Shown: positions 1-64,000 of the stretch, piece by piece | Numbering within the stretch: the stretch's first letter is position 1 | Layout of the letters: each line of letters starts with the position of its first letter | DNA from: Prosopocoilus inquinatus | Lineage: Eukaryota; Arthropoda; Insecta; Coleoptera; Lucanidae | Direction: 5' to 3' | Assembly: GCA_036172665.1 (NCBI GenBank) | Contig: CM069877.1 | Location: 26,065,001-26,129,000, forward strand | DNA: 64,000 nt | Position numbers and translations under genes: made by a program | Notes under the pieces: generated by a model | Seen by the model: only the letters and a program-made list of their open reading frames with translations | What the model was told of the DNA's origin: nothing | Databases searched by the model: none

Positions 1-55
1 GTCTCTATGGGAATAAACATAAGCTTAAAATTAATCTACTACTGGAATACTGGCC

Positions 56-810
56 TTAAGTTTCATTGCTTTTGATTTGTTTTATATCTGCAGAAATATC
101 ATAATTATACGAGTAACAATATTCTTCTCTTTGCAATCCTGACCTGATGTGCAGTATTGATTTTAGCATCGGCAGTTGCATTTTATTTCTTAGTTTAGAT
201 TTAATAATGTTCATTTGTCTATAAAGTCTTTCCATTTCTACGTTTCTTTCAAACTCTGCCAAGTCCTTAAAAGGATTTTCTCCGTTACTGTTTTTATATG
301 AGATCACTTCAGTTCAAAATCCTATTGTGTTAGTGAGGTATTGCGATTCAATCAAAGTATTTTTTTTTTCTATTGATTTTCGGATATTTGAAACATTGTA
401 ATAAATTAATCAGGCTTGGTTTTATGACTTTTAGCATATTATTTAAATGTGGACATTTGTTTTAGTAAATTAACATTATCTGGAAGTCTGTTCGTTATTT
501 CTTTTATTAATTCTTGTCTCTGACTATACCAAAATGTGTTTTTAACTCAAGCCATTGACTAAAAATTCTGTTTACGGCAGTTTCAATTGAGAGCCAACGT
601 GTCGCACACCTCTAATTACAAATTCTAGATTTTGCGGTAAATATTTTTTGGCAAGAACTGATACAGCCAGTTGAAGAGAATGGCATAGGCATCTAATCAG
701 AATTGAATTTGAAGAAAATCCTTTTAATTTGACATAAACACCATTATTAATCCCCGTCATTACCGATGCATTGTCATTACCAAATCCTTTTAAATTTTCA
801 ACTTTTAAGT
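56..810 (-). pseudogene. hAT-superfamily transposase relic
   Basis: Broken transposase read from right to left. Around 730-800 the translation gives the block GNDNASVMTGINNG, followed by CLCHSLQLA and LPQNLEFVIR. These are typical of the RNase H-fold core of hAT-like transposases of the KIAA1586/ZNF862 type. After several stops and frame changes, a second piece (56-307) contains NPFKDLAEFERNVEMERLY and LPMLKSILHIRSGLQ, compatible with the C-terminal part of the same family. No continuous frame remains, so it cannot be functional. The copy may run on beyond the left edge of the window. No terminal repeats or 8-bp target duplication were found. The family is recognised from motif pattern only. 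Confidence 0.6.
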
Positions 811-1635
811 TATATATATTTTTAAAAGAACTTTAAAAAAGCTCTAATAATAGCATCTGCATTAAGTTATTCAAATTCAGTGAGTTCTAAAAAAGATTAG
901 GCTGCGTAACATTTGTTTGGTGGCGCCCCCCAACTGTAACACGTATTGAATTCCCCACTCGCCGTGTCCACTGAACGGGCACAGTTACTCAGCTCTTCAT
1001 CACATCGTAGTCTTCGAGGGAACGATCGACCTTGCTTCTAGAGGCACAGTAAGATACGTTGACACAGTCCTAAACTGTCAAAACTCACAACGCGCTCCTT
1101 TCGTTATCACGTAACACATTAATTCTCTGGTTTATGTGGTGTAGCCAGAAATGGCATCTCTTTTCCGTTTTCAAGGTGCTCTGTCCAGCAATCTTAAGAA
1201 TTATTCTTGTAGTTTTAGAACCATTTTTCCGGCTTAGTTTTGAACGTCTGTTTTTTTAAATAAAAAATGCTCATAGAAATTTTGCTATAATGCTACAACG
1301 TTTAGAAAGACAGTGATCCGCAGAAAGTTGGATACATTATTATTTTTTTTTTAATTATTGATTACTCAGAAAAATTTATTCTTTATGAAAGCTCCTGCAT
1401 CTTTCCAAACTTAAGATGCATGTATCAAAGTTGAACACCTTTTGTCGTATACCGTGGAAATCAAACTATTTTAAATCGACATAAAACTGAAATACTTTTA
1501 GTTATATTAAAATAAAAATAAATAATACAAAAAATAAAAAAATTCCTGTATTTGTCCATATTTCTGCCTGTTACTGTATATTTTCCATATTTCTGCCCGT
1601 CAGTATATATTTTATAAATAATAACACAGCCTCAC
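811..1635. other. No gene seen
   Basis: AT-rich sequence with a less AT-rich island at about 905-1140. No reading frame, terminal repeat or RNA gene could be supported. The island contains TGGCGCCCCCCAACTG near 920, which faintly resembles a tRNA-primed LTR element start, but no LTR could be drawn around it. Confidence 0.5.
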
Positions 1636-1639
1636 AAAA

Positions 1640-2375
1640 AAAGACTATGTCTATTGCATGTTTTCGAGGTAGATGAATCTGAATCTGCGATCCATATAAC
1701 TCCATCACGTCAGATTTTACCAATAACTCCACTATAACCTTATAACCCAAGCTGTCAAGTTCCGTTACATACAACGATTCTGTAAAAGGAGTTGTGCACC
1801 CACAATAATACTATACATGTAACCCTGAACCCACTAACCCCATTATCCTATAATCCCATAACCCGTAAGATCAATAACCACGTTACTCAGTAGCTTGAGT
1901 TGATCTCTCATCGCGGGATTTATCAGGACTCTATAAACGGAATATGTTAAGTTCTACAATCCTCCAACACCTAACTCGAAAACCCTCTAACCCCATAATA
2001 CCATAACCCCGTAACCACTTAAACAACCTCATCATCTCATGACCACGTAACCAATAATATGATTATTGGAGTTAAAGATTATGGGGTTATGATACATCCT
2101 GCGATAAAAGATCAAGTAAAACTACTGAGTAATGTAGTTATTGAAGAAATCGGTTATGGGGTTTTAAGGTTATGGAGTTAGGGGGTCTGGAGTTAAATTT
2201 ATAGGGTTACAGGTTGTGAGTGCACAGTTCCCTTTACATGATCGTTTATATGTAATAGGACAGATTAAGTTCTGGGGTTATATATTATTGGTAAAACCTG
2301 ACGTGATGGAGTTAAATGGACCACGGATTCTTCAGATTCAGCGACCTCAAAAACATACAGTAGACATAGTTTGAC
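1640..2375. repeat. Fold-back element with AACCCC-rich arms
   Basis: The left arm (about 1640-1925) and right arm (about 2092-2375) are imperfect reverse complements with a loop of about 165 bp. For example TAACTCCATCACGTCAG near 1697 is matched in inverse orientation near 2300, and the stretch around TTACTCAGTAG near 1885 near 2125. Both arms carry many irregular TAACCCC / TAACTCC words, so the strand is telomere-like in look but not a true telomeric array. No coding sequence. Probably a non-autonomous fold-back or MITE-type element; superfamily unknown. Confidence 0.6.
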
Positions 2376-5260
2376 CTCCAGACCTGAAAAAAAAAAAATT
2401 TGTCCACAATTCGAAATTGTAGAAAAAGTCTCAAAGAGTGTTAATTCGCAAAGTGGAAACAGATTTTCAGGGACAACTACTGTTTTTCTCGGTGGTGAGG
2501 GCATTTAAAGACTACGTTATGGGGTCTTTTGAAATGGCAGCTGAAGTCACTTGAACCAAACTAATTTAATCGTTTTTATCGCGCGCGAAGTTTCTAAACG
2601 AAATGAAGCCAACGGTACATGTCGTACAACTGTCCGGTATATCTGTCTGTCCGAACAGACATTGACTAGGAATTGTTTGTACTAAAACAGTTTTTCTTGT
2701 TAGGTGTGGTAAGCGCGAAAGTGTAAATGAATGTGGCTCTCCTATTAATCAGTTGTGTTTTTTTATTCTTTTTTTTATGATACGGTATTGTTTTTTATAA
2801 GTTGCGGTTCGAATTTTATTAGTAGTGTTAATTTAGTATTTTCTTTCCGAACTGAGTCGAAAGGGTGATCTCTTTGTTGCACTAAGAAAGCCTTCTTTCT
2901 TTAAAGCTAAGCTATTCTTTTTTGTATACAGAATTCCGTTTTGTTATATATTTTTTAAATGTTAGTCGATATAGATTTAATACTTTTTTTTATCTTATCA
3001 TTATACATTATAAATATGTTTTTGATAGGTATAAATTAGGTGCTCGGAGAAGTTGCGGCTAATTATACACGTATGTGTTAATACGTATTCATGAATCGAG
3101 TAATGAATTTACAGTTCCATTATTTATGGAACAATTAATAAAATAACCAGTGAAAATAGTTGTTAGGGTAAACTGATGAATTACTACGTTAATATTTCAA
3201 TATGGGATGTGAAGGCGATCAATTTATGTTTCTGTTTATTCGCCCTATAAATTATGTCTTTCCGAATAAAGGTAATTCACATTTGAAAACCAGCTGTGAT
3301 AATGAAAGTACATAAACGAACGGTTGTCAACGATTATAAACATATTTAAAATTTATTTCGACGAACTACGTTTATCGCGACCTATATTTAAAAATATATT
3401 GCCATTATATGCGACATTTGATGGGAGTGTATTATTTGTGACAGGTGTATCAGAAATAATATGTCAACGTATAAAATTCGTTTGAAATTTGACGGTTCGA
3501 ATGTAAAAGCCCTCCCGTATATTTATCACGCATTTTATCTCGAACACGTCAGCACTTATCTTCGGGCTTATGAATTTTGTTTGCTTTCATTCAATCTGAA
3601 ATTCATTCATCAAGCGATCCTTTGAATTAATGGAGAAGTAACCCGTCATCAAAGAGTATCGTTACAAATATTAAAAATTAAAAAAAAATCGTCCTAATTT
3701 CGTACATGCATATATATTTCAGCAGTATTTCATGATATCATGATATCAGAATAATAATACTCCTAATTATTATTATTTTATACTAGGTACATAATTTATA
3801 TGAATCAATGTAATGTAATGTAAGACCGGCCGAAAAGTATCAACGCATTTTCTTATTATTAAAGAAACTTTTGGCTTTTACAGAAAATTCAACACGCATA
3901 TTTTATTATTATCTAGTTGCATTCGCAGGCGCGGCTATTGACACGGGTTCGGAAACAATGGATTGACTGACGCGTCGTCTGCTGACGTTGTAATAGTAGT
4001 GGCCTAGGTCAGGAATGACGTTCTTACCAATGGGTTTCGGATTCGAGTTAAAAAAATTTGTAAATATTTGCTGCGGGCCAGGTACATAATAAAAAATATA
4101 AAATATTTCATTTTTTCTGCGTCAGTCTTTAACGCTTGCAAGACATAATTTGACCATTGAAATATGACATTTGACACTTGCGCCAAAATTAATTTAAATA
4201 TGGCCATGGTAAAAAAATTCTTGAGATGAAAAAATCTCTGGCCTAGATTAAGAAACGTAAGGAAATTCCATAAGGGGAATCGACGGATTTTATTTTTATT
4301 GGAAAGTAGTTAACGCATTCGCTTTTTCACTGTGTTTTCGCGAGACTGACTCTTTCATATTCGTCCGTTAACCCAAACTTTTAGAAAACGCACTTTGTGG
4401 CAACCGGCACGGATATAGGGGGAAATTTTATAAATTAGGGGAAACTCAGCAATTAGCATTCATTATTATTAATTCTACGGTATTCAGTATTTAAAATGCA
4501 TTATTCATTTTTGTTGTTATTATTATTGTTATTTGTAATTATAACTGGTGGTTTGTGAGTTATGTTTTGTGGCTTCGGAGACAGTCCAGGGAAGCAACGA
4601 TGGATCGAATGAAAGGGGTAATGTAGACCTTAAATTTATTATTACTTTCGTTCACCTATGTCCTGCCCTGCAAGTGAGTGCTCGACATAACGGGAAACGA
4701 CATTGATAACCTCGTAAAGGCTAACCGATTTTTACCCGGAGATTGTGACAATATGTACTACATAAACAACAAATTAACACAAGTTGGCAAGCAAGTTGGG
4801 CAACATGCACGCATCTCTTACAAAATATAAATAATACTGCAAACATTAATTTAGTGCACGTACCGATTAGGTATGTCCGACCAACTACATCGTCACCTTC
4901 ATCTAAATATACGTAAGAAGATTTTTTATACGTTGGGAAACCTCTTTTGGTAACTCCTCATTTTCTGAATATGTTAGTAACGTCAAATCGAAATGGACCG
5001 TTATGAAATATATATATATAAATACACAACGTTTTTCTTGCTTATTTTACTTCAATATTTGTCATATTCCAACGCTACATGCCTTCATTCACCGTCATAT
5101 TACGGCCGCTATATTACAGTACCGTTATCGTAGGAAACCGAGGCTTAAGCGAACCTACCTCCCGAGGATTGTTATTGTGTACCTCGTTTCAAGAGGCATC
5201 GGCATACTCATTCGACCCTAAACCGTCTGACAATGAGAGTAAATAAGACTCGATGCATTT
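2376..5260. other. No gene seen
   Basis: About 2.9 kb of AT-rich sequence with short homopolymer and TA/TTA runs (for example 3755-3782 and 5010-5022). The short open frames here have no recognisable motif and no codon pattern that sets them apart from chance. No terminal repeats or RNA genes were recognised. Confidence 0.5.
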
Positions 5261-5265
5261 CACGC

Positions 5266-5560
5266 AAAACTTTAATTTAAAAAGAAATTGTTGCAAATCG
5301 TTTTTGATTGCAGTGACAACCTCGAGCAGCCTCTGTACAGCTACTTCAGCCCTGCTTGGGGCTTCGTCAGCAGTGACGTAGCTCGAAATTCCTACTGCAA
5401 ACCACTGCAATCAAAAATAATTTGCAACAAAATTTCTTAAAATTTTCATTATGTTTTGACAGCAAGCATGGCCGCCTTGCATGGGGTAGCTTATTATGTA
5501 GCAAATCCGCTTTAATTTGTTATCCTACTGCAATGTCAGGTCAAAAAGCGATCGTAGGAT
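5266..5560 (-). repeat. Degenerate retrozyme copy with inverted tail
   Basis: Diverged relative of the 312-bp hammerhead repeat found at 46335, 51171 and 60931. The part at about 5290-5400 is in minus orientation. The part at about 5405-5545 carries the neighbouring stretch of the unit (GACAGCAAGCATGGCCGCC) in plus orientation, so the copy folds back, as the 51171 and 60931 copies do. The ribozyme core is damaged (see 5330-5376). This is the oldest-looking of the copies in the window. Confidence 0.7.
5330..5376 (-). ncRNA. Hammerhead ribozyme, damaged core
   Basis: On the minus strand: CTGACGA, stem II AGCCC/GGGCT with loop CAAGCA, then GAAG in place of the required GAAA, then TAGCTG and TAC before the stem I strand AGAGG. 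The last core A is changed to G, so self-cleavage is not expected. It is homologous to the intact copies at 46525, 51221, 60983 and 61295. Confidence 0.65.
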
Positions 5561-5607
5561 ATCACTGTTTGATCTATTTAATTTTTTAATTTATAAGTGC
5601 TTTTTAT

Positions 5608-6785
5608 TTGTACAGGGTGGATTAATTTCGATGTCTCTTATGGGCATCTCCGTAACTATAAGAGATAGAAAAAAACTAGTGGCCGAGTCTCGATCTCTTT
5701 TTTGGAGATTAAGTCAACAGCGTAAACAAAAATTGACTATCTTCTTTTGTTTTCAAGTTATGGTCAGAAATTGACATTTTCGACTTTTCGTTTTTCGGTC
5801 ATATCTCGTTTATTTATAGAGATATTAAAAAGCTGTTTGATCATTATTAGGACACTTTTTGGAATACAATTCAATGGTGTAGTTGTTTTTTTAATATTTA
5901 CTTAAATTTTCAAGTTATAACATAAAGTTATATTTTTTTTAATAGAAATCATAGTAGGCAATGCCCTCATTAAATAAAGATTTTTTTCTGTTTTCAAAAA
6001 TATATACTTTGTTGGGTTTATTTCTTATAATTAATAGGATAAATGCCATTTTTGTTATTAGCCTTGCGTATCCTAGTCTCAGTAGGCTGGCTTCAATGCA
6101 GTGCCAACATTTTTTTTGTTTTTATTAAATATTAACGAACTTTCCAACCTTTAGGCAGTTTTGGCCGCGTAAAGAATTTCATATTCACTTTATTTTACAA
6201 AATTCCGTTTGAGAAATATAACACCCATCGCGACCGATCTGGCAAAAGCTTTTTTGTTTTTATTAAATATGAATGCACGCAAATTAATTTGATACATGTC
6301 CGATTTTGTAATATTTTACTATTTGTGTTTTTGTTTTTCGTGTTTTCAAGAAAAAAAAAAATAAAGCTTAAATTAGTTCTAATTTAGTTATTATTACCTT
6401 TATATTCATCCGAACAACTTGTATTTTAGTGTAAAATCATGTTATCTTTTCGCTTCTCTTGACAACTTGTTTATTTACATTTTTTCACTCCTGACGAAAC
6501 TATGAAGCGATAGCGAAACGTAGAGTGTTCTTGCGATTTCACAGTGTCCGTTTTAAAGTTTAAAAACTTTTTTCTCTCACATGCATCGAACAAGAGTCGA
6601 CTTCAATTATAAAAAAGTCGAAAATGTCAATTTTTGACCATAACTTGAAAACAAAAGAAGATAGCCAATTTTTGTTTACGCTTTTGACTTAATCTCCAAA
6701 AAAGAGATCGAGACTCGGCCACTAGTTTTTTTCTATCACTTATAGTTATGGAGATGCCCATAAGAGACATCGAAATTAATGTAAA
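5608..6785. mobile_element. MITE with about 170-bp terminal inverted repeats
   Basis: The left end (ACAGGGTGGATTAATTTCGA, about 5615) and right end (TCGAAATTAATGTAAATGTG, about 6770) are long inverted repeats. The arms 5620-5790 and 6612-6780 match almost base for base. No transposase is encoded. The interior holds a Penelope-like terminal fragment with a hammerhead (about 6336-6610), so the MITE was either invaded by, or built around, a PLE end. Superfamily unassigned. Confidence 0.7.
6486..6537 (+). ncRNA. Hammerhead ribozyme, PLE type
   Basis: CACTC, CTGACGA, a stem II hairpin (ACTAT/ATAGC), GAAAC, then the four-base palindrome ACGT, the UA cleavage dinucleotide and GAGTG, which pairs with CACTC as stem I. 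Core positions are intact. The very short palindromic stem III fits the minimal type I hammerheads described in Penelope-like elements, which act as dimers. It belongs to the same family as the motifs at 41089, 41830, 60345 and 63716. Confidence 0.65.
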
Positions 6786-7352
6786 TGTGTCTAGAAATAA
6801 AATTCTACGTCTATACTTCTAAGATAACTTCGGTCCAAAAAATTAGTACACCTTTTATTTTTCTGAGCTTTCAGCTAATATGTTCAGAGGAAATGTCGCA
6901 CTAAGTAAATAAAAGAGGTTTTCTTGCGTTCTTATTTTCTGCTTACTTTTGTCTTTACACTATTTTTTATCATTTACCGTTTGAGGTTCGCGTTTGCAGC
7001 TGGTCGAGGTATAAGTTTGGGCGATTTAAGCCTGAAACACATTGCGTTCGCAGCTGGTCGCGGTCTGAGCTTCGGCGATTTACATCGATCTTATGGATGA
7101 TATGCCCATTTGCACCGCACTATTTATAGCGTGATTAACGCTCAGTATTCTTAAAACTGACAATTTCTTTGGCACCGCATTTTAAGGAGGTATTAAATTC
7201 GATTTATTTAAGTAGCTGTTATTGGGAGTTTAAAATTTTTAGCGATGATTAGCGCACGCGCCTAAGTACAAAGTGAGGTGTTTGTTGCTGTTTGCTGTCA
7301 ATTTTTGTTATTTATTATATCTTGGAGGTTTTTATATTTGTTAATGTTAGCT

Positions 7353-7602
7353 ATGGATGATATTTTGAGGGATAACGAAATTTTCGAAGACGATCTCGAT
7401 ATTTTTGAAGTAATTGATCATGGCTTTCCAATAATAGGACATTCGGTCAGATAAATTTCATGATTATGACGATTTAAAATTTTATTCAAGATTTCCATTA
7501 ACTAAGCAATCAGTCCTTGAGTTATTAATTGTGATAGAATATGAGTTTGACTATCCACATGACAGTTAAGAAAAATCTATAATTGATTTGCAACATGCAT
7601 AT
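7353..7602 (+). pseudogene. Harbinger transposase, N-terminal part
   Basis: Starts MDDILRDNEIFEDDLDIFEV, then after a frame change reads DKFHDYDDLKFYSRFPLTKQ and LELLIVIEYEFDYPHDS. This is the N-terminal region of PIF/Harbinger transposases. It has an internal stop and a frameshift. The frame is cut at 7602 by the LTR element and resumes at 18561 after the ATAT target duplication, so the insertion is inside this gene. The gene was probably already dead at the time, since its lesions lie on both sides of the insertion. Confidence 0.75.
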
Positions 7603-7988
7603 TGTCACGACCCTGGTAAGATCGAGGGTCGCAAAGGGGGGTTGCTCAGAGGGAGCACTCGCTAGCTAGTAGCGGAGGTACCTTAATGGAATGTTGGAAA
7701 GTTAAAAATAAAAATAACCATACCTTTCAGAAGCGGTTTATTTGCAAAAACTCGAAGAATCCCCTCAGCAAGCAGAGCCCGGTAACCGCCAGGTGACGTC
7801 CACGGCACCGCGCACACACACGCCCGTCTGTCTGTTTGTCTGTCTATCTATCTCCCCGCGACGCGTTTTCCTAGCGGTTTTATTATGCCTGCCTGCTGAA
7901 GTCAGCAAATCATTTATCCCAGTCTATAACTAATTAATTGAAACAGTTATAACAATAATTGATACCTACCTTAGCATCATTTGTGGCA
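7603..7988 (-). repeat. 3' LTR (386 bp)
   Basis: Identical by eye to 18175-18560. In element orientation it begins TGCCACAAATG and ends GGTCGTGACA. AATAAA-type polyadenylation signals are present, for example at 7737-7742 on the minus strand. The 63-codon plus-strand frame inside is antisense and not believed to be coding. Confidence 0.92.
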
Positions 7989-8000
7989 TTTCCCCCCCTC
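7989..8000 (-). promoter_or_regulatory. Polypurine tract
   Basis: On the minus strand AGAGGGGGGAAA lies directly against the 3' LTR. This is the expected position and composition of the primer for plus-strand DNA synthesis. Confidence 0.85.
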
Positions 8001-9536
8001 TGGAGAAAAAACGTCTCCTGACCGTTTCTTAATGGATACAATTACCATATCGTTTTTATTAAAAAGGTAACGATTGAATAGCCACAAATGATACTAGGTT
8101 TACATATACGAATCAATCTAAAAGTAAAAAAGACATATGAAAAACTGTAAACTATCTATATAAAACACATATGTAAGTGAAAAATAAACGCAATACAAAT
8201 TAATTTTACTCAAAACCGCACTCACAGTTTTAGTTTTAGAGTTCGGACGGACACTTTAGCAGTTTGTGGAAAGGGAATCCCTTTACGTTAGTTTGTCACA
8301 GGACAATCCACCAAAATCTTCTACGTAACCACCAAGTTCTCCGGCGTTGTTGACCAGTGGCTTTTTAGGCTCCCCGACGTTAGTGTTTACGGGTTTTTGC
8401 TCAGTGGCCTCTTCAAAAGCAGCAAGCAGTTAAATTGGACCTTTTGATGGTAGTTGGTAATGAGTTCCTCAATGGCCTGTCCCAGATTTGCTGTTGATGA
8501 ACTTAGGCTCTTGTAGTAGAAGTACTCTTGTCCTTTGGTAAATGGTGTGAACAGGACCAACAAGACCCTTGCACGCCCTACTCAATTCAGGCGTGGCATC
8601 TGCAATGTGCTGGAGATTCTTGAGGTTGTAGTTGATTGTCCAGTTTTGTGGAACAATTTTGGTCAAATTCTGGAGGCTCTGTTTCATCCCCATGTTTTTT
8701 TGTGACGGTCGGGTGTATCCCTTTCCCTTGTAATTTGTCCGTCTCCGTACGGTTCATGCAAAATTAAAACAAAAACAAAAGTAAATAATAATAAAAATTA
8801 ATATTAATTAATACTAAATAAACTTCTAATGAATTTACACACACATTTATTATTGTATTTATAAAATTTAATTTTTTTTTTTTTATTATAATCTAGGATT
8901 CATTTAAAGGTTCTGTTATAAATGACATTAAAATATGTATTTGGATAGTTTGAATAATTTTAGTGTGTACAATTTATATATTCATACAACACTTTGGATT
9001 AAAACATTGGGTAGCCTTGTTAATATGTAGATTATTCTAATAAACATATAGTGTACGTACTTTAACTTATGTCATCGAAAATTTCATTCTTTACTCTTTT
9101 CGAGCATACAATACATATTTAATACTTTCAAACAATTAGTCCATATGGCTAATACATAAGATATATTTTGTCTTACGTAACATAATATACTTTTATAAAG
9201 TTTCATTCTCTTTCATTTTCTTTCTTATAGTACTAACTTAGTATTAATGTAATCGAAAATTTCATTCTTTACTTTTTTCGAATATACAAAATACTTGTTG
9301 CAATTTTGCAGTTGAAAATTTCAGTTCTTACTCTTTTCAACTACAATTACTCACTGTAAAATATTTAATAATTAGGCCATTTCATACTTTCAAGTGTTAT
9401 TACTTTAATATTTAACCCATTTAATCATTTCTTTTACTATTAATTTACATAAATTGCGTACCCACTCATTTGCTTTCTAATTATTTACAGGGGGCCCTTA
9501 CATCTTCGATTCTAACTTACTAGGCTGCAGTCCTAG
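8001..9536 (-). other. Post-env region, AT-rich, with a possible eroded accessory frame
   Basis: 1.5 kb between env and the polypurine tract, unusually long for this kind of element. Bases 8760-9530 are AT-rich with no frame. Bases 8270-8757 have a more even base composition and overlapping minus-strand frames. One of 56 codons starts at 8757. A second of 74 codons (8693-8469) is helix-rich, and its continuation in other frames to about 8290 also looks coding-like. I do not recognise the product. It could be a captured gene that has decayed, or a spliced accessory gene. No function is assigned. Confidence 0.35.
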
Positions 9537-11441
9537 TTAATGTAGACTCGACTCTGATGTAGATGCTTTAAGATTAATCTTACAACTTCTCCCGTCTGGC
9601 AAGACAAAGATTCCCTCATCGTACTGTTTTGAACCAACAATTCCTTGCGAATCCCTTCTTGTCACTTTATTTGCACAACATGTTCTTACTTTTAAATAAC
9701 ACCAAATTATAATAACTATACCAATTACAGTTAATACCGTGCCCGTGGTAATGAATCCTATGTGTGTGTTTTTTCTGAAATTAAAATCTAAATCTAGATC
9801 GTCAATATCTTTTAACACCTCATCTAAATTTCTACTGTTTTCTTTTAGCCTACTTCCTTTAACTAAGTCTTCCAACTTATAAAAATTTATTTTGTCAAGG
9901 TCAGCAATCAATGGATTTATTAAATTTCTTTCTGTTGTGTTGAAATGAAAGAATTTCCAGCGTGATGAATATTGAATACTTTTTGTAAACTTAACTGAAT
10001 GAACTGGATTTAAAATTATGTTTTTGGAAAACCCTTTGCACTCTTCAGATAGTGTAATTCTTCCTCTACCCCATAATTCTATATACTCAATTTTTTGGTT
10101 ATTTATGCAATTAACAGTCATTGTTTCTCTGTTTGGTGCTACCAAAATCCACGAGTTATAAACGCCTGACTCAATAAATTTTGTTCTATTCAAATAAATG
10201 ATATGTCTTTCACATACATTGGGCAATTCTTTTACTGGCCGAAATAACTGAACTTCACATGATTGTTGTGAGTCAGATAAAATTGGTTTTTCATAATTTA
10301 AAATGTAGTTTCTGTTTTCTGAAATAAAACAATTCTGAAATTCACTTTCATCTAAATGAAAATATTTATTGTGCAGTTCATTAATTGCTAAATATCGAAA
10401 TTCATTGTTAATAAATATAAAGTTGTTGTCATGTAGTCTAATTGGAACTGATACAGTTTTAAATAAAAGGTAAGGATTTACATGAACTAATGGAATTTTT
10501 AAAGCACAATTCAATTTTGATTGTAGAATAAAAACGTTTACCTTTAAAATTCGCCACAAAAGTGTATTATCCTCATGATCTAAAATATTAAATGGTAATT
10601 TTAGTCCTGGTGGAATATGGTTAATAATTGTATTTAGTTGTTCCATGATAGTCGTGGGTGTAATTAATAAGGGGTGCAAAATTCCTTGCTTCGCAGCAAC
10701 TAATACATTTACAAGATTCGTTGTTTCTAACTGATATTGATCAATTAAAAGAGTTAGCAAAGCTACATGATCCTTCAGTCGTCTATCTATTTTATAAATA
10801 AAATCGATGTCGGTTAAAGTATTGTTTACCAAAAATTTTAATTTTTGAAAATTTTCGAGAATAATTTTTTCATTGTGCTGAAAATGACCAATAGTATTAT
10901 TTAAAGAATCCAAAGTTGATTTAACGACAGAAGTTTGTTTGGCTAAAATTTTACTCATTTGTTTTTCGTTTTTTGTCAATGCTCCTATTGCTTTCTCGAA
11001 ATGTTCTTCATCTTCTGTAGTTAAGGTTCCAAACAAAACTTTTGAAGCTTTACCTACAATATCAAAATACCCTCTTTTTACTCGAACGTGGCCAATGAAA
11101 CTTGGTATTACATTTCTTTCCCAAGTGACCCGATTCATAGTTTGATTTATTAAATTAATGTAATTGCCACATAGTTCATTTTTCTCAAGCAAAGGCTCAT
11201 TACAGATTTCTGTTGTTTCCCTAAACATATTTCTCAGTTGAACAAATTTATCATCGTATGACTCTAAATCTATGTAAGTAATAATATTCCAAAAAGTATT
11301 AGTCAGATATAAATTACCTACATCTTCAAATAAAATTCCTGATGTTTTTTCTAACGATTCGACTTTATATGGAATTTTTACGTCTTCTTCTCCATATCCA
11401 AATGTGAAAAATATCAAGTATAAGAAATAATATAATTCCAT
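9537..11441 (-). CDS. env: Env-like fusion glycoprotein (634 aa)
   Basis: Envelope protein of the retroelement, predicted to fuse viral and cell membranes. A hydrophobic signal peptide lies at about residues 1-17. A furin-type site, RVKR, at 120-123 is followed directly by a conserved amphipathic stretch beginning GYFDIVGKASK, the fusion-peptide region shared by insect errantivirus Env proteins and baculovirus F proteins. A heptad-like helical region follows. A single membrane segment (about 562-582) and a cytoplasmic tail of about 50 residues close the protein, and there are several N-glycosylation sequons. The frame is open from its ATG at 11441. It lies 156 bp after pol and is presumably translated from a spliced RNA; an acceptor-like GTTACAG is seen just upstream (about 11465). 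Function is inferred from family features. Confidence 0.85.
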   Translation of the reverse strand: MELYYFLYLIFFTFGYGEEDVKIPYKVESLEKTSGILFEDVGNLYLTNTFWNIITYIDLESYDDKFVQLRNMFRETTEICNEPLLEKNELCGNYINLINQTMNRVTWERNVIPSFIGHVRVKRGYFDIVGKASKVLFGTLTTEDEEHFEKAIGALTKNEKQMSKILAKQTSVVKSTLDSLNNTIGHFQHNEKIILENFQKLKFLVNNTLTDIDFIYKIDRRLKDHVALLTLLIDQYQLETTNLVNVLVAAKQGILHPLLITPTTIMEQLNTIINHIPPGLKLPFNILDHEDNTLLWRILKVNVFILQSKLNCALKIPLVHVNPYLLFKTVSVPIRLHDNNFIFINNEFRYLAINELHNKYFHLDESEFQNCFISENRNYILNYEKPILSDSQQSCEVQLFRPVKELPNVCERHIIYLNRTKFIESGVYNSWILVAPNRETMTVNCINNQKIEYIELWGRGRITLSEECKGFSKNIILNPVHSVKFTKSIQYSSRWKFFHFNTTERNLINPLIADLDKINFYKLEDLVKGSRLKENSRNLDEVLKDIDDLDLDFNFRKNTHIGFITTGTVLTVIGIVIIIWCYLKVRTCCANKVTRRDSQGIVGSKQYDEGIFVLPDGRSCKINLKASTSESSLH

Positions 11442-11597
11442 TTCAATTTTCTTGCTTATGACCCTGTAACAATTCTTTATTTATATATACAGTCTACACT
11501 TCAATTGGAGGAAAAAAAATCCAACGTATGATAAAAATACTTAATTATATCCCCTTAAAATTAAACTTATTATTTATTTGTTTATTTAAGTAAAAAC

Positions 11598-14294
11598 CTA
11601 TGGCGCCCATTTTTCGTAATAAGGAGCTAAACGCGAAATGTGAACTGTCTCTCGTTTGGCCTTTTTGTCTTTTCCCGATTCTATAACGTAATTTAAGTTA
11701 TTTCGTTTTTCAACTATCGTATATGGGCCAAAATATTTTGGTTGTAACTTATCGCTCTTTCCTACTTGTCTGATGAACATTTTTAATTTTACCTTATCTC
11801 CTACTTCAAAACTCGCATTACGATGTTTTTCGTCATATCGTGTTTTATCAATTTTTTGTTGTTTAATAATATTATTACGAGCTTCTTCTCTTAACTTTAT
11901 AATTGCTTTTTGATTACGCAATGCAAAATCAGTTGTCATTAATTGATTTATTTGAGCATCAGACGGTAAAACAGGTTCTCTGCCATAAACTAAAGAGAAA
12001 GGGCTACATTTGATAGTTTCCTGACGAGTGGTATTATACGCAAATACGCAATGAGGAAGGAAGACATCCCAATCCTTTTGAGACGTGGAACAATATTTAC
12101 TCAACATGTCTGCCAACGTTTTGTTTAGCCGTTCGGTGAGTCCGTTGGTAGAGGGTTTGTAAGCTGTAGTAAAACTACTCCCTGTGCCTAGCAACCTTAA
12201 TAACTCTGTGACGAGACGTGACATGAAGACAGCTCCCCTGTCGCTGAGTAACTTTTTTGGTGAACCATGTCGACAAATGATCTGCTGCATGATAAATTTT
12301 GCAACAGCTTCTGCTTTACCATTAGGAAGGGCTTTGGCCTCCGCCCACCTAGTCGCATAATCTGTCGCCACAACGATAAATGTACAACCAGAATTGCTTT
12401 TTCGAAAAGGGCCTAGAAGATCTATACCAACCATTTCGAAAGGATTTCCTACTTCGATCGGATTTAATAATCCTGCAGGTTTTTGATTTAACCCTTTACG
12501 CATTTGGCAATCAGGACATCCCTTAATATATTTTTCTACATCGCGCTTCATACCTTCCCAAAAGTATTTTTTTCTAATTTTGTCTAATGTTCGAGAAATT
12601 CCTAAATGTCCGCTAATAGGTTCATCGTGATTATTATATAAAATTTCTGCGCGTATATCTGCTGGTATTACTAGTAATTTCGTTTCTGTGTTTGGTTGAA
12701 TTTTATATAAAATGCCGTTTATAATTTCAAAATTTTTAGCTGCCCTTTGTAAAGCCGGTCCACCGAATTGTTCATCGTTAATAGCTGCAATAATCTCTTG
12801 TATTCGTGCATCCTTAGATTGTAAGTTAATTAATTCCTTTGTTGAAATTAAAAAAGATGGAACCTCTAAAGCTTTAGATTGATCGAATGTAGTTGCCTCC
12901 GTACAGGGATATCTAGAAAGAGCATCTGCATCCTTATTTGCGGATCCTTTTTTATGAAAAATTTTATACGAATATTCCATCAATTTGAGTGCCCATCGAA
13001 CTAACCTGCTACCGGGAGTTTTTAATGATTGAAGCCAGCAAAGAGAATGGTGATCAGTTACTATTATGAAATTTTTTAAGCCCCAAAGATACGATCTGAA
13101 GTACTCAACTGCCCAAACTGCAGCCAAACATTCTAATTCACTTATTGTATAATTTTTCTCATACGGAGTTAGAGTGCGAGAAATATAAGACAAAGGATGA
13201 AGTTTACCAGATATATGATCTCTTTGAAGTAGAACAGCTCCAATACCCACACCACTAGCATCTACGTGTAATTCTGTATCCGCCAATGGATTGAAATGAT
13301 GTAAAAGAGGTGGACTTGCAAGCTTAGATTTCAGTATATTAAATGCACTTTCTTGAGATCTTTCCCAGATGAAATTCGACTTGGATCCGATAATATTATA
13401 AAGAGGTTTAGCTATAATTGAGAAACCAGGAATGAATCTTCTGTAGTAATTGCATAAACCTAAGAAACTCTGCACATCTTTAACCTTTTTTGGAGTTGGA
13501 AAAGAAATTACCGCCTCAACTTTTCGATTGTCTGGTTGAATACCATTACCAGAGATGTTAAATCCTAGAATATGTATGTTTTTATAAGCGTACTTACATT
13601 TAACAGGTTTTAGAGTTAGACCTGCATTTCTGATGCATTGGAAAACGTTATTTAATCGATCTAAATGTTCATCAAAAGTTTTACTTACTATTATTATATC
13701 ATCTAAATAAATAGCGACCTCTTTCCATTTTAGATCTTTAAAAACTGTATCCGTTAATCTCTGGAAAGTTCCCGGAGCATTACAGAGACCGAAACTAAGT
13801 CTATTAAATTCAAATAATCCGTCATTCGTTATGAACGCTGATTTATGCTTATCCTCTTCTTTAATCGCACACTGCCAATAACCGCTATTTAAATCTAAAG
13901 TTGTAAAATAACTATTTCCGCCGAGAAAATTTAAAATGTCATCGATTAGGGGCAGCGGATAAGCGAATTTGGTTGTAATTGCATTTAGTTTTCTGTAGTC
14001 GACACAGAAACGGTAGGTGTTGTCAGGTTTTTTAACTAAGACCACTGGGCTTGCAAACTGACTATCTGAAGGACGAATTATACCCAACTCCAACATTTCT
14101 TGAATTTGATTTGAAATGATATTTCTTTCTTTAAGGCTCACTCTATAAGGACGCGATTTTACCGGTGCATTATTTCCAATGTCAATTGTGTGTTCGGTTA
14201 AATGTGTCAGTCCTAACATTGATGAATCCCATGCCATAATGTCGTTATTATTTCGAAGTAATTTACTTAACCTTTGTTTTTCTTTATCGCCCAA
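11598..14294 (-). CDS. pol: Pol: reverse transcriptase, RNase H, integrase
   Basis: About 898 residues, all three enzyme domains present. Reverse transcriptase: LDLNSGYW with D134 and YLDD at 196-199, which with D134 forms the metal-binding triad. RNase H: VDASG, then SELECLAA, then VTDHHS. Integrase: zinc-binding HHCC (HLGISRTLDKI to CPDC), core DDE residues in GIDLLG, LLSDRG and GLTERLN, and a GPY/F module (KYFGPYTIV) near the end. No chromodomain. The frame overlaps the end of the protease frame by 28 nt and lies in its -1 frame, so Pol is most likely made by a second ribosomal frameshift rather than from its TTG at 14292-14294. No lesion seen. Confidence 0.92.
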   Translation of the reverse strand: MGDKEKQRLSKLLRNNNDIMAWDSSMLGLTHLTEHTIDIGNNAPVKSRPYRVSLKERNIISNQIQEMLELGIIRPSDSQFASPVVLVKKPDNTYRFCVDYRKLNAITTKFAYPLPLIDDILNFLGGNSYFTTLDLNSGYWQCAIKEEDKHKSAFITNDGLFEFNRLSFGLCNAPGTFQRLTDTVFKDLKWKEVAIYLDDIIIVSKTFDEHLDRLNNVFQCIRNAGLTLKPVKCKYAYKNIHILGFNISGNGIQPDNRKVEAVISFPTPKKVKDVQSFLGLCNYYRRFIPGFSIIAKPLYNIIGSKSNFIWERSQESAFNILKSKLASPPLLHHFNPLADTELHVDASGVGIGAVLLQRDHISGKLHPLSYISRTLTPYEKNYTISELECLAAVWAVEYFRSYLWGLKNFIIVTDHHSLCWLQSLKTPGSRLVRWALKLMEYSYKIFHKKGSANKDADALSRYPCTEATTFDQSKALEVPSFLISTKELINLQSKDARIQEIIAAINDEQFGGPALQRAAKNFEIINGILYKIQPNTETKLLVIPADIRAEILYNNHDEPISGHLGISRTLDKIRKKYFWEGMKRDVEKYIKGCPDCQMRKGLNQKPAGLLNPIEVGNPFEMVGIDLLGPFRKSNSGCTFIVVATDYATRWAEAKALPNGKAEAVAKFIMQQIICRHGSPKKLLSDRGAVFMSRLVTELLRLLGTGSSFTTAYKPSTNGLTERLNKTLADMLSKYCSTSQKDWDVFLPHCVFAYNTTRQETIKCSPFSLVYGREPVLPSDAQINQLMTTDFALRNQKAIIKLREEARNNIIKQQKIDKTRYDEKHRNASFEVGDKVKLKMFIRQVGKSDKLQPKYFGPYTIVEKRNNLNYVIESGKDKKAKRETVHISRLAPYYEKWAP

Positions 14295-15835
14295 TTCAGC
14301 ACTAATATTAAAGTGTTGTTCACTTTGTACATTACAAAGTTTTTGTTAAAATCAAAATTTTCTTCATTGTAGACTGTGTCATTAGCAAAGTCATCAGTTT
14401 TGTATAAATAACCCAATACTGTTCCTTTACGTAATGTGGAAGCAAAGTTTCCATAATTAAAAATATTTATTTGATGGTCACCTAGAACTTCAAAAGGATC
14501 GTTTAATTCTAATTTATTTTTATTCAGAAACTCCATTCTAGGAAAGAAAGTGTAAAATGTTACTTTCTCATTGTTATTTAAATTATCTATTGTAACGTGA
14601 CATTTTTTATTACATTTTCGTGCAATAACTACGTCTTCACATAGTTTAATTTTAATTATTTTATTGTTCGAAATTTCATTTACAATTTCTTGATCAGGTA
14701 ATGTATTCCATAGATCAACGCTACTATTTTGTATGGTATTGGATGCTTCTGTTTCCGTTTCCTTGTTTAAATGATATATTTTGATATTAATATTGGAATT
14801 TTTGAAGACATACAAGATCATATTTTTTATTATATCCCATTTACATCCATCTAACCCACAGGCAATTTTGGGTATAGCTAATTTATTGATCTCGTTTATT
14901 GTCATGTGTTTTTTCAAATTGCATAAGCTATTAAAAATTGCTTCATAAGTAGGTTTTTCATTTGACTTGTTTTTTGTGACTAAATAATATATAAAACGCT
15001 TATTGATTTTGAGGAATGCTAAACCTCCCACTTTAGGATTTTGTTTTTTAAGTTGCGTAACATTGTTAAATTTTTCTTTAAAAACCCTTGCGATTCCCGA
15101 GGACATTTGCAAATCTCGCGCCACACAATGAGCTAAACTGTATTGTTTCGATATTTTAAATAAATCTCCGCATTCTTCCTTAATATTTGAATACGTTAAC
15201 GTTGATTGAGAATGCTTAACAAAATCTGAAAAACATTTTTCGTAACTAATGGAAAAATCTTCATTTTCTTTGAAAATATGTGGGGTATCCTGACCTATGC
15301 TAATACTAGAACGCTGCTGACCGTCGTTCGCTATCGTGTTACTTCCAAAGTCAACGTCCGTGTCGTTCTTAAACATTTTTATGCGGTCTTTTTTAAAAGT
15401 TACAGTGTTATTAATGAAATTTATGTTGGCCTGATTGTCCTTCAAAAAGGGATACCCTAAAATAATATGTGGTGATAATTTATCAACAACTAAAGCTTTT
15501 ATAGGATAGCTTTCTTCGTTTATGTTAATTACGATTTCAGTTATACCTATAGGATAAACGTGATAATTATTTATTGTATTTAGGATTAATTCCTCTTTTA
15601 AAGGAGAAATTTTATTGGCAAAACAAGGTCTTACTAAATTGTATGATGAACCAGTATCTAATATCGCTGTTATATATTTATTGTTTACTTTTCCTTTAAT
15701 TTTAAGTATATTCGTATCTTTTAAAAATACAGGCGCTACGGTGGCTGGCGTTGTATTATAAAATGTCCAATTTTTACTGTGACCTTTATTAACATTTTTA
15801 TTATTATTACTTAGGCCCTCGCCGTTTGATTCCAA
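14267..15835 (-). CDS. pro: Protease plus TARG1/OARD1-like macrodomain
   Basis: 522 codons in the -1 frame relative to gag; the frame is open to about 15888, so it is best read as a Gag-Pro frameshift product. Residues 50-150: retropepsin with DTGS at 60-63 and a flap-side ILGYPFL at 125-131. Residues about 213-355: a macrodomain. It opens with GDLF (223-226), then SLAHCVARDLQMSSGIA, RFIYYLVTKNKSNEKPTYE and IPKIACGLD. This is the TARG1/OARD1 subfamily, which hydrolyses ADP-ribose esters on Glu/Asp and ADP-ribose on DNA. K288 and D329 correspond to TARG1 K84 and D125, both 41 residues apart. Residues about 390-480 resemble the beta-rich, dUTPase-like linker common between protease and RT in gypsy elements. 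Substrate in the particle is unknown. Confidence 0.9.
   Translation of the reverse strand: MESNGEGLSNNNKNVNKGHSKNWTFYNTTPATVAPVFLKDTNILKIKGKVNNKYITAILDTGSSYNLVRPCFANKISPLKEELILNTINNYHVYPIGITEIVININEESYPIKALVVDKLSPHIILGYPFLKDNQANINFINNTVTFKKDRIKMFKNDTDVDFGSNTIANDGQQRSSISIGQDTPHIFKENEDFSISYEKCFSDFVKHSQSTLTYSNIKEECGDLFKISKQYSLAHCVARDLQMSSGIARVFKEKFNNVTQLKKQNPKVGGLAFLKINKRFIYYLVTKNKSNEKPTYEAIFNSLCNLKKHMTINEINKLAIPKIACGLDGCKWDIIKNMILYVFKNSNINIKIYHLNKETETEASNTIQNSSVDLWNTLPDQEIVNEISNNKIIKIKLCEDVVIARKCNKKCHVTIDNLNNNEKVTFYTFFPRMEFLNKNKLELNDPFEVLGDHQINIFNYGNFASTLRKGTVLGYLYKTDDFANDTVYNEENFDFNKNFVMYKVNNTLILVLNWAIKKNKG
14276..14282 (-). promoter_or_regulatory. Candidate pro-pol frameshift site
   Basis: GAAAAAC on the minus strand, in the register A-AG|AAA|AAC of the protease frame, two codons before its stop at 14267-14269. 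Pol lies in the -1 frame here. It is not a perfect XXXYYYZ heptamer, and a CAAAAAC further upstream in the overlap is an alternative. Confidence 0.4.
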
Positions 15836-15846
15836 CAGGACAGAAT

Positions 15847-17613
15847 TTAGAGCCTCGTGAAATTCTGTCCGTTCCGGTTTCCCTGCGCTTTATTATATTG
15901 TTGATTTCTGTTAAAATATTCAGAATTTTTATTACATATCAATTCATTGTAAGGTGACGGATAATTAGCTCTTTGAAAATTGTTTTGGGTTTGATAGCAA
16001 ATATTAGCAGTATGGCCACTTCGATGACATAATTGACAAATAGGTCTGCCGTTCAATGTTCTACTGCGATTTTGTAACGTGAAAGAATTATTTGGAATTC
16101 TATTTATGTTATTAGTAACTGGAGCTGGTTTTTGGTTAACTCCCCCACGGTGACTCTGATAATTTTGCCTATATTGATATAAGTTGTTATAGTTCCGTTT
16201 CGTGAAATTCTGATTATAGTTAGGATAAAATTTCTGATTTTGATTAAACTTGACCTTAGTAAGCTCTAATTTCATTTGCTTCAATTGCTCCGCAATGTCT
16301 GTTACAGTATTCTGTAAAACTTGTGAATTTTGTAGAAATTGTGAATTTTGTACCGAATGTGAGTTCTGTGACGTAGAACCATTCAGTTTACTTATGGTTT
16401 TCGGCAGTATCTCTGTTTTGAAAGAGTGACCTTCTCGTTCTGTTTCAGCTACATATTCAATGAAATTTTCAATTTCCCCGAGCGATGAAGGACGCGTTAA
16501 ATTTATCATATATCTGTGATATGGTAATAACCCTGCAATAACTCGTTTAATAATGTCCGTTTCGGCCATATTTGGGTTAACCTCGTAACATAAGTCTAAA
16601 ATATCGTAGTAATATGTTATTAATTGCTCATCTGTTTGTTGTCTGCGAGAAATTAATCTAGCTTCAATATCTGTATCGTAACTCGGACCGATAAATTTGT
16701 TTTTAAATTCTTTTGTTGTCAATGTCCAGTCGGCATTTGGATGTCTTTTAACAAATTCCCGGAACCACACTGCAGCCGAATTTCGTAAAGAATTACCAAA
16801 ATAACATAATTGAAGTGTATCATCCCACGCGTTCGACTGTGCAGCTAATTTATAATTTTTTAAGAAATCGGAGGACGGATCAAAAATAGGTGGTGGGAAA
16901 TATTTCGGTTTTGTAGGAGTTCGATTTTGAAGTAACATTGATAATGTGTTATTGACTGTAGCAGGATTACTGTTTGAGAAATTATGAGATTCTTGTGATT
17001 CTAAAATAAAAGTGTCCGCTATGTGAGCATCCCTAACTGGTTTAGAACTTTTTCTAGAATTAGCTTGAGGAAATCTCACAGATTCATTAATTGTTTCTGT
17101 TGGCAACTGGAATCTTGTTGATTTTGGAATGGCACCGGTTTTTTTGATATTAGAATATGGGGTAATTTCTGAGCCAACCACCACGTCATAAGAATTATCA
17201 TTTGTCATACGAACTGACTCGAACATTTTTGATGAATTATTATCTCGGTCAAAAGCAATTTCGGGGGGTAGTACACTGTTAATAGAGAAACTTGAGGGCG
17301 GCGGCGGCGGGGGTATTTCTGAATTATCGGAAAGGCATTTAAATTTATTTATTTCTGGAGGAGTACTTTCCGGAAGAACTGTAATAGTGGTCGGTTCATT
17401 AATTGTAGTAACTATCGATGAAATTGGAGGAACCACGGGTTCTAAATATTCACTTGCGGCAGGAACGGGTGTTTGACTAGGAGAACGCGGAATTAGCGAG
17501 CTCCTCGCGCTAGGGAAAAATACATCCTTTTCCAAATTTATCTCTATATCGTATTTATTTTTGTCGTCTTCTTTGCTTTGTGAACGAGTCTTAGGTTTTT
17601 GTCGTTTATCCAT
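15847..17613 (-). CDS. gag: Gag polyprotein (588 aa)
   Basis: Structural protein that forms the particle and packages RNA. Basic N-terminus, then a proline-rich region with a PPPPPP run near residue 105. A capsid-like helical region (about 240-400) includes FKNKFIGPSYDTDIEARL and typical retrotransposon-gag features. Asn/Gln-rich segments follow. A single zinc knuckle CX2CX4HX4C (CQLCHRSGHTANIC, residues 526-539) lies near the C-terminus. Start ATG at 17613 is the first of the frame after a leader of about 560 nt. It ends in the overlap with the protease frame. Gypsy-type errantivirus Gags usually lack a zinc knuckle, so this one is unusual for an env-bearing insect element. The frame is open throughout. 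Confidence 0.88.
   Translation of the reverse strand: MDKRQKPKTRSQSKEDDKNKYDIEINLEKDVFFPSARSSLIPRSPSQTPVPAASEYLEPVVPPISSIVTTINEPTTITVLPESTPPEINKFKCLSDNSEIPPPPPPSSFSINSVLPPEIAFDRDNNSSKMFESVRMTNDNSYDVVVGSEITPYSNIKKTGAIPKSTRFQLPTETINESVRFPQANSRKSSKPVRDAHIADTFILESQESHNFSNSNPATVNNTLSMLLQNRTPTKPKYFPPPIFDPSSDFLKNYKLAAQSNAWDDTLQLCYFGNSLRNSAAVWFREFVKRHPNADWTLTTKEFKNKFIGPSYDTDIEARLISRRQQTDEQLITYYYDILDLCYEVNPNMAETDIIKRVIAGLLPYHRYMINLTRPSSLGEIENFIEYVAETEREGHSFKTEILPKTISKLNGSTSQNSHSVQNSQFLQNSQVLQNTVTDIAEQLKQMKLELTKVKFNQNQKFYPNYNQNFTKRNYNNLYQYRQNYQSHRGGVNQKPAPVTNNINRIPNNSFTLQNRSRTLNGRPICQLCHRSGHTANICYQTQNNFQRANYPSPYNELICNKNSEYFNRNQQYNKAQGNRNGQNFTRL
15877..15883 (-). promoter_or_regulatory. Gag-pro -1 frameshift slippery site GGGAAAC
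   Basis: The minus strand reads caG|GGA|AAC in the gag frame, a canonical XXXYYYZ heptamer, about 30 nt before the gag stop (15847-15849). The -1 frame is open from just upstream of this site through the whole protease-macrodomain frame. The same heptamer is used at gag-pro junctions of some betaretroviruses. Confidence 0.8.
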
Positions 17614-18174
17614 ATGTCTTCAAGTCAATGTCCGTTATTTTATGAAGAAGGAAAAAAAAGAAATTAAACACGTGTCATTTGTAACGCAATTACGGAATCT
17701 TATTACGTAAAGTAAAAATGCAAATAATGTAACTTCACGCATTTCCTGTTACGTTCGCGGTTTCAGAATTCGACACCATCCGCTTGCCTCCGTCATCAGA
17801 AAAAAAATATTTCATTAACGTAAATAATTAAAATATTACAATAAATTATTTTATTTTCATTCCCGCACATATTATTATTATTATTATTAAATTTTGTTTA
17901 AAACAAGTCATGATTATAAATAATCGAAAACATATATATATAAATCGGAGAAATACTATTAACATTGTATTAAAATTACTAGAAAATAGTTACCGTTATT
18001 TGAAACAAAATAAGTAACAGAATAATATCATCCTAAATTTTTCTATATAAGTACACGAAAAAGTGGTGCTTGAACGTATCAAAAAAAACTTTTCAAACAA
18101 ATTCGTTAAATTACATTTTTGCATTACAAAAATAAAATAAAATCAAATAGATCGCTTAAGGCGCCTCCACCACT
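17614..18174 (-). promoter_or_regulatory. 5' leader with candidate primer-binding site
   Basis: Untranslated leader, expected to hold packaging signal and splice donor; neither can be pinpointed. Two bases inside the LTR (18160-18172, minus strand) the sequence TGGTGGAGGCGCC begins with the TGG expected of a tRNA 3' CCA match. I could not identify the tRNA. Confidence 0.5.
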
Positions 18175-18560
18175 TGTCACGACCCTGGTAAGATCGAGGG
18201 TCGCAAAGGGGGGTTGCTCAGAGGGAGCACTCGCTAGCTAGTAGCGGAGGTACCTTAATGGAATGTTGGAAAGTTAAAAATAAAAATAACCATACCTTTC
18301 AGAAGCGGTTTATTTGCAAAAACTCGAAGAATCCCCTCAGCAAGCAGAGCCCGGTAACCGCCAGGTGACGTCCACGGCACCGCGCACACACACGCCCGTC
18401 TGTCTGTTTGTCTGTCTATCTATCTCCCCGCGACGCGTTTTCCTAGCGGTTTTATTATGCCTGCCTGCTGAAGTCAGCAAATCATTTATCCCAGTCTATA
18501 ACTAATTAATTGAAACAGTTATAACAATAATTGATACCTACCTTAGCATCATTTGTGGCA
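18175..18560 (-). repeat. 5' LTR (386 bp)
   Basis: Same length and, by direct reading, same sequence as 7603-7988. It should hold the promoter. It is followed on the outside by ATAT, the target duplication. Confidence 0.92.
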
Positions 18561-19954
18561 ATATACCTAACCTACATTTTTTGCAATAATGATAGTGTCT
18601 CGCCAATGAACCATTTACTGACTACTTTAAGATTTTTTCCGAGAGCATGACATTTATCAGCTGTTGCGGATGGTATGGGGATGTACACAGCAACTGTTTC
18701 CCAAATTATAGTTAGGGTATCGGAAGCCATTGCTGGCTTATGGAATCAGTATATCAAGATGACCAAAATCGATTTTACGACATTGATCGATTTCTGAGGG
18801 TTGTGGGTGCTCTTGCTCACGACGTTGGGGAAGTTTTCCGTAATAGCATATTTTTCTATTAGTTTTCATGGTATCTGTGATGCTAAATTAAGAATTTTTC
18901 ATATCGTAGCAAAGTAACTTGGTTCAGTTCATGATGCTACTACACAGGGTGCTGCATTTTGAAGCGCAACATAGGAAATTCCATGTTAATTTAAATGTGC
19001 TCAAATATTGGCTTCCCTAATTATTTTATAACAAAATTCCGTTCAGGTTTTTTAAAATACTCTTCAAGATGAAGCTGTCTGTGGAGTTTGAGATTTTTTT
19101 TTATTTGCTCAGTTTGGAGATATTTAAAAAAAATTCATTAACTAAATCAATTTTTACCAAACTATTAGCACGGCCAGTAAATGTTAAAATAAATTACTGA
19201 GAAAGCTTTATCTATCAATCTGTTTTAAAAACGACTAGATTTATTAATTATCTGTCCAGTTTTCACTATTATTGATCAAGGCTGTGCTGATAGTTTGGTA
19301 TAAATTGAATTTAGACGCAGAATCTTTTTTAAATATCTTAAAACCGAGCGAACGAAAAAATCTCAAACTTCACAAACAGATTCATCTTAAAGAGTACTTT
19401 AAAAAACCTAAATGGAAATTTGCTATACAATAATTAGGGAAGCCAATATTCAAGCACCTTTAAATCAACATGGGATTTCCTACGCTGTGTTTCAAAAGGC
19501 AGCACCCTGTATGCAATAATAGCCGAATTAGAACCAGAAGAGAAAATGGGGAATAAGCAAACAGTTTACTCTTAGGTGTATGATTGAAGTAAAATTCAAT
19601 TTGTCTTTATTTATGGGAGATAGAGGATATCTCCTTCGGTCATATTTTTTTACTTTGGCAGTAAATCCAGCCACTAGAGCAGAAAGTTTTTATATTGAGA
19701 GTCATGTAAGACACAAGAAATGTAATAGAGCGATTGTACGACAAACTGTAATTCCTCCCACTGCTGTATTGTAACATTTTGCTAAACAAAGAAATGAGCT
19801 AGAACCACCACCGGCAGAAGGCATTAATGAGCATGAACTCGAGGTATTAATAGAAAATGGACAAGTTCCTGATACGCATGACAATAATAACAATTTACTT
19901 AATCAATCTAGAAATTATTTAATTAATAATTATTTTACAAATTTAATTGTATAA
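18561..19954 (+). pseudogene. Harbinger transposase, C-terminal part
   Basis: Continues the gene cut at 7602. Recognisable blocks in several frames: NNDSVSPMNHLLTTLRFFP and SAVADGMGMYTATVSQIIV (helix-turn-helix and N-terminal core region, 18588-18740), then near 19610-19740 GDRGYLLRSYFFTLAVNPAT and the HVRHKKCNRAIV block (the typical GD.GYPLRPYL...NP and TRNVIER region), and an acidic C-terminus ending at about 19954. A 567-bp MITE (18944-19510) splits it again. Multiple stops and frameshifts. It meets the accessory gene tail to tail with an overlap of about 12 bp. Confidence 0.75.
18944..19510. mobile_element. MITE with about 230-bp inverted arms
   Basis: Starts ACAGGGTGCTGC and ends GCAGCACCCTGT. 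The arms (to about 19175 and from about 19280) match with few differences. It interrupts the Harbinger transposase. No coding capacity. The ACAGGGTG terminus is common in insect MITEs; superfamily not fixed. Confidence 0.75.
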
Positions 19955-20335
19955 TATTAACAATAAATGAATAACAACAGTAGTCAAATAATTTATTTCG
20001 TAACTAACAAAATTAACTCCATTACCAACAGCACTTTGTTTCAGTGTAAGTAATGTGAGGTGTTGTTTTTTTGCTTCAAACTCAAACTGATTTTTTAAAT
20101 TTTCTTTCTCCATTTTCAAACAAGCAAGTTTTAACTCTCTTTCTTGATCTTTATACTCCTTTTGGGCAGACACTCTAGCGTACTCTACCTGTGCGATTAT
20201 TAATTGTGTTTCCAGCAATTTCTCGTATTTTTCGGCAACATGTGATGAAGTTAGTGCAGCTACATCTGGCCTTCGTCGACTGTAGTTATAGACACTTTTG
20301 CTGCATTTCCTTCTATAGTTTGTAGATCCTATCAA
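19943..20335 (-). CDS. Harbinger accessory (Myb-like/coiled-coil) protein, partial
   Basis: 130-codon frame convergent with the transposase. Harbinger elements normally encode a second, Myb/SANT-like DNA-binding protein that helps the transposase reach nucleus and DNA. Only the part after the SANT region seems left: a basic start (RRKCSKSVYNYSRRRP) and a long coiled coil from about residue 30 to 110 rich in Glu, Lys and Gln (ELKLACLKMEKENLKNQFEF). The position supports the assignment better than the sequence does. Probably truncated at the N-terminus; not expected to work without a transposase. Confidence 0.55.
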   Translation of the reverse strand: MIGSTNYRRKCSKSVYNYSRRRPDVAALTSSHVAEKYEKLLETQLIIAQVEYARVSAQKEYKDQERELKLACLKMEKENLKNQFEFEAKKQHLTLLTLKQSAVGNGVNFVSYEINYLTTVVIHLLLILYN

Positions 20336-20639
20336 TGGGCTCGATTTTCTTTATTGCAAATCAGCTGAGCAGAGGCGTTGTATTCCGCGCGCGGCGGGGC
20401 TCGATTTCTCGCTGCATTACACGTTACTTAGTTAATATTAATTTGACAATAAGCGGTGCAATGTTTTAAACTTTAAGTAATGATTAATGATCATGTGTTA
20501 GTTATGTTATACATAAAAGAAATGCGGGCATTAGTCATTCTAGACCGAGAACGTAAACTGCAATTATTAAATATAAAAATATAAGATTTGAAAAATTGCG
20601 ACCAGCTGCGATCGCGAATATCAAATGTTTTCTGCCTTA

Positions 20640-21890
20640 ACAGTAATCACTCTTCGATTAAACTTGATAGGTGACACAGAAATCTGAAAAGTATTTATTT
20701 TCAATTTTCATATATTTTTTTAATATCAAAGATGATATATTGGTTTCAGGAAAAAGTTATCGTGTTACTAATACAATCGGTAATGAATCACACAGGGCTT
20801 AACACAGTCGGATTCGTTCATCTCGGTAAGATAAGTTCTTTGTTCGACGTGCCCCCGCAAGAAACAGAACAAAACGAAACAGTCGGCACGACCCCAGCCT
20901 CGCATTTATTTGATTTGTCGCCGCCTCAAACCGAGAACGTTGAACGGGGATGTCTCACTCGCATCTCGACGACGAAGGAATTTCAAATTGGTCGCCCGAC
21001 CTCTAAAGTGGAAAAGCCACGCGCTGCTTGTCAATTGCGGAGCTTTCCGTGACGAATTATATCGGAACGTTGTCTGACTATCCCTTTTGGGATGGGTGGG
21101 GGTGGGGGGATTCTTAGTCTTGCATGACTTGCTCTAACGTTATTAATTTCCAAAGCTTATTTCAATCGATTGACTCTGCGACGTCCACTTTACTTGGAAA
21201 TAAATTTTTTGACTTCGACTTAGTCACTCTATTTTATGGTCTGATAAACGATGTTTCTGGAGGGGTGAATGCCGTTTAGTAATTTTAAACGAATCTCTAT
21301 TTCACCCGAATTAAACGTGTTCTTGAAAATCTGAAACATTGTACCGTCATTACGGTCCATGTTAAAGCTGAACTAATAGAGCAACAATGGAACGTGTCGT
21401 GTAAATCCCCCTGACCGCATTTCCCAGACCGCCTCGAATGCAAATCCACTTCGGACGACAAAACGCACTGGGTGTATCTCTGCCCTTATCAGTATGCGAC
21501 ATGCAAACCACCTTTTTTCATACGGTTAGATACGAGAGATACATACTGTTGTGTTGTTATAGGTATCTAAAATTAATTAAGAAAAGATGAAATAAGAAAG
21601 TATAAAAATGCGGTTCTCCAAAAAGAAAGAAGTAGACGAATAGTTCGTAATGGATAACCATTTTTTAGAATTTTAAATTAAATAATTCCTTTGAGACTGG
21701 TCAGTGAAATAATGTTTCTGTCTTAGCTGGAAGAATTAAATCATTATCTTAGAAACATGTAAAAATAAGTAGATATTTTAAATCGTAAAAACCTCATTTT
21801 TTACTTCACGATTTAATTTTTTCTCTAGTTTTATAAACTGTCGGCATCTTAATCAATTCGATTACAATGTATACCTATTGTGAAGAGGTA
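20640..21890. other. Non-repetitive stretch, possible short frame 20732-21052
   Basis: This stretch is less AT-rich than its neighbours (about 20800-21500) and shows no match to the elements in the window. The only sizeable frame is 106 codons on the plus strand (20732-21052), Pro/Thr-rich in the middle, with no recognisable domain. It could be a relic of unique host sequence between two transposons. A G-rich run (GGGTGGGGGTGGGGGG) lies at 21094. Confidence 0.3.
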
Positions 21891-21899
21891 CATGCAATG

Positions 21900-22500
21900 A
21901 AAACACACGCATATGTCTTCTGAAATGCCGATGATTGATATGGGCAAGGCGCGCTACATTCCGTTGCACGTCATTAGTGAATGATGACGTAAAACGCATG
22001 TTGTGTTGATATGTACTTAAGATGGGAGTAGTAGGAATAGGCCGATTCTGGAACCTCCTCCTACCTTGACCAATAAAATTCAAGGTCAAGGTCGGAGGAG
22101 ATTCCAGAATCGGCCTATTCCTGACGTGACCTCACCATTATCTTTAAGTTCAAGGCTATGACCTTGAGGTGACCTTGATCAAGGTCAAGATTGGAGGAGA
22201 TTCCAGAATAGACCTGTTCCTAACGTGACCGAGAGGTAACTTTGAATGAATGACCTTGAGGGTTCAAGGTTCAAGATCGGAGGAGGTTCTAGAATTTGTT
22301 TTGTGCCGACGTAACCCCGAGGTTAAGAATCAAGTCAGAGGAGGTAACAAAATCTCAGTGTTATTGATGTGACTTCATCACCTCTAAAAGCGAGGTCAGA
22401 GGAGGGTTCCAAAAATTATCTGTCCTTGACGTGACCTTGACTTGACGGAGGATCCAAAAACGGTTTATCCTGAATACGACTGTTAGGTTGGAGGAGGTAG
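21900..22500 (+). repeat. Polinton left terminal region, subrepeat-rich
   Basis: Inverse match of 34860-35190 over about 300 bp. The inner part consists of irregular tandem units mixing GGAGGAGGTTCCAGAATCGG and AAGGTCAAGGTC-type words, including local palindromes. Repetitive long inverted ends are normal for Polintons. The exact tip and the 6-bp target duplication are uncertain. Confidence 0.65.
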
Positions 22501-22580
22501 GGACCCCTACCTGAAATCTTGTTTTATAAGGTTCTTCATTTGGGAATAGATTCAGTTGTTACAGAACTGTGAGTTGTGTT

Positions 22581-24123
22581 GTTAAGTTAATCACCCACCT
22601 ACATACATAAAAGTAAGTTTAAATCATCTTATTTTAATAATTCGCATTCCTTATACTTTTATCCAGTAAATGAAAATGAAATAAAAACTATAATTCAAAA
22701 TCTTAAAAACAAATCTTCAGTTGACATATATGGTTTCTCCATCAGTATTCTGAAGCAAATAATAGAGGAAATATCCATACCTTTAACATTGGTATTAAAC
22801 AAATGTATCGCCGAAGGAGTTTTCCCCAATAAATGGAAAGTCGCTAGAGTAGTGCCCGTATATAAAAAAGGTCCCGATAACGAATACAACAGTTATAGAC
22901 CAATTTCAGTGCTGCCAGCTGTGTCAAAAGTCTATGAAACAGTCATAAAAAGCAGACTCGTCAAATTTATGGAAGTTAACAATTTGTTGAGCACGAACCA
23001 ACATGGATACCGTAAGAACAGATCGACCATAACAGCAATGATGGACATACTCTCCGAAATAATAGAAGCATTAGATTCACATAAAGCAGTGCAAGTTGCT
23101 TGTTGTGATTTATCAAAAGCATTCGACACAGTGAACCATCAGACACTAATAAATAAACTACACTATTACGGAATTAGGGGTGTACCATTACAAATTTTAA
23201 CATCGTATCTGCAGGATCGTACTCAAATAGTTGAATGGAATAACGAAAAATCTTCCACCGACAGGATACTGCAAGGCGTTCCGCAGGGATCCATCCTGGG
23301 ACCTGTCCTATTTTTAATATACATAAACGATCTTGTAAAAACCATAACCGCAGATAGTGTTTGCTTATTCGCGGATGACACCACATTCATAAATAAAAGT
23401 GATAATGAGGACAAATTAGAAGAAAAGATGCGCTGTACTCTGGAAAATGCAATTGTGTGGATGACTAGTAATTCACTATTATTAAATAAAGAAAAAACAC
23501 AACAAATAAAATTTAGTGCAAAACCAACAGACAACAATAAGTGCGTAAAATTCCTTGGCCTATTAGTGGACAGTCGGTTGAACTGGACACAACATATACA
23601 ACAACTGTGTAAATTATTAACATCTTGCGTGTATAGTATACGTCGCTTAAAACGGATCGCAACATATCAAGTAGCTCGCACGTCCTATTACGCGAATTTC
23701 CATAGCAGGGCCACCTATGGCATCATCTTCTGGGGTACATCCACTCAAGCATCCAGAGTATTCTTGCTGCAAAAGAAAGCGATAAGGGCCTTATGTGGAG
23801 TAAGGCAAAATGAAAGCTGCAGAGAAGCATTTAAAACGGAAAAAATACTTACCATTCCAGGCATGTACATACTTACATGCTTAAAATTTGTTCACTCCAG
23901 GCGTCATAGGTTTGCAATAAACGGAGAAAATCATTTATACAACAAGAGAAAACGAAGAGCACTGCAGATCCCACTTCATCGATTAACTCGCACTCAGCAA
24001 AGCATCGATTATTGGGGACCAAAATTGTACAATGCATTGCCGCTACATATAAAGCAAAAAAATAGTAACCAGTTTAATATATACATCAAAGATTTTTTGT
24101 TAAAAAACTCGTTTTACTCCTAA
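22581..24123 (+). pseudogene. Non-LTR retrotransposon (LINE) reverse transcriptase, 5'-truncated
   Basis: About 514 codons are open to the stop at 24121-24123, starting without a true ATG since the element is 5'-truncated and lacks its endonuclease. RT blocks in order: fingers (YRPISVLPAVSKVYE), ACCDLSKAFDTVNH (motif A), LQGVPQGSILGPVLFLIYIN (motif B), FADDTTF (motif C), then KFLGLLVDSRLNW and a C-terminal region with YGIIFWG and RALCG as in Jockey/CR1-type LINEs. The RT itself looks intact. It reverse-transcribes the LINE RNA at the cut target. A (TTGA)n tail at 24325-24347 marks the 3' end. It inserted into the left part of the Polinton. Clade between Jockey and CR1/L2 not resolved. Confidence 0.85.
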
Positions 24124-24324
24124 ATGAATTTTTGTCAGCTACTGAAAGTACACACTTTATATAATTTCCGCCAATGATTTTGTTATTCTTGTTATATATT
24201 GTCCATTGTTATTTACACTTATATGTTATACTCTGTTGACGATTACTATTATTGTATATATATATATGTATATGTGATCAGATGATGATTTGACGTTTAT
24301 TGTAATCTTTATTGCAATTAAAGG

Positions 24325-24347
24325 CTGATTGATTGATTGATTGATTA
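24325..24347 (+). repeat. (TTGA)n 3' tail of the LINE
   Basis: AAAGGCTGATTGATTGATTG-type microsatellite directly after the LINE 3' untranslated region. Such short tandem tails end many non-LTR elements. Confidence 0.75.
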
Positions 24348-24380
24348 ATTTATAATTTGTATATTTTTATTGTATTTAAC

Positions 24381-25240
24381 AGTGACATCTAAACAAGAGG
24401 ATTTTTTCCTGAAACAAAAGAGAAGGCACGTGAATGATCCTTGTGATGACGTCCAGAAGAAAAGACTTCTGACTGAAAACGTTGATGAACCAAAAGAAGA
24501 AAAGCCGGATGAGCACGGTTTGAATATGCCCTCAGTTCGAAACGAATTTCAATTTGAAATACTCTCCCAGCCATTCTTCACAGATAAAGATTTTCGCCAA
24601 TGTGATACTACTGAGAGAGCACCTTTCGAGATTTCAGAAGCAAGAGAGGTGACTGACGTAGATCAGTTACCACTTTTAGCTCAAAGTGTATATTTTCTAA
24701 ATAAGAGCCGTAGAAAGTGGATTTGTGTCGGACTGTGTACCGAAACATTTTTTTATCCGATAATACGTATTATGGGTTCCAAAAGGCAGAGCATATCGTT
24801 TTTAGAAGAAGAATGGAAAGAATTTTGTTCTTATAACTACACTTTGAAGTCGTATTTTACTGAGAAGAAAACTATTTATCCGGTAATGAAAATCAGTTCA
24901 GTGAAGGCGTCTTTCGAACTCATCGAAGGAACGAAAATACTCAAGTTAGAAAGAGGTGTGGAGATATATATATATCTTATAAAGGTCTATTAGAACTCTG
25001 GAAATTGTGTTATATTATATTATATCGTTTAGAAGTTTTGAAACAATTGAACTATTAAATTAAATTCTACAGCAACATGATTCCATGCTTGAGAGTTATG
25101 GAAAGTGATATGACGACAAATGTTAAATCATTTTTTAATAATGAAATATCTGGGAAAGGAGCAATTACAAATGAATTAATGATGTTTGGAATTAGTAAAT
25201 TAATTTTTGAAATAAGTATGCATAAAGCTATTAATATGTA
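24381..25240 (+). pseudogene. Unassigned gene, probably an element-borne protein
   Basis: One long frame (to 24993) gives about 200 residues, and further coding-like sequence in another frame runs to about 25240. The break falls in an (AT)n run at 24965-24975, so slippage there may have split the gene. It begins just after an AACAG that could be a splice acceptor (24378-24382), and there is no good ATG. Features: a basic, NLS-like start (KQKRRHVN, VQKKRLL), an acidic middle, then a structured domain with SVYFLNKSRRKWICVGLCTE and SISFLEEEWKEFC. I do not recognise the family. It lies between the Polinton left end and the PLA2 gene, so it may be a Polinton gene, but that is inference from position. 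Confidence 0.4.
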
Positions 25241-25454
25241 AATGTTATGTGATTTAATATGTATATATTTCTAGATATGACACTGTCACTTAAAAATAAA
25301 ATTTTCTAAGAACACTGTTTGATCTTTTATTTAATAAACTAACGATACTTAACCAAAAAATTAAGAGAAATTTTTACGCTATATAAAGATTAGCAGTGAT
25401 TATTGAACTAGTAGACGTGTAACATCGTTGACTTAGAAAGAAAAGCCATAAATG

Positions 25455-26900
25455 CGACGTCGCACAGTGGGGCCAAATGCCCGATTTATGGAAAAAACCT
25501 CTCATTTCCAGAATTTTTGCCTGATCGAAGTGAAACTCAGGAAATTTCAAGAAGGTAAATAACAAGTTTTGACTTTCTCAAAGTTTCAAAAAAGAATTTT
25601 TTTATAAGGTATAATCATTTTAATTTTACTCCATGTGCAGAACGTTTTTATGTACCTGTTACAAACTAACAGTGAGGAGCTCTGTTAGCTTCCTTGATTC
25701 AACAAATCATGTTTGTACGGTGTGTATAAGTTAGCTGGTGCTGTTTTTCGCATCTCTATTCAACTTCGTATTCAATATACAGGCTGTTTCAAATTCAACT
25801 CTCTCACCATGGGGATCTCGCTTATTTGAAGAGATAGACGGTAGGTTTAGATTTGGAAAATTTGATCAACATTAATAATTCGCAGAGAAAAAGTTTCTAT
25901 ATTAACTCTTATTCGAAATAATTGTTAAAAAAGAAAAATTGTCATTTTCTTGTTTTATCTCTATCCTCTTTATTTAAAGAGATATCAAAAAAATTAAAAA
26001 AAAAAACACTTTCTTAAGAAACTTCTCAATTCTCTACACAGTGGTAAGTACTATTTTTCTATAACACGTTTCGTCAAATTGATACCATCAACAAGTTCAT
26101 TTTTTCTTATGGCACCTATATTGAAATTTAGTGACAAGAAAACCTACTCATTATGCCGATTACGGCAATATAGCACGTGTTATAAAAATTCTTTAAAACA
26201 AGGCCAGAATAAAAATGTTTAATGTGAGAAGATAGAGGCAAAAATGAAAATGATAATTTTCCTTTTTTTTAGAATTACTTCGAATAAGAATTAACATTTT
26301 TTTCTCCGGATATTATTGCATCATGAAATTTTTGCAACTTTTCCAAATTTAAACCTACCAACTATCTCTTCAAATAAGCGAGATCCCCATGGTGAGAGTT
26401 GAATTTGAAACAGCCTGTATATCGCATGCGGTTGATTGCGGCCGTGAAACTTTTAGGGTAGTTAGATAAATATTATAGCTTTCAGAAAAACAATATTACA
26501 GACCAGAGGAAAGTGAAACTTTTTTGTATGCTTACTAAAAATTAGCATTACGCCCAGAAATCTAATTTCGGCTTAATTATCACGTCTAAGTTTCTTTAAA
26601 GAGTAACTTATTTTTTTACGAAAAGCGGTTAGTATGTACTAACCAAATATATAATGGAGTAATTTTTAAAACTAATCCACGAAGCTGACGGAATTATACA
26701 AAATTACTCTTTTTAAGGCTTCATAGTTTACTGAATGAGATTTAAACCCTTATATTAGATGAAAGCTAATTTTTACCACAAAACCATTATCACATCCAGA
26801 TTCTACGACTAAAGTAATGTAGGAAAAATCAGTTAGATCAACGAATTCATCCTCTTGTGAAATCGTTTTTTTTTCCATCTCGGCCCCCACTGTGCGTCGT
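25455..26900. mobile_element. Possible hAT-like non-autonomous element
   Basis: CACAGTGGGGCC at about 25463 is mirrored by GGCCCCCACTGTG at about 26883, each with a CGACG-type extension outside. CAGTGGGG-like tips are found in hAT elements. The interior is non-coding and contains the MITE at 25779-26418. The target duplication could not be settled, so the call is tentative. Confidence 0.4.
25779..26418. mobile_element. MITE with about 200-bp inverted arms
   Basis: Starts ACAGGCTGTTTCAAATTCAA and ends in its inverse. Arms of about 200 bp are nearly identical, including CACCATGGGGATCTCGCTTA. Flanked by ATAT on both sides (25775-25778, 26419-26422), though the TATA palindrome makes the exact tip ambiguous. 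No coding sequence. Confidence 0.8.
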
Positions 26901-27558
26901 GTCAAAACAGGTAACATTGCGAGAAGTACCGTAAAACGAAAAGGTCGTGGTTTACTTAATACGTTAATTAATAAACTACCAGTAGTGTTACACTTACCAG
27001 GTTACAACTATTGCGGTCCGGGCACAAAATTCGACGTTCGACTTAAAAGAGGAGACAGAGACAACACGATATTGCATACTCTGTAAGTAGCGTTTAGAAA
27101 AACGTCACGAAGCAGATAAAAAATTGTATCAAGCGGCAGTGAAAAGAATGAAGAGTATAGAAGCGGGATTTAGTGAAAAAGCATCTGCATTATCTGTAGC
27201 CACCTTAATGAAAGCTAAGACAAAGCTTAGAATGGGAAACGGAGTGAAGAGAAAGCGTAGTAAACGGAAGAAGCGTGGTGGTATTATTTCCAACGTTCAG
27301 ATTTTGTCACCATCACAAGCAGAAATTTCTCAACCGGAGCTGCATATTCCACCTTCTCGACTTGAAATTTCCTCACCTAGTATACGGACATCTACACCTA
27401 TTCAATCCCTTTCCTCACAACCTAATATTTCGAACTTGATGAAATTTTCTTCATCCTCCCCCAATTTAGTTGGAGTATCTCAACATCAGTCCAAAATTAT
27501 TTTGACAGAATTATGCCTGAAGTCAGGAAGTGTTGTTTACAGGGTGAGCAAAATCTGA
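26892..27558 (+). pseudogene. Phospholipase A2-like protein of the Polinton
   Basis: Residues about 19-55 read GRGLLNTLINKLPVV and HLPGYNYCGPGTKFDVRLKRG, the calcium-loop region of the PLA2-like proteins found in insect Polintons/adintoviruses and in the VP1 unique region of parvoviruses. The segment that should hold the GINPLD-type block is deleted, and a frameshift follows. HDIAYS, the His-Asp catalytic pair, survives in another frame at about 27070. The frame then resumes (27124-27558) with a helical AAVKRMKSIEAGFSEKASAL and a basic stretch KRKRSKRKKR, a likely nuclear signal. In viruses this activity opens membranes during entry; this copy is broken. Confidence 0.75.
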
Positions 27559-28200
27559 GAATAGTCACGGACGAGTTGCAATCTTGTGAAATTTTACGTA
27601 CAGTTCGCTTGAGGTCTCCGACTGACTAGGCTTTAAATGATCAATAGGATAAAATTTCGCTCATTCACGACCGTCTGAGCGTGATCCAAGATTTGTTTCA
27701 TAATCGTATCGCGGACATATCGCCTGACCGTCGGCCGTCGGAACAGCAGATAGCGACACCACAAAGAGTTCTCCTGAAAAGGAGAATATTTGCGCCGCCG
27801 GTGTTCTCACCGGTAGTACCACCTCCACCTTCACCGAAACCCACCGTGTCCATGGTGGAAGTTCAGGTGGATGTGGCGGCGTCGTCCACCGAGATGGATG
27901 AATCTTGGGTTCGTTCATTACAAATTTTCATATTTTCAACAATTTAGTATCTTATTTTTTACAGCGAGGAGTGCAGTGAGGAGTCATTGCTGTAAAATTT
28001 ATTTTTAATTTTTATTATTTATTAATTTATTTATTACCTTTTATAGATTTTTAATTTTAATTTTTATATATTTATTATACATAAAAACACATTTTATTCG
28101 AGTCTCTTGTTTTTATAACGTAACAAAAAGGAAGTGCTTTAAACAATAGTTGATATTACACTTCCAGCACAGCAATAGAAACACAGTATATCGCGTTTAG
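27559..28200 (+). other. Polinton interior, short proline-rich frame
   Basis: A frame of 88 codons (27681-27947) with a PPVFSPVVPPPPSPKP run, then AT-rich sequence. It may be the C-terminal part of a virion-type protein, but nothing can be recognised. Confidence 0.3.
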
Positions 28201-28220
28201 TAATTGAAGTGATTGAAATA

Positions 28221-28995
28221 TGAAGTTTCAACAACAGTTTTTAAAGTTACCCGTACAAAATTTCGATGATGAAATCGCAAACGAAACCTTTAAACGTCAT
28301 AGTAAAGATAAATAAAGAAGTTTCAACAACAGTTTTTAAAGTTACCCGTACAAAATTTCGATGATGAAATCGCAAACGAAACCTTTAAACATCATAGTGA
28401 ACTCTTCGGAGGATCAAGTAAACGCGTTATCATTAGCAGGAACTCAGGAGTTGACAAAAGTAATTCATTGATGACATTATTAATCCAGCCGAACGGATTA
28501 CGTTTCAAAAATTTATACATCTGCTGTAAGACCTTATCTCAAGGGAAGTATGAATTTCTCAGACATTTGCCATCAACAGTGCCCGAGATAGGTTACTTTG
28601 AAATTTCCGATATTGATAAAATGGTATCACCTATAAATGTAAAAGAATATTAAGTCGTTTTTGATGATGTTTAGTGCAAAATTTAATTAAAGAATATTTC
28701 TCCTTTGGACGTCATAGAAATATTGACTCCTTTTCTTTAAGTCAAACTTACAGTGCAATACCCAAGCCAATGATTCGTGATAATTGTAATTTCTTAGTAT
28801 TATTTCAAGATTTCACAAATTTAAAACACGTTTACGATGATTACGTCAGCGGAGGTATGACTATGGATCAGTTTCATAATATCTGCTACGGTTGTTGGAA
28901 GAAACCGTTTGGTTTTTTTAGTTATTGATACCGATTGTTCCATAAACGCAGGGAGATATCGTAAAGGATTCGACACGTACATTCGACACGTATAT
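28221..28995 (+). pseudogene. FtsK/HerA-type packaging ATPase of the Polinton
   Basis: Reads MKFQQQFLKLPVQNFDDEIA, then a damaged Walker A (NSGVDKSNSLM, where the usual GKT/S context is changed), LIQPNGLRFKNLYICCKTL and VPEIGYFEISDIDK. After frame changes come a Walker B-like VVFDDV, the sensor-type SFSLSQTYSAIPKPMIRDN, and FLVIDTD..RYRKGFD at the end. This is the A32-like genome-packaging ATPase of Polintons. At least three frameshifts or stops. The first 84 bases of the gene are duplicated in tandem with a 95-bp period (28222-28304 and 28317-28399). Confidence 0.8.
28222..28400 (+). repeat. 95-bp tandem duplication at the start of the ATPase gene
   Basis: GAAGTTTCAACAACAG to CATAGT occurs at 28222-28304 and again at 28317-28399 with about one change. 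A recent local duplication. Confidence 0.85.
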
Positions 28996-29090
28996 CTTTA
29001 AAACCTCTACATTTTACGTGGTTCTTTTATTTTTACATAGTTCTGCAGTTCTTCAGTACTGTAGCAGACATTAAAGGATGCGGATGCGCC

Positions 29091-30297
29091 ATGAGTAACA
29101 AACTTAAAGCAGAATTAGCCACTGCGCGCGAAAGTACTAAATTAAAAACACTTAAATCCGATATTGCACAAGCAAAACATCATGCGGAGCAATCAAAAAA
29201 GTATCTGCAGACAACTTATTCACCTATTGTAGAGCCACTCCGAGATATTGTCAATAAGCTAGATGTTGTTCGCGTATTACCTATGAAAGAGGAGCAACAG
29301 TCATACGAAGCCAGTGAAAAGAGATTGACAGAGGAGCCAAAGAGTTCTTTCCTACGAAAAAGACCGATTTAAAAATTGAGATCTGATCCTTCTTTCATAC
29401 GAAGAAGACCGAGTTATAAATTAAAATCCGATCCTTCGTCGCGAATTGGATTTTCAGAGGAGCATGATGTGGGTACTTCAACACCACTTGGACGTGAAAT
29501 TAAACAACCTTCCATCGTAGAAGATGAAGAAATTCTTGAGGTTCCTCATGAAAAGTCCACATCTCCTACTTCAAAATCTGTTTATGAAGAAGCAGTAGAA
29601 TATGACATGGAAAGCAGTAACCCCCCTGTGGACGAATCCCTGGCTCATGCTCGTACACTTCTAGAAGAACGAAAATCATTACTTCGGACTAGATTAGAAT
29701 CACCGCTGGTAGAAGCTGCCTTAGAATCGTATCATCCGTTACCACGTGATTATGTTACACGATTTGAAACTGATGTAGAAAATGAATTCGATACAAAATA
29801 CGGTGTAAGAGAAGAAGATGAGAGATTGTTTGTTGGGAACCAGGAGCTTAAGTTTGACGGTCCCGATCTTGTAATTGGAGACTTGGCGTATAAGGGTACT
29901 AAAGGTTTATACGAGCTGGTTTTTAAGAAAAATCCAGAGAAATTTACGTTTCACGATGTGCGAGACTATAGAGATGTATTGAAAAGAAGTAGTGCGTTTA
30001 AGGTAAAATATAATCCCTCAAGGTGAATATTTGCAAGCAGAGGATTTATCTTATAAAACCAATAGTTCAGGGAAAACCACCAAACGTTTGGTGGGCGCGA
30101 AGCTGGAAGCAGGTGGAGCTTTGGAGAAAAGGCTTGTACCTAACGAATGTTTGCAGTATCAATACTGGGATGATCCTAACGAACTAGTAGAACGATTGCG
30201 TTTATTGAACGCACCCAAATCAGCAGGTCACACCGCACATAACAATGAAATCATAGCGATCATTGAAGAATTAAAAGAGGCAAAAATTATTTTGTAA
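29091..30297 (+). pseudogene. Conserved Polinton protein of unknown function
   Basis: Three pieces of one gene. Residues from 29091 are helical and charged. An in-frame stop at 29370-29372 is followed by the same frame to 30026. A frameshift near 30012 leads into the 30031-30297 frame, with EDLSYKTNSSGKTTKRLVG and QYWDDPNELVERLRLLNAPK followed by IIAIIEELKEAKIIL. The YWDDPNELV...IIEELRE ending is familiar from insect Polinton proteins; no enzymatic function is known to me. Ser/Pro-rich middle (SPTSKSVYEEAVEYD). Confidence 0.65.
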
Positions 30298-30306
30298 ATT
30301 GAATAG

Positions 30307-30735
30307 TGGAGTGCAAGCGAGCACACATTTCAGTTTCACATAGTAATTGATCGATCTACAATAACTATTGATAAGTTTGGAAGACACGTTCATAAACATA
30401 CAGTTTTCAAACACATTGCTGCTATACCATTACTTTACGAAACATTATTAGACTTTCAGAGTCAACAGCTTAACGCCGAAACGCTTTCAAATAGAGGTCA
30501 CCGAACGACGTATACGATCCAAGAAACTTGCGATGTTAAAAAAGTATTTATTCATCAACCTACTATTGCCAGCATTACAGCATCCATCAACGCTATAAAT
30601 TGTACTCACACTTCGATTGGAAGAATGTTGAATGTGGGAGATCAAATCTCGTTTACTTGCACATCTTCAATTTGTGCAGTTCCATTATTTGTTGAATTCA
30701 TCGTTAGAAAACGAGTTCTAACTGAAAATGTCTAA
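30307..30735 (+). CDS. Unassigned Polinton frame before integrase
   Basis: 142 codons open between stops, without an ATG near the start, so the N-terminus is lost or joined from upstream. It reads VIDRSTITIDKFGRHVHKHT, then IAAIPLLYETLLDFQSQQLN and YTIQETCDVKKVFIH. It ends overlapping the integrase start by 8 bp. The compact order suggests a genuine Polinton gene, perhaps a small virion protein. Not recognised. Confidence 0.4.
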   Translation, partial: WSASEHTFQFHIVIDRSTITIDKFGRHVHKHTVFKHIAAIPLLYETLLDFQSQQLNAETLSNRGHRTTYTIQETCDVKKVFIHQPTIASITASINAINCTHTSIGRMLNVGDQISFTCTSSICAVPLFVEFIVRKRVLTENV

Positions 30736-31672
30736 TCTCTCTTCTAATGTGAAACGTGATGTTGTTAATGAGTTGCACAAACCAGCAAGGAAAATATTTC
30801 GCCGTCGTCGAGTGATAATAAAAGGACTCGGAGATCTCTTCCGAGCAGACTTAATTGAAATGCTGCTTTATTCCAAGATAAATAAAGGATACAAACACAT
30901 TCTGACAGTAATCACCGCATTTTCTAAATATGCTTGGGGAATACCATTAAAAAATAAGACAGGTAAAGAAGTAACCAAAGCTTTTCAATCGATTTTATCT
31001 GAAGGTAGAAATTCTGTACCGAAAAATATACAAACAGATAACGGGAAGAAGTTTTACAATCTAGAGTTCCAAATTTTAATGAAGAAATATACAATTAATC
31101 ACTATAGCACATACTCTAATTTAAAAAGTTCGATAGTCGAAAGATTTAATAGAAGACTAAAACAAAAAATGTGGAAAGAATTTAGCATGCAAGGAAATTT
31201 CGGATGGCTCAATTTATTACCACGGCTAATTGAAGAATACAATAACACTCTTCCCAGTACGACGGGTTAGAAACCCAGCAAGATAAATCAAAGAAATGCG
31301 CAAAGTATTTTACACTCCGTCTACAGCAATCTTAAAATGGATACGAGAATTGCAAAATTCAAATTTGGAGATCATGTGCGCATCAGTAAATACAGACAAG
31401 CATTTTCGAAGATGTACACTCCGAATTGATCCAACGAAATATTTACCATTTCGTCGGTGCAGAATACTAATTCCAGAACATATCTAATTAAAGACGCTGA
31501 TGATGAAGCCATTCTTGGTGGGTTTTATGAGTACGAGTTACAAAAAGTAAAACATCCAGATATATATTTAATTAATGTATTGAGAGAAAAAGGTAATAAA
31601 GCGCTCGTAAGTTATTTAGGATTGAGTTCTAAACATGATTCATGGATACCAAAACGCAATGTTTTATATTAA
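30728..31672 (+). pseudogene. Polinton integrase (retroviral-type DDE)
   Basis: Catalyses insertion of the Polinton. The core is open for 180 codons from the ATG at 30728: first Asp in FRADLIEM, second in NIQTDNGKKFYN, Glu in SSIVERFNRRLKQKMW. After a stop at 31270 the C-terminal part continues in other frames, including KFKFGDHVRISK and, at 31560-31672, a chromodomain-like ending (GNKALVSYLGLSSKHDSWI). So the catalytic core is preserved but the gene is split at about 31265 and again near 31450. Confidence 0.8.
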
Positions 31673-31780
31673 ATATTTATTAACTACAACTGTAAACATA
31701 CAATACTCACAATACACAATAAATGAATTTTACAAATTAATTTATTTACTTTCTAACAGAACTTATAAATAAAACATACT

Positions 31781-34752
31781 TTATTTATTTTCTAATTCTT
31801 TTTCCAGTTTTTCAATTAGTTCTTTTAGTTCTTTATCTCTTCCTATATCAGCAATTTTATGGTGACCCCACGCCAGAGTATGAATTTTGTCATCCAAAAT
31901 ATAACGTTTATCGTCTTTAGATGATAAGGCAATTTTATTTTTCAACTCCGTATACACCGTATGAAAATCCGAGTGAAACACGTACATCTTTTTAAAAATA
32001 AAACCATCTCGTTCAATGATTTCTTTGTAGTCATCTACAGATAAGTATTTATCTATAACCTATTTTTTAACACCTTTTTAACGTTCTTAGTACATTTTGA
32101 AATAAGCTTTACACAGTAGGCTTTCGCACCGGTCCCGATAAAAGATTCTATGATCTGTCCTGCGTATTCGTCTATAAATCGTCCAATAACTGATTCAGTT
32201 CGAGGCATTTCATGTATATTATTCGGTGGGTAATTTGAAGTATCAAATTTATCTAAATTTTGCTTTATGTCATCGTATACATTGTCAGCATTAACGGTCA
32301 GTATTAAACTATCCGTATCAGTATATAATGAAGCTGCTCTATTGTTACATTTTCGCTTTATAAAATTGTAATAAAAATCGTACATTAGTGTTTTTGATAT
32401 TTCCAAAACACAAAACCCGACGTATAAAGGTTTATTATAATTTACTTATACTTTGGATAATTCTATTGCGGCCAGATGATCACTAAAAATTTTACTCGAT
32501 TTATAGTTTAGTTTAGCTATCAATGATTCAGCTCCCGGTCTTCGATTATGGGTTTCCCAGCTGGTGGTTAATTTAATGTCGACGCGATACTCAACATTTT
32601 CCATAGTTTTACCGAAAATATTATTGTTTAATAATTTGTAAAAAAAATTCGAATTCGTTTTTAGCTTCAACTCGTTTTTGTGAATTAAAGTCTATGTATA
32701 TTTTTAGCCAACGAGATTGCTTAAATTTAATTGCCCTATGAATTTGGTTTAATATTAAACCATTTTCCAAACATTGTTTCAGATTAAATAGTGAGTTATG
32801 TATTTCCTTTTGTTGTACAGATTTTGAATAAGTTTACCACATTTCGAATTTGGTGGAATTATGTTTTCCGGACAAAAGGGTAATTCGTTGTGGTTGTCAT
32901 GTATATGAGTCGGGTATTACAAATCTACTCCTACTACTAATACTTAATCTCTTCTGTACACAACCCAGTAAATTTTCCCCACGGAAATCTGGAACACATT
33001 GCGTGACCGTACAGATTTGTAGCATCAAGATATAGTAAATATTTAGTTGCCTTCTTAGAGTCAAAACCATGCATAAATTTATTATTAGCGTTTTTGATCC
33101 TTTTAGTGCACATACTCACTCCACCGCGTATACCCATTCTAAAAAAATGTAGCATATCAACATCTTGCAGTAGCTCTAATTTAATTTTTGTCATTCTTAA
33201 CATGCGGTAAAAAAATGCCAAGGATCTAGTTTATAATTATCAATCCAAAGGTCTCTGAAATTTTCAAATGCGTCTGCCAACAATAAAACATCAGATGTTA
33301 GGTATACATTACTGTAATCACTCATAGTTTTATAGTTAAATAAATTCCAAACGCACTGTGCTCTCTCATATTCTTCATCGCTTACGTGTTCATCATACAG
33401 CACATTAAAACTCTTTCTTAGAAGGTAAGGTGGGAAAATCTAATTTCATGAGTGAGTCAATAAAACAATACGGGAAAATACCTTTTTGACGTATTAATTT
33501 AAATATCTCCTCATCGTTAAAATATTTTCCAATTTCCCTACATTGCCAATCTTTCTCTAAAGACGATTGCATGAAACCAAATAGAACTTTAACATTGACA
33601 AATTACCATTGAAACTGCACTTAATGTAATATGCAAATGAATGAAGTTCGTGTTCATAACACTTAACAATGAAAAATTTTTCTGGATTTGGTTCTATTCT
33701 GTCCAGTGGTTTTAGTAATGCTTCGAAATCGGCACATATAACAAAAGGAAGTTTTAACTGTTTTTCAAAATTTTCAAATTGTAATATATTTTCTGGCAAA
33801 CATTCACCGTACTTATTTATTTTTAACTCTGTCGACGGTAAAATTGTTTTGATAACTTTACAGTCTTCACGTTCGTGTCGTTGCAATTTTTCAACACATG
33901 GAAAATACACTAAACATTATATACACAAATATATTTCTCGTGACCGTAATGTGAAATCTGTTTTGACACTAAACGTGATAAATTTTTAATTTAACAATAG
34001 TGAGTATTTCCGTTGTTGTCATCAATTAATAATAAATTTATATGAATATTTTTTCTGTTTTTAGTAAAATCTAACGGTCCTACAACTTCATTAACCGTAA
34101 CCTTACCGTTATAATGGGAACCGACTCTGTAGACATTTATAGAAATATTGTTCTTGCTTTCAAATTTCTTCAGGTCACTAACTTTCAGTGGAAATTCTAG
34201 GTCTGTGAAATCCGCTACTGTGTTATAATGGACATGCGAAGACATCCTTTGAGGAAGACCTGTCGGTTGACACATTGATGACGTTATCGCCCAGGCAAAG
34301 CAAGCGTTGTCATTATTTCTAACATTTATGACAGCTTTCTTCGCACTTATTGAGGACGGTAATGGCATGAAGCTGGATACTTTCAGTGGATTGTATTTAT
34401 TAATGTTGACTTCCATATATAAAATTCTGCACAAAGTCCATCCTATAATAATATTTGCAACTTTCAGTTTTATTCTAAACGATTGCACCTACTACTTTCT
34501 TTACCTGAATCTCTCTCCTGAAATTCCGACATTTTTACGTGTATTTCGTTTACAAAATCGGGATATATATTGTATATATGTATCAGTTCGATAACAAGTT
34601 ATTTTATTCTTGGTATTAAAAGATTTTATCTCAGAACTTTCTTTAGAATCTAAGAAATAGACTCCGAACATTTCCACATTCCACTTTAATGCTTTATGGA
34701 TGTCTAATATGCTTTGAACCAAAGTTAATACTTTTTCCTGAATACTATACAT
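31781..34752 (-). pseudogene. Protein-primed DNA polymerase B of the Polinton
   Basis: Family B polymerase that would copy the Polinton, in at least eight frame-broken pieces. N-terminal region 34752-34501 (ALKWNVEMFGVYFLDSKE) and 34488-33991 (SSFMPLPSSISAKKAVINV, NNDNACFAWAI). Exonuclease motif I, ICADFEALL, in 33910-33557. Polymerase motif A region, LYLDATNLYGHAM, in 33221-32937. NNNIFGKTMENV and the motif-B region in 32670-32446. Motif C, YTDTDSLIL, in 32406-32053. C-terminal ending DDKIHTLAWGHH in 31987-31781. All main blocks are present in order, so the gene was full length (about 1,000 residues) before decay. Converges with the integrase. Confidence 0.88.
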
Positions 34753-34779
34753 AAAGTCCTCGACATCAACATAATTGTA

Positions 34780-35190
34780 AGGTTCAATTCAATTCAAGGT
34801 CATCTCAATGTCAATTCAAGATCATATCAATGTTAATTCAAGGTCACTTCAAGGTCATGACCTTGACCTTGAAGCTCATGGTGGTGTCACGTCAGGAATA
34901 GGGCGATTCTGGAACCTCCTCCGACCTTGACCTTGAATTTTATTGATCAAGGTCGGAGGAGGTTCCAGAATCGGCCTATTCCTACTACTTATGGGCAAGG
35001 AATTTTTACATTGTATGTTCAGTTTTATAAAGACTGTAACGGTATATAGATTGGTTATGTAGCATTTTATTGTTGATAAATATCAACAATGCATGCGTCT
35101 TTGACATTATCATTTACTGATGACTTGTAACGTAATGTAGCGCTCCTTACCCATAGGAGAAGTGCCTTTCAGATTTCGACATATCATGCA
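34780..35190 (-). repeat. Polinton right terminal region
   Basis: Inverse partner of 21900-22200. It contains AAGGTCATGACCTTGACCTT words, a local palindrome at 34895-34990 and the inverse of AGTAGTAGGAATAGG at 34970-34990. The match continues outward to about 35185 (GCGCTACATTACGTTAC and inverse). Confidence 0.65.
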
Positions 35191-35394
35191 TGCTTACGAT
35201 ACAAATCAAAGAAACTTGCGATGTCTAAAATACGCGACACAGATGAAAAATTCAGGCGTTGTTTTTACACAGTTCAAATAAAAATGTCAAGAAATAATAA
35301 CTTTTTTATTTTCCAAATCATGATTACATAAAAAGGGGGCGTACTCCACCAAGTTACGAAACGAGATGGGATGTTATTATAAAAGTTATAATTA

Positions 35395-35690
35395 CTATGT
35401 GGTCCGGAGCTCGAAGGTTATACGTTTGTTGGATGCGATCGTGACAAACGGGGAGGAAGTCTTGGTATTTATGTTAACAATTTGTTAAAATTTAACGTAG
35501 TGGAATCAATGATCGCAGATTTCATAGAAACTCTATGGCTCTAACTTACTTTTCGCACCAAATGTATTCTCATCGGTATTGTATACAGATCGCCGAATCA
35601 TTACAATTTCTCTGAATTTAAAAATTTTCTAGTAAAGCTTTTGGTGACGACAACATTAATGTTGATTTGCTTCATTTCTGTTGAGAAAAT
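35395..35690 (+). pseudogene. LINE endonuclease fragment (Jockey-like)
   Basis: Reads GPELEGYTFVGCDRDKRGG, SLGIYVNNLLKF and LIGIVYRSPNHYNF, the central part of an AP-type endonuclease that nicks the target for non-LTR retrotransposition. Probably the 5' piece of the same LINE whose RT lies at 39370-42100, separated by later insertions. Confidence 0.65.
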
Positions 35691-35719
35691 TATAGATAAC
35701 CAACTTCGTTCATATAGCT

Positions 35720-36440
35720 TGTCCACGAAAAAGTCCGGACATGAATGAATCATTACAAAAAATTTGAGATTATAGAAAAATACACTTATTAGTATTTTTA
35801 AGAAGGCAGTTTTAAAGTACGAATGTCTAGAAATGACGCAACATTTATCAATTTCTAAAGAAAACTATTACATTTGATTTCACCGCTTTCACTAAATTTT
35901 GCACATTCTCTTCTGTGAATTTATCTGCTGCTGCTTCCACTTTGCTTGAAAGTTTTGTTTTTATATCTGTAACACATTTTCCGGTTTTCTTCAGTTTTTT
36001 TTTTTTAATTCAGCCTAATACCGTTCAATCGGCGGCAGGTTGGGAAATTCGGGGATTCACGTCTTTCGGAACAAAGTTTACTGTATTCTCATTAAGTCAC
36101 TCAATTCTGCATTTAGCGTAGTGGGAGGTGGTTAGATAACGCCAAAGTGTAACTATGCGGTCTTACAAATGGCAACAGAAGACGCTGTAGACATTCTTTA
36201 AGCGAGCACATACATTAATTGCTTTATGAAATATGATCTGCGTATGTATCATTCCTCAAGTTCAATTGTTTGGTATCATTTGTTAGCATGGAATTACCTG
36301 TATTAAAACGTTAATCTTCCATACATTTCACCGAACGAAAAGGACTTGGATCTGCGAGCTAAGCAGTATTGTAAGTCGGTGAACCATGCCAGACATTTTT
36401 TTCGGCAATTAAACTGTGTCGACGACCGTCCTTGCGAAAT
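35720..36440 (-). pseudogene. Tc1/mariner-superfamily transposase relic
   Basis: Minus-strand translation gives NENTVNFVPKDVNPRISQPA, the catalytic C-terminal block that precedes and includes the last acidic region in mariner-like (maT/ITm type) transposases, then a helical C-terminus (KTGKCVTDIKTKLSSKVEAA). Upstream pieces to about 36440 are weaker. Many stops. Family level only. Confidence 0.5.
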
Positions 36441-36739
36441 GCTAGAATGCGAATTTTTATAATAATTTTTCAAACACGACAATAATAGCTTGTATTTATA
36501 ATTTTAGCACATAGAATTTTGAAATTAAATAAAAAAAAAACGTTCTAATTGTTCGGCTACATCAAGTAATTTAAACGCTAGAGAAGAAAACCACATTCGG
36601 TGTCGCTGGACACCTGGTATGGGCTTCCACTGCAGAAAATATATGCCTACCACGCGAAATAATGTAACCTTGTGGTTACATTTTGGATATGCACTGATGC
36701 CATTTATTCCTAACAGAACGGATTTTATCATTAAATCTA

Positions 36740-38525
36740 ATTGTCACAAACGTTCATTTAATTCGTGAAGAATAAATTCCTCTGCAGACATTAACATCAC
36801 ATTTATTTCAACTGTCCTCATCAGAGTCAATATGCCCCAGTGAACTGCTACTTCCTTAAAACTAAGTTAATTTTCCAACGGTGCATTCATTAACTCGTTG
36901 AGAATTTAAGTTGGAGCGAAAATGGAAACGTTTCACTCCGATAATTTCCGTGCAGAATTGCTACGTAATCAGCACATTATTAGTGGTAGCTTATCGTAAC
37001 CAGATATACCTATAACTCTGTGTAAGCCGAGCTTGGGAATTTGTTGCCACTGACGTAATTTAAATTGACAAAAGCGCCATATGTCAGCTAAGAGTAAATT
37101 CAGCATTTGTGCAGAATTTCCTCGGATGATGGCAACGATTTATGGTTTGGATTTAAATTTTGATCTATGTCTAGATAAAAATACCTGATTTTTTTTAAAT
37201 CTGCAATAAATAAAAATAATAATTATTATTCGAATAAATTTAATAACACTTAAAAATCGTAACATTATTTATTAAAAATGGAATTATTTGGATTTTTTGA
37301 AGGGGTATTATCACTAACTATATTTCATCCAATTTTACTTCAGCAAAGTAGTAATAACCGTTTAAACTTGCATGTTTTATTTAGAACTATTCTTTCAGTT
37401 CGGAATAAAGATAAAGGTTTCAAATATTGTTGCGGTAATTTTGAGTATAACGACGTAAGGAGATCAAAGTACTTTATACCGTGAGGTAATTTTTTAACTC
37501 TGAACATACAATGTAAATATTCCCATGTTTAGTTTCAGAACAAACGCGTCAATGCTTCAATAACACAAATGTGCTAGTAGTGTCAGTTATGAAATTTCAT
37601 GAATTTAGTCTCAAATATTTAAAGAATACTATGAAAATATTTGATAATTGTTTGGTATCATTGTTTAAAACGTGAAAGAGGATATTTGGAACAATTATAT
37701 TGTTTTTATTTAAAAAATAAATGTTAATAGTCCTTGATTGAAATTCAGCGTGCAGTGCATTGACCCGTTTTTTTCCTAAAATTGAACATAGGGATATTTA
37801 CATTGTATCTTCAGAGTAAAAAAAGCTCATGGTACATACCTTTACTATAAATAATTTACTTTTTGGCAGTTACATTAGGAAAAGCTTCGGTTTGAGGTTT
37901 TTATCACTACTAACTACTGATCTGTAATGTGCGTTCGAGTATTTAAAGACACGGTGACGTTTAACTATTTAGTGGGAGTGTAAACTTGTAATTTGATTGG
38001 TACACCCAAGGTTGCTTTTGTACTTTGGACAAAGCTTCGAATTTGTTGCCTAAAAGACGCGTAATCGTAGAATAGGTATTTTGTAATGAGGAGCAACTCT
38101 TTAAATCCTTCATTATCGACAATTGATAGGGTCTGACAATCCTTGCGGATCATAAACATAATTCCATCCGTTACAGCAACAGCTTTATTTCCTGAAGAAA
38201 ATTATTAAATTTCCTGAAGAAAAGTTCTGATATTGGGTTGACTAATCAATGAAGTTTTTTTTATAATTCACTTTAAAGAAATGTTTCAAAAGTCCGTCTT
38301 TTTTTTCTTCATGGAATAGAGTACTAGATACGTTTTGGGAAAATCGTGCTGGCATTATAGTCTTTATAAAATACATGTTTTTTTTTTATAAGGCATTTTT
38401 TTACATCAGATTCGATCCTTTTTACCATGAGGTAGTTACTGAATGTTATTATCTGATTTAATTTTTTCAGAAAATTTTGTTCTTCCATCCCATAACTGTT
38501 TTACTTTTTGATATATGTAGAAAAA
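36740..38525. other. No gene seen
   Basis: AT-rich sequence between a mariner relic and a MITE. Short frames such as 37278-37484 show no motif. No inverted ends found. Confidence 0.5.
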
Positions 38526-38529
38526 TATT

Positions 38530-39095
38530 ATTTATTGAATGTATGTCTCCGGATTGAACTTACAAGAGGAAGAAAAAGTCTATTTTTAATTTTACAAGAA
38601 AATATCAAAGGGAAAATATTTTTTGCTTTATTTATGACGAACACATCTGTAATTAAAACTTCGATCTAACATAGGGTGTTCTTAAAATAGAAAAAAAAAG
38701 AAACAAAATTAACATTTTTAACTATTCGCTTACTCACGTAATTCAAGCAGTTCTTTTAATTGCAAACGATTTCTTTAATTGTTAAAGTTGCAATAGCATT
38801 TCTTATGTGATTTTTAACACTTAAGTTTCTTGTAAACATTTTATTTTAAACACTGTCAGAAATAGAAATCTGTCGGAGGTCCTTCACTGAACCATTTTGA
38901 TCGAACCAAATATCTCCAATTTTGCAATTTAATCAGCACCAGTCAAACTCGACAGTCTGTATTAAGGTTGAAATTTTAATTACAGATATGTTCATTATAA
39001 ATCAAGCAAAGACAATCTTTTGATGTTCTTTTTTGTAAAATTAAAATTAATTTTTTTCCTCTCTTATAAACCCAATCCAGGGACATACTGTACAT
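38530..39095. mobile_element. MITE with imperfect inverted arms
   Basis: Left arm about 38545-38690 and right arm about 38960-39085 are inverse repeats (ACACATCTGTAATTAAAACT versus its diverged inverse near 38985). The tips resemble TATGTCTCCGGATTG and its inverse CAATCCAGGGACATA. Non-coding; Tc1/mariner-like tip, uncertain. Confidence 0.55.
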
Positions 39096-39369
39096 TGGTC
39101 ACCGTAAAGAAAAACAATTGCGGTTAAAAGGTAGCCATTCAAAATTCTAAATGGACCTGAGTGTTTTTCCGAGAACAAAATATTTTCGAAGCTATCTAAT
39201 TAGTTCCTTAATTTTCATCCACACTGTATAATTATTTGTCGTACATGTATTCCTGAGTACATACATAATCGTGGAGGATAATACAAGCAGTCCTAAGTAA
39301 AAGCAATCAAAATTGTTTCGTTTATGGCTGTAGTGCTACAAGTAAAAAAAAAAACTATAATTATCGTTA

Positions 39370-41007
39370 CGTGCGTATAATTGAGGTGCAATGGGTGAAC
39401 TAACTGATGAGAGTGAGAATATCTTCATGTCGTTTAATTACGAGAGATTAACATAAGACGCAAAATATCAACGACAAAGTTAATATTTTTAATGAATTTA
39501 TCTTGCGTATATTTGACATTCATGCTCCATTCAAAACTAGTTTTCAAAAAGCATACCGCCTCTTGGTTCACAGATAATGTTAAACTAATAATAAAACTTA
39601 GAGACAAAGCTCTAAAAGAGGCAAAAAGTAAGAAAACAATTAGCTGTTTTAAGTATTATACTAAGTATTACACTACTTCGATGATTAGACGAGAAAATCG
39701 TGCCTATTTGCAATATACTGGGTGTATCAGATATCGAATAGGAAATGAAACGCAGTCTTCGTGCTCCCATTTAGCATTTCTACAAGCTCTACGATACACC
39801 ATGAGAGTATCTGTTAATTCTTGATTGGAAAAATTGTGTGCATTTATAAAAATGACAACTGTCTTGACATATTATACGTACTTGTCTCCGCCTTGGTTGC
39901 AAAGGTTTCTCGAAAGGTTTCATTCAAACACCAAACGAATCGTTTGTTCAAAAATAGCGGTAAAAAAAATTTCCAAAAAATTGACGATATTTTCAAAATG
40001 AGCTTTCATGGAATAATTTAAAAACGTTGAATGTTTATAACAGACAGTAAAAATGTACATAAAATTAACTGCCCTATCTTTCAGATGTTGATAACATTAA
40101 TAACAATTTTTACAATTTTATGTCACGTAGTGATGCTGATGCTGATGTTCTGAATTATTATAATAGTAATATATGTACCGATGTCAATTTTTCATTTATA
40201 TTGCTGTCGGTTGCTGATGTAGATATTTTATTACAATCTATTAAATCTCAGTCTATAGGTTAAGATGGCATTTCAGTTAAAATGTTATCTGTATGTTGTC
40301 TTTACCTTTACCATCACGCATATATTAAACACATTCTCAAATTTGATGGCTAATTGCTTTTTTAATAATTTGGAGATTACAGGCAAAATTGAGACAGGTC
40401 TTGTATCAGTATAGTCTGTTGGAGTGCTTGATTTCGGAAGTGGAGTAATAATGCTATTTTTCCCATTGGAAATGGACTATACTGATACAAGACCTGTCTC
40501 AATTTTGCCTGTAATCTCCAAATTATTAAAAAAGCAATTAGCCGTCAAATTTGTAGATATTTAGAAACTAATAATCTGTTACCTAATGAACAGTCGGGAT
40601 TCCGGGCAGGTTACAGCTGTGAATCTGCATTGGCACGTGTTATTGATGATTCGTTACAGAGCATTGATGATGATTGGTAGACTATTAGAAGACGTTCGAC
40701 AGAGTAAATCACACTCTGTTGCTTACTATTTTCAATCAGGTTTTAGTCAAAATACTATTAAATTTTTCTCTTTTTTTCTTAGAAATGGAAAACAGGTTTC
40801 ATATAGTAATAATATACCTTCGTCTCATCAAATTATTTCTGGAGTACCGCAAGATAGCATTTTGGGCCCTCTGCTGTATACGATACACACTTCCAATATT
40901 ATGAAGTGCTTGTTGTATTGTAAATATCAGCTCTATGCAGATGACACTCAGATAGTTCTATTAATGTTGAAAATGCCTCTACTGCTATTTCGAATATTAA
41001 TGCTGAT
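39370..41007 (+). pseudogene. Jockey-like LINE, endonuclease-RT linker and RT
   Basis: Pieces in order: KKHTASWFTDNVKLIIKLRD and KALKEAK (39540-39680), the usual linker before RT; SIGxDGISVKM (40255-40285); RPVSILPVISKLLKK, QSGFRAGYSCESALARVIDD (40500-40660); QIISGVPQDSILGPLLYTIH (40828-40890); and YQLYADDTQIVLL (40926-40965), RT motif C with YADD intact. Many stops and frame changes. It is interrupted at 41008 by a Penelope-like element and resumes at 41918. Part of 40310-40470 is an inverted copy of the following stretch. Confidence 0.75.
40348..40543. repeat. Inverted duplication inside the LINE
   Basis: 71 bp at 40348-40418 recurs as its near-exact reverse complement at 40473-40543 (for example ATACTGATACAAGACCTGTC), with a spacer of about 54 bp. 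The inverted copy encodes the same RT segment, so it looks like a template-switch event. Confidence 0.85.
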
Positions 41008-41088
41008 TGAAGTTTGTTCTTGTCCGACAAAAATTGTAAGTACAAAGTTTTTTTTAATCTCGAACCGGACAGAAAAATGAAGGGAAAA

Positions 41089-41130
41089 CACTGAACGTTT
41101 CACTATAGATTTATAGCTTCGTCAGGAGTG
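41089..41130 (-). ncRNA. Hammerhead ribozyme, PLE type
   Basis: CACTC, CTGACGA, stem II GCTATA/TATAGT, GAAAC, palindrome ACGT, then TT and CAGTG. Core intact; stem I has a mismatch (CACTC against CAGTG) and stem II ends in a G-T wobble. Confidence 0.65.
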
Positions 41131-41829
41131 AAAAAAGTAAATAAACAAGTTGTCAAGAGAAACACATCGTCAAGAGAAACGAAAAGATAACATGATTTTA
41201 AACTAAAATTCGAGTTGCCCGGAATAAAGAGAAAAGTAACTAGAAATAAATTAAAACTAATTTTTTTTTAATTATTAATTAATTGACAGATCTATATCCT
41301 GTTTAAAGAGTCCAGAAAACTACAAAATATGTCATTTAAATTTTCAAAGTCCATACGTTTATTAATAGAATTTGGAGACATTTTAATTTTACACATTTCT
41401 ATGAAACGTCTATTAAAAATATTAAATTCACTGATTATGATTATTTACTAATGAATGCTCTACAAGCATTGAATGATTTTGATTATTTTTTTGAATATGA
41501 TATTTATGTTGGTCTAAACGGAGATAAAGGAGAACCCATTGCTGTACCAAAAATCTGTTTATAAAATTTATCATTGAAAGCAAAATAAGATGTTTCAAAA
41601 CATAAATCAACTATTTCTAAAAAGTTAGTTTTGGAAATATCAGTAAAATCTTTAATCTCTAACCACCTATCATTAATACTTTTTAAAGCTAAATCTTTAG
41701 GAATGTTAGTAAATAAAGAAATAACATCTAAAGAAATTATAATGCAATTATTTGGTACAGTTATTTGTTTTAATTTTCGTTTCTCTTGACGACTTGTTTC
41801 TCTTGACAACTTGTTTATTTACTTTTTTT

Positions 41830-41871
41830 CACTTCTGACGAAGCTATAAATCAATAGCGAAACGTTGAGTG
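41830..41871 (+). ncRNA. Hammerhead ribozyme, PLE type
   Basis: CACTT, CTGACGA (41835-41841... register approximate), stem II GCTAT/ATAGC, GAAAC, ACGT palindrome, GAGTG. Core intact, one wobble in stem I. It mirrors the motif at 41089 at the other end of the insertion. Confidence 0.65.
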
Positions 41872-41917
41872 TTTTCCCTTCCTTTTTTTTCCGTTTCGAG
41901 ATTAAAAAAACTTTGTA

Positions 41918-42100
41918 ATTAATGCTGATATTCAGCACTCTTATAAGTAAGTACATCATCGAAGCACTATCTTCACAATAACAGCAAACAATCTCTGTAT
42001 TAGTTTTTGATCGCTCTAAAAATAGATATGCTGTTATGAAAGTCAACAAGATTAAAATTAACAACGACACAATTCAATTCAAATTTTGTCAATTTAGTAA
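41918..42100 (+). pseudogene. LINE RT, continuation after the PLE
   Basis: Starts with the second copy of the target duplication and reads in one frame VLVFDRSKNRYAVMKVNKIK followed by INNDTIQF, the usual Jockey-type segment after the YADD region. This confirms that 41008-41917 is an insertion. Confidence 0.65.
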
Positions 42101-44635
42101 GATTTAATCACTTTACAATGAATATAGTTAATATTCCTTTACATAAACTTCATTAATATATTTTTTAACATTTTTCAATAGACATTTGTAACATTTTATT
42201 ATTACTATAATTTCATTCATTCATTTATTTTTCTTTAGTTTATTTAATATATTTTTTTCATTGAGTTCAAGACGTAGAGCAGCTGCTTTCTAAGTAGCAG
42301 ATACTTGAACTTTTTGGCAGCATATAAATAATTAAAAAGTTATAATTACTTTATATTTTCATCTATGTTTATTTGTGTGCATGTTGTCAATAAATAGCTT
42401 CATTAGCATTATTAAATACTTTGAGTGCGCACTCAATACACACAATCTACTCTAATCGAAAGCACTAAAATTTAAGTATACTGTGTTATGGCATTTTATA
42501 TAATCGGAAAAAGACTTATAGTAGGACTATTTAATAGGCAGTATTCTTTTTCACTTACAACACAGATAAATTTGACAGGCGAGAAAAATAAGGTAGAGGT
42601 AGAATAGGCATTTTCAGCATTCTTTATAATTTAATCCATTTTTATATTAAAACAAACGTGTTAGTATTTAGTAAATAAAGACAATTCTTCCACTCCAATT
42701 AATTATGTATTTACTTTATCTTTATAGCTAGACCGGTTTTGCCTGTGGCATCAGTAGTTATAACCTTCAAGTTAAAGTAAACTCCTATAATACATAATAA
42801 AGCTTACATTATGATCAGGTGTATATGAGATATTTGTAGATTACTTTATAAAAATTATGTACTAATTGCTTCATCTTTCAGTTGTCCTTTTTGATAGATG
42901 ATTCACTATTGGAATGACAAACGTTCAAATCCTGCTGTGACGTCACAGATGTCGTGTTTGTTTAATGCATGTTTATTGTTCATTAAATTATGTAAGTGTT
43001 GCTTATGTTACTTTTCATGTACAGCTTTAACTTTAGGCGTAAAACATTTTGAATTTATTAAATTGAATACACAACTGTGATTGCAATTTATCAAAGAAAA
43101 TTAGATTTTATTTTATTTTTAAAAGGATACATTTCAGGTTGTAACAACATTCGATAGGTACAGCGTTTGAGTCAACATTTTTTCCCCACCATTAAAGTAA
43201 ATTTTTACATACAAAAATTAATTTAAAAAATCATGTTTTTAGGGATTTTGTGAATTTTTTAACATTTCTGCTTAAATGTAGGCTGGAGGATATATGCAAT
43301 TTTCGGATTGTCCTACTGAAAGTAAGGCGCCTGGCAATCCTGATTTGTAACAAAGTTTTGCAAATTTTTTACTAAATTTTGTATTTTTGTAAATTTTTTA
43401 CTAAAATTATCATCGTGTCATAGTTCTAAGTGAATGTCCGCTTTTTTAGAAGCATCGCAAGATCTGATATGACGACTACTCGTATTTACCGGGTTTTCAT
43501 CTTGCTTAAAACTTCTAGAGGATAGTACAGGCTATGAAAATTAACTGATATTCAAAAATCGTTGCAGCTTTAAATCCAGGCATCCAGGTAATAAGGTATT
43601 TAACATTAAATTTCTGAAAAATATCGATTTTCTCTTACTATTAACTTTTGGCAAGAATAATAACTTGAGAACATTTAGACATTTTTAAAAATATTGAAGA
43701 TAACAGGGTTTTGCCTTTAAATTTAAAATTCGTGTGCGATTTCCCCATTTTATCTCCAGCACTTCAGTCGCCTTCGACCCTGGCCTAATTAACCGTGCAT
43801 CAGTGATTATTTTAGTGCTATTTTAATATGGTTGTGTTTTTATACGTCTTCAATTGTAACTAGTCATTTAATTTTAATAATTGATAGAAACTAGTCGAGT
43901 TTCTGAATATATTATTTGACCAACACTTTGTGTAGAAATGAAAGGACTAAACGAATTTCTCCCCTTTTTGGATTTCTGTTAGAAAATAGATTTTTTTAAG
44001 TTTAAAACTGCCAAGTTGCGTCAATAAAAACTATTTGCAATCAGGAAAAAATTTAACTTTTTCTCATTATAAAGACTGCCTTAAGAAAAATGCACACCGT
44101 GCTAATAATCGGATTTCAAAAATTTGAAAATCACATAAAACTAGTTTATAAATACTATAAAATAATAATTACAGCTGTGGAAATATTTGTCGGAAATTGT
44201 CTTAAGTCAAAAAGCATTTGGCATTAGGTTTCGGTAAAACTTGACTGTGATGTTAAGTTTAATAGTATGCACATTGCCGCGACTATCAAATGTGTTTATT
44301 ATTGTTACCGGTACTAAAATGTAAGAACTATTTACATTTGTAGTACTTTTCTAGAAATAATTTCGCTGTTAATGTGGGTATTACGTTTTTATGTTTTATG
44401 AAATGATTTAAGGAAATAGTAAAAATTCAAATACTGAATATGATTGTCAGGGTAGCTGGCCACAATTGAAAATTATTTTTAATAATACTGGCTGTTTAGT
44501 AAACATAAATGTTTTTAAATAGAACATTCTCTATGTGATACACGTTTTGAAACGCCTTTTAATAATTATATTGAATGGTTAACATGTTCTAATCACTTTT
44601 GTTTACAAAATAAAGCATAATGTTAATATGAAACA
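42101..44635. other. No gene seen
   Basis: 2.5 kb of AT-rich sequence. Frames are short and lack motifs. No inverted ends were recognised. Confidence 0.5.
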
Positions 44636-44785
44636 AATAAAAAAACTTTTTAAAACGAGCTAAAAGGGTAATTTATTAACTTGACGTTTCGCAAATAAAA
44701 TTATTTAATAAAGCAGATAATTTTATTTGCGAAACGTCAAGTAAGTTAATAAATTACCCTTTTAGCTCCTTTTAAAAAGTTTTTT
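44636..44785. repeat. Near-perfect 150-bp hairpin
   Basis: Arms of about 68 bp, including GACGTTTCGCAAATAAAATT and its inverse, surround a loop of about 12 bp. The arms contain GCGAAACGTC, the 3' half of a hammerhead-like core, without the CTGANGA half. It resembles an inverted pair of PLE termini. A related inverted pair with CGGACACTGTTAAAATTGGA lies at 44918-45015. Confidence 0.75.
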
Positions 44786-45439
44786 TATTTGTTTCATATT
44801 CTCTGCAATTCTCACAAGCAAGAACTACCCAAAAACATAACGTTAATGATGTTCTCTCTAACTGATAAATTTCGACTCTCGTCCGATGAAAATTGTACTT
44901 TAATAAAATAGTTTTAAAACTTTAAATACGGACACTGTTAAAATTGGAAAGAGTATCGATACGTGAAACATTGAGTGCTCCTTCCAATTTCAACAGTGTC
45001 CGTTTAAAGTTTAAAAACTGTCGCCTTCAGCAACAGAAGTTATTTGCAAATAAACTTTATAACTACGAATGTACTTCCAAATAGATAAAACTCCTGTTTT
45101 AGTTCTTTAGATCATTTGCCACTGTGTACACAGAGCCAGTGACAACTCAAAAATTAAAAATCTCAGTTTTTTTTGAATGGTATACCTTATACATCTTACC
45201 ACGATCGAATTACGTCCACTTTCTAAAAATATAAGGTATCAATATGTCAATATGTTATACGATGTGGTTATTGGGGGATTGCTAGGCTTAAAACAGTAAC
45301 GTTGGTATATTGAATACCTGGTGGAACAAGTATGCTCTTGTTCATAGATTTGTTGTCGATTGGTGAAGCGTATGTACGCATTTCACTCTGATTCTGTTTC
45401 TGTATGATTTAAGTTGACTTATATGTTTGGTAGAAGAAT

Positions 45440-45790
45440 ATGTCTTTCCACCAACTTGTTCATCCAATTGGGCCACTCTGTATGTACCTCATGGTAATTC
45501 TTCAATCACGATAAGTAGTCCTCGATATTTGGGTAATGTTTTTATTGATTGAGCTTCTTCATCCAATTGGGTCACTCTGTATGTACCTCAAGGCAACACT
45601 TCCGTCACGATTAGTGGTCCTCGATATTTGGGTAATATTTTTATTGGTTCAGCTTCTTCATCCAATTGGGCTACTCTGTATGTACTTTAAGGTAACATTT
45701 CCATCACGATTAGTGGTCCTCGATGTTTCGGTAATGTTTTTATTGATTTGCTTCGGCTATGTTCAATTTGTTCATGCAAACTAATTCTTT
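45440..45790 (-). pseudogene. Ty3/gypsy integrase C-terminal module, three tandem copies
   Basis: The minus strand repeats a 99-bp (33-codon) unit three times, each encoding close variants of LPKYRGPLIVTEVLP, a stop or R, and GTYRVTQLDEEA. This is the GPY/F module found at the end of Ty3/gypsy integrases. The anchor CATCCAATTGGG occurs at 45461, 45560 and 45659. The rest of the integrase is not seen. Each unit has a stop in the same place (TGA or TAA after VLP), which suggests the stop existed before the tandem expansion. Confidence 0.7.
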
Positions 45791-46334
45791 GACTGTGTTC
45801 GAGGAACGTTCAATAATTAAGAGACCTAACACAGGGTTGTCGCGAATTCCGCGGAATCTTTTTTATCACTCTATGGAATCACCTTTATTAGGTTAAATAG
45901 TAAGTAAATAAATAATAAGTACAACGCAATCTGTCAGTTAGCCTGTGTTTGACAGTACGTCAAAGTGAATAATTCGTGTGATTTTGTAAGGCCCATATGA
46001 CACGGTGATGTTAGGAACTGAAATTAAATTATCACTATTTTACCCGGTATATGAGTCATATATTATACGAGTATTATATTATTATATCCCAAGTGCACGC
46101 CAGATACCTGAATATTTCGCGTGTGCACGATCGAAATGTTCAGATTTGTATTTGGCGTGCACGAGGACATACGGAAAAACTGTTGCTGAAAGAAAATTTC
46201 ACATTTATGTTCTTATTTCTTGGTTTCATCTCGTTATTAGCACCGCGTCATGCTGATGCAACAAATACAGTAGTTGGTTGTTTTATAAAAAAAATATTAC
46301 CTGGGTTATGCATACTTTGAAACTAAAAAATTAC

Positions 46335-46800
46335 ACAGATAAAATAGCGACATCTTACTATAGCTTTTTGACCTGACATTGCAGTAGGATAGACAAATTG
46401 AAGCGGGATTTGCTCCTAATAAGTCCCCCATGCAAGGCGGCCATGCTTGCTGTCAAAGCATAATGAAAGTTTTTAGAAAAATTTTGTGCAAATCGTTTTT
46501 GATTGCAGTGAAAACCTCGAGCAGCCTCTGGACAGCTGTTTCAGCCCTGCTTGGGGCTTCTTCAGCAGAGACGTAGCTCGATATTCCCACTGCAGACCAA
46601 AAACGACTTGCCCAATTTATTCGCAATTGCGATGTAAGAATGATGAACAGATAAAATAGCGACATCTTACTATCGCTTTTTGACCTGACATTGCAGTAGG
46701 ATAGACAAATTGAAGCGGGATTTGCTCCTAATAAGTCCCGCGTGCAAGGCGGCCATGCTTGCTGTCAAAGCATAATGAAAGTTTTTAGAAAAATTTTGTG
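46335..46800 (-). mobile_element. Retrozyme array, 1.5 units of 312 bp
   Basis: Tandem copies of the hammerhead-bearing repeat: ACAGATAAAATAGCG starts at 46335 and again at 46647, a 312-bp period. One complete ribozyme (46525-46571). The array runs directly into a Penelope-like RT fragment at 46801. A target duplication was not found here. Confidence 0.75.
46525..46571 (-). ncRNA. Hammerhead ribozyme, retrozyme type
   Basis: Minus strand: CTCTG, CTGAAGA, stem II AGCCC/GGGCT with CAAGCA loop, GAAA, palindromic stem III CAGCTG, TC at the cleavage site, CAGAG pairing with CTCTG. All core residues present. The six-base palindrome would let stem III form between two copies, as in a tandem transcript. 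Confidence 0.75.
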
Positions 46801-48210
46801 TTCAAGATTCTTTTGAATTTTCTGAATTTGCAAACAACAGATGAATCCCAATTAATTATGTAATTATTAGTCTAGATGTTGTTTCACTTTTTACCAACAA
46901 ACCTTTAGATTTATTCTTACAGTATTGAAAAAAACTGGGAACAAATATCTTTCGTAAGCAACTTATCAAAAGAAAAATTAATAATAATAATAAAATTTCT
47001 TTTTGATTCCACTTATTTCAAATTCAATAATATTTATTATAAACAAATTCTTGGAACACCTATGGGTGCTAATATATCTCCAATTATTATATTAAAAATC
47101 CAATCTCTCAATATGTTATGGATGATTTATTAATTGAATGCATACCAAAGTTATCATTTGAAATTCCTTGGCTCAAAAAATATTTTGATAATATTATTTG
47201 TGTAGTTCCCCAAGAAGGTATTGATGAGATTAACGGTTTTTAACAATTATAATCCTAATATTCAATTTACTATTGAAAAGGAAACAGACAGGAGTGTTCC
47301 TTTCTTGGACACGAAAGTTATTCGTTCAGAAAACAATAAAATCATTATTGATTGGTACACGAAACCTATTAGTTCTGGGCGTTATATTAACTTTCATTCT
47401 TGTCATCCATATAAAATGAAAATTAACATGATTTTTAGGATTAAAAAATCGTATAGAAAAGATTTCTCATCCTTCTTTGTTGAATAAAAACTTGCACAAA
47501 TTAAAAAATATTCTCATAAAAAATAGCTATCCTTTTGCAATGCTAAATAAGTTAATTAAATATTCCTTGTCCTGATTGTGATTCTGTTTATATTGGCCAA
47601 ACATCAAGAACTCTTCATTCGAGAATTATTTCTCGTAAAAATGATATTAGAGTTAGACCTAATGCTTGTGCTTTATCGGAACATGCCAATAATGAAGACC
47701 ATAAGATTAATTTTGAAGATGCAAAAATTTTAGATATTGAACCAATTTTGAGTCAAAGACTTTTTATTGAAATGTGTCATATTTTTTGTAATAAAAAAAG
47801 TATCAATAAAAGAACTGATATTGAGAAACTTAGTTGTATTTATACTTACCTATTAAATTTTAAAACTAAAAGGAAAGACAATCAAGATGTTGGAAATCAA
47901 AATTTACATCGTATTACCTAATAATGAATAAACGATAGAAATATCGTGATTCAATTTTCTAAATTCCGTAATTAATTTAGCTGTCAAGAAATGTAAAATT
48001 CAAAATTTATTCTTATAACTTATTCTTAATGAAATTTAATATTATAATAACTAGTGGTTTAACCCTCACTAAGGAGTAAGTAATCATGTGAAATTGTTCT
48101 TACTGTTAATTATTAATATTAAAATTTGTTTTGTAGAAACCTTGATAAAGGAAATAAATTTTCCGAAAGATCGGTTGAACTTTAAAAGAGTATTACTATC
48201 AACCCCCTTT
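46801..48210 (+). pseudogene. Penelope-like element, second family: RT and GIY-YIG endonuclease
   Basis: RT motif A (SLDVVSLFTNKPLDL, about 46870), GTPMGANISP (47055), LLIECIPKLSFEIPWL, a motif C changed to YFDNIICVV (47180), RSVPFLDTKVIR and WYTKPISSGRYINFHSC (47290-47405). Then the endonuclease: CPDCDSVYIGQTSRTLHSRI (about 47570-47630), HANNEDHKINFE, and RLFIEMCHI with the catalytic Glu. GIY-YIG nucleases cut the target for PLE insertion. Multiple stops; part of the 5' RT is missing. A degenerate hammerhead-like TTGATAA ... CCGAAAGATCGG lies near the 3' end (48140-48180). Confidence 0.8.
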
Positions 48211-49110
48211 TTTGACTGCAGCCCAGTTATAGAATTGATTCCTTAATTGATCAGTCGTGATCATACTCCGCATTAATTGATATGCATATCAATGTTACAG
48301 AATAGCCCTGAATATGAGGAAAATTGACTGTTCGGAGTATAAATAAAGAGTAACTCAGTGGAATCGAATTCCTAAAAGGAAGGCACGGTTTCTAATTGTA
48401 ATTTTAGTTAATAAAATTTTGTATTGTCTATTAATTTTATTTTTTGTTATTTGCACATGTGCGTGTACTCGGGTATTACACACATGCGTGAATACTTAAT
48501 AAATACTAAATAAATAAATTTTAAATATTTAATGCTGTTTCTGGATTGGTTGAAATTTTTTGAGGGCAGTAGTCAGTAGTCAATTACGCCATTGCAAATA
48601 TTTAACGGTCAATAAATGTAATTTAAGCAAAGTAGAATTAGCGATTGCTTATTTTGTACTATTAATATATATATTTTTTTACACTTGACAAGACTCTTTA
48701 AATTTGAATTTGTAATTTTTGCTATGTTGGTAACAAGAGTACTGGAAAAATTTGTTAAAGTATGAATTCCCTCACCGTTTAAAATGGATTTTCTCTTAAA
48801 TAATTCAGAAGGATAATGGCTTGTATGCATAAAACGAATTAGATGCTAATGCTTCACAAACTGATATTTTCTTCGAAGTATTTTCTATTACATATAAGTA
48901 TCTACTACAGTTCTGGAGCAGATGCTACGAAAACAAAGTTTATACTACAACACGTAGTAAATACGTGCAGTAGTATTTACTATTAAAATGAAGTATCTGC
49001 TGGGACGTGGCAGAAAAGCAAGCTACGCCTTGTTAGTTCATTTGACATTCACGCATACAGTTTGTTTAATCTCTACATAAGAGTACACTAAGGAACTTGT
49101 AGTTCTGTAT
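48211..49110. other. No gene seen
   Basis: AT-rich stretch without a motif-bearing frame or clear inverted ends. Confidence 0.5.
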
Positions 49111-49116
49111 TTAAAA

Positions 49117-49983
49117 ATGATTAGTGATTCTGAGTCTGAGAAAGAAAAAGAAATTGAAGCAGAACGAGATGAACAACTGTGCTTTGCTCTTCTGTTAGAA
49201 GATTACAAAATTTTATTTGATAAGAGGATGACTTCAAGAAAGAAAAAGAGGAAGCACTATAAAAATTAGCGATTGAATCAATGACAATATAAAAAAAATA
49301 ACTTGATACAAAACATATCTTAAAAAAATTCAATAACATGAAAACGAAAACTAAAAATATTGTTGATCTCAAGAAGACAGGAAATAAGAAAATTAATTTA
49401 TCTGAATATCTGAATGGCTATAAAAATTTTATAATTTGTGGAATGCAGACAATACAAACAACCCAGTACTACACAAAGTGAAACGGGAACGAGCTCTCCC
49501 TCGGGTATCCATAGGAACCGAAAAAAGGAGAGCTTGTTTACCTTGAACCGAGTTTGTAGAAGAATTCTTGGTTCTTTCTCTGTAAACTTATCTGAATATA
49601 CAAATACAAACAAAACACAAAGTACCTGGAGCTGCTGAAGGCAGTCTTACCGATAAAGTTGCCGAAATATCGAAAGGTAAGAAGAAAAATGACTCAGGAT
49701 GTAATTCAAAATGCACTGAGATTTTGTTTTAAGGAAAATCCAAACCTTGTTACGATTTACCTCGAGAATATGACAGCGATAAAAAAAGGTAAAGGAAACG
49801 AAGAAATGTCGGTGATAGAAATGTAAAAATAATATTTAAAAAAAACAAACTGAAGCCGCTAAAGCTCAAATACTTTCTTCTGGAGCACAAGAATCTGCTG
49901 CAAAATCTCAGGAACTGCTATTGAAGGGAAGGGAATTGAACAATTAGTTCATCATTATTTTCACCGTGAAATGTCTGAATAAT
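49117..49983 (+). pseudogene. Unassigned coding relic
   Basis: Begins with an acidic stretch, SESEKEKEIEAERDEQ, then a basic one (KRMTSRKKKRKHYKN). It changes frame several times and ends with a helical AAKSQELLLKGREL. It lies tail to tail with the Harbinger transposase relic at 50400-51150, the place where a Harbinger accessory gene would be, so that is one possibility. The sequence itself is not diagnostic. Confidence 0.35.
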
Positions 49984-50399
49984 AAACACTTGTTTTGTAT
50001 TCTTTTAATAAAATTAGTTATTGTAACTTTTTGGCTTTTACTCATGCTTCTAGTTCAGACGTTGGCATGTACGGGGGAACGTGACGGGGTATATCCCCTT
50101 TCTTCGGGATATTAGTTGCGCCCTTATCTCAGGAACCAATGACACAGGAACTTTTTTGTCACTTCTATGTGATCGCACTTGTTTGTTAATGGATTCATTG
50201 TTACCGTCGATGGGTGGCAGATACTACGAGCTGGCTTTCGTCGTATTTTATGCCCACGTTTATTCTACGTTATGAAATGCAGCTGAAACGACTTCATTCC
50301 TACGATGAACGTCTCTATTTCTAATTTCTACTTGATTACCTTGCACTATTCACCCAGGATGTCGTTCTTCATCAATGTCAACAAGTATAAAATCGTCAT

Positions 50400-51150
50400 C
50401 TGGATCCTATAGATGTTTTGCTACGGTATGTAGGAAGAAGGCACTCACAATATACTTTGGTACTCCTTCAGTTTTTAAATGAATAGTGTAATTAGTCATA
50501 GTAAAGCGGCGTGTTAGCTGACTGAAACAGCGCCGTATTACAACACGGTCTTTAGTAAGCAAAATGTTGTAATTTCTTTCTACAGCCGTTATAGGATTTC
50601 TAAATGGTTTTACATCCACGGTGCAATGCTGTAGCCTTCATCGCCTAATAAAGCTACTTCTGCTGCGTTGTTGTTGTATATTTTACTATAGATAGAGGAA
50701 TTTCACCATATTTTACTGTCGTGTACCAAACCCGGCCAAGTTGGATCTACGCTAGCTTATAACTCCAGACATTTGTCTTCCAACTCTCCTTTCCACCATA
50801 GCAGCGGTGAGCAGATCTTCTGATTTCGGAAACTTAATGCAAATATTCCTCTTTAAATAAATTAAATCGGACACTCTTTTAAGGTCTCTTGATACCTATT
50901 CAAATTCATGATCTCCTGTAAGAAATTGTTGTCACCACTAATTGTTAGAACTATGCCAATTCCTCATTAAAATCACCTAAACTTATACTTGCATTTGCTG
51001 AGTAGGTGGTAAAGCTCCACCTCTTGTTTCAACTCTATCAGTCAAGAAATGATTTGCTATCCATTCTACATTTTCGCTGCTGAGCCTAAAAACAGCAACG
51101 ATATACTGGGTGTTCCATGACCTCATATTCACCACCGTTATAATCAATTC
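50400..51150 (-). pseudogene. Second PIF/Harbinger transposase relic
   Basis: The minus strand reads SSENVEWIANHFLTDRVETR and GGALPPTQQMQV (51090-51000), then near 50660-50620 LLGDEGYSIAPWM (the GD.GY block), NPFRNPITAVERNYN and a C-terminal VIRRCF...FFLHTVAKHL. Clearly PIF/Harbinger, in several frames with stops. Its 5' part is cut by the retrozyme insertion at 51171. A different subfamily from the 7-20 kb element. Confidence 0.7.
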
Positions 51151-51170
51151 AAACTAAGTAAAAAGCTCTA

Positions 51171-51430
51171 GAAAAATTTTTGTGCAAATCGTTCTTGATT
51201 GCAGTGAAAACCTCGAGCAGCCTCTGGACAGCTGTTTCAGCCCTGCTTGGGGCTTCTTCAGCAGAGACGTAGCTCGACATTCCCACCGCAGACCAAAAAC
51301 GACTTGCCCAATTTATTCGCAATTGCGATGTAAGAATGATGAACAGATAAAATAGCGACATCTTACTATCGCTATCCTACTGCAATGTCAGGTCAAAAAG
51401 CGATAGTAAGATGTCGCTATTTTATCTGTT
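51171..51430 (-). mobile_element. Retrozyme single copy with 12-bp target duplication
   Basis: 260 bp of the 312-bp repeat family with one hammerhead. The last 60 bp (51370-51430) fold back as an inverse of the adjoining sequence. TAAAAAGCTCTA stands on both sides (51159-51170 and 51431-51442). This is direct evidence that the unit moves as a unit. Confidence 0.85.
51221..51267 (-). ncRNA. Hammerhead ribozyme, retrozyme type
   Basis: CTCTG, CTGAAGA, AGCCC/GGGCT stem II, GAAA, CAGCTG, TC and CAGAGG; identical core to 46525-46571. Core intact. Confidence 0.75.
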
Positions 51431-51449
51431 TAAAAAGCTCTAATAAACT

Positions 51450-51760
51450 TTTGTTCTAAAGTAAACCGTTTCAGAAATAATGGGTGTTTAATGTTCACCA
51501 TTTTTCGAGAATACGGCGTAATTTTTTGTGATTATTCAAAAAATTTAGATATCTTATCAGCAGTGTTAGTGTGTTTTCAAAAACAAAAGTTACAAAACAA
51601 GTCGTATTCTTGAAAAGGGTGTGCATTTTTTTATTTATTTGAATTGATTATTAGGTGAATGGAGAAATGATTCCATGAACTTTAAAATTAAAAAAAAAAA
51701 TAAAAACTTAAATATTTAACACCCAGTATTTCTGTAACGATTTACTTTAGAACAAAAATA
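51450..51760. mobile_element. Short MITE
   Basis: Tips GTTCTAAAGTAAACCGTTTC (51453) and its inverse at about 51730-51755 form inverted repeats of about 38 bp with few changes. About 310 bp, non-coding. Confidence 0.65.
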
Positions 51761-52945
51761 GATTAGTTTTTTACTTGGTATGAATTGATAATCATGTGGA
51801 TGAAGTGGTAATATTACGTAGCGGAATACCCGGTTTGTATTGGCATATCTGTTAACCTTTTCATAATTACAAATTATGTCACTTTACCTGAATGACACCA
51901 ACCAGAGACAACCGCTGAGACGTCCAACTCAATAGTAAAATTCTATTCGCTCAAATAAATTGGTGCACTGTCAAATGAAAGGTGAACGTAGAGGGCGTTC
52001 AAAACTACAAAGCGCGAAAATCTGCATTTTTACTTTAAAATTTATTTAAATATTTTTTTTTGGCGACTGGCATAAATAAAGCTACGTTTAAAATTACATA
52101 CACATTTTTTTTTACTTTACATGTAAATATGACACTGCCATAATAATATATTGATTATGTAGGGCAGAGTATTTCCAGAAAGTATCGTTCCCACCTTTTT
52201 CAGTTACAGCTGTGATCTAAGAAATAATAATTTACGTTAGTATTGCATGTATGGCAATCATTTTATTTAATAACTATGTATAATTAGTCAGTCTAGAAAG
52301 TAACCGAAATTTTAAGTATTGAGGAAACCAGTGAAACAATTCGGTCATCATCAGCTGCTCCGGACGTTACAGTAGAAGACATCGGGCTTATTCAAAACAA
52401 GCAATTAAACTACGAGATAATGTAGTTACTTACTCAGGATGTAATTAACAAAAACCACAATGTTCGCTGTGCAATATTTTGAAAGTAAGAAGCACGAGGT
52501 AGCCAAAGACGCGCGCATACCTTAACCCCTTGCCATCAGCCGATCGGATGCGAAATCATCAGCGATATTACATCCTGAAATTGACCAATGACAGTTGTTG
52601 GCTCGAAAAATTTTACAGCTGCACCACCTACGTCTACCTTTTATTTCGTAAGACAAAAACAACGCATACCAGAGAGATATGTGACAAACAGAAATAGGGC
52701 ATATCTGGTAAAAGCGAATTAATTCGCTAGGGGAATTATCTGTCTCAGTGGTTGTCTCTGACACTAACAAATTTCAAGACAACTTAACACAACGAAAAAA
52801 AGGTATACGCGATGTTTTGCAAGCTACAGTACATTTGTGAAAAACTGACAGAGAAGTGTGGAATTAACTAATAAACATTTAACGTGGTAACCTATCTCTG
52901 TCACTTTATAACAAATTTATGTAAATTTTTGTGTCATACGGCTCT
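51761..52945. other. No gene seen
   Basis: AT-rich sequence between a MITE and a mariner fossil. Possibly includes the mariner 5' end, which could not be fixed. Confidence 0.45.
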
Positions 52946-52950
52946 AAGTA

Positions 52951-53930
52951 ATGGAAAAGACTGAGTTGCGAGCAATCATAAAGTGTTTCAATTTGAAAGG
53001 CATAACACCAACAGAAATCAAAGCAGATTTGCATTCCACAATGTTAGAGTCCGCTCCTTCGTTTTCCATAGTCAAAAACTGGGTTTCCGAATTTATTTAA
53101 GCGTAATCGTGAGAGCATAAAAGTTGAACGTCACAACCGATGTCCAAAAACGCCCCCAGATATGATTGAAAAAGTCCATCATATTGGATGACCGTCTAGT
53201 AAAAGCGCGTGAGATAGCAGACATGTAATGGGTATCTCAAATAACAGTGCACAGAATTTTAACTGAAGAACGGGAATGAAAAAGTTCTCGTCGTGTTGGG
53301 TCTCGCCGTTTCTCGCACTGTAACAAAAAATGAATCGTTTGAGTGTCTCGCGACTTTTTGGCAAGTTTTTGTCACAATGCAAAGGACTTTGTGCACCGGT
53401 AAATCTGGGTCCACAACTACATTCCTAAAACCAAAATACAGTTCAAACAATGGACACGCAAAGTTTTTCCCCCACCGAAGAAGGAAACGGTGTTTTGGGA
53501 TCATCGTGGTATTATCTTCGTCGACTATTTTGAAAAGGGAAATAAATGACAACTATTATGTCAATTTGTTTCAACAATTGAGCGACAAAATCAAAGACAA
53601 ACCGCCTCATTTGGCAAAGAAGAAAGTGATTTTCTATTAGAATAATGCACGTGCCCACAAGTCTGAGGTCACAAAAGCCAAAGTTCATGAATTGGGATTC
53701 GAATTAGTGCCTTATTCGCCCTATTCCCCAGATTTGGCTTACAACGATTATCAATTGTTTCCAAATCTGAAGAAATGGCTCGGTAGTAAGAGATATTCGT
53801 CCAATTTCGAAGTAATCGCAGCAGCAAATAGTTTTTTCTTTTGCGAACTTGGATTCATCTACCTCCAACGAAGTTATTGTTAGTTTGGAGTTATGTTGGA
53901 ATAAATGTGTGGAGCGAGCAGGAGACTATA
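52951..53930 (+). pseudogene. Mariner transposase fossil
   Basis: Starts MEKTELRAIIKCFNLKGITP (helix-turn-helix region) with a first stop after WVSEF. Then in other frames GSTTTFLKPK (where the first catalytic DETW block has decayed), FWDHRGIIFVDY, NLFQQLSDKIKDKPPHLAKK and VIFY.NNARAH, where the second catalytic Asp of the usual QDNARPH block is Asn. PYSPDLAYNDYQLFPNLKKW, the third block, is well preserved. The WVSEF, YSPDLAP and FPNLKKWLGG-like blocks indicate a mariner of the irritans/mauritiana range. Not functional. Confidence 0.85.
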
Positions 53931-53959
53931 TTGAAAAATAAAATGTTTTTTAAGTCTAA

Positions 53960-54660
53960 AAACTTCCTTTTTGTTAAGCCTCATGGTTATCGAACGATCT
54001 TTACATACTTTACATTTTTATTTCTGTTTCTGCCGTACCGTATCTTATAATTCAATTGTTCCTCCGTTATCTTTCTACGTACGTCGTCTTGCACTTCTTC
54101 TTCTCGAATTGCCTTAAGATACCAATTGCCTTAAAACACCATCATTGTAACTTCCACTTTATCCAAATAATGTTTAAAATAGCGTCTTCCCTGTTCTTTT
54201 ATTAATGTTGTCGTTTAGGTCTATCTCAACGGTATGTAAGTGGGACAACCTGTATAGTGAGTTCCAATATTTTGATTTTTAGTGTCAATAAGTTCTTTTT
54301 CTTGTCGGATGATAACGGAAGGTACTTTTATAAACTGAAATCTTACGGGTCGGGAGTATCTGCTTGAATTTGAACGTTCGTTTTTCTAATCATTGATTTG
54401 TTCGTTATTTATGGCTACGTAGGTGCTGTAACTTGAATGCCCAGAACTTCCATCGCAGCCACTTTCATAAACGGCAGTTATATCTTGTCATTCATACTGG
54501 CTTAACTGACAAATCGTTTCTAGGAAACTATTTGTTATTAGAAGTCTTTGGATTCTGTGATTGAGTAGACTTTGAAATTTTACTTTTGGGGAGGTGTCAA
54601 TAACGAATTGGTTATTTGGATAACATCTTTTTTTAGCCTCTATAATTATATTATAATTTG
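53960..54660. other. No gene seen
   Basis: AT-rich spacer between mariner fossil and MITE; no motifs. Confidence 0.45.
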
Positions 54661-54666
54661 GATATA

Positions 54667-55887
54667 CAGTATCTTTCAAAAAGTGTGTTACAAATAGGAT
54701 TTTTCTTATTATCGATTTTTAAAAAAATTTATTCAGACAGAACGCTCCTGCGGCTTCGGATGAGGCTTTAAAATACCCCAAAACTCGTTGGTGGTGTGAG
54801 AGAAGATTCCGGTACAACCGTAGATAAACTTTTCTGCTAAATTTCCAGCAAAAGCTACGTTACATTCACAGCACAAACAAAACACCTTTAGCCGGCGAAA
54901 GCAAACCAACAAGTGAAACAGGCAAAACGGAAGGCATCGGCGAGCTAAAAATACCAGCCAATCAGTTTAAAAGGTCAAATACGGCTTTAATGCCTCGATA
55001 GCCAATGAAATTACTCGTGACCATATTTGGTCAGGAAATGCGGAGAAGCAACGGCAACACAGTGTTGCCAGATGAAACCGAAACACTAGGGAAAAGCATC
55101 GTTGCCACGTTTTGAAACGTAACAAAATGAAGACCGCTTAAGAGTAAAGTGCCCTTATTGTATAAGATACAGAAAAATGTCATAAGAATAAGTTGTTCAG
55201 AATAAAATTACAGCTAGATATTAAATTATAGCCTTCTATCTCAAAAATAAAAAAAATCTCAATTTCTTGTAAACTACACTGTATACATGTTTCCTTAGGA
55301 AAATAGTGGTGGGGTTAAAATGTCCCCAAACATAATATGAATAGGAAAATCCGAAATTCGTTCTTCTCTCTCAACTATTTCATTTATTTCTGAGTGATTA
55401 TTTCAACACGTTCCGAAACTTTGTGTTTTTTTGTAGCATGATAGCAATTCACTGAAATAATCACTCAGAACCAAATGAAGTAGTTGAGAAATAAGAACGA
55501 ATCTCGTATTTTCCCACTCATATTATTTTGGGAGACACTAAGCCCACCAGTTTTTCGTAATGTAGTGTGTATAAAGAGTGGTTCACAATAAATTGTAATA
55601 GTTTTTTCTATTTTTGAGATAAGAGGCCGTAATTTCATACCTAGCTATAACTTTTAATTCTAAACGACTTATTCTTATATTTTCTTGCATCTTGTTAAAT
55701 AGGAGCAGTTTACTCATAAGCAGTCTTCATTTTTAAGCGTCCACGCTGTATATCGTTAAAGATAACTTTCATCTGACATTTCTCAATTTGATTTTAGAGG
55801 ATACAGAAGCGTTCTGCCTGAATAAATTTATATAAAAATCGATAATAAAAAAAGTTGCATTTGTAGCACACTTTTTGAAAGACACTG
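54667..55887. mobile_element. Large fold-back MITE, TA-flanked
   Basis: Left tip CAGTATCTTTCAAAAAGTGT, right tip its near inverse, each next to TA. The arms reach about 90 bp at the ends (TTATTATCGATTTTTA, AATTTATTCAGACAGAACGC), and a second inverse pair lies around the centre near 55440 (GAGTGATTATTTCA). TA target and CAGT tip suggest a Tc1/mariner-type non-autonomous element. No coding sequence. Confidence 0.75.
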
Positions 55888-55889
55888 TA

Positions 55890-56570
55890 TATTTGCATTT
55901 CTTAGTTTAGCCTCAGACCTTAGTAAACCATACTGTTGTCGCCTCAATTAACAAAGAAAGTGCCTCATCACTGGCGTACGGCTTTATTTGTTTTTCTGAA
56001 AATAATTACGCCTTTCTCATTTTTGATGCTCTTAGTAGTCAATGGGGTGGGATACCCAACGTGAAACAACTTTTCTCATTTGAAGTTCATTATGTAAAGT
56101 GTTATAAACTGCGGAGGCTCCGATGCCGAGGGTCTCCTCTATCTCACTGCAAGTGCAGCGGTTATCTGCTGTCCCTCACGAGGTTCATCGTGAAGAAATG
56201 TGCGTCCAAGTTGAAATTACTTGTATCATCTGAAAACACTCGTGTATGATGGGGCTTCATCTCCAAGGACTAAGCACAATCTTTCATGGCAGTCTGTTTT
56301 GGATAAACCAACTCGAAAATCGTGGTCAATCATTGATGGAAATGCTTCTCCAGACAGTTTTATAGGTCTACTAACACTTTCAGCAACCAAATAAGTTAAC
56401 TTTAAGCCTTTTTTCAGAAAACTTTCAGTATACTAAGCTTTCTGAAAAAAATAACCAGTGTTAATTATCTCCCTTACTCTTCTCGTATTGCAAAACTTTC
56501 AGAGTGGCCCTTGTATATTAATAAAAGACATTTATTATTATATTTGTTATTTCTTTCAAGAAAGGAAAAC
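55890..56570. other. No gene seen
   Basis: Short plus-strand frames at 56061-56249 have no recognisable motif. A short inverse pair with ACTTTCAG occurs near 56415-56440. Confidence 0.4.
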
Positions 56571-56576
56571 TATTAA

Positions 56577-56701
56577 GGGCCGGTTATTCAATCACAAGTT
56601 AACTTTAACCTTCAGTTTATTGCCATGGAAGTTATCTTCGTATTTGTTACCATGGAAATAAACCGAGAGTTAAGGTTAACCTGTGATTGAAAAACTGGGC
56701 C
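56577..56701. mobile_element. 125-bp Tourist-like MITE
   Basis: GGGCCGGTTATTCAATCACA at the left and its diverged inverse at the right, an almost fully palindromic interior, and TAA on each side (56574-56576 and 56702-56704). A 3-bp TAA/TTA duplication is the PIF/Harbinger signature, and two Harbinger relics occur in the window. Confidence 0.75.
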
Positions 56702-56704
56702 TAA

Positions 56705-58120
56705 GAGAATCAGGGTCACGCGGAGTCATTTTATTATTTCACAATTAAGATCAGATGTCATATTAGCAACTTGAAATTGAAACGGACTCAGATTTTCTTT
56801 GGAAAAGTTATTTCGACGGAAGAAATATTTGAATAGACAGAAAATTTTGATTATTTTATTTTAATTCCTTGAATTATCATTGCGCTTCCCAATCAAGTAA
56901 CTTATGAAGCTTAAAAAAAAGGTAAATGCGCCAAGAAATTTGTTCTCATTCAAATACCATAAACAATTCTGCAGCTGCAAGTGTAAAGTAGTTATGGCTT
57001 AGTTGTGGCTTACTCTAAATCTCCCTTTTATTGACATGCAATGCCCATATCATAAGATTTCCACTTTAGTATACATACGGCGCAAAATTTAATTGCTCCA
57101 TGTCGAATAAAGTTAATAACAGAAACGTCAGTATTAGGTAATAAAAATTTCATTTCTCTTCACAGACATATCCATGCGTCATACAGGTCGATATTTTATG
57201 ACGCGTCTCGTCATAATCCATAAACGTACCCTGGTTTTATTTGAAAATATCTAAACGCGATATTAGTCGCGAACGTAAAAACTTTATTGTGTGGACAGCG
57301 GCATAGAAATTAAGCGCCAAAATAACAATAGTGAAATCGGTCATTCAAACATTTATACCCCGACGTAAATTGAAACTGTTAAATCGGATAGATAATGAAA
57401 ATACGCCGATATTGTTTCACCATATAATTTTTTCATCTTTCAACATATGAGAAATAATTAAAAAAAGTAAACATGAAAGGCAACAGTTCTATTTCAAATA
57501 GCGTATGTTCGAGTGTGTGTTTTCCTCGTTACAGAACCAGCGTGTTGCGGTTTCTTGTATCTTGCTGTGGTTTAGTTCATTCCGAACTGTTCATTTAGCG
57601 CCTGTGTAACATGATCATCAACTTTGTACCCGTCTGTCTATGACTCTTGTCCACTCTTTATAACCTTCCATCTAACTTACCACGCCCTTATATTATGAAC
57701 CTTTTTTGGAATTGATTACTGGTATTAAATTTTACATTAATGTTACATAACCTCTCTGGAAGAGAAAACAATATTCACCTTGAACATATTCCTGTTATTT
57801 TAAACAGGGTAACGGTGATGTTTATTTTACTCTGTTAGTTTAAATAGAACATCTTATATATTATTATTAACTTTAACAGGTCTTTGACTGAGCTTTATAG
57901 TAATACAGGGTTTAGTATGTGTTACACAACAAACTTTGATATTTAGCCCGAATTCACAATGGACATAGTGAACTTTAAATGTAAATTTTGGCTGTGTTTG
58001 TCATTCCATACATCAATAAGTAGTCAGTGGTTAATATTGATTCTTGTTATTTGTATTACGTGTTTATATAAAATGCGTTGACAAATATATCGAAAAGTTA
58101 TGTTTATTTGCCTTCTATGC
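56705..58120. other. No gene seen
   Basis: AT-rich; no motif-bearing frame, RNA gene or clear terminal repeats. Confidence 0.5.
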
Positions 58121-58121
58121 T

Positions 58122-58352
58122 TAGGTCGGAGTCACAACGGACGCAAACGTAAGAAGTACGTAAACATAGTGAATTTTAAATGTAAATGTTCGATGCATTC
58201 GTCAATACATTTTTTTACAAATGCTTACAATAAGAACCGAGCTTTGTTATTAACCACTACAAGACTATGTTTATGTAATTCTTACGTTTACGTCCATTGT
58301 GAATTCGGCATTATGTATATTTTACGTTTACGTCCACTGTCAATATGGGCTT
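58122..58352. repeat. MITE-like inverted repeat
   Basis: ACAACGGACGCAAACGTAAG at 58135 and its inverse near 58275-58300 form the arms; a second GTTTACGTCCACTGTCAATA copy follows at 58325. Half copies of the same sequence lie at 57950-57985. Non-coding. Confidence 0.55.
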
Positions 58353-58379
58353 AGATCAAATCCGTAAATTGATAAAACG

Positions 58380-58930
58380 GCACTTATTCCATCTTCCAAC
58401 GGAATCTTAGTTTGTTATTTACCATTAAACCTATCTTAAACTTCTAGGTTCATTAATAAAATTTAGTGGAATGTTATCAATACATAAAGGCATGTCTTCA
58501 GGACGAAATGACGTACTAAATAAAATAACAATAGTTTTATTAGCATTTATACCAAGACTATGTTTTCTGGAAGTATCTATGAAATTGGCTAGTTCGTTAT
58601 GAATAATATTTGTGGGAGATGCGCAATCAATTCGAATAGCTAATACATAGCTAACATAGAAGCTGAATATCATCCGTATACATGTAACATATACAGTTCG
58701 TAATATAGTGTGTTTGCGCGTATAAAAACCGATTCTTATAATTATAGCCATAGCGTCCTCTAAAATTATACCGTGTAAGTAATGTTTTACGCTGTCTTAT
58801 AAAATAACGGAAACCAATCAGAAAACTAGCCGTTACAGCGTGATACGTCAATAATCGAATATGAATGATGCAAATAAAGATGGAAGAAATTAACCTCATG
58901 TCATGACCGACATAATCTGAATGTTGCAAG
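58380..58930 (-). pseudogene. LINE reverse transcriptase relic
   Basis: The minus strand gives MYTDDIQLLC (RT motif C, YADD-like with YTDD), then after a frameshift IIHNELANFIDTSRKHSLGI, NANKTIVILF and LCIDNIPLNFINEPRSL. This order is the post-YADD region of Jockey-type LINEs. Only this part remains. Confidence 0.6.
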
Positions 58931-59589
58931 AGTCAACATATAAACGACATTTTGTTTTAGTGAATTGGAAAAAATCAAAGCAATAAAAGGTTTTTTTTTA
59001 ATGTATTATGTGAAAATACTGCAACCACTGAAAAAGAGTTATTGGAAACATTACAATCTGTCCTATACTAGGACAGTGACAGGTATGTAGAAAACTGAAT
59101 ATAAAATGAGTACTTTACTACATTGCTATGACATTTTCAGATTTAAAAGTTACACTGTAACTTTTAAATCTAAACCTTTTAACATCTGTTAAAAGGTCAT
59201 ATTATGTTGGACCAAGTGGCAAAATATAAAAAATAAGAGGCCACGGAAAGTGGAAAGGAACGAATAAAATCAAAATGGGCTGATAGCTTCAAATTTCTAG
59301 TAACTGTGTGGTGCAACTATGAATAAATTGTGAAGCAAAGTGGCCGTCCCAAAAAAGTAGTCAACAGTAAAGAAGCGGAGCGAAATAAAGGAGGTTGATT
59401 TTTGAAACGCCTCTGACTGATTTTTTCTTGCAATTTCACATTTGCATGACCTTATTAGTACGCTCCAAACGGGTCGGACACTTATTCTGACTCACCCTGT
59501 ATTTCAATTTCTAGAAATATTGTTGCGACAATTATTAATTTTCTGTATTATATTCCTTTTTTGTTGTCATTTACTATGATGTACTGAAG

Positions 59590-59990
59590 GTTGTTTTTAC
59601 AAATAGTAAAAGCTATTTAGAGGAAGTGTTTGTGGAGGAAATTGAAATAGAGCTAACGGATGTTGGATCTCCTGAGTCACCACACTTTTCATCTGTAGCT
59701 GTACACAATTACGCCCGGCCATTTGGGAGCACAAACAATTCTGCTAAAAGGAAACATATTGAACATGCAGTCAAAAAAAAGGGTACAATCCAACACTGAG
59801 GTTTCTTTTTTAGTGCAAAAACAGAAGGCAGAACACCTTGAAAAAGAAAATGAACTTAATTTTAACAAACAGCAGCATGAAATTGCAAGAAGAGGAATTA
59901 GCATATAAGAAAGCAAAACTAAATTTTGAAAAAAGAAAATGGAGGGAGCCAGATGAAGATAGACAGATTGAATGAAATAGGAATGTAATG
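59590..59990 (+). pseudogene. Unassigned coding relic with coiled coil
   Basis: Reads SYLEEVFVEEIEIELTDVGS, then SAKRKHIEHAVKK and, after frame changes, KQKAEHLEKENELNFNKQQ. Acidic stretch, basic nuclear-type stretch and coiled coil, like the ends of many transposon accessory (MADF/Myb-type) proteins. Not enough for a family call. The bases 58930-59590 before it and 59990-60285 after it show nothing else. Confidence 0.3.
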
Positions 59991-60344
59991 ATGAAAATTC
60001 ACTTACTGAAAAACTGCTGTTGGGGAATTTAAATAAAATTGTTTACTACAGTGAAGTCGCGATAACGTGAACTAATTAAGGACAGTGGTGTTTACGTTTT
60101 AGAAAAGTTCACGTTTTGGAGGCTAACTACATATTTGTATCATAATAAAAAAAATGATTAATTTTACAATATGCGTACTGAATCTTAGTGTTGTTGACAG
60201 TCGCTACATTTTAAAAAATGTCGATTATTATAAAAGTAGAGAGATTTAGAAATATTTTGGTCTAAGGTTGATTGTCGTATCATTAAAATTGACAAGTACA
60301 AAGTTTTTTTAATCTCAAACCGGACAGAAAAATGAAGGGAAACA

Positions 60345-60386
60345 CACTCAACGTTTCGCTATAGATTTATAGCTTCGTCAGGAGTG
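60345..60386 (-). ncRNA. Hammerhead ribozyme, PLE type
   Basis: Minus strand: CACTC, CTGACGA, stem II GCTATA/TATAGC with AATC loop, GAAAC, palindrome ACGT, TT, GAGTG. All core residues and both stems intact. The best-preserved member of this family in the window. Confidence 0.75.
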
Positions 60387-60546
60387 AAAAAAAAAGTAAA
60401 TAAACAAGTTGTCAAGAGAAACAAGTCGTCAAGAGAAACGAAAAGGTAACATGATTTTTAAACTAAACTACGAGTTGTTCGGAATAAAAACTAATTAAAG
60501 CTACTTTTTTTTATATATATATAATATAATTAATTAATTGACAGAT

Positions 60547-60912
60547 CTATATCTTGTTTAAAGAGTCCAGAAAACTACAAAATATGTCATTTAAATTTTG
60601 AAAGTCCGTACGTTTATTAATAGAATTTCGAGACATTTTAATTTTACACATTTCTATGAAACGTCTTTTAAAAATATTAGATTCACTGTACAAAATGTCA
60701 GTATTATCAAAATCAAAATTATGATTATTTACTAATGAATGCTCTACAAGCATTGAATGATTTTGATTATTTTTTTGAATATGATATTTATGTTGGTCTA
60801 AACGTTTTTTTTAAATTTTGGCTCGTTTCACCTATATAAACAGAATTACAATTTGAACATTTGATTTCATAAACCACGTTAGGTTGTTTTAATTTCGGTA
60901 TTTTGGTTTTTC
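60547..60912 (-). pseudogene. PLE GIY-YIG endonuclease, inverted copy
   Basis: The minus strand repeats the C-terminal endonuclease of the plus copy: a CSNCNSVYIGETSQNL-like region (about 60800-60870), VEHSLVNNHNFDF, RRFIEMCKIKM and FCSFLDSLNKI. A frameshift separates the two halves. The 5' side is joined to RT sequence only through the retrozyme array. Confidence 0.75.
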
Positions 60913-60982
60913 ATAAATGAAAACTTTATCTTAGAAAAATTTTGTGCAAATCGTTTTTGATTGCAGTGAGAACCTCGAGCAG

Positions 60983-61029
60983 CCTCTGGACAGCTGTTTC
61001 AGCCCTGCTTGGGGCTTCTTCAGCAGAAA
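60983..61029 (-). ncRNA. Hammerhead ribozyme, retrozyme type
   Basis: TTCTG, CTGAAGA, AGCCC/GGGCT around loop CAAGCA, GAAA, CAGCTG, TC, CAGAGG. Stem I uses a T-G wobble where other copies have C-G, so pairing is kept although the base changed. Predicted cut between 60989 and 60988. Confidence 0.78.
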
Positions 61030-61294
61030 CGTAGCTCGACATTCCCACTGCAGACCAAAAACGACTTGCCCAATTTATTCGCAAATGCGATGTAAGAATG
61101 ATGAACATATAAAATAGCGACATCTTACTATCGCTTTTGGACCTAACATTGCAGTAGGATAGACAAACTGAAGCGGGATTTGCTCCTAATGAGTCCCCCA
61201 TGCAAGGCGGCCATGCTTGCTGTCAAAGCATAATGAAAGATTTTAGAAAAATTTTGTGCAAATCGATTTTGATTGCAGTGAGAACCTCGAGCAG

Positions 61295-61341
61295 CCTCTG
61301 GACAGCTGTTTCAGCCCTGCTTGGGGCTTCTTCAGCAGAAA
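61295..61341 (-). ncRNA. Hammerhead ribozyme, retrozyme type
   Basis: Same motif one unit (312 bp) later, core and stems identical to 60983-61029. Cleavage at both sites in one transcript would release a monomer of 312 nt. Confidence 0.78.
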
Positions 61342-61816
61342 CGTAGCTCGACATTCCCACTGCAGACCAAAAACGACTTGCCCAATTTATTCGCAAATGC
61401 GATGTAAGAATGATGAACATATAAAATAGCGACATCTTGCTATCGCTTTTTGACCTAACATTGCAGTAGGATAGACAAACTGAAGCGGGATTTGCTCCTA
61501 ATGAGTCCCCCATGCAAGGCGGCCATGCTTGCTGTCAAAGCATAATGAAAGATTTTAGAAAAATTTTTGTGCAAATCGTTTTTGATTGCAAGCAGGGCTG
61601 AAACAGCTGTCCAGAGGCTGCTCGAGGTTCTCACTGCAAAAACGATTTGCACAAAATTTTTCTAAAATCTTTCATTATGCTTTGACAGCAAGCATGGCCG
61701 CCTTGCATGGGGGATTCATTAGGAGCAAATCCCGCTTCAGTTTGTCTATCCTACTGCAATGTTAGGTCAAAAAGCGATAGTAAGATGTCGCTATTTTATA
61801 TGTTGAAAACTTTATC

Positions 61817-62070
61817 AGAAAGTAAAATAGCTCGATCAGTTAATGAAATAATAGTTGCAATTTTATAATTTTTAGGTGTGTACGAGTGAAAATTTATGTA
61901 CCTACCTGACCAGGTAGGTTTATGAAACCAATTAGTAATTAATTTATCATTCTGTCTGATAATATTTACGTCAAGAAAACTCAATGAATTATTATTTTCT
62001 TTTTCAACTGTAAATTGTAATCTATTATGAAAAGAATTAAATTTATTTAAAACAAAATCTACCTTATCAG
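61817..62070 (-). pseudogene. PLE RT thumb fragment, inverted copy
   Basis: Mirror image of 62071-62330: SFLDVNIIRQNDKLITNWF, KPTWSGRYINFHSYTPKNYK. Runs into the retrozyme array. Confidence 0.75.
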
Positions 62071-62961
62071 AAGGCAGATTTTGTTTTAAATAAATTTAAT
62101 TCTTTTCATAATAGATTATAATTTACAGTTGTAAAAGAAAATAATAATTCATTGAGTTTTCTTGATGTAAATATTATCAGACAGAATGATAAATTAATTA
62201 CTAATTGGTTTCATAAACCTACCTGGTCAGGTAGGTACATAAATTTTCACTCGTACACACCTAAAAATTATAAAATTGCAACTATTATTTCATTAACTGA
62301 TCGAGCTATTTTACTTTCTGATAAAGTTTTCATTTATGATAACTTAAATTTAATAAAGAAAACTCTTATTCAAAATTCTTATCCAATAAATCTTATTGAA
62401 TCAGTAATTAAAAATCGTATTAAATACTTACAAAATTCAAATGTCTCTAAAAACATTAGACAAACTTCGAATCATAAATACATATCTTTGCCTTATATTG
62501 AACCATTACACAATACATTTAAACACATTTTCAAAAAACATAATTTAATTTTAGCCAGTAAATCTGTGAATAATTTAAATTTAATTTTTTCGAATTTAAA
62601 AACCAAAATACCGAAATTAAAACAACCTAACGTGGTTTATGAAATCAAATGTTCAAATTGTAATTCTGTTTATATAGGTGAAACGAGCCAAAATTTAAAA
62701 AAACGTTTAGACCAACCTAAATATCATATTCTAAAAAATAATCAAAATCATTCAATGCTTGTAGAGCATTCATTAGTAAATAATCATAATTTTGATTTTG
62801 ATAATACTGACATTTTGTACAGTGAATCTAATATTTTTAAAAGACGTTTCATAGAAATGTGTAAAATTAAAATGTCTCGAAATTCTATTAATAAACGTAC
62901 GGACTTTGAAAATTTAAATGACATATTTTGTAGTTTTCTGGACTCTTTAAACAAGATATAG
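62071..62961 (+). pseudogene. Penelope-like RT C-terminus and GIY-YIG endonuclease
   Basis: One open frame of about 295 codons, lacking the catalytic RT palm. Contains LSFLDVNIIR and WSGRYINFHSYTPK (RT thumb region), a helical linker, then the endonuclease: VVYEIKCSNCNSVYIGETSQ with the CX2C zinc pair and the GIY/YIG-type VYEI...VYIG pair, KKRLDQ, VEHSLVNNHNFDF (His pair) and RRFIEMCKIKM with the catalytic Glu. The nuclease would nick target DNA. As the frame is open, this half of the protein may be only recently inactivated. It is followed by an (AT)n tract that hosts another insertion. Confidence 0.82.
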
Positions 62962-63085
62962 ATCTGTCAATTAATTAATTATATATATATATATATATGT
63001 TAATCCGTAGGCTTCCGCGGGTGTTGAATGCTGTAGTATTCTTCCGGGTAGTCCTCCGCGTTGAGTTCTCTAAAGAACTATTTGT

Positions 63086-63134
63086 CTTCTGACAACGTTT
63101 CGGCAAGGTCTCACTTGCCATCTTCAGGTCTTCG
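63086..63134 (-). ncRNA. Hammerhead ribozyme, third family
   Basis: Minus strand: GAC, CTGAAGA, stem II GGCAAG/CTTGCC, GAAAC, palindrome ACGT, T, GTC. Core intact; short stem I. Confidence 0.65.
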
Positions 63135-63457
63135 CTGCTGCTTGCCTGCTTCTGCTCCTCGTCGTTACTCGAGTCACAGTGGCTTCTGGTCGCGCTGGTG
63201 GTGGTTTAAGTACCGTGTTGCGGTCACGCGTCGTTACGCTTGGTGGTTTTTCCGCTTGATTTCTTGTTGTTGGTTGATTGGGTCATGCCTGTTGACTGCT
63301 TTCTCCTAATCCTGATGGTCCGGGGTTCGCTGGTTTCTGGCTTCGGGTTACTGGTCCTCGACGGTCGGTGGATTTTCGGATCACTGGCCTCCAGGTGGGT
63401 GGTAGTCTACCACTGTGACTCGAGTAACGACGAGGAGCAGAAGCAGGCAAGCAGCAG

Positions 63458-63505
63458 CGAAGACCTGAAGATGGCAAGTGAGACCTTGCCGAAACGTTGT
63501 CAGAA
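63458..63505 (+). ncRNA. Hammerhead ribozyme, third family
   Basis: Plus-strand twin of 63086-63134: CTGAAGA at 63465-63471 and GAAAC at 63491-63495. Core intact. Confidence 0.65.
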
Positions 63506-63560
63506 GACAAATAGTTCTTTAGAGAACTCAACGCGGAGGACTACCCGGAAGAATACTACA

Positions 63561-63597
<37 letters not shown>

Positions 63598-63715
63598 TAG
63601 CTTTAATTAGTTTTTATTCCGAACAACTCGTAGTTTAGTTTAAAAATCATGTTACCTTTTCGTTTCTCTTGACGACTTGTTTCTCTTGACAACTTGTTTA
63701 TTTACTTTTTTTTTT

Positions 63716-63757
63716 CACTCCTGACGAAGCTATAAATCTATAGCGGAACGTTGAGTG
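63716..63757 (+). ncRNA. Hammerhead ribozyme, PLE type, core mutated
   Basis: Same as 60345-60386 but GCGGAAC replaces GCGAAAC, an A-to-G change in a core position, so cleavage should be lost. Stems I and II are intact. It lies at the plus end of the PLE dimer. Confidence 0.65.
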
Positions 63758-64000
63758 TGTTTCCCTTCATTTTTCTGTCCGGTTTGAGATTAAAAAAACT
63801 TTGTACTTACTATTTTCATCGGACAAGAACAAACTTCAATTCAAATTGACAATTTGGCAGACGATCAAACATGACCCATTTTTTGGATAAAATTAACAAT
63901 AACTCGATAAATGCTAAAAATAAGTAAGTATAATGTTATATCATTTTTATCGTCTCTTCAAGGGCTAACCGAAACTCCAATGAAATATAGTGTTTCATTT

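Follow-up and report, generated by a model that had tools for sequence, protein, structure and literature searches.

Structure of the element

The window, by which we mean the whole 64,000-nucleotide stretch of the Prosopocoilus inquinatus genome that was analysed, contains an LTR element of 10,958 bp at 7603-18560 on the minus strand. In the order in which the element is read, its features are as follows.

18175-18560, minus strand: 5' LTR, 386 bp, TG...CA
18155-18174, minus strand: primer-binding-site-like stretch TGGTGGAGGCGCC, directly after the 5' LTR (read by eye)
15847-17613, minus strand: gag, 588 aa (Retrotrans_gag, Ty3_capsid)
14267-15835, minus strand: protease-macrodomain frame, 522 aa (540 stop to stop), in a phase different from that of gag
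15386-15691, minus strand: retropepsin-type protease domain, residues 49-150 (RVP_2, E 4.6e-6)
14768-15181, minus strand: TARG1/OARD1-type macrodomain, residues 219-356, with K288 and D329 as the putative catalytic pair
14336-14698, minus strand: linker region between protease and reverse transcriptase (PR-RT linker region), at about residues 380-500 (printed translations compared by eye)
11598-14294, minus strand: RT-RNase H-integrase frame, 898 aa, out of phase with the protease-macrodomain frame
9537-11441, minus strand: env, 634 aa, F-type, with RVKR at residue 120 (Baculo_F, E 3.1e-35)
7989-8010, minus strand: polypurine tract AGAGGGGGGGAAA, directly before the 3' LTR (read by eye)
7603-7988, minus strand: 3' LTR, 386 bp, TG...CA, identical to 18175-18560

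As the two LTRs show no difference over 386 bp and the target duplication ATAT lies outside both ends (7599-7602 and 18561-18564), the window insertion looks young. The element has the order PR-RT-RH-IN, with Pfam RVT_1, RT_RNaseH and integrase domains, an env gene downstream of pol, and the errantivirus-like combination of an LTR pair with a short target duplication. We use the label errantivirus-like on the grounds of gene order, LTRs and env, the RT tree having taken in RTs of this genome only. In the 1.55 kb between env and the 3' LTR, all start-to-stop frames are of 74 aa or less.

The first-pass annotation of this DNA had described the element as intact. The identical LTRs, the ATAT duplications and the open gag and env agree with that description, but pol does not: the protease-macrodomain and RT frames are out of phase, and the window copy thus lacks a full set of genes that are open in the usual phase. 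Within the 250-nt bin containing the junction, all 11 sister pieces that were compared differ from the window copy by at least one change in length that shifts the frame. The domain lies in an open frame of up to 1,430 aa in a sister copy, and the copies L004-L006 and L010 are open from the macrodomain to the end of the sequenced piece read. We considered whether the separate protease frame could be a normal third frame, as in betaretroviruses, and rejected this, as protease, macrodomain and RT lie in one frame in those four copies and in L014, an element with an added ubiquitin-specific protease (USP). The window copy is structurally complete with a broken pol, and sisters that are open across the junction exist.

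Two other frames in the window were noted in passing. At 22789-24123 on the plus strand, a 444-aa RT-bearing frame belongs to another retroelement (RVT_1, E 3.4e-36). At 62152-62961, also on the plus strand and among the repeats at 60-64 kb, a 269-aa frame matches GIY-YIG weakly, at the cut-off; perhaps, as a guess, it is a Penelope-like element.

A TARG1-type macrodomain in the protease frame

The proposal that the protease frame carries a TARG1/OARD1-like macrodomain was borne out by phmmer, by a structural model and by the catalytic residues, and the motifs quoted in the first-pass annotation are present in the frame. Among 177,635 distinct PDB sequences, human TARG1 (4j5r) matched the 522-aa frame with E 1.9e-32 and 115.8 bits, and the next other macrodomain among these PDB chains followed at E 0.11. 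The Pfam Macro profile alone is weak (E 0.0019; 18.6 bits, below the cut-off of 22). K288 aligns with the K of 'YYLITK' in TARG1 and D329 with the D of 'GCGLD', at the spacing of 41 residues that had been claimed; we take these TARG1 residues to be the catalytic K84 and D125 of the human enzyme. An AlphaFold2 model, for which the input was an alignment of the window domain with 45 database proteins, has a mean pLDDT of 93.5, and its best PDB match is TARG1 with ADP-ribose (4j5s; rmsd 0.6, TM 0.89/0.98). TARG1 entries take ranks 1-8 in the structure comparison, and bacterial DarG is the first other family (E 6.3e-10). Of the solved macrodomains, TARG1 is the closest to the window domain in sequence as well as in fold.

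Copies and families in the same genome

Elements other than that of the window carry the domain as well. A search of the 650-Mb assembly, in which 150 of 1,314 first-look candidates were scored, gave at least 152 macrodomain matches. Reading covered 12 short window-family loci, 20 regions of 10 kb and eight flanks, in which several Ty3/gypsy lineages carry a macrodomain. It occupies one of three places in the polyprotein: PR-macro-RT, RH-macro-IN or IN-macro, the last often accompanied by a CCCH zinc finger. Thus, the possibility raised earlier that it is a one-off insertion absent from related elements does not apply, as many copies and families have it. The loci read fall into six groups.

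Group (a), PR-macro-RT-RH-IN: the window family L001-L012, L013b and L027
Group (b), PR-macro-RT-RH-IN-USP: L014, together with L026, L028 and L025, which have UCH matches
Group (c), PR-macro-RT order: L015, L016 and L031 (the L031 frame without a PR match)
Group (d), macrodomain between RNase H and integrase: L023 and L024
Group (e), macrodomain after integrase: L017
Group (f), macrodomain after integrase, then a CCCH zinc finger: L018 and L013a

The RT-RH part is 77% identical to that of the window element in L013b, where the frame starts just before the macrodomain, 74% in L027, and 47-48% in group (c). The RTs of L019-L022, L029, L030 and L032 are 97-100% identical to that of L018, and many further matches of 43-46% identity over the same query range probably belong to group (f). 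The CCCH zinc finger adjoins the C-terminal macrodomain directly in L018 and in L013 (1455-4250), and by eye it also follows the macrodomain in proteins of Molorchus, Brassicogethes and Gonioctena.

Within group (c), L015 has 1,233-bp LTRs with no difference and L016 has 972-bp LTRs at 99.8%. Over about 200 codons, their RT cores have 100% DNA identity, whereas other stretches of pol differ by 10-50% and the macrodomains are 65% identical, a pattern that points to recombination (recent recombination or conversion) among elements of this type. Both also have additional coding capacity in the env position. A KH-domain ORF (PF00013, 49.9 bits; L037:1605-2183, plus strand) lies within the LTRs of L015, and L016 has a Monjiviricetes-type fusion glycoprotein (L035:1180-3212, plus strand; 414 and 254 bits in two overlapping frames). 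No clear Gypsy capture of Jingchuvirales glycoproteins was found in PMC10084718 (in excerpt).

In L014, a single frame of 1,764 aa (L014:579-5870, minus strand) includes a USP after the integrase (Pfam UCH, 191 bits), in which the Cys and His boxes are present and for which the nearest solved relative is USP2 (E 7.3e-43). The element has identical 381-bp LTRs and Baculo_F matches in two separate frames, and its RT-RH part is 75% identical to that of the window element. Frames of exactly 1,764 aa occur at no fewer than 17 places in the genome, one of which was read. In L026 and L028, strong UCH matches lie in a frame of their own; the match in L025 is partial. On C5, at G000:C5:47386747-47410139, three macrodomain matches of the USP family follow one another at an exact spacing of 11,482 bp, which looks like a tandem array of this element.

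Fusions in other species, and matches in viruses

In Molorchus minor, four proteins (P0003-P0006) have protease and/or integrase C-terminal domains with the macrodomain on their C-terminal side. The clade of IN-macro domains, with support of 99/97 and 100/99 in two trees, includes proteins of Brassicogethes (P0009), Gonioctena (P0011), Pyrocoelia (P0012), Aromia (P0025) and Macrosteles (P0053, annotated as OARD1-like). These five are short predicted proteins without a precomputed integrase domain, so their link to elements follows from membership of the clade and, for some, from flanking likeness by eye. We take all six genera to be beetles or, in one case, a leafhopper. Among the best 120 of 241 database proteins, five have precomputed integrase-side Pfam domains: SH3/p58 C-terminal in P0022, P0075 and P0081, and H2C2 in P0031 and P0101. 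By eye, P0101 runs from the end of RNase H through the macrodomain to H2C2, as do L023 and L024 of group (d). In a 493-aa Logan protein (P0007), which carries no retroelement domain, a TARG1 domain 51% identical to that of the window is joined to an N-terminus that resembles a zinc finger.

In the viral structure library, the best match was VP8 of Kadipiro virus, 49% identical to the window domain, followed at 24-36% identity by macrodomain-type matches in thrips-associated RNA viruses, a cressdnavirus and an isopod iridescent virus. These matches would favour a pressure shared by arthropod hosts. A scan of viral_contigs gave 258 pattern matches, with no relative among them.

Origin of the domain

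A host-type source for the domain, as had been proposed, is supported by an OARD1-like gene elsewhere in the genome (L042), in which a short GT...AG intron splits the domain. The element macrodomains read are uninterrupted, as capture through RNA would predict. An intronless 200-aa TARG1-like ORF near the end of C2 (L041:426-1028, plus strand) may be another cellular copy of the gene.

The point at which the domain was gained or lost can be approached through the RT. Of 151 RT matches (from 150 of 3,684 candidates that were scored), 77 listed places have at least 60% identity. Among the matches listed, a macrodomain match lies within 6 kb of 19 of the 21 RT relatives at 95% identity or more and of 34 of the 47 at 74-89%, and within 6 kb of none of the nine at 60-64% (one of which was read), in a test where the macrodomain places omit most rows of the 43-46% class, none of which lies by eye within 6 kb of these nine RTs. 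The one that was read, L043 (64% RT identity), has a protease, a short spacer and the PR-RT linker region, with no macrodomain between. These results suggest that the domain was inserted cleanly near the base of the window lineage, a gain being more likely than a loss.

Macrodomain trees (155 columns; row P0075 was left out of the second) disagree in their deep branches. Grouping the 28 element-linked domains as one clade was not rejected (AU p 0.132), nor was a single clade of window-type and L015-type domains (AU p 0.284).

Conservation of the domain

The putative catalytic K and D are kept in 33 of the 34 element copies read, the window copy included, a sample made up mostly of high-ranking matches and thus biased to good copies; the same count took in two further loci that are not elements, L041 and L042. 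The sole departure occurs in L019, in the second of its domains; this copy has stops in its RT. Loss of K288 and D329 from all other copies, which would have spoken against the first-pass annotation, is therefore not what is seen. Both residues also occur in all 19 database proteins taken as element-linked by their integrase or protease domains, their clade or their likeness, a set that includes P0007 and four near-identical Molorchus copies.

The Ka/Ks comparison that had been suggested was made between families and within them. Between families, NG86 dN/dS of the macrodomain is 0.11-0.20 in seven of eight pairs (the eighth was not computable), at synonymous sites near saturation. Within families, the ratio ranges from 0.05 to 0.71 in 14 of 15 pairs, with few changes, and the fifteenth pair has no synonymous change; this is as expected of decaying copies and is no proof of selection. 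Between L015 and L016, the macrodomain is a conserved island: blocks of 50 residues within it are 60-72% identical, whereas identity is 26-53% over the preceding 150 residues and 46% immediately downstream, from where it rises again to 60 and 78% in the linker region. When L014 is compared with L026 or L027, the macrodomain is only modestly above its flanks. In the window lineage, RT is the better conserved of the two, at 72-77% identity against about 50% for the macrodomain.

Proposed function

We regard it as fairly probable that the domain is an active ADP-ribosyl hydrolase of the TARG1 type, captured from the host and kept in Pol to undo host ADP-ribosylation that restricts the element. 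In this account, an errantivirus-like Ty3/gypsy lineage would have acquired a mono-ADP-ribosyl hydrolase from host OARD1 mRNA and retained it in Pol, where it lies between the protease and the PR-RT linker region. Made together with protease and RT, it would enter particles, to be cut out or tethered there, and would remove ADP-ribose from Asp and Glu of element or host proteins and from RNA or cDNA ends, undoing a PARP-type mark with which the host restricts the element. The first-pass annotation had suggested that virion proteins or reverse-transcribed DNA might be the substrate. The account starts from the modelled fold, the catalytic residues, copies, conservation, absence of the domain in the nearest RT relatives seen, and host gene, from which we infer activity, particle location, target and benefit. 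The low dN/dS between families, the conserved island in L015 and L016, the three polyprotein positions, the retention of K and D and the presence of the fold in viruses of other classes support it; the weaker conservation of the domain relative to RT, its modest contrast with the flanks in L014, the broken frame of the window copy before RT and the within-family dN/dS weaken it. TARG1 acts on ADP-ribose attached to acidic residues, DNA, RNA and thymidine (PMC8883491, in excerpt), and in Drosophila without PARP-1, mobile-element RNA is mostly raised, an effect that the authors consider possibly indirect (PMC7712786, in excerpt). No report of ADP-ribosylation of an insect retroelement product was found in the literature searched.

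An alternative with the same chemistry is that the domain cleans ADP-ribose off cDNA ends or RNA and thereby makes integration possible, without acting on any host defence protein. The domain does adjoin RT or IN in Pol in the arrangements read, and the two nearest folds, TARG1 and DarG, both act on DNA. However, at least one relative, at 64% RT identity, is without the domain, which argues against a general need of gypsy integration for it, and the USP beside the macrodomain in one family points to protein marks; we think this alternative unlikely. Less likely still is a role as a reader, in which the domain would bind PARylated chromatin or DNA breaks and so hold the integration complex there, with hydrolysis as a side effect. 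Macrodomains bind ADP-ribose, and in the RH-macro-IN and IN-macro elements the domain neighbours integrase, but a reader could do without the two catalytic residues, and both are retained.

The stops or truncation in some copies, and within-family dN/dS values of up to 0.71, could be those of a functionless passenger that was captured and then spread along with the elements. This is very improbable given K and D in 33 of 34 copies, the between-family dN/dS of 0.11-0.20 in seven of eight pairs and the long open frames in many listed copies. A one-off insertion, or a chimera or misassembly that fused a host gene with an element, was rejected; nothing was found in its favour, and the 12 window-family copies, the further families and the other species bring its probability close to nil.

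The hydrolase reading has a natural extension in the USP family, which suggests ubiquitin as a second target. In human cells, ester-linked ubiquitin on protein-bound ADP-ribose exists; treatment with MacroD1 or USP21 reduces this ester-linked ubiquitin or collapses the ubiquitin smear, and the paper states that TARG1 was tested on ADP-ribosyl-ubiquitin (PMC12000418, in excerpt). Taken together with the USP family, these findings would allow a mixed ADP-ribosyl-ubiquitin mark. More broadly, and as a tentative idea that we consider possible but rather doubtful, ADP-ribosylation, partly in this mixed form, could be a general insect defence, against which a TARG1 cassette was captured repeatedly, shuffled among gypsy lineages into three positions, paired with a deubiquitinase once and matched in unrelated arthropod viruses; that one pairing would then erase both halves of the mark. 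Elements with a macrodomain, with or without a USP, hint at an arms race over ADP-ribose and ubiquitin tags. Should the domain prove active, these elements would demonstrate a restriction of insect retroelements by ADP-ribosylation and would supply natural TARG1 variants with a testable question of target. The family with both enzymes would be a ready system in which to learn whether mixed ADP-ribose and ubiquitin marks work against mobile elements.

Comparison with known systems

The element domain has the fold of TARG1/OARD1 (C6orf130; rmsd 0.6 to 4j5s), 42-44% identity to it, the same catalytic Lys and Asp and the same domain length. However, TARG1/OARD1 is a stand-alone cellular enzyme, whereas the element domain is intronless, multicopy and placed within a retroelement polyprotein. 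LTRs, a 4-bp target duplication, gag, the order PR-RT-RH-IN and an F-type env are family traits of the errantiviruses and Metaviridae, and the window element has them in common with errantiviruses and other env-bearing Ty3/gypsy elements. It differs from these by the TARG1 domain between PR and the PR-RT linker region and, in the sister family, by the USP after IN. Macrodomains of alphaviruses and coronaviruses, which have a counter-defence role, share the fold, but are 15-19% identical and come from RNA viruses. The DarG antitoxin macrodomain is the next nearest solved fold and has the catalytic Lys in common with TARG1 (PMC8883491, in excerpt), but it is 18-22% identical and partners a bacterial toxin.

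Among reverse-transcribing elements, fish epsilon-like retroviruses have also gained a macrodomain, with macro-domain or CNPase ORFs described by Basta et al. (2009), as cited in PMC4977317 (in excerpt). Going by that description, these are vertebrate Retroviridae in which the genes are additional ORFs, whereas the window-type elements are Ty3/gypsy and carry a domain of the TARG1 class inside Pol, in several lineages. LTR elements of bdelloid rotifers carry a dUTPase, a GDSL esterase or an exonuclease and thus resemble the present elements in the recurrent capture of enzymes across diverse retroelements, but the enzymes are others, the esterase and exonuclease form an ORF3, and the abstract mentions neither macrodomain nor USP (PMC5408684, in excerpt). 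The first-pass annotation knew of no Ty3/gypsy element or errantivirus with this domain. Among the titles and abstract openings listed by our search, which covered mainly papers outside subscription journals, we likewise found no paper that reports either a macrodomain or a USP from Ty3/gypsy elements; for a macrodomain in a reverse-transcribing element, the fish retroviruses are the precedent (PMC4977317, in excerpt). What sets the present elements apart is the TARG1 class of the domain, its place inside Pol, its three positions, its occurrence in several gypsy lineages and the USP that accompanies it in one of them.
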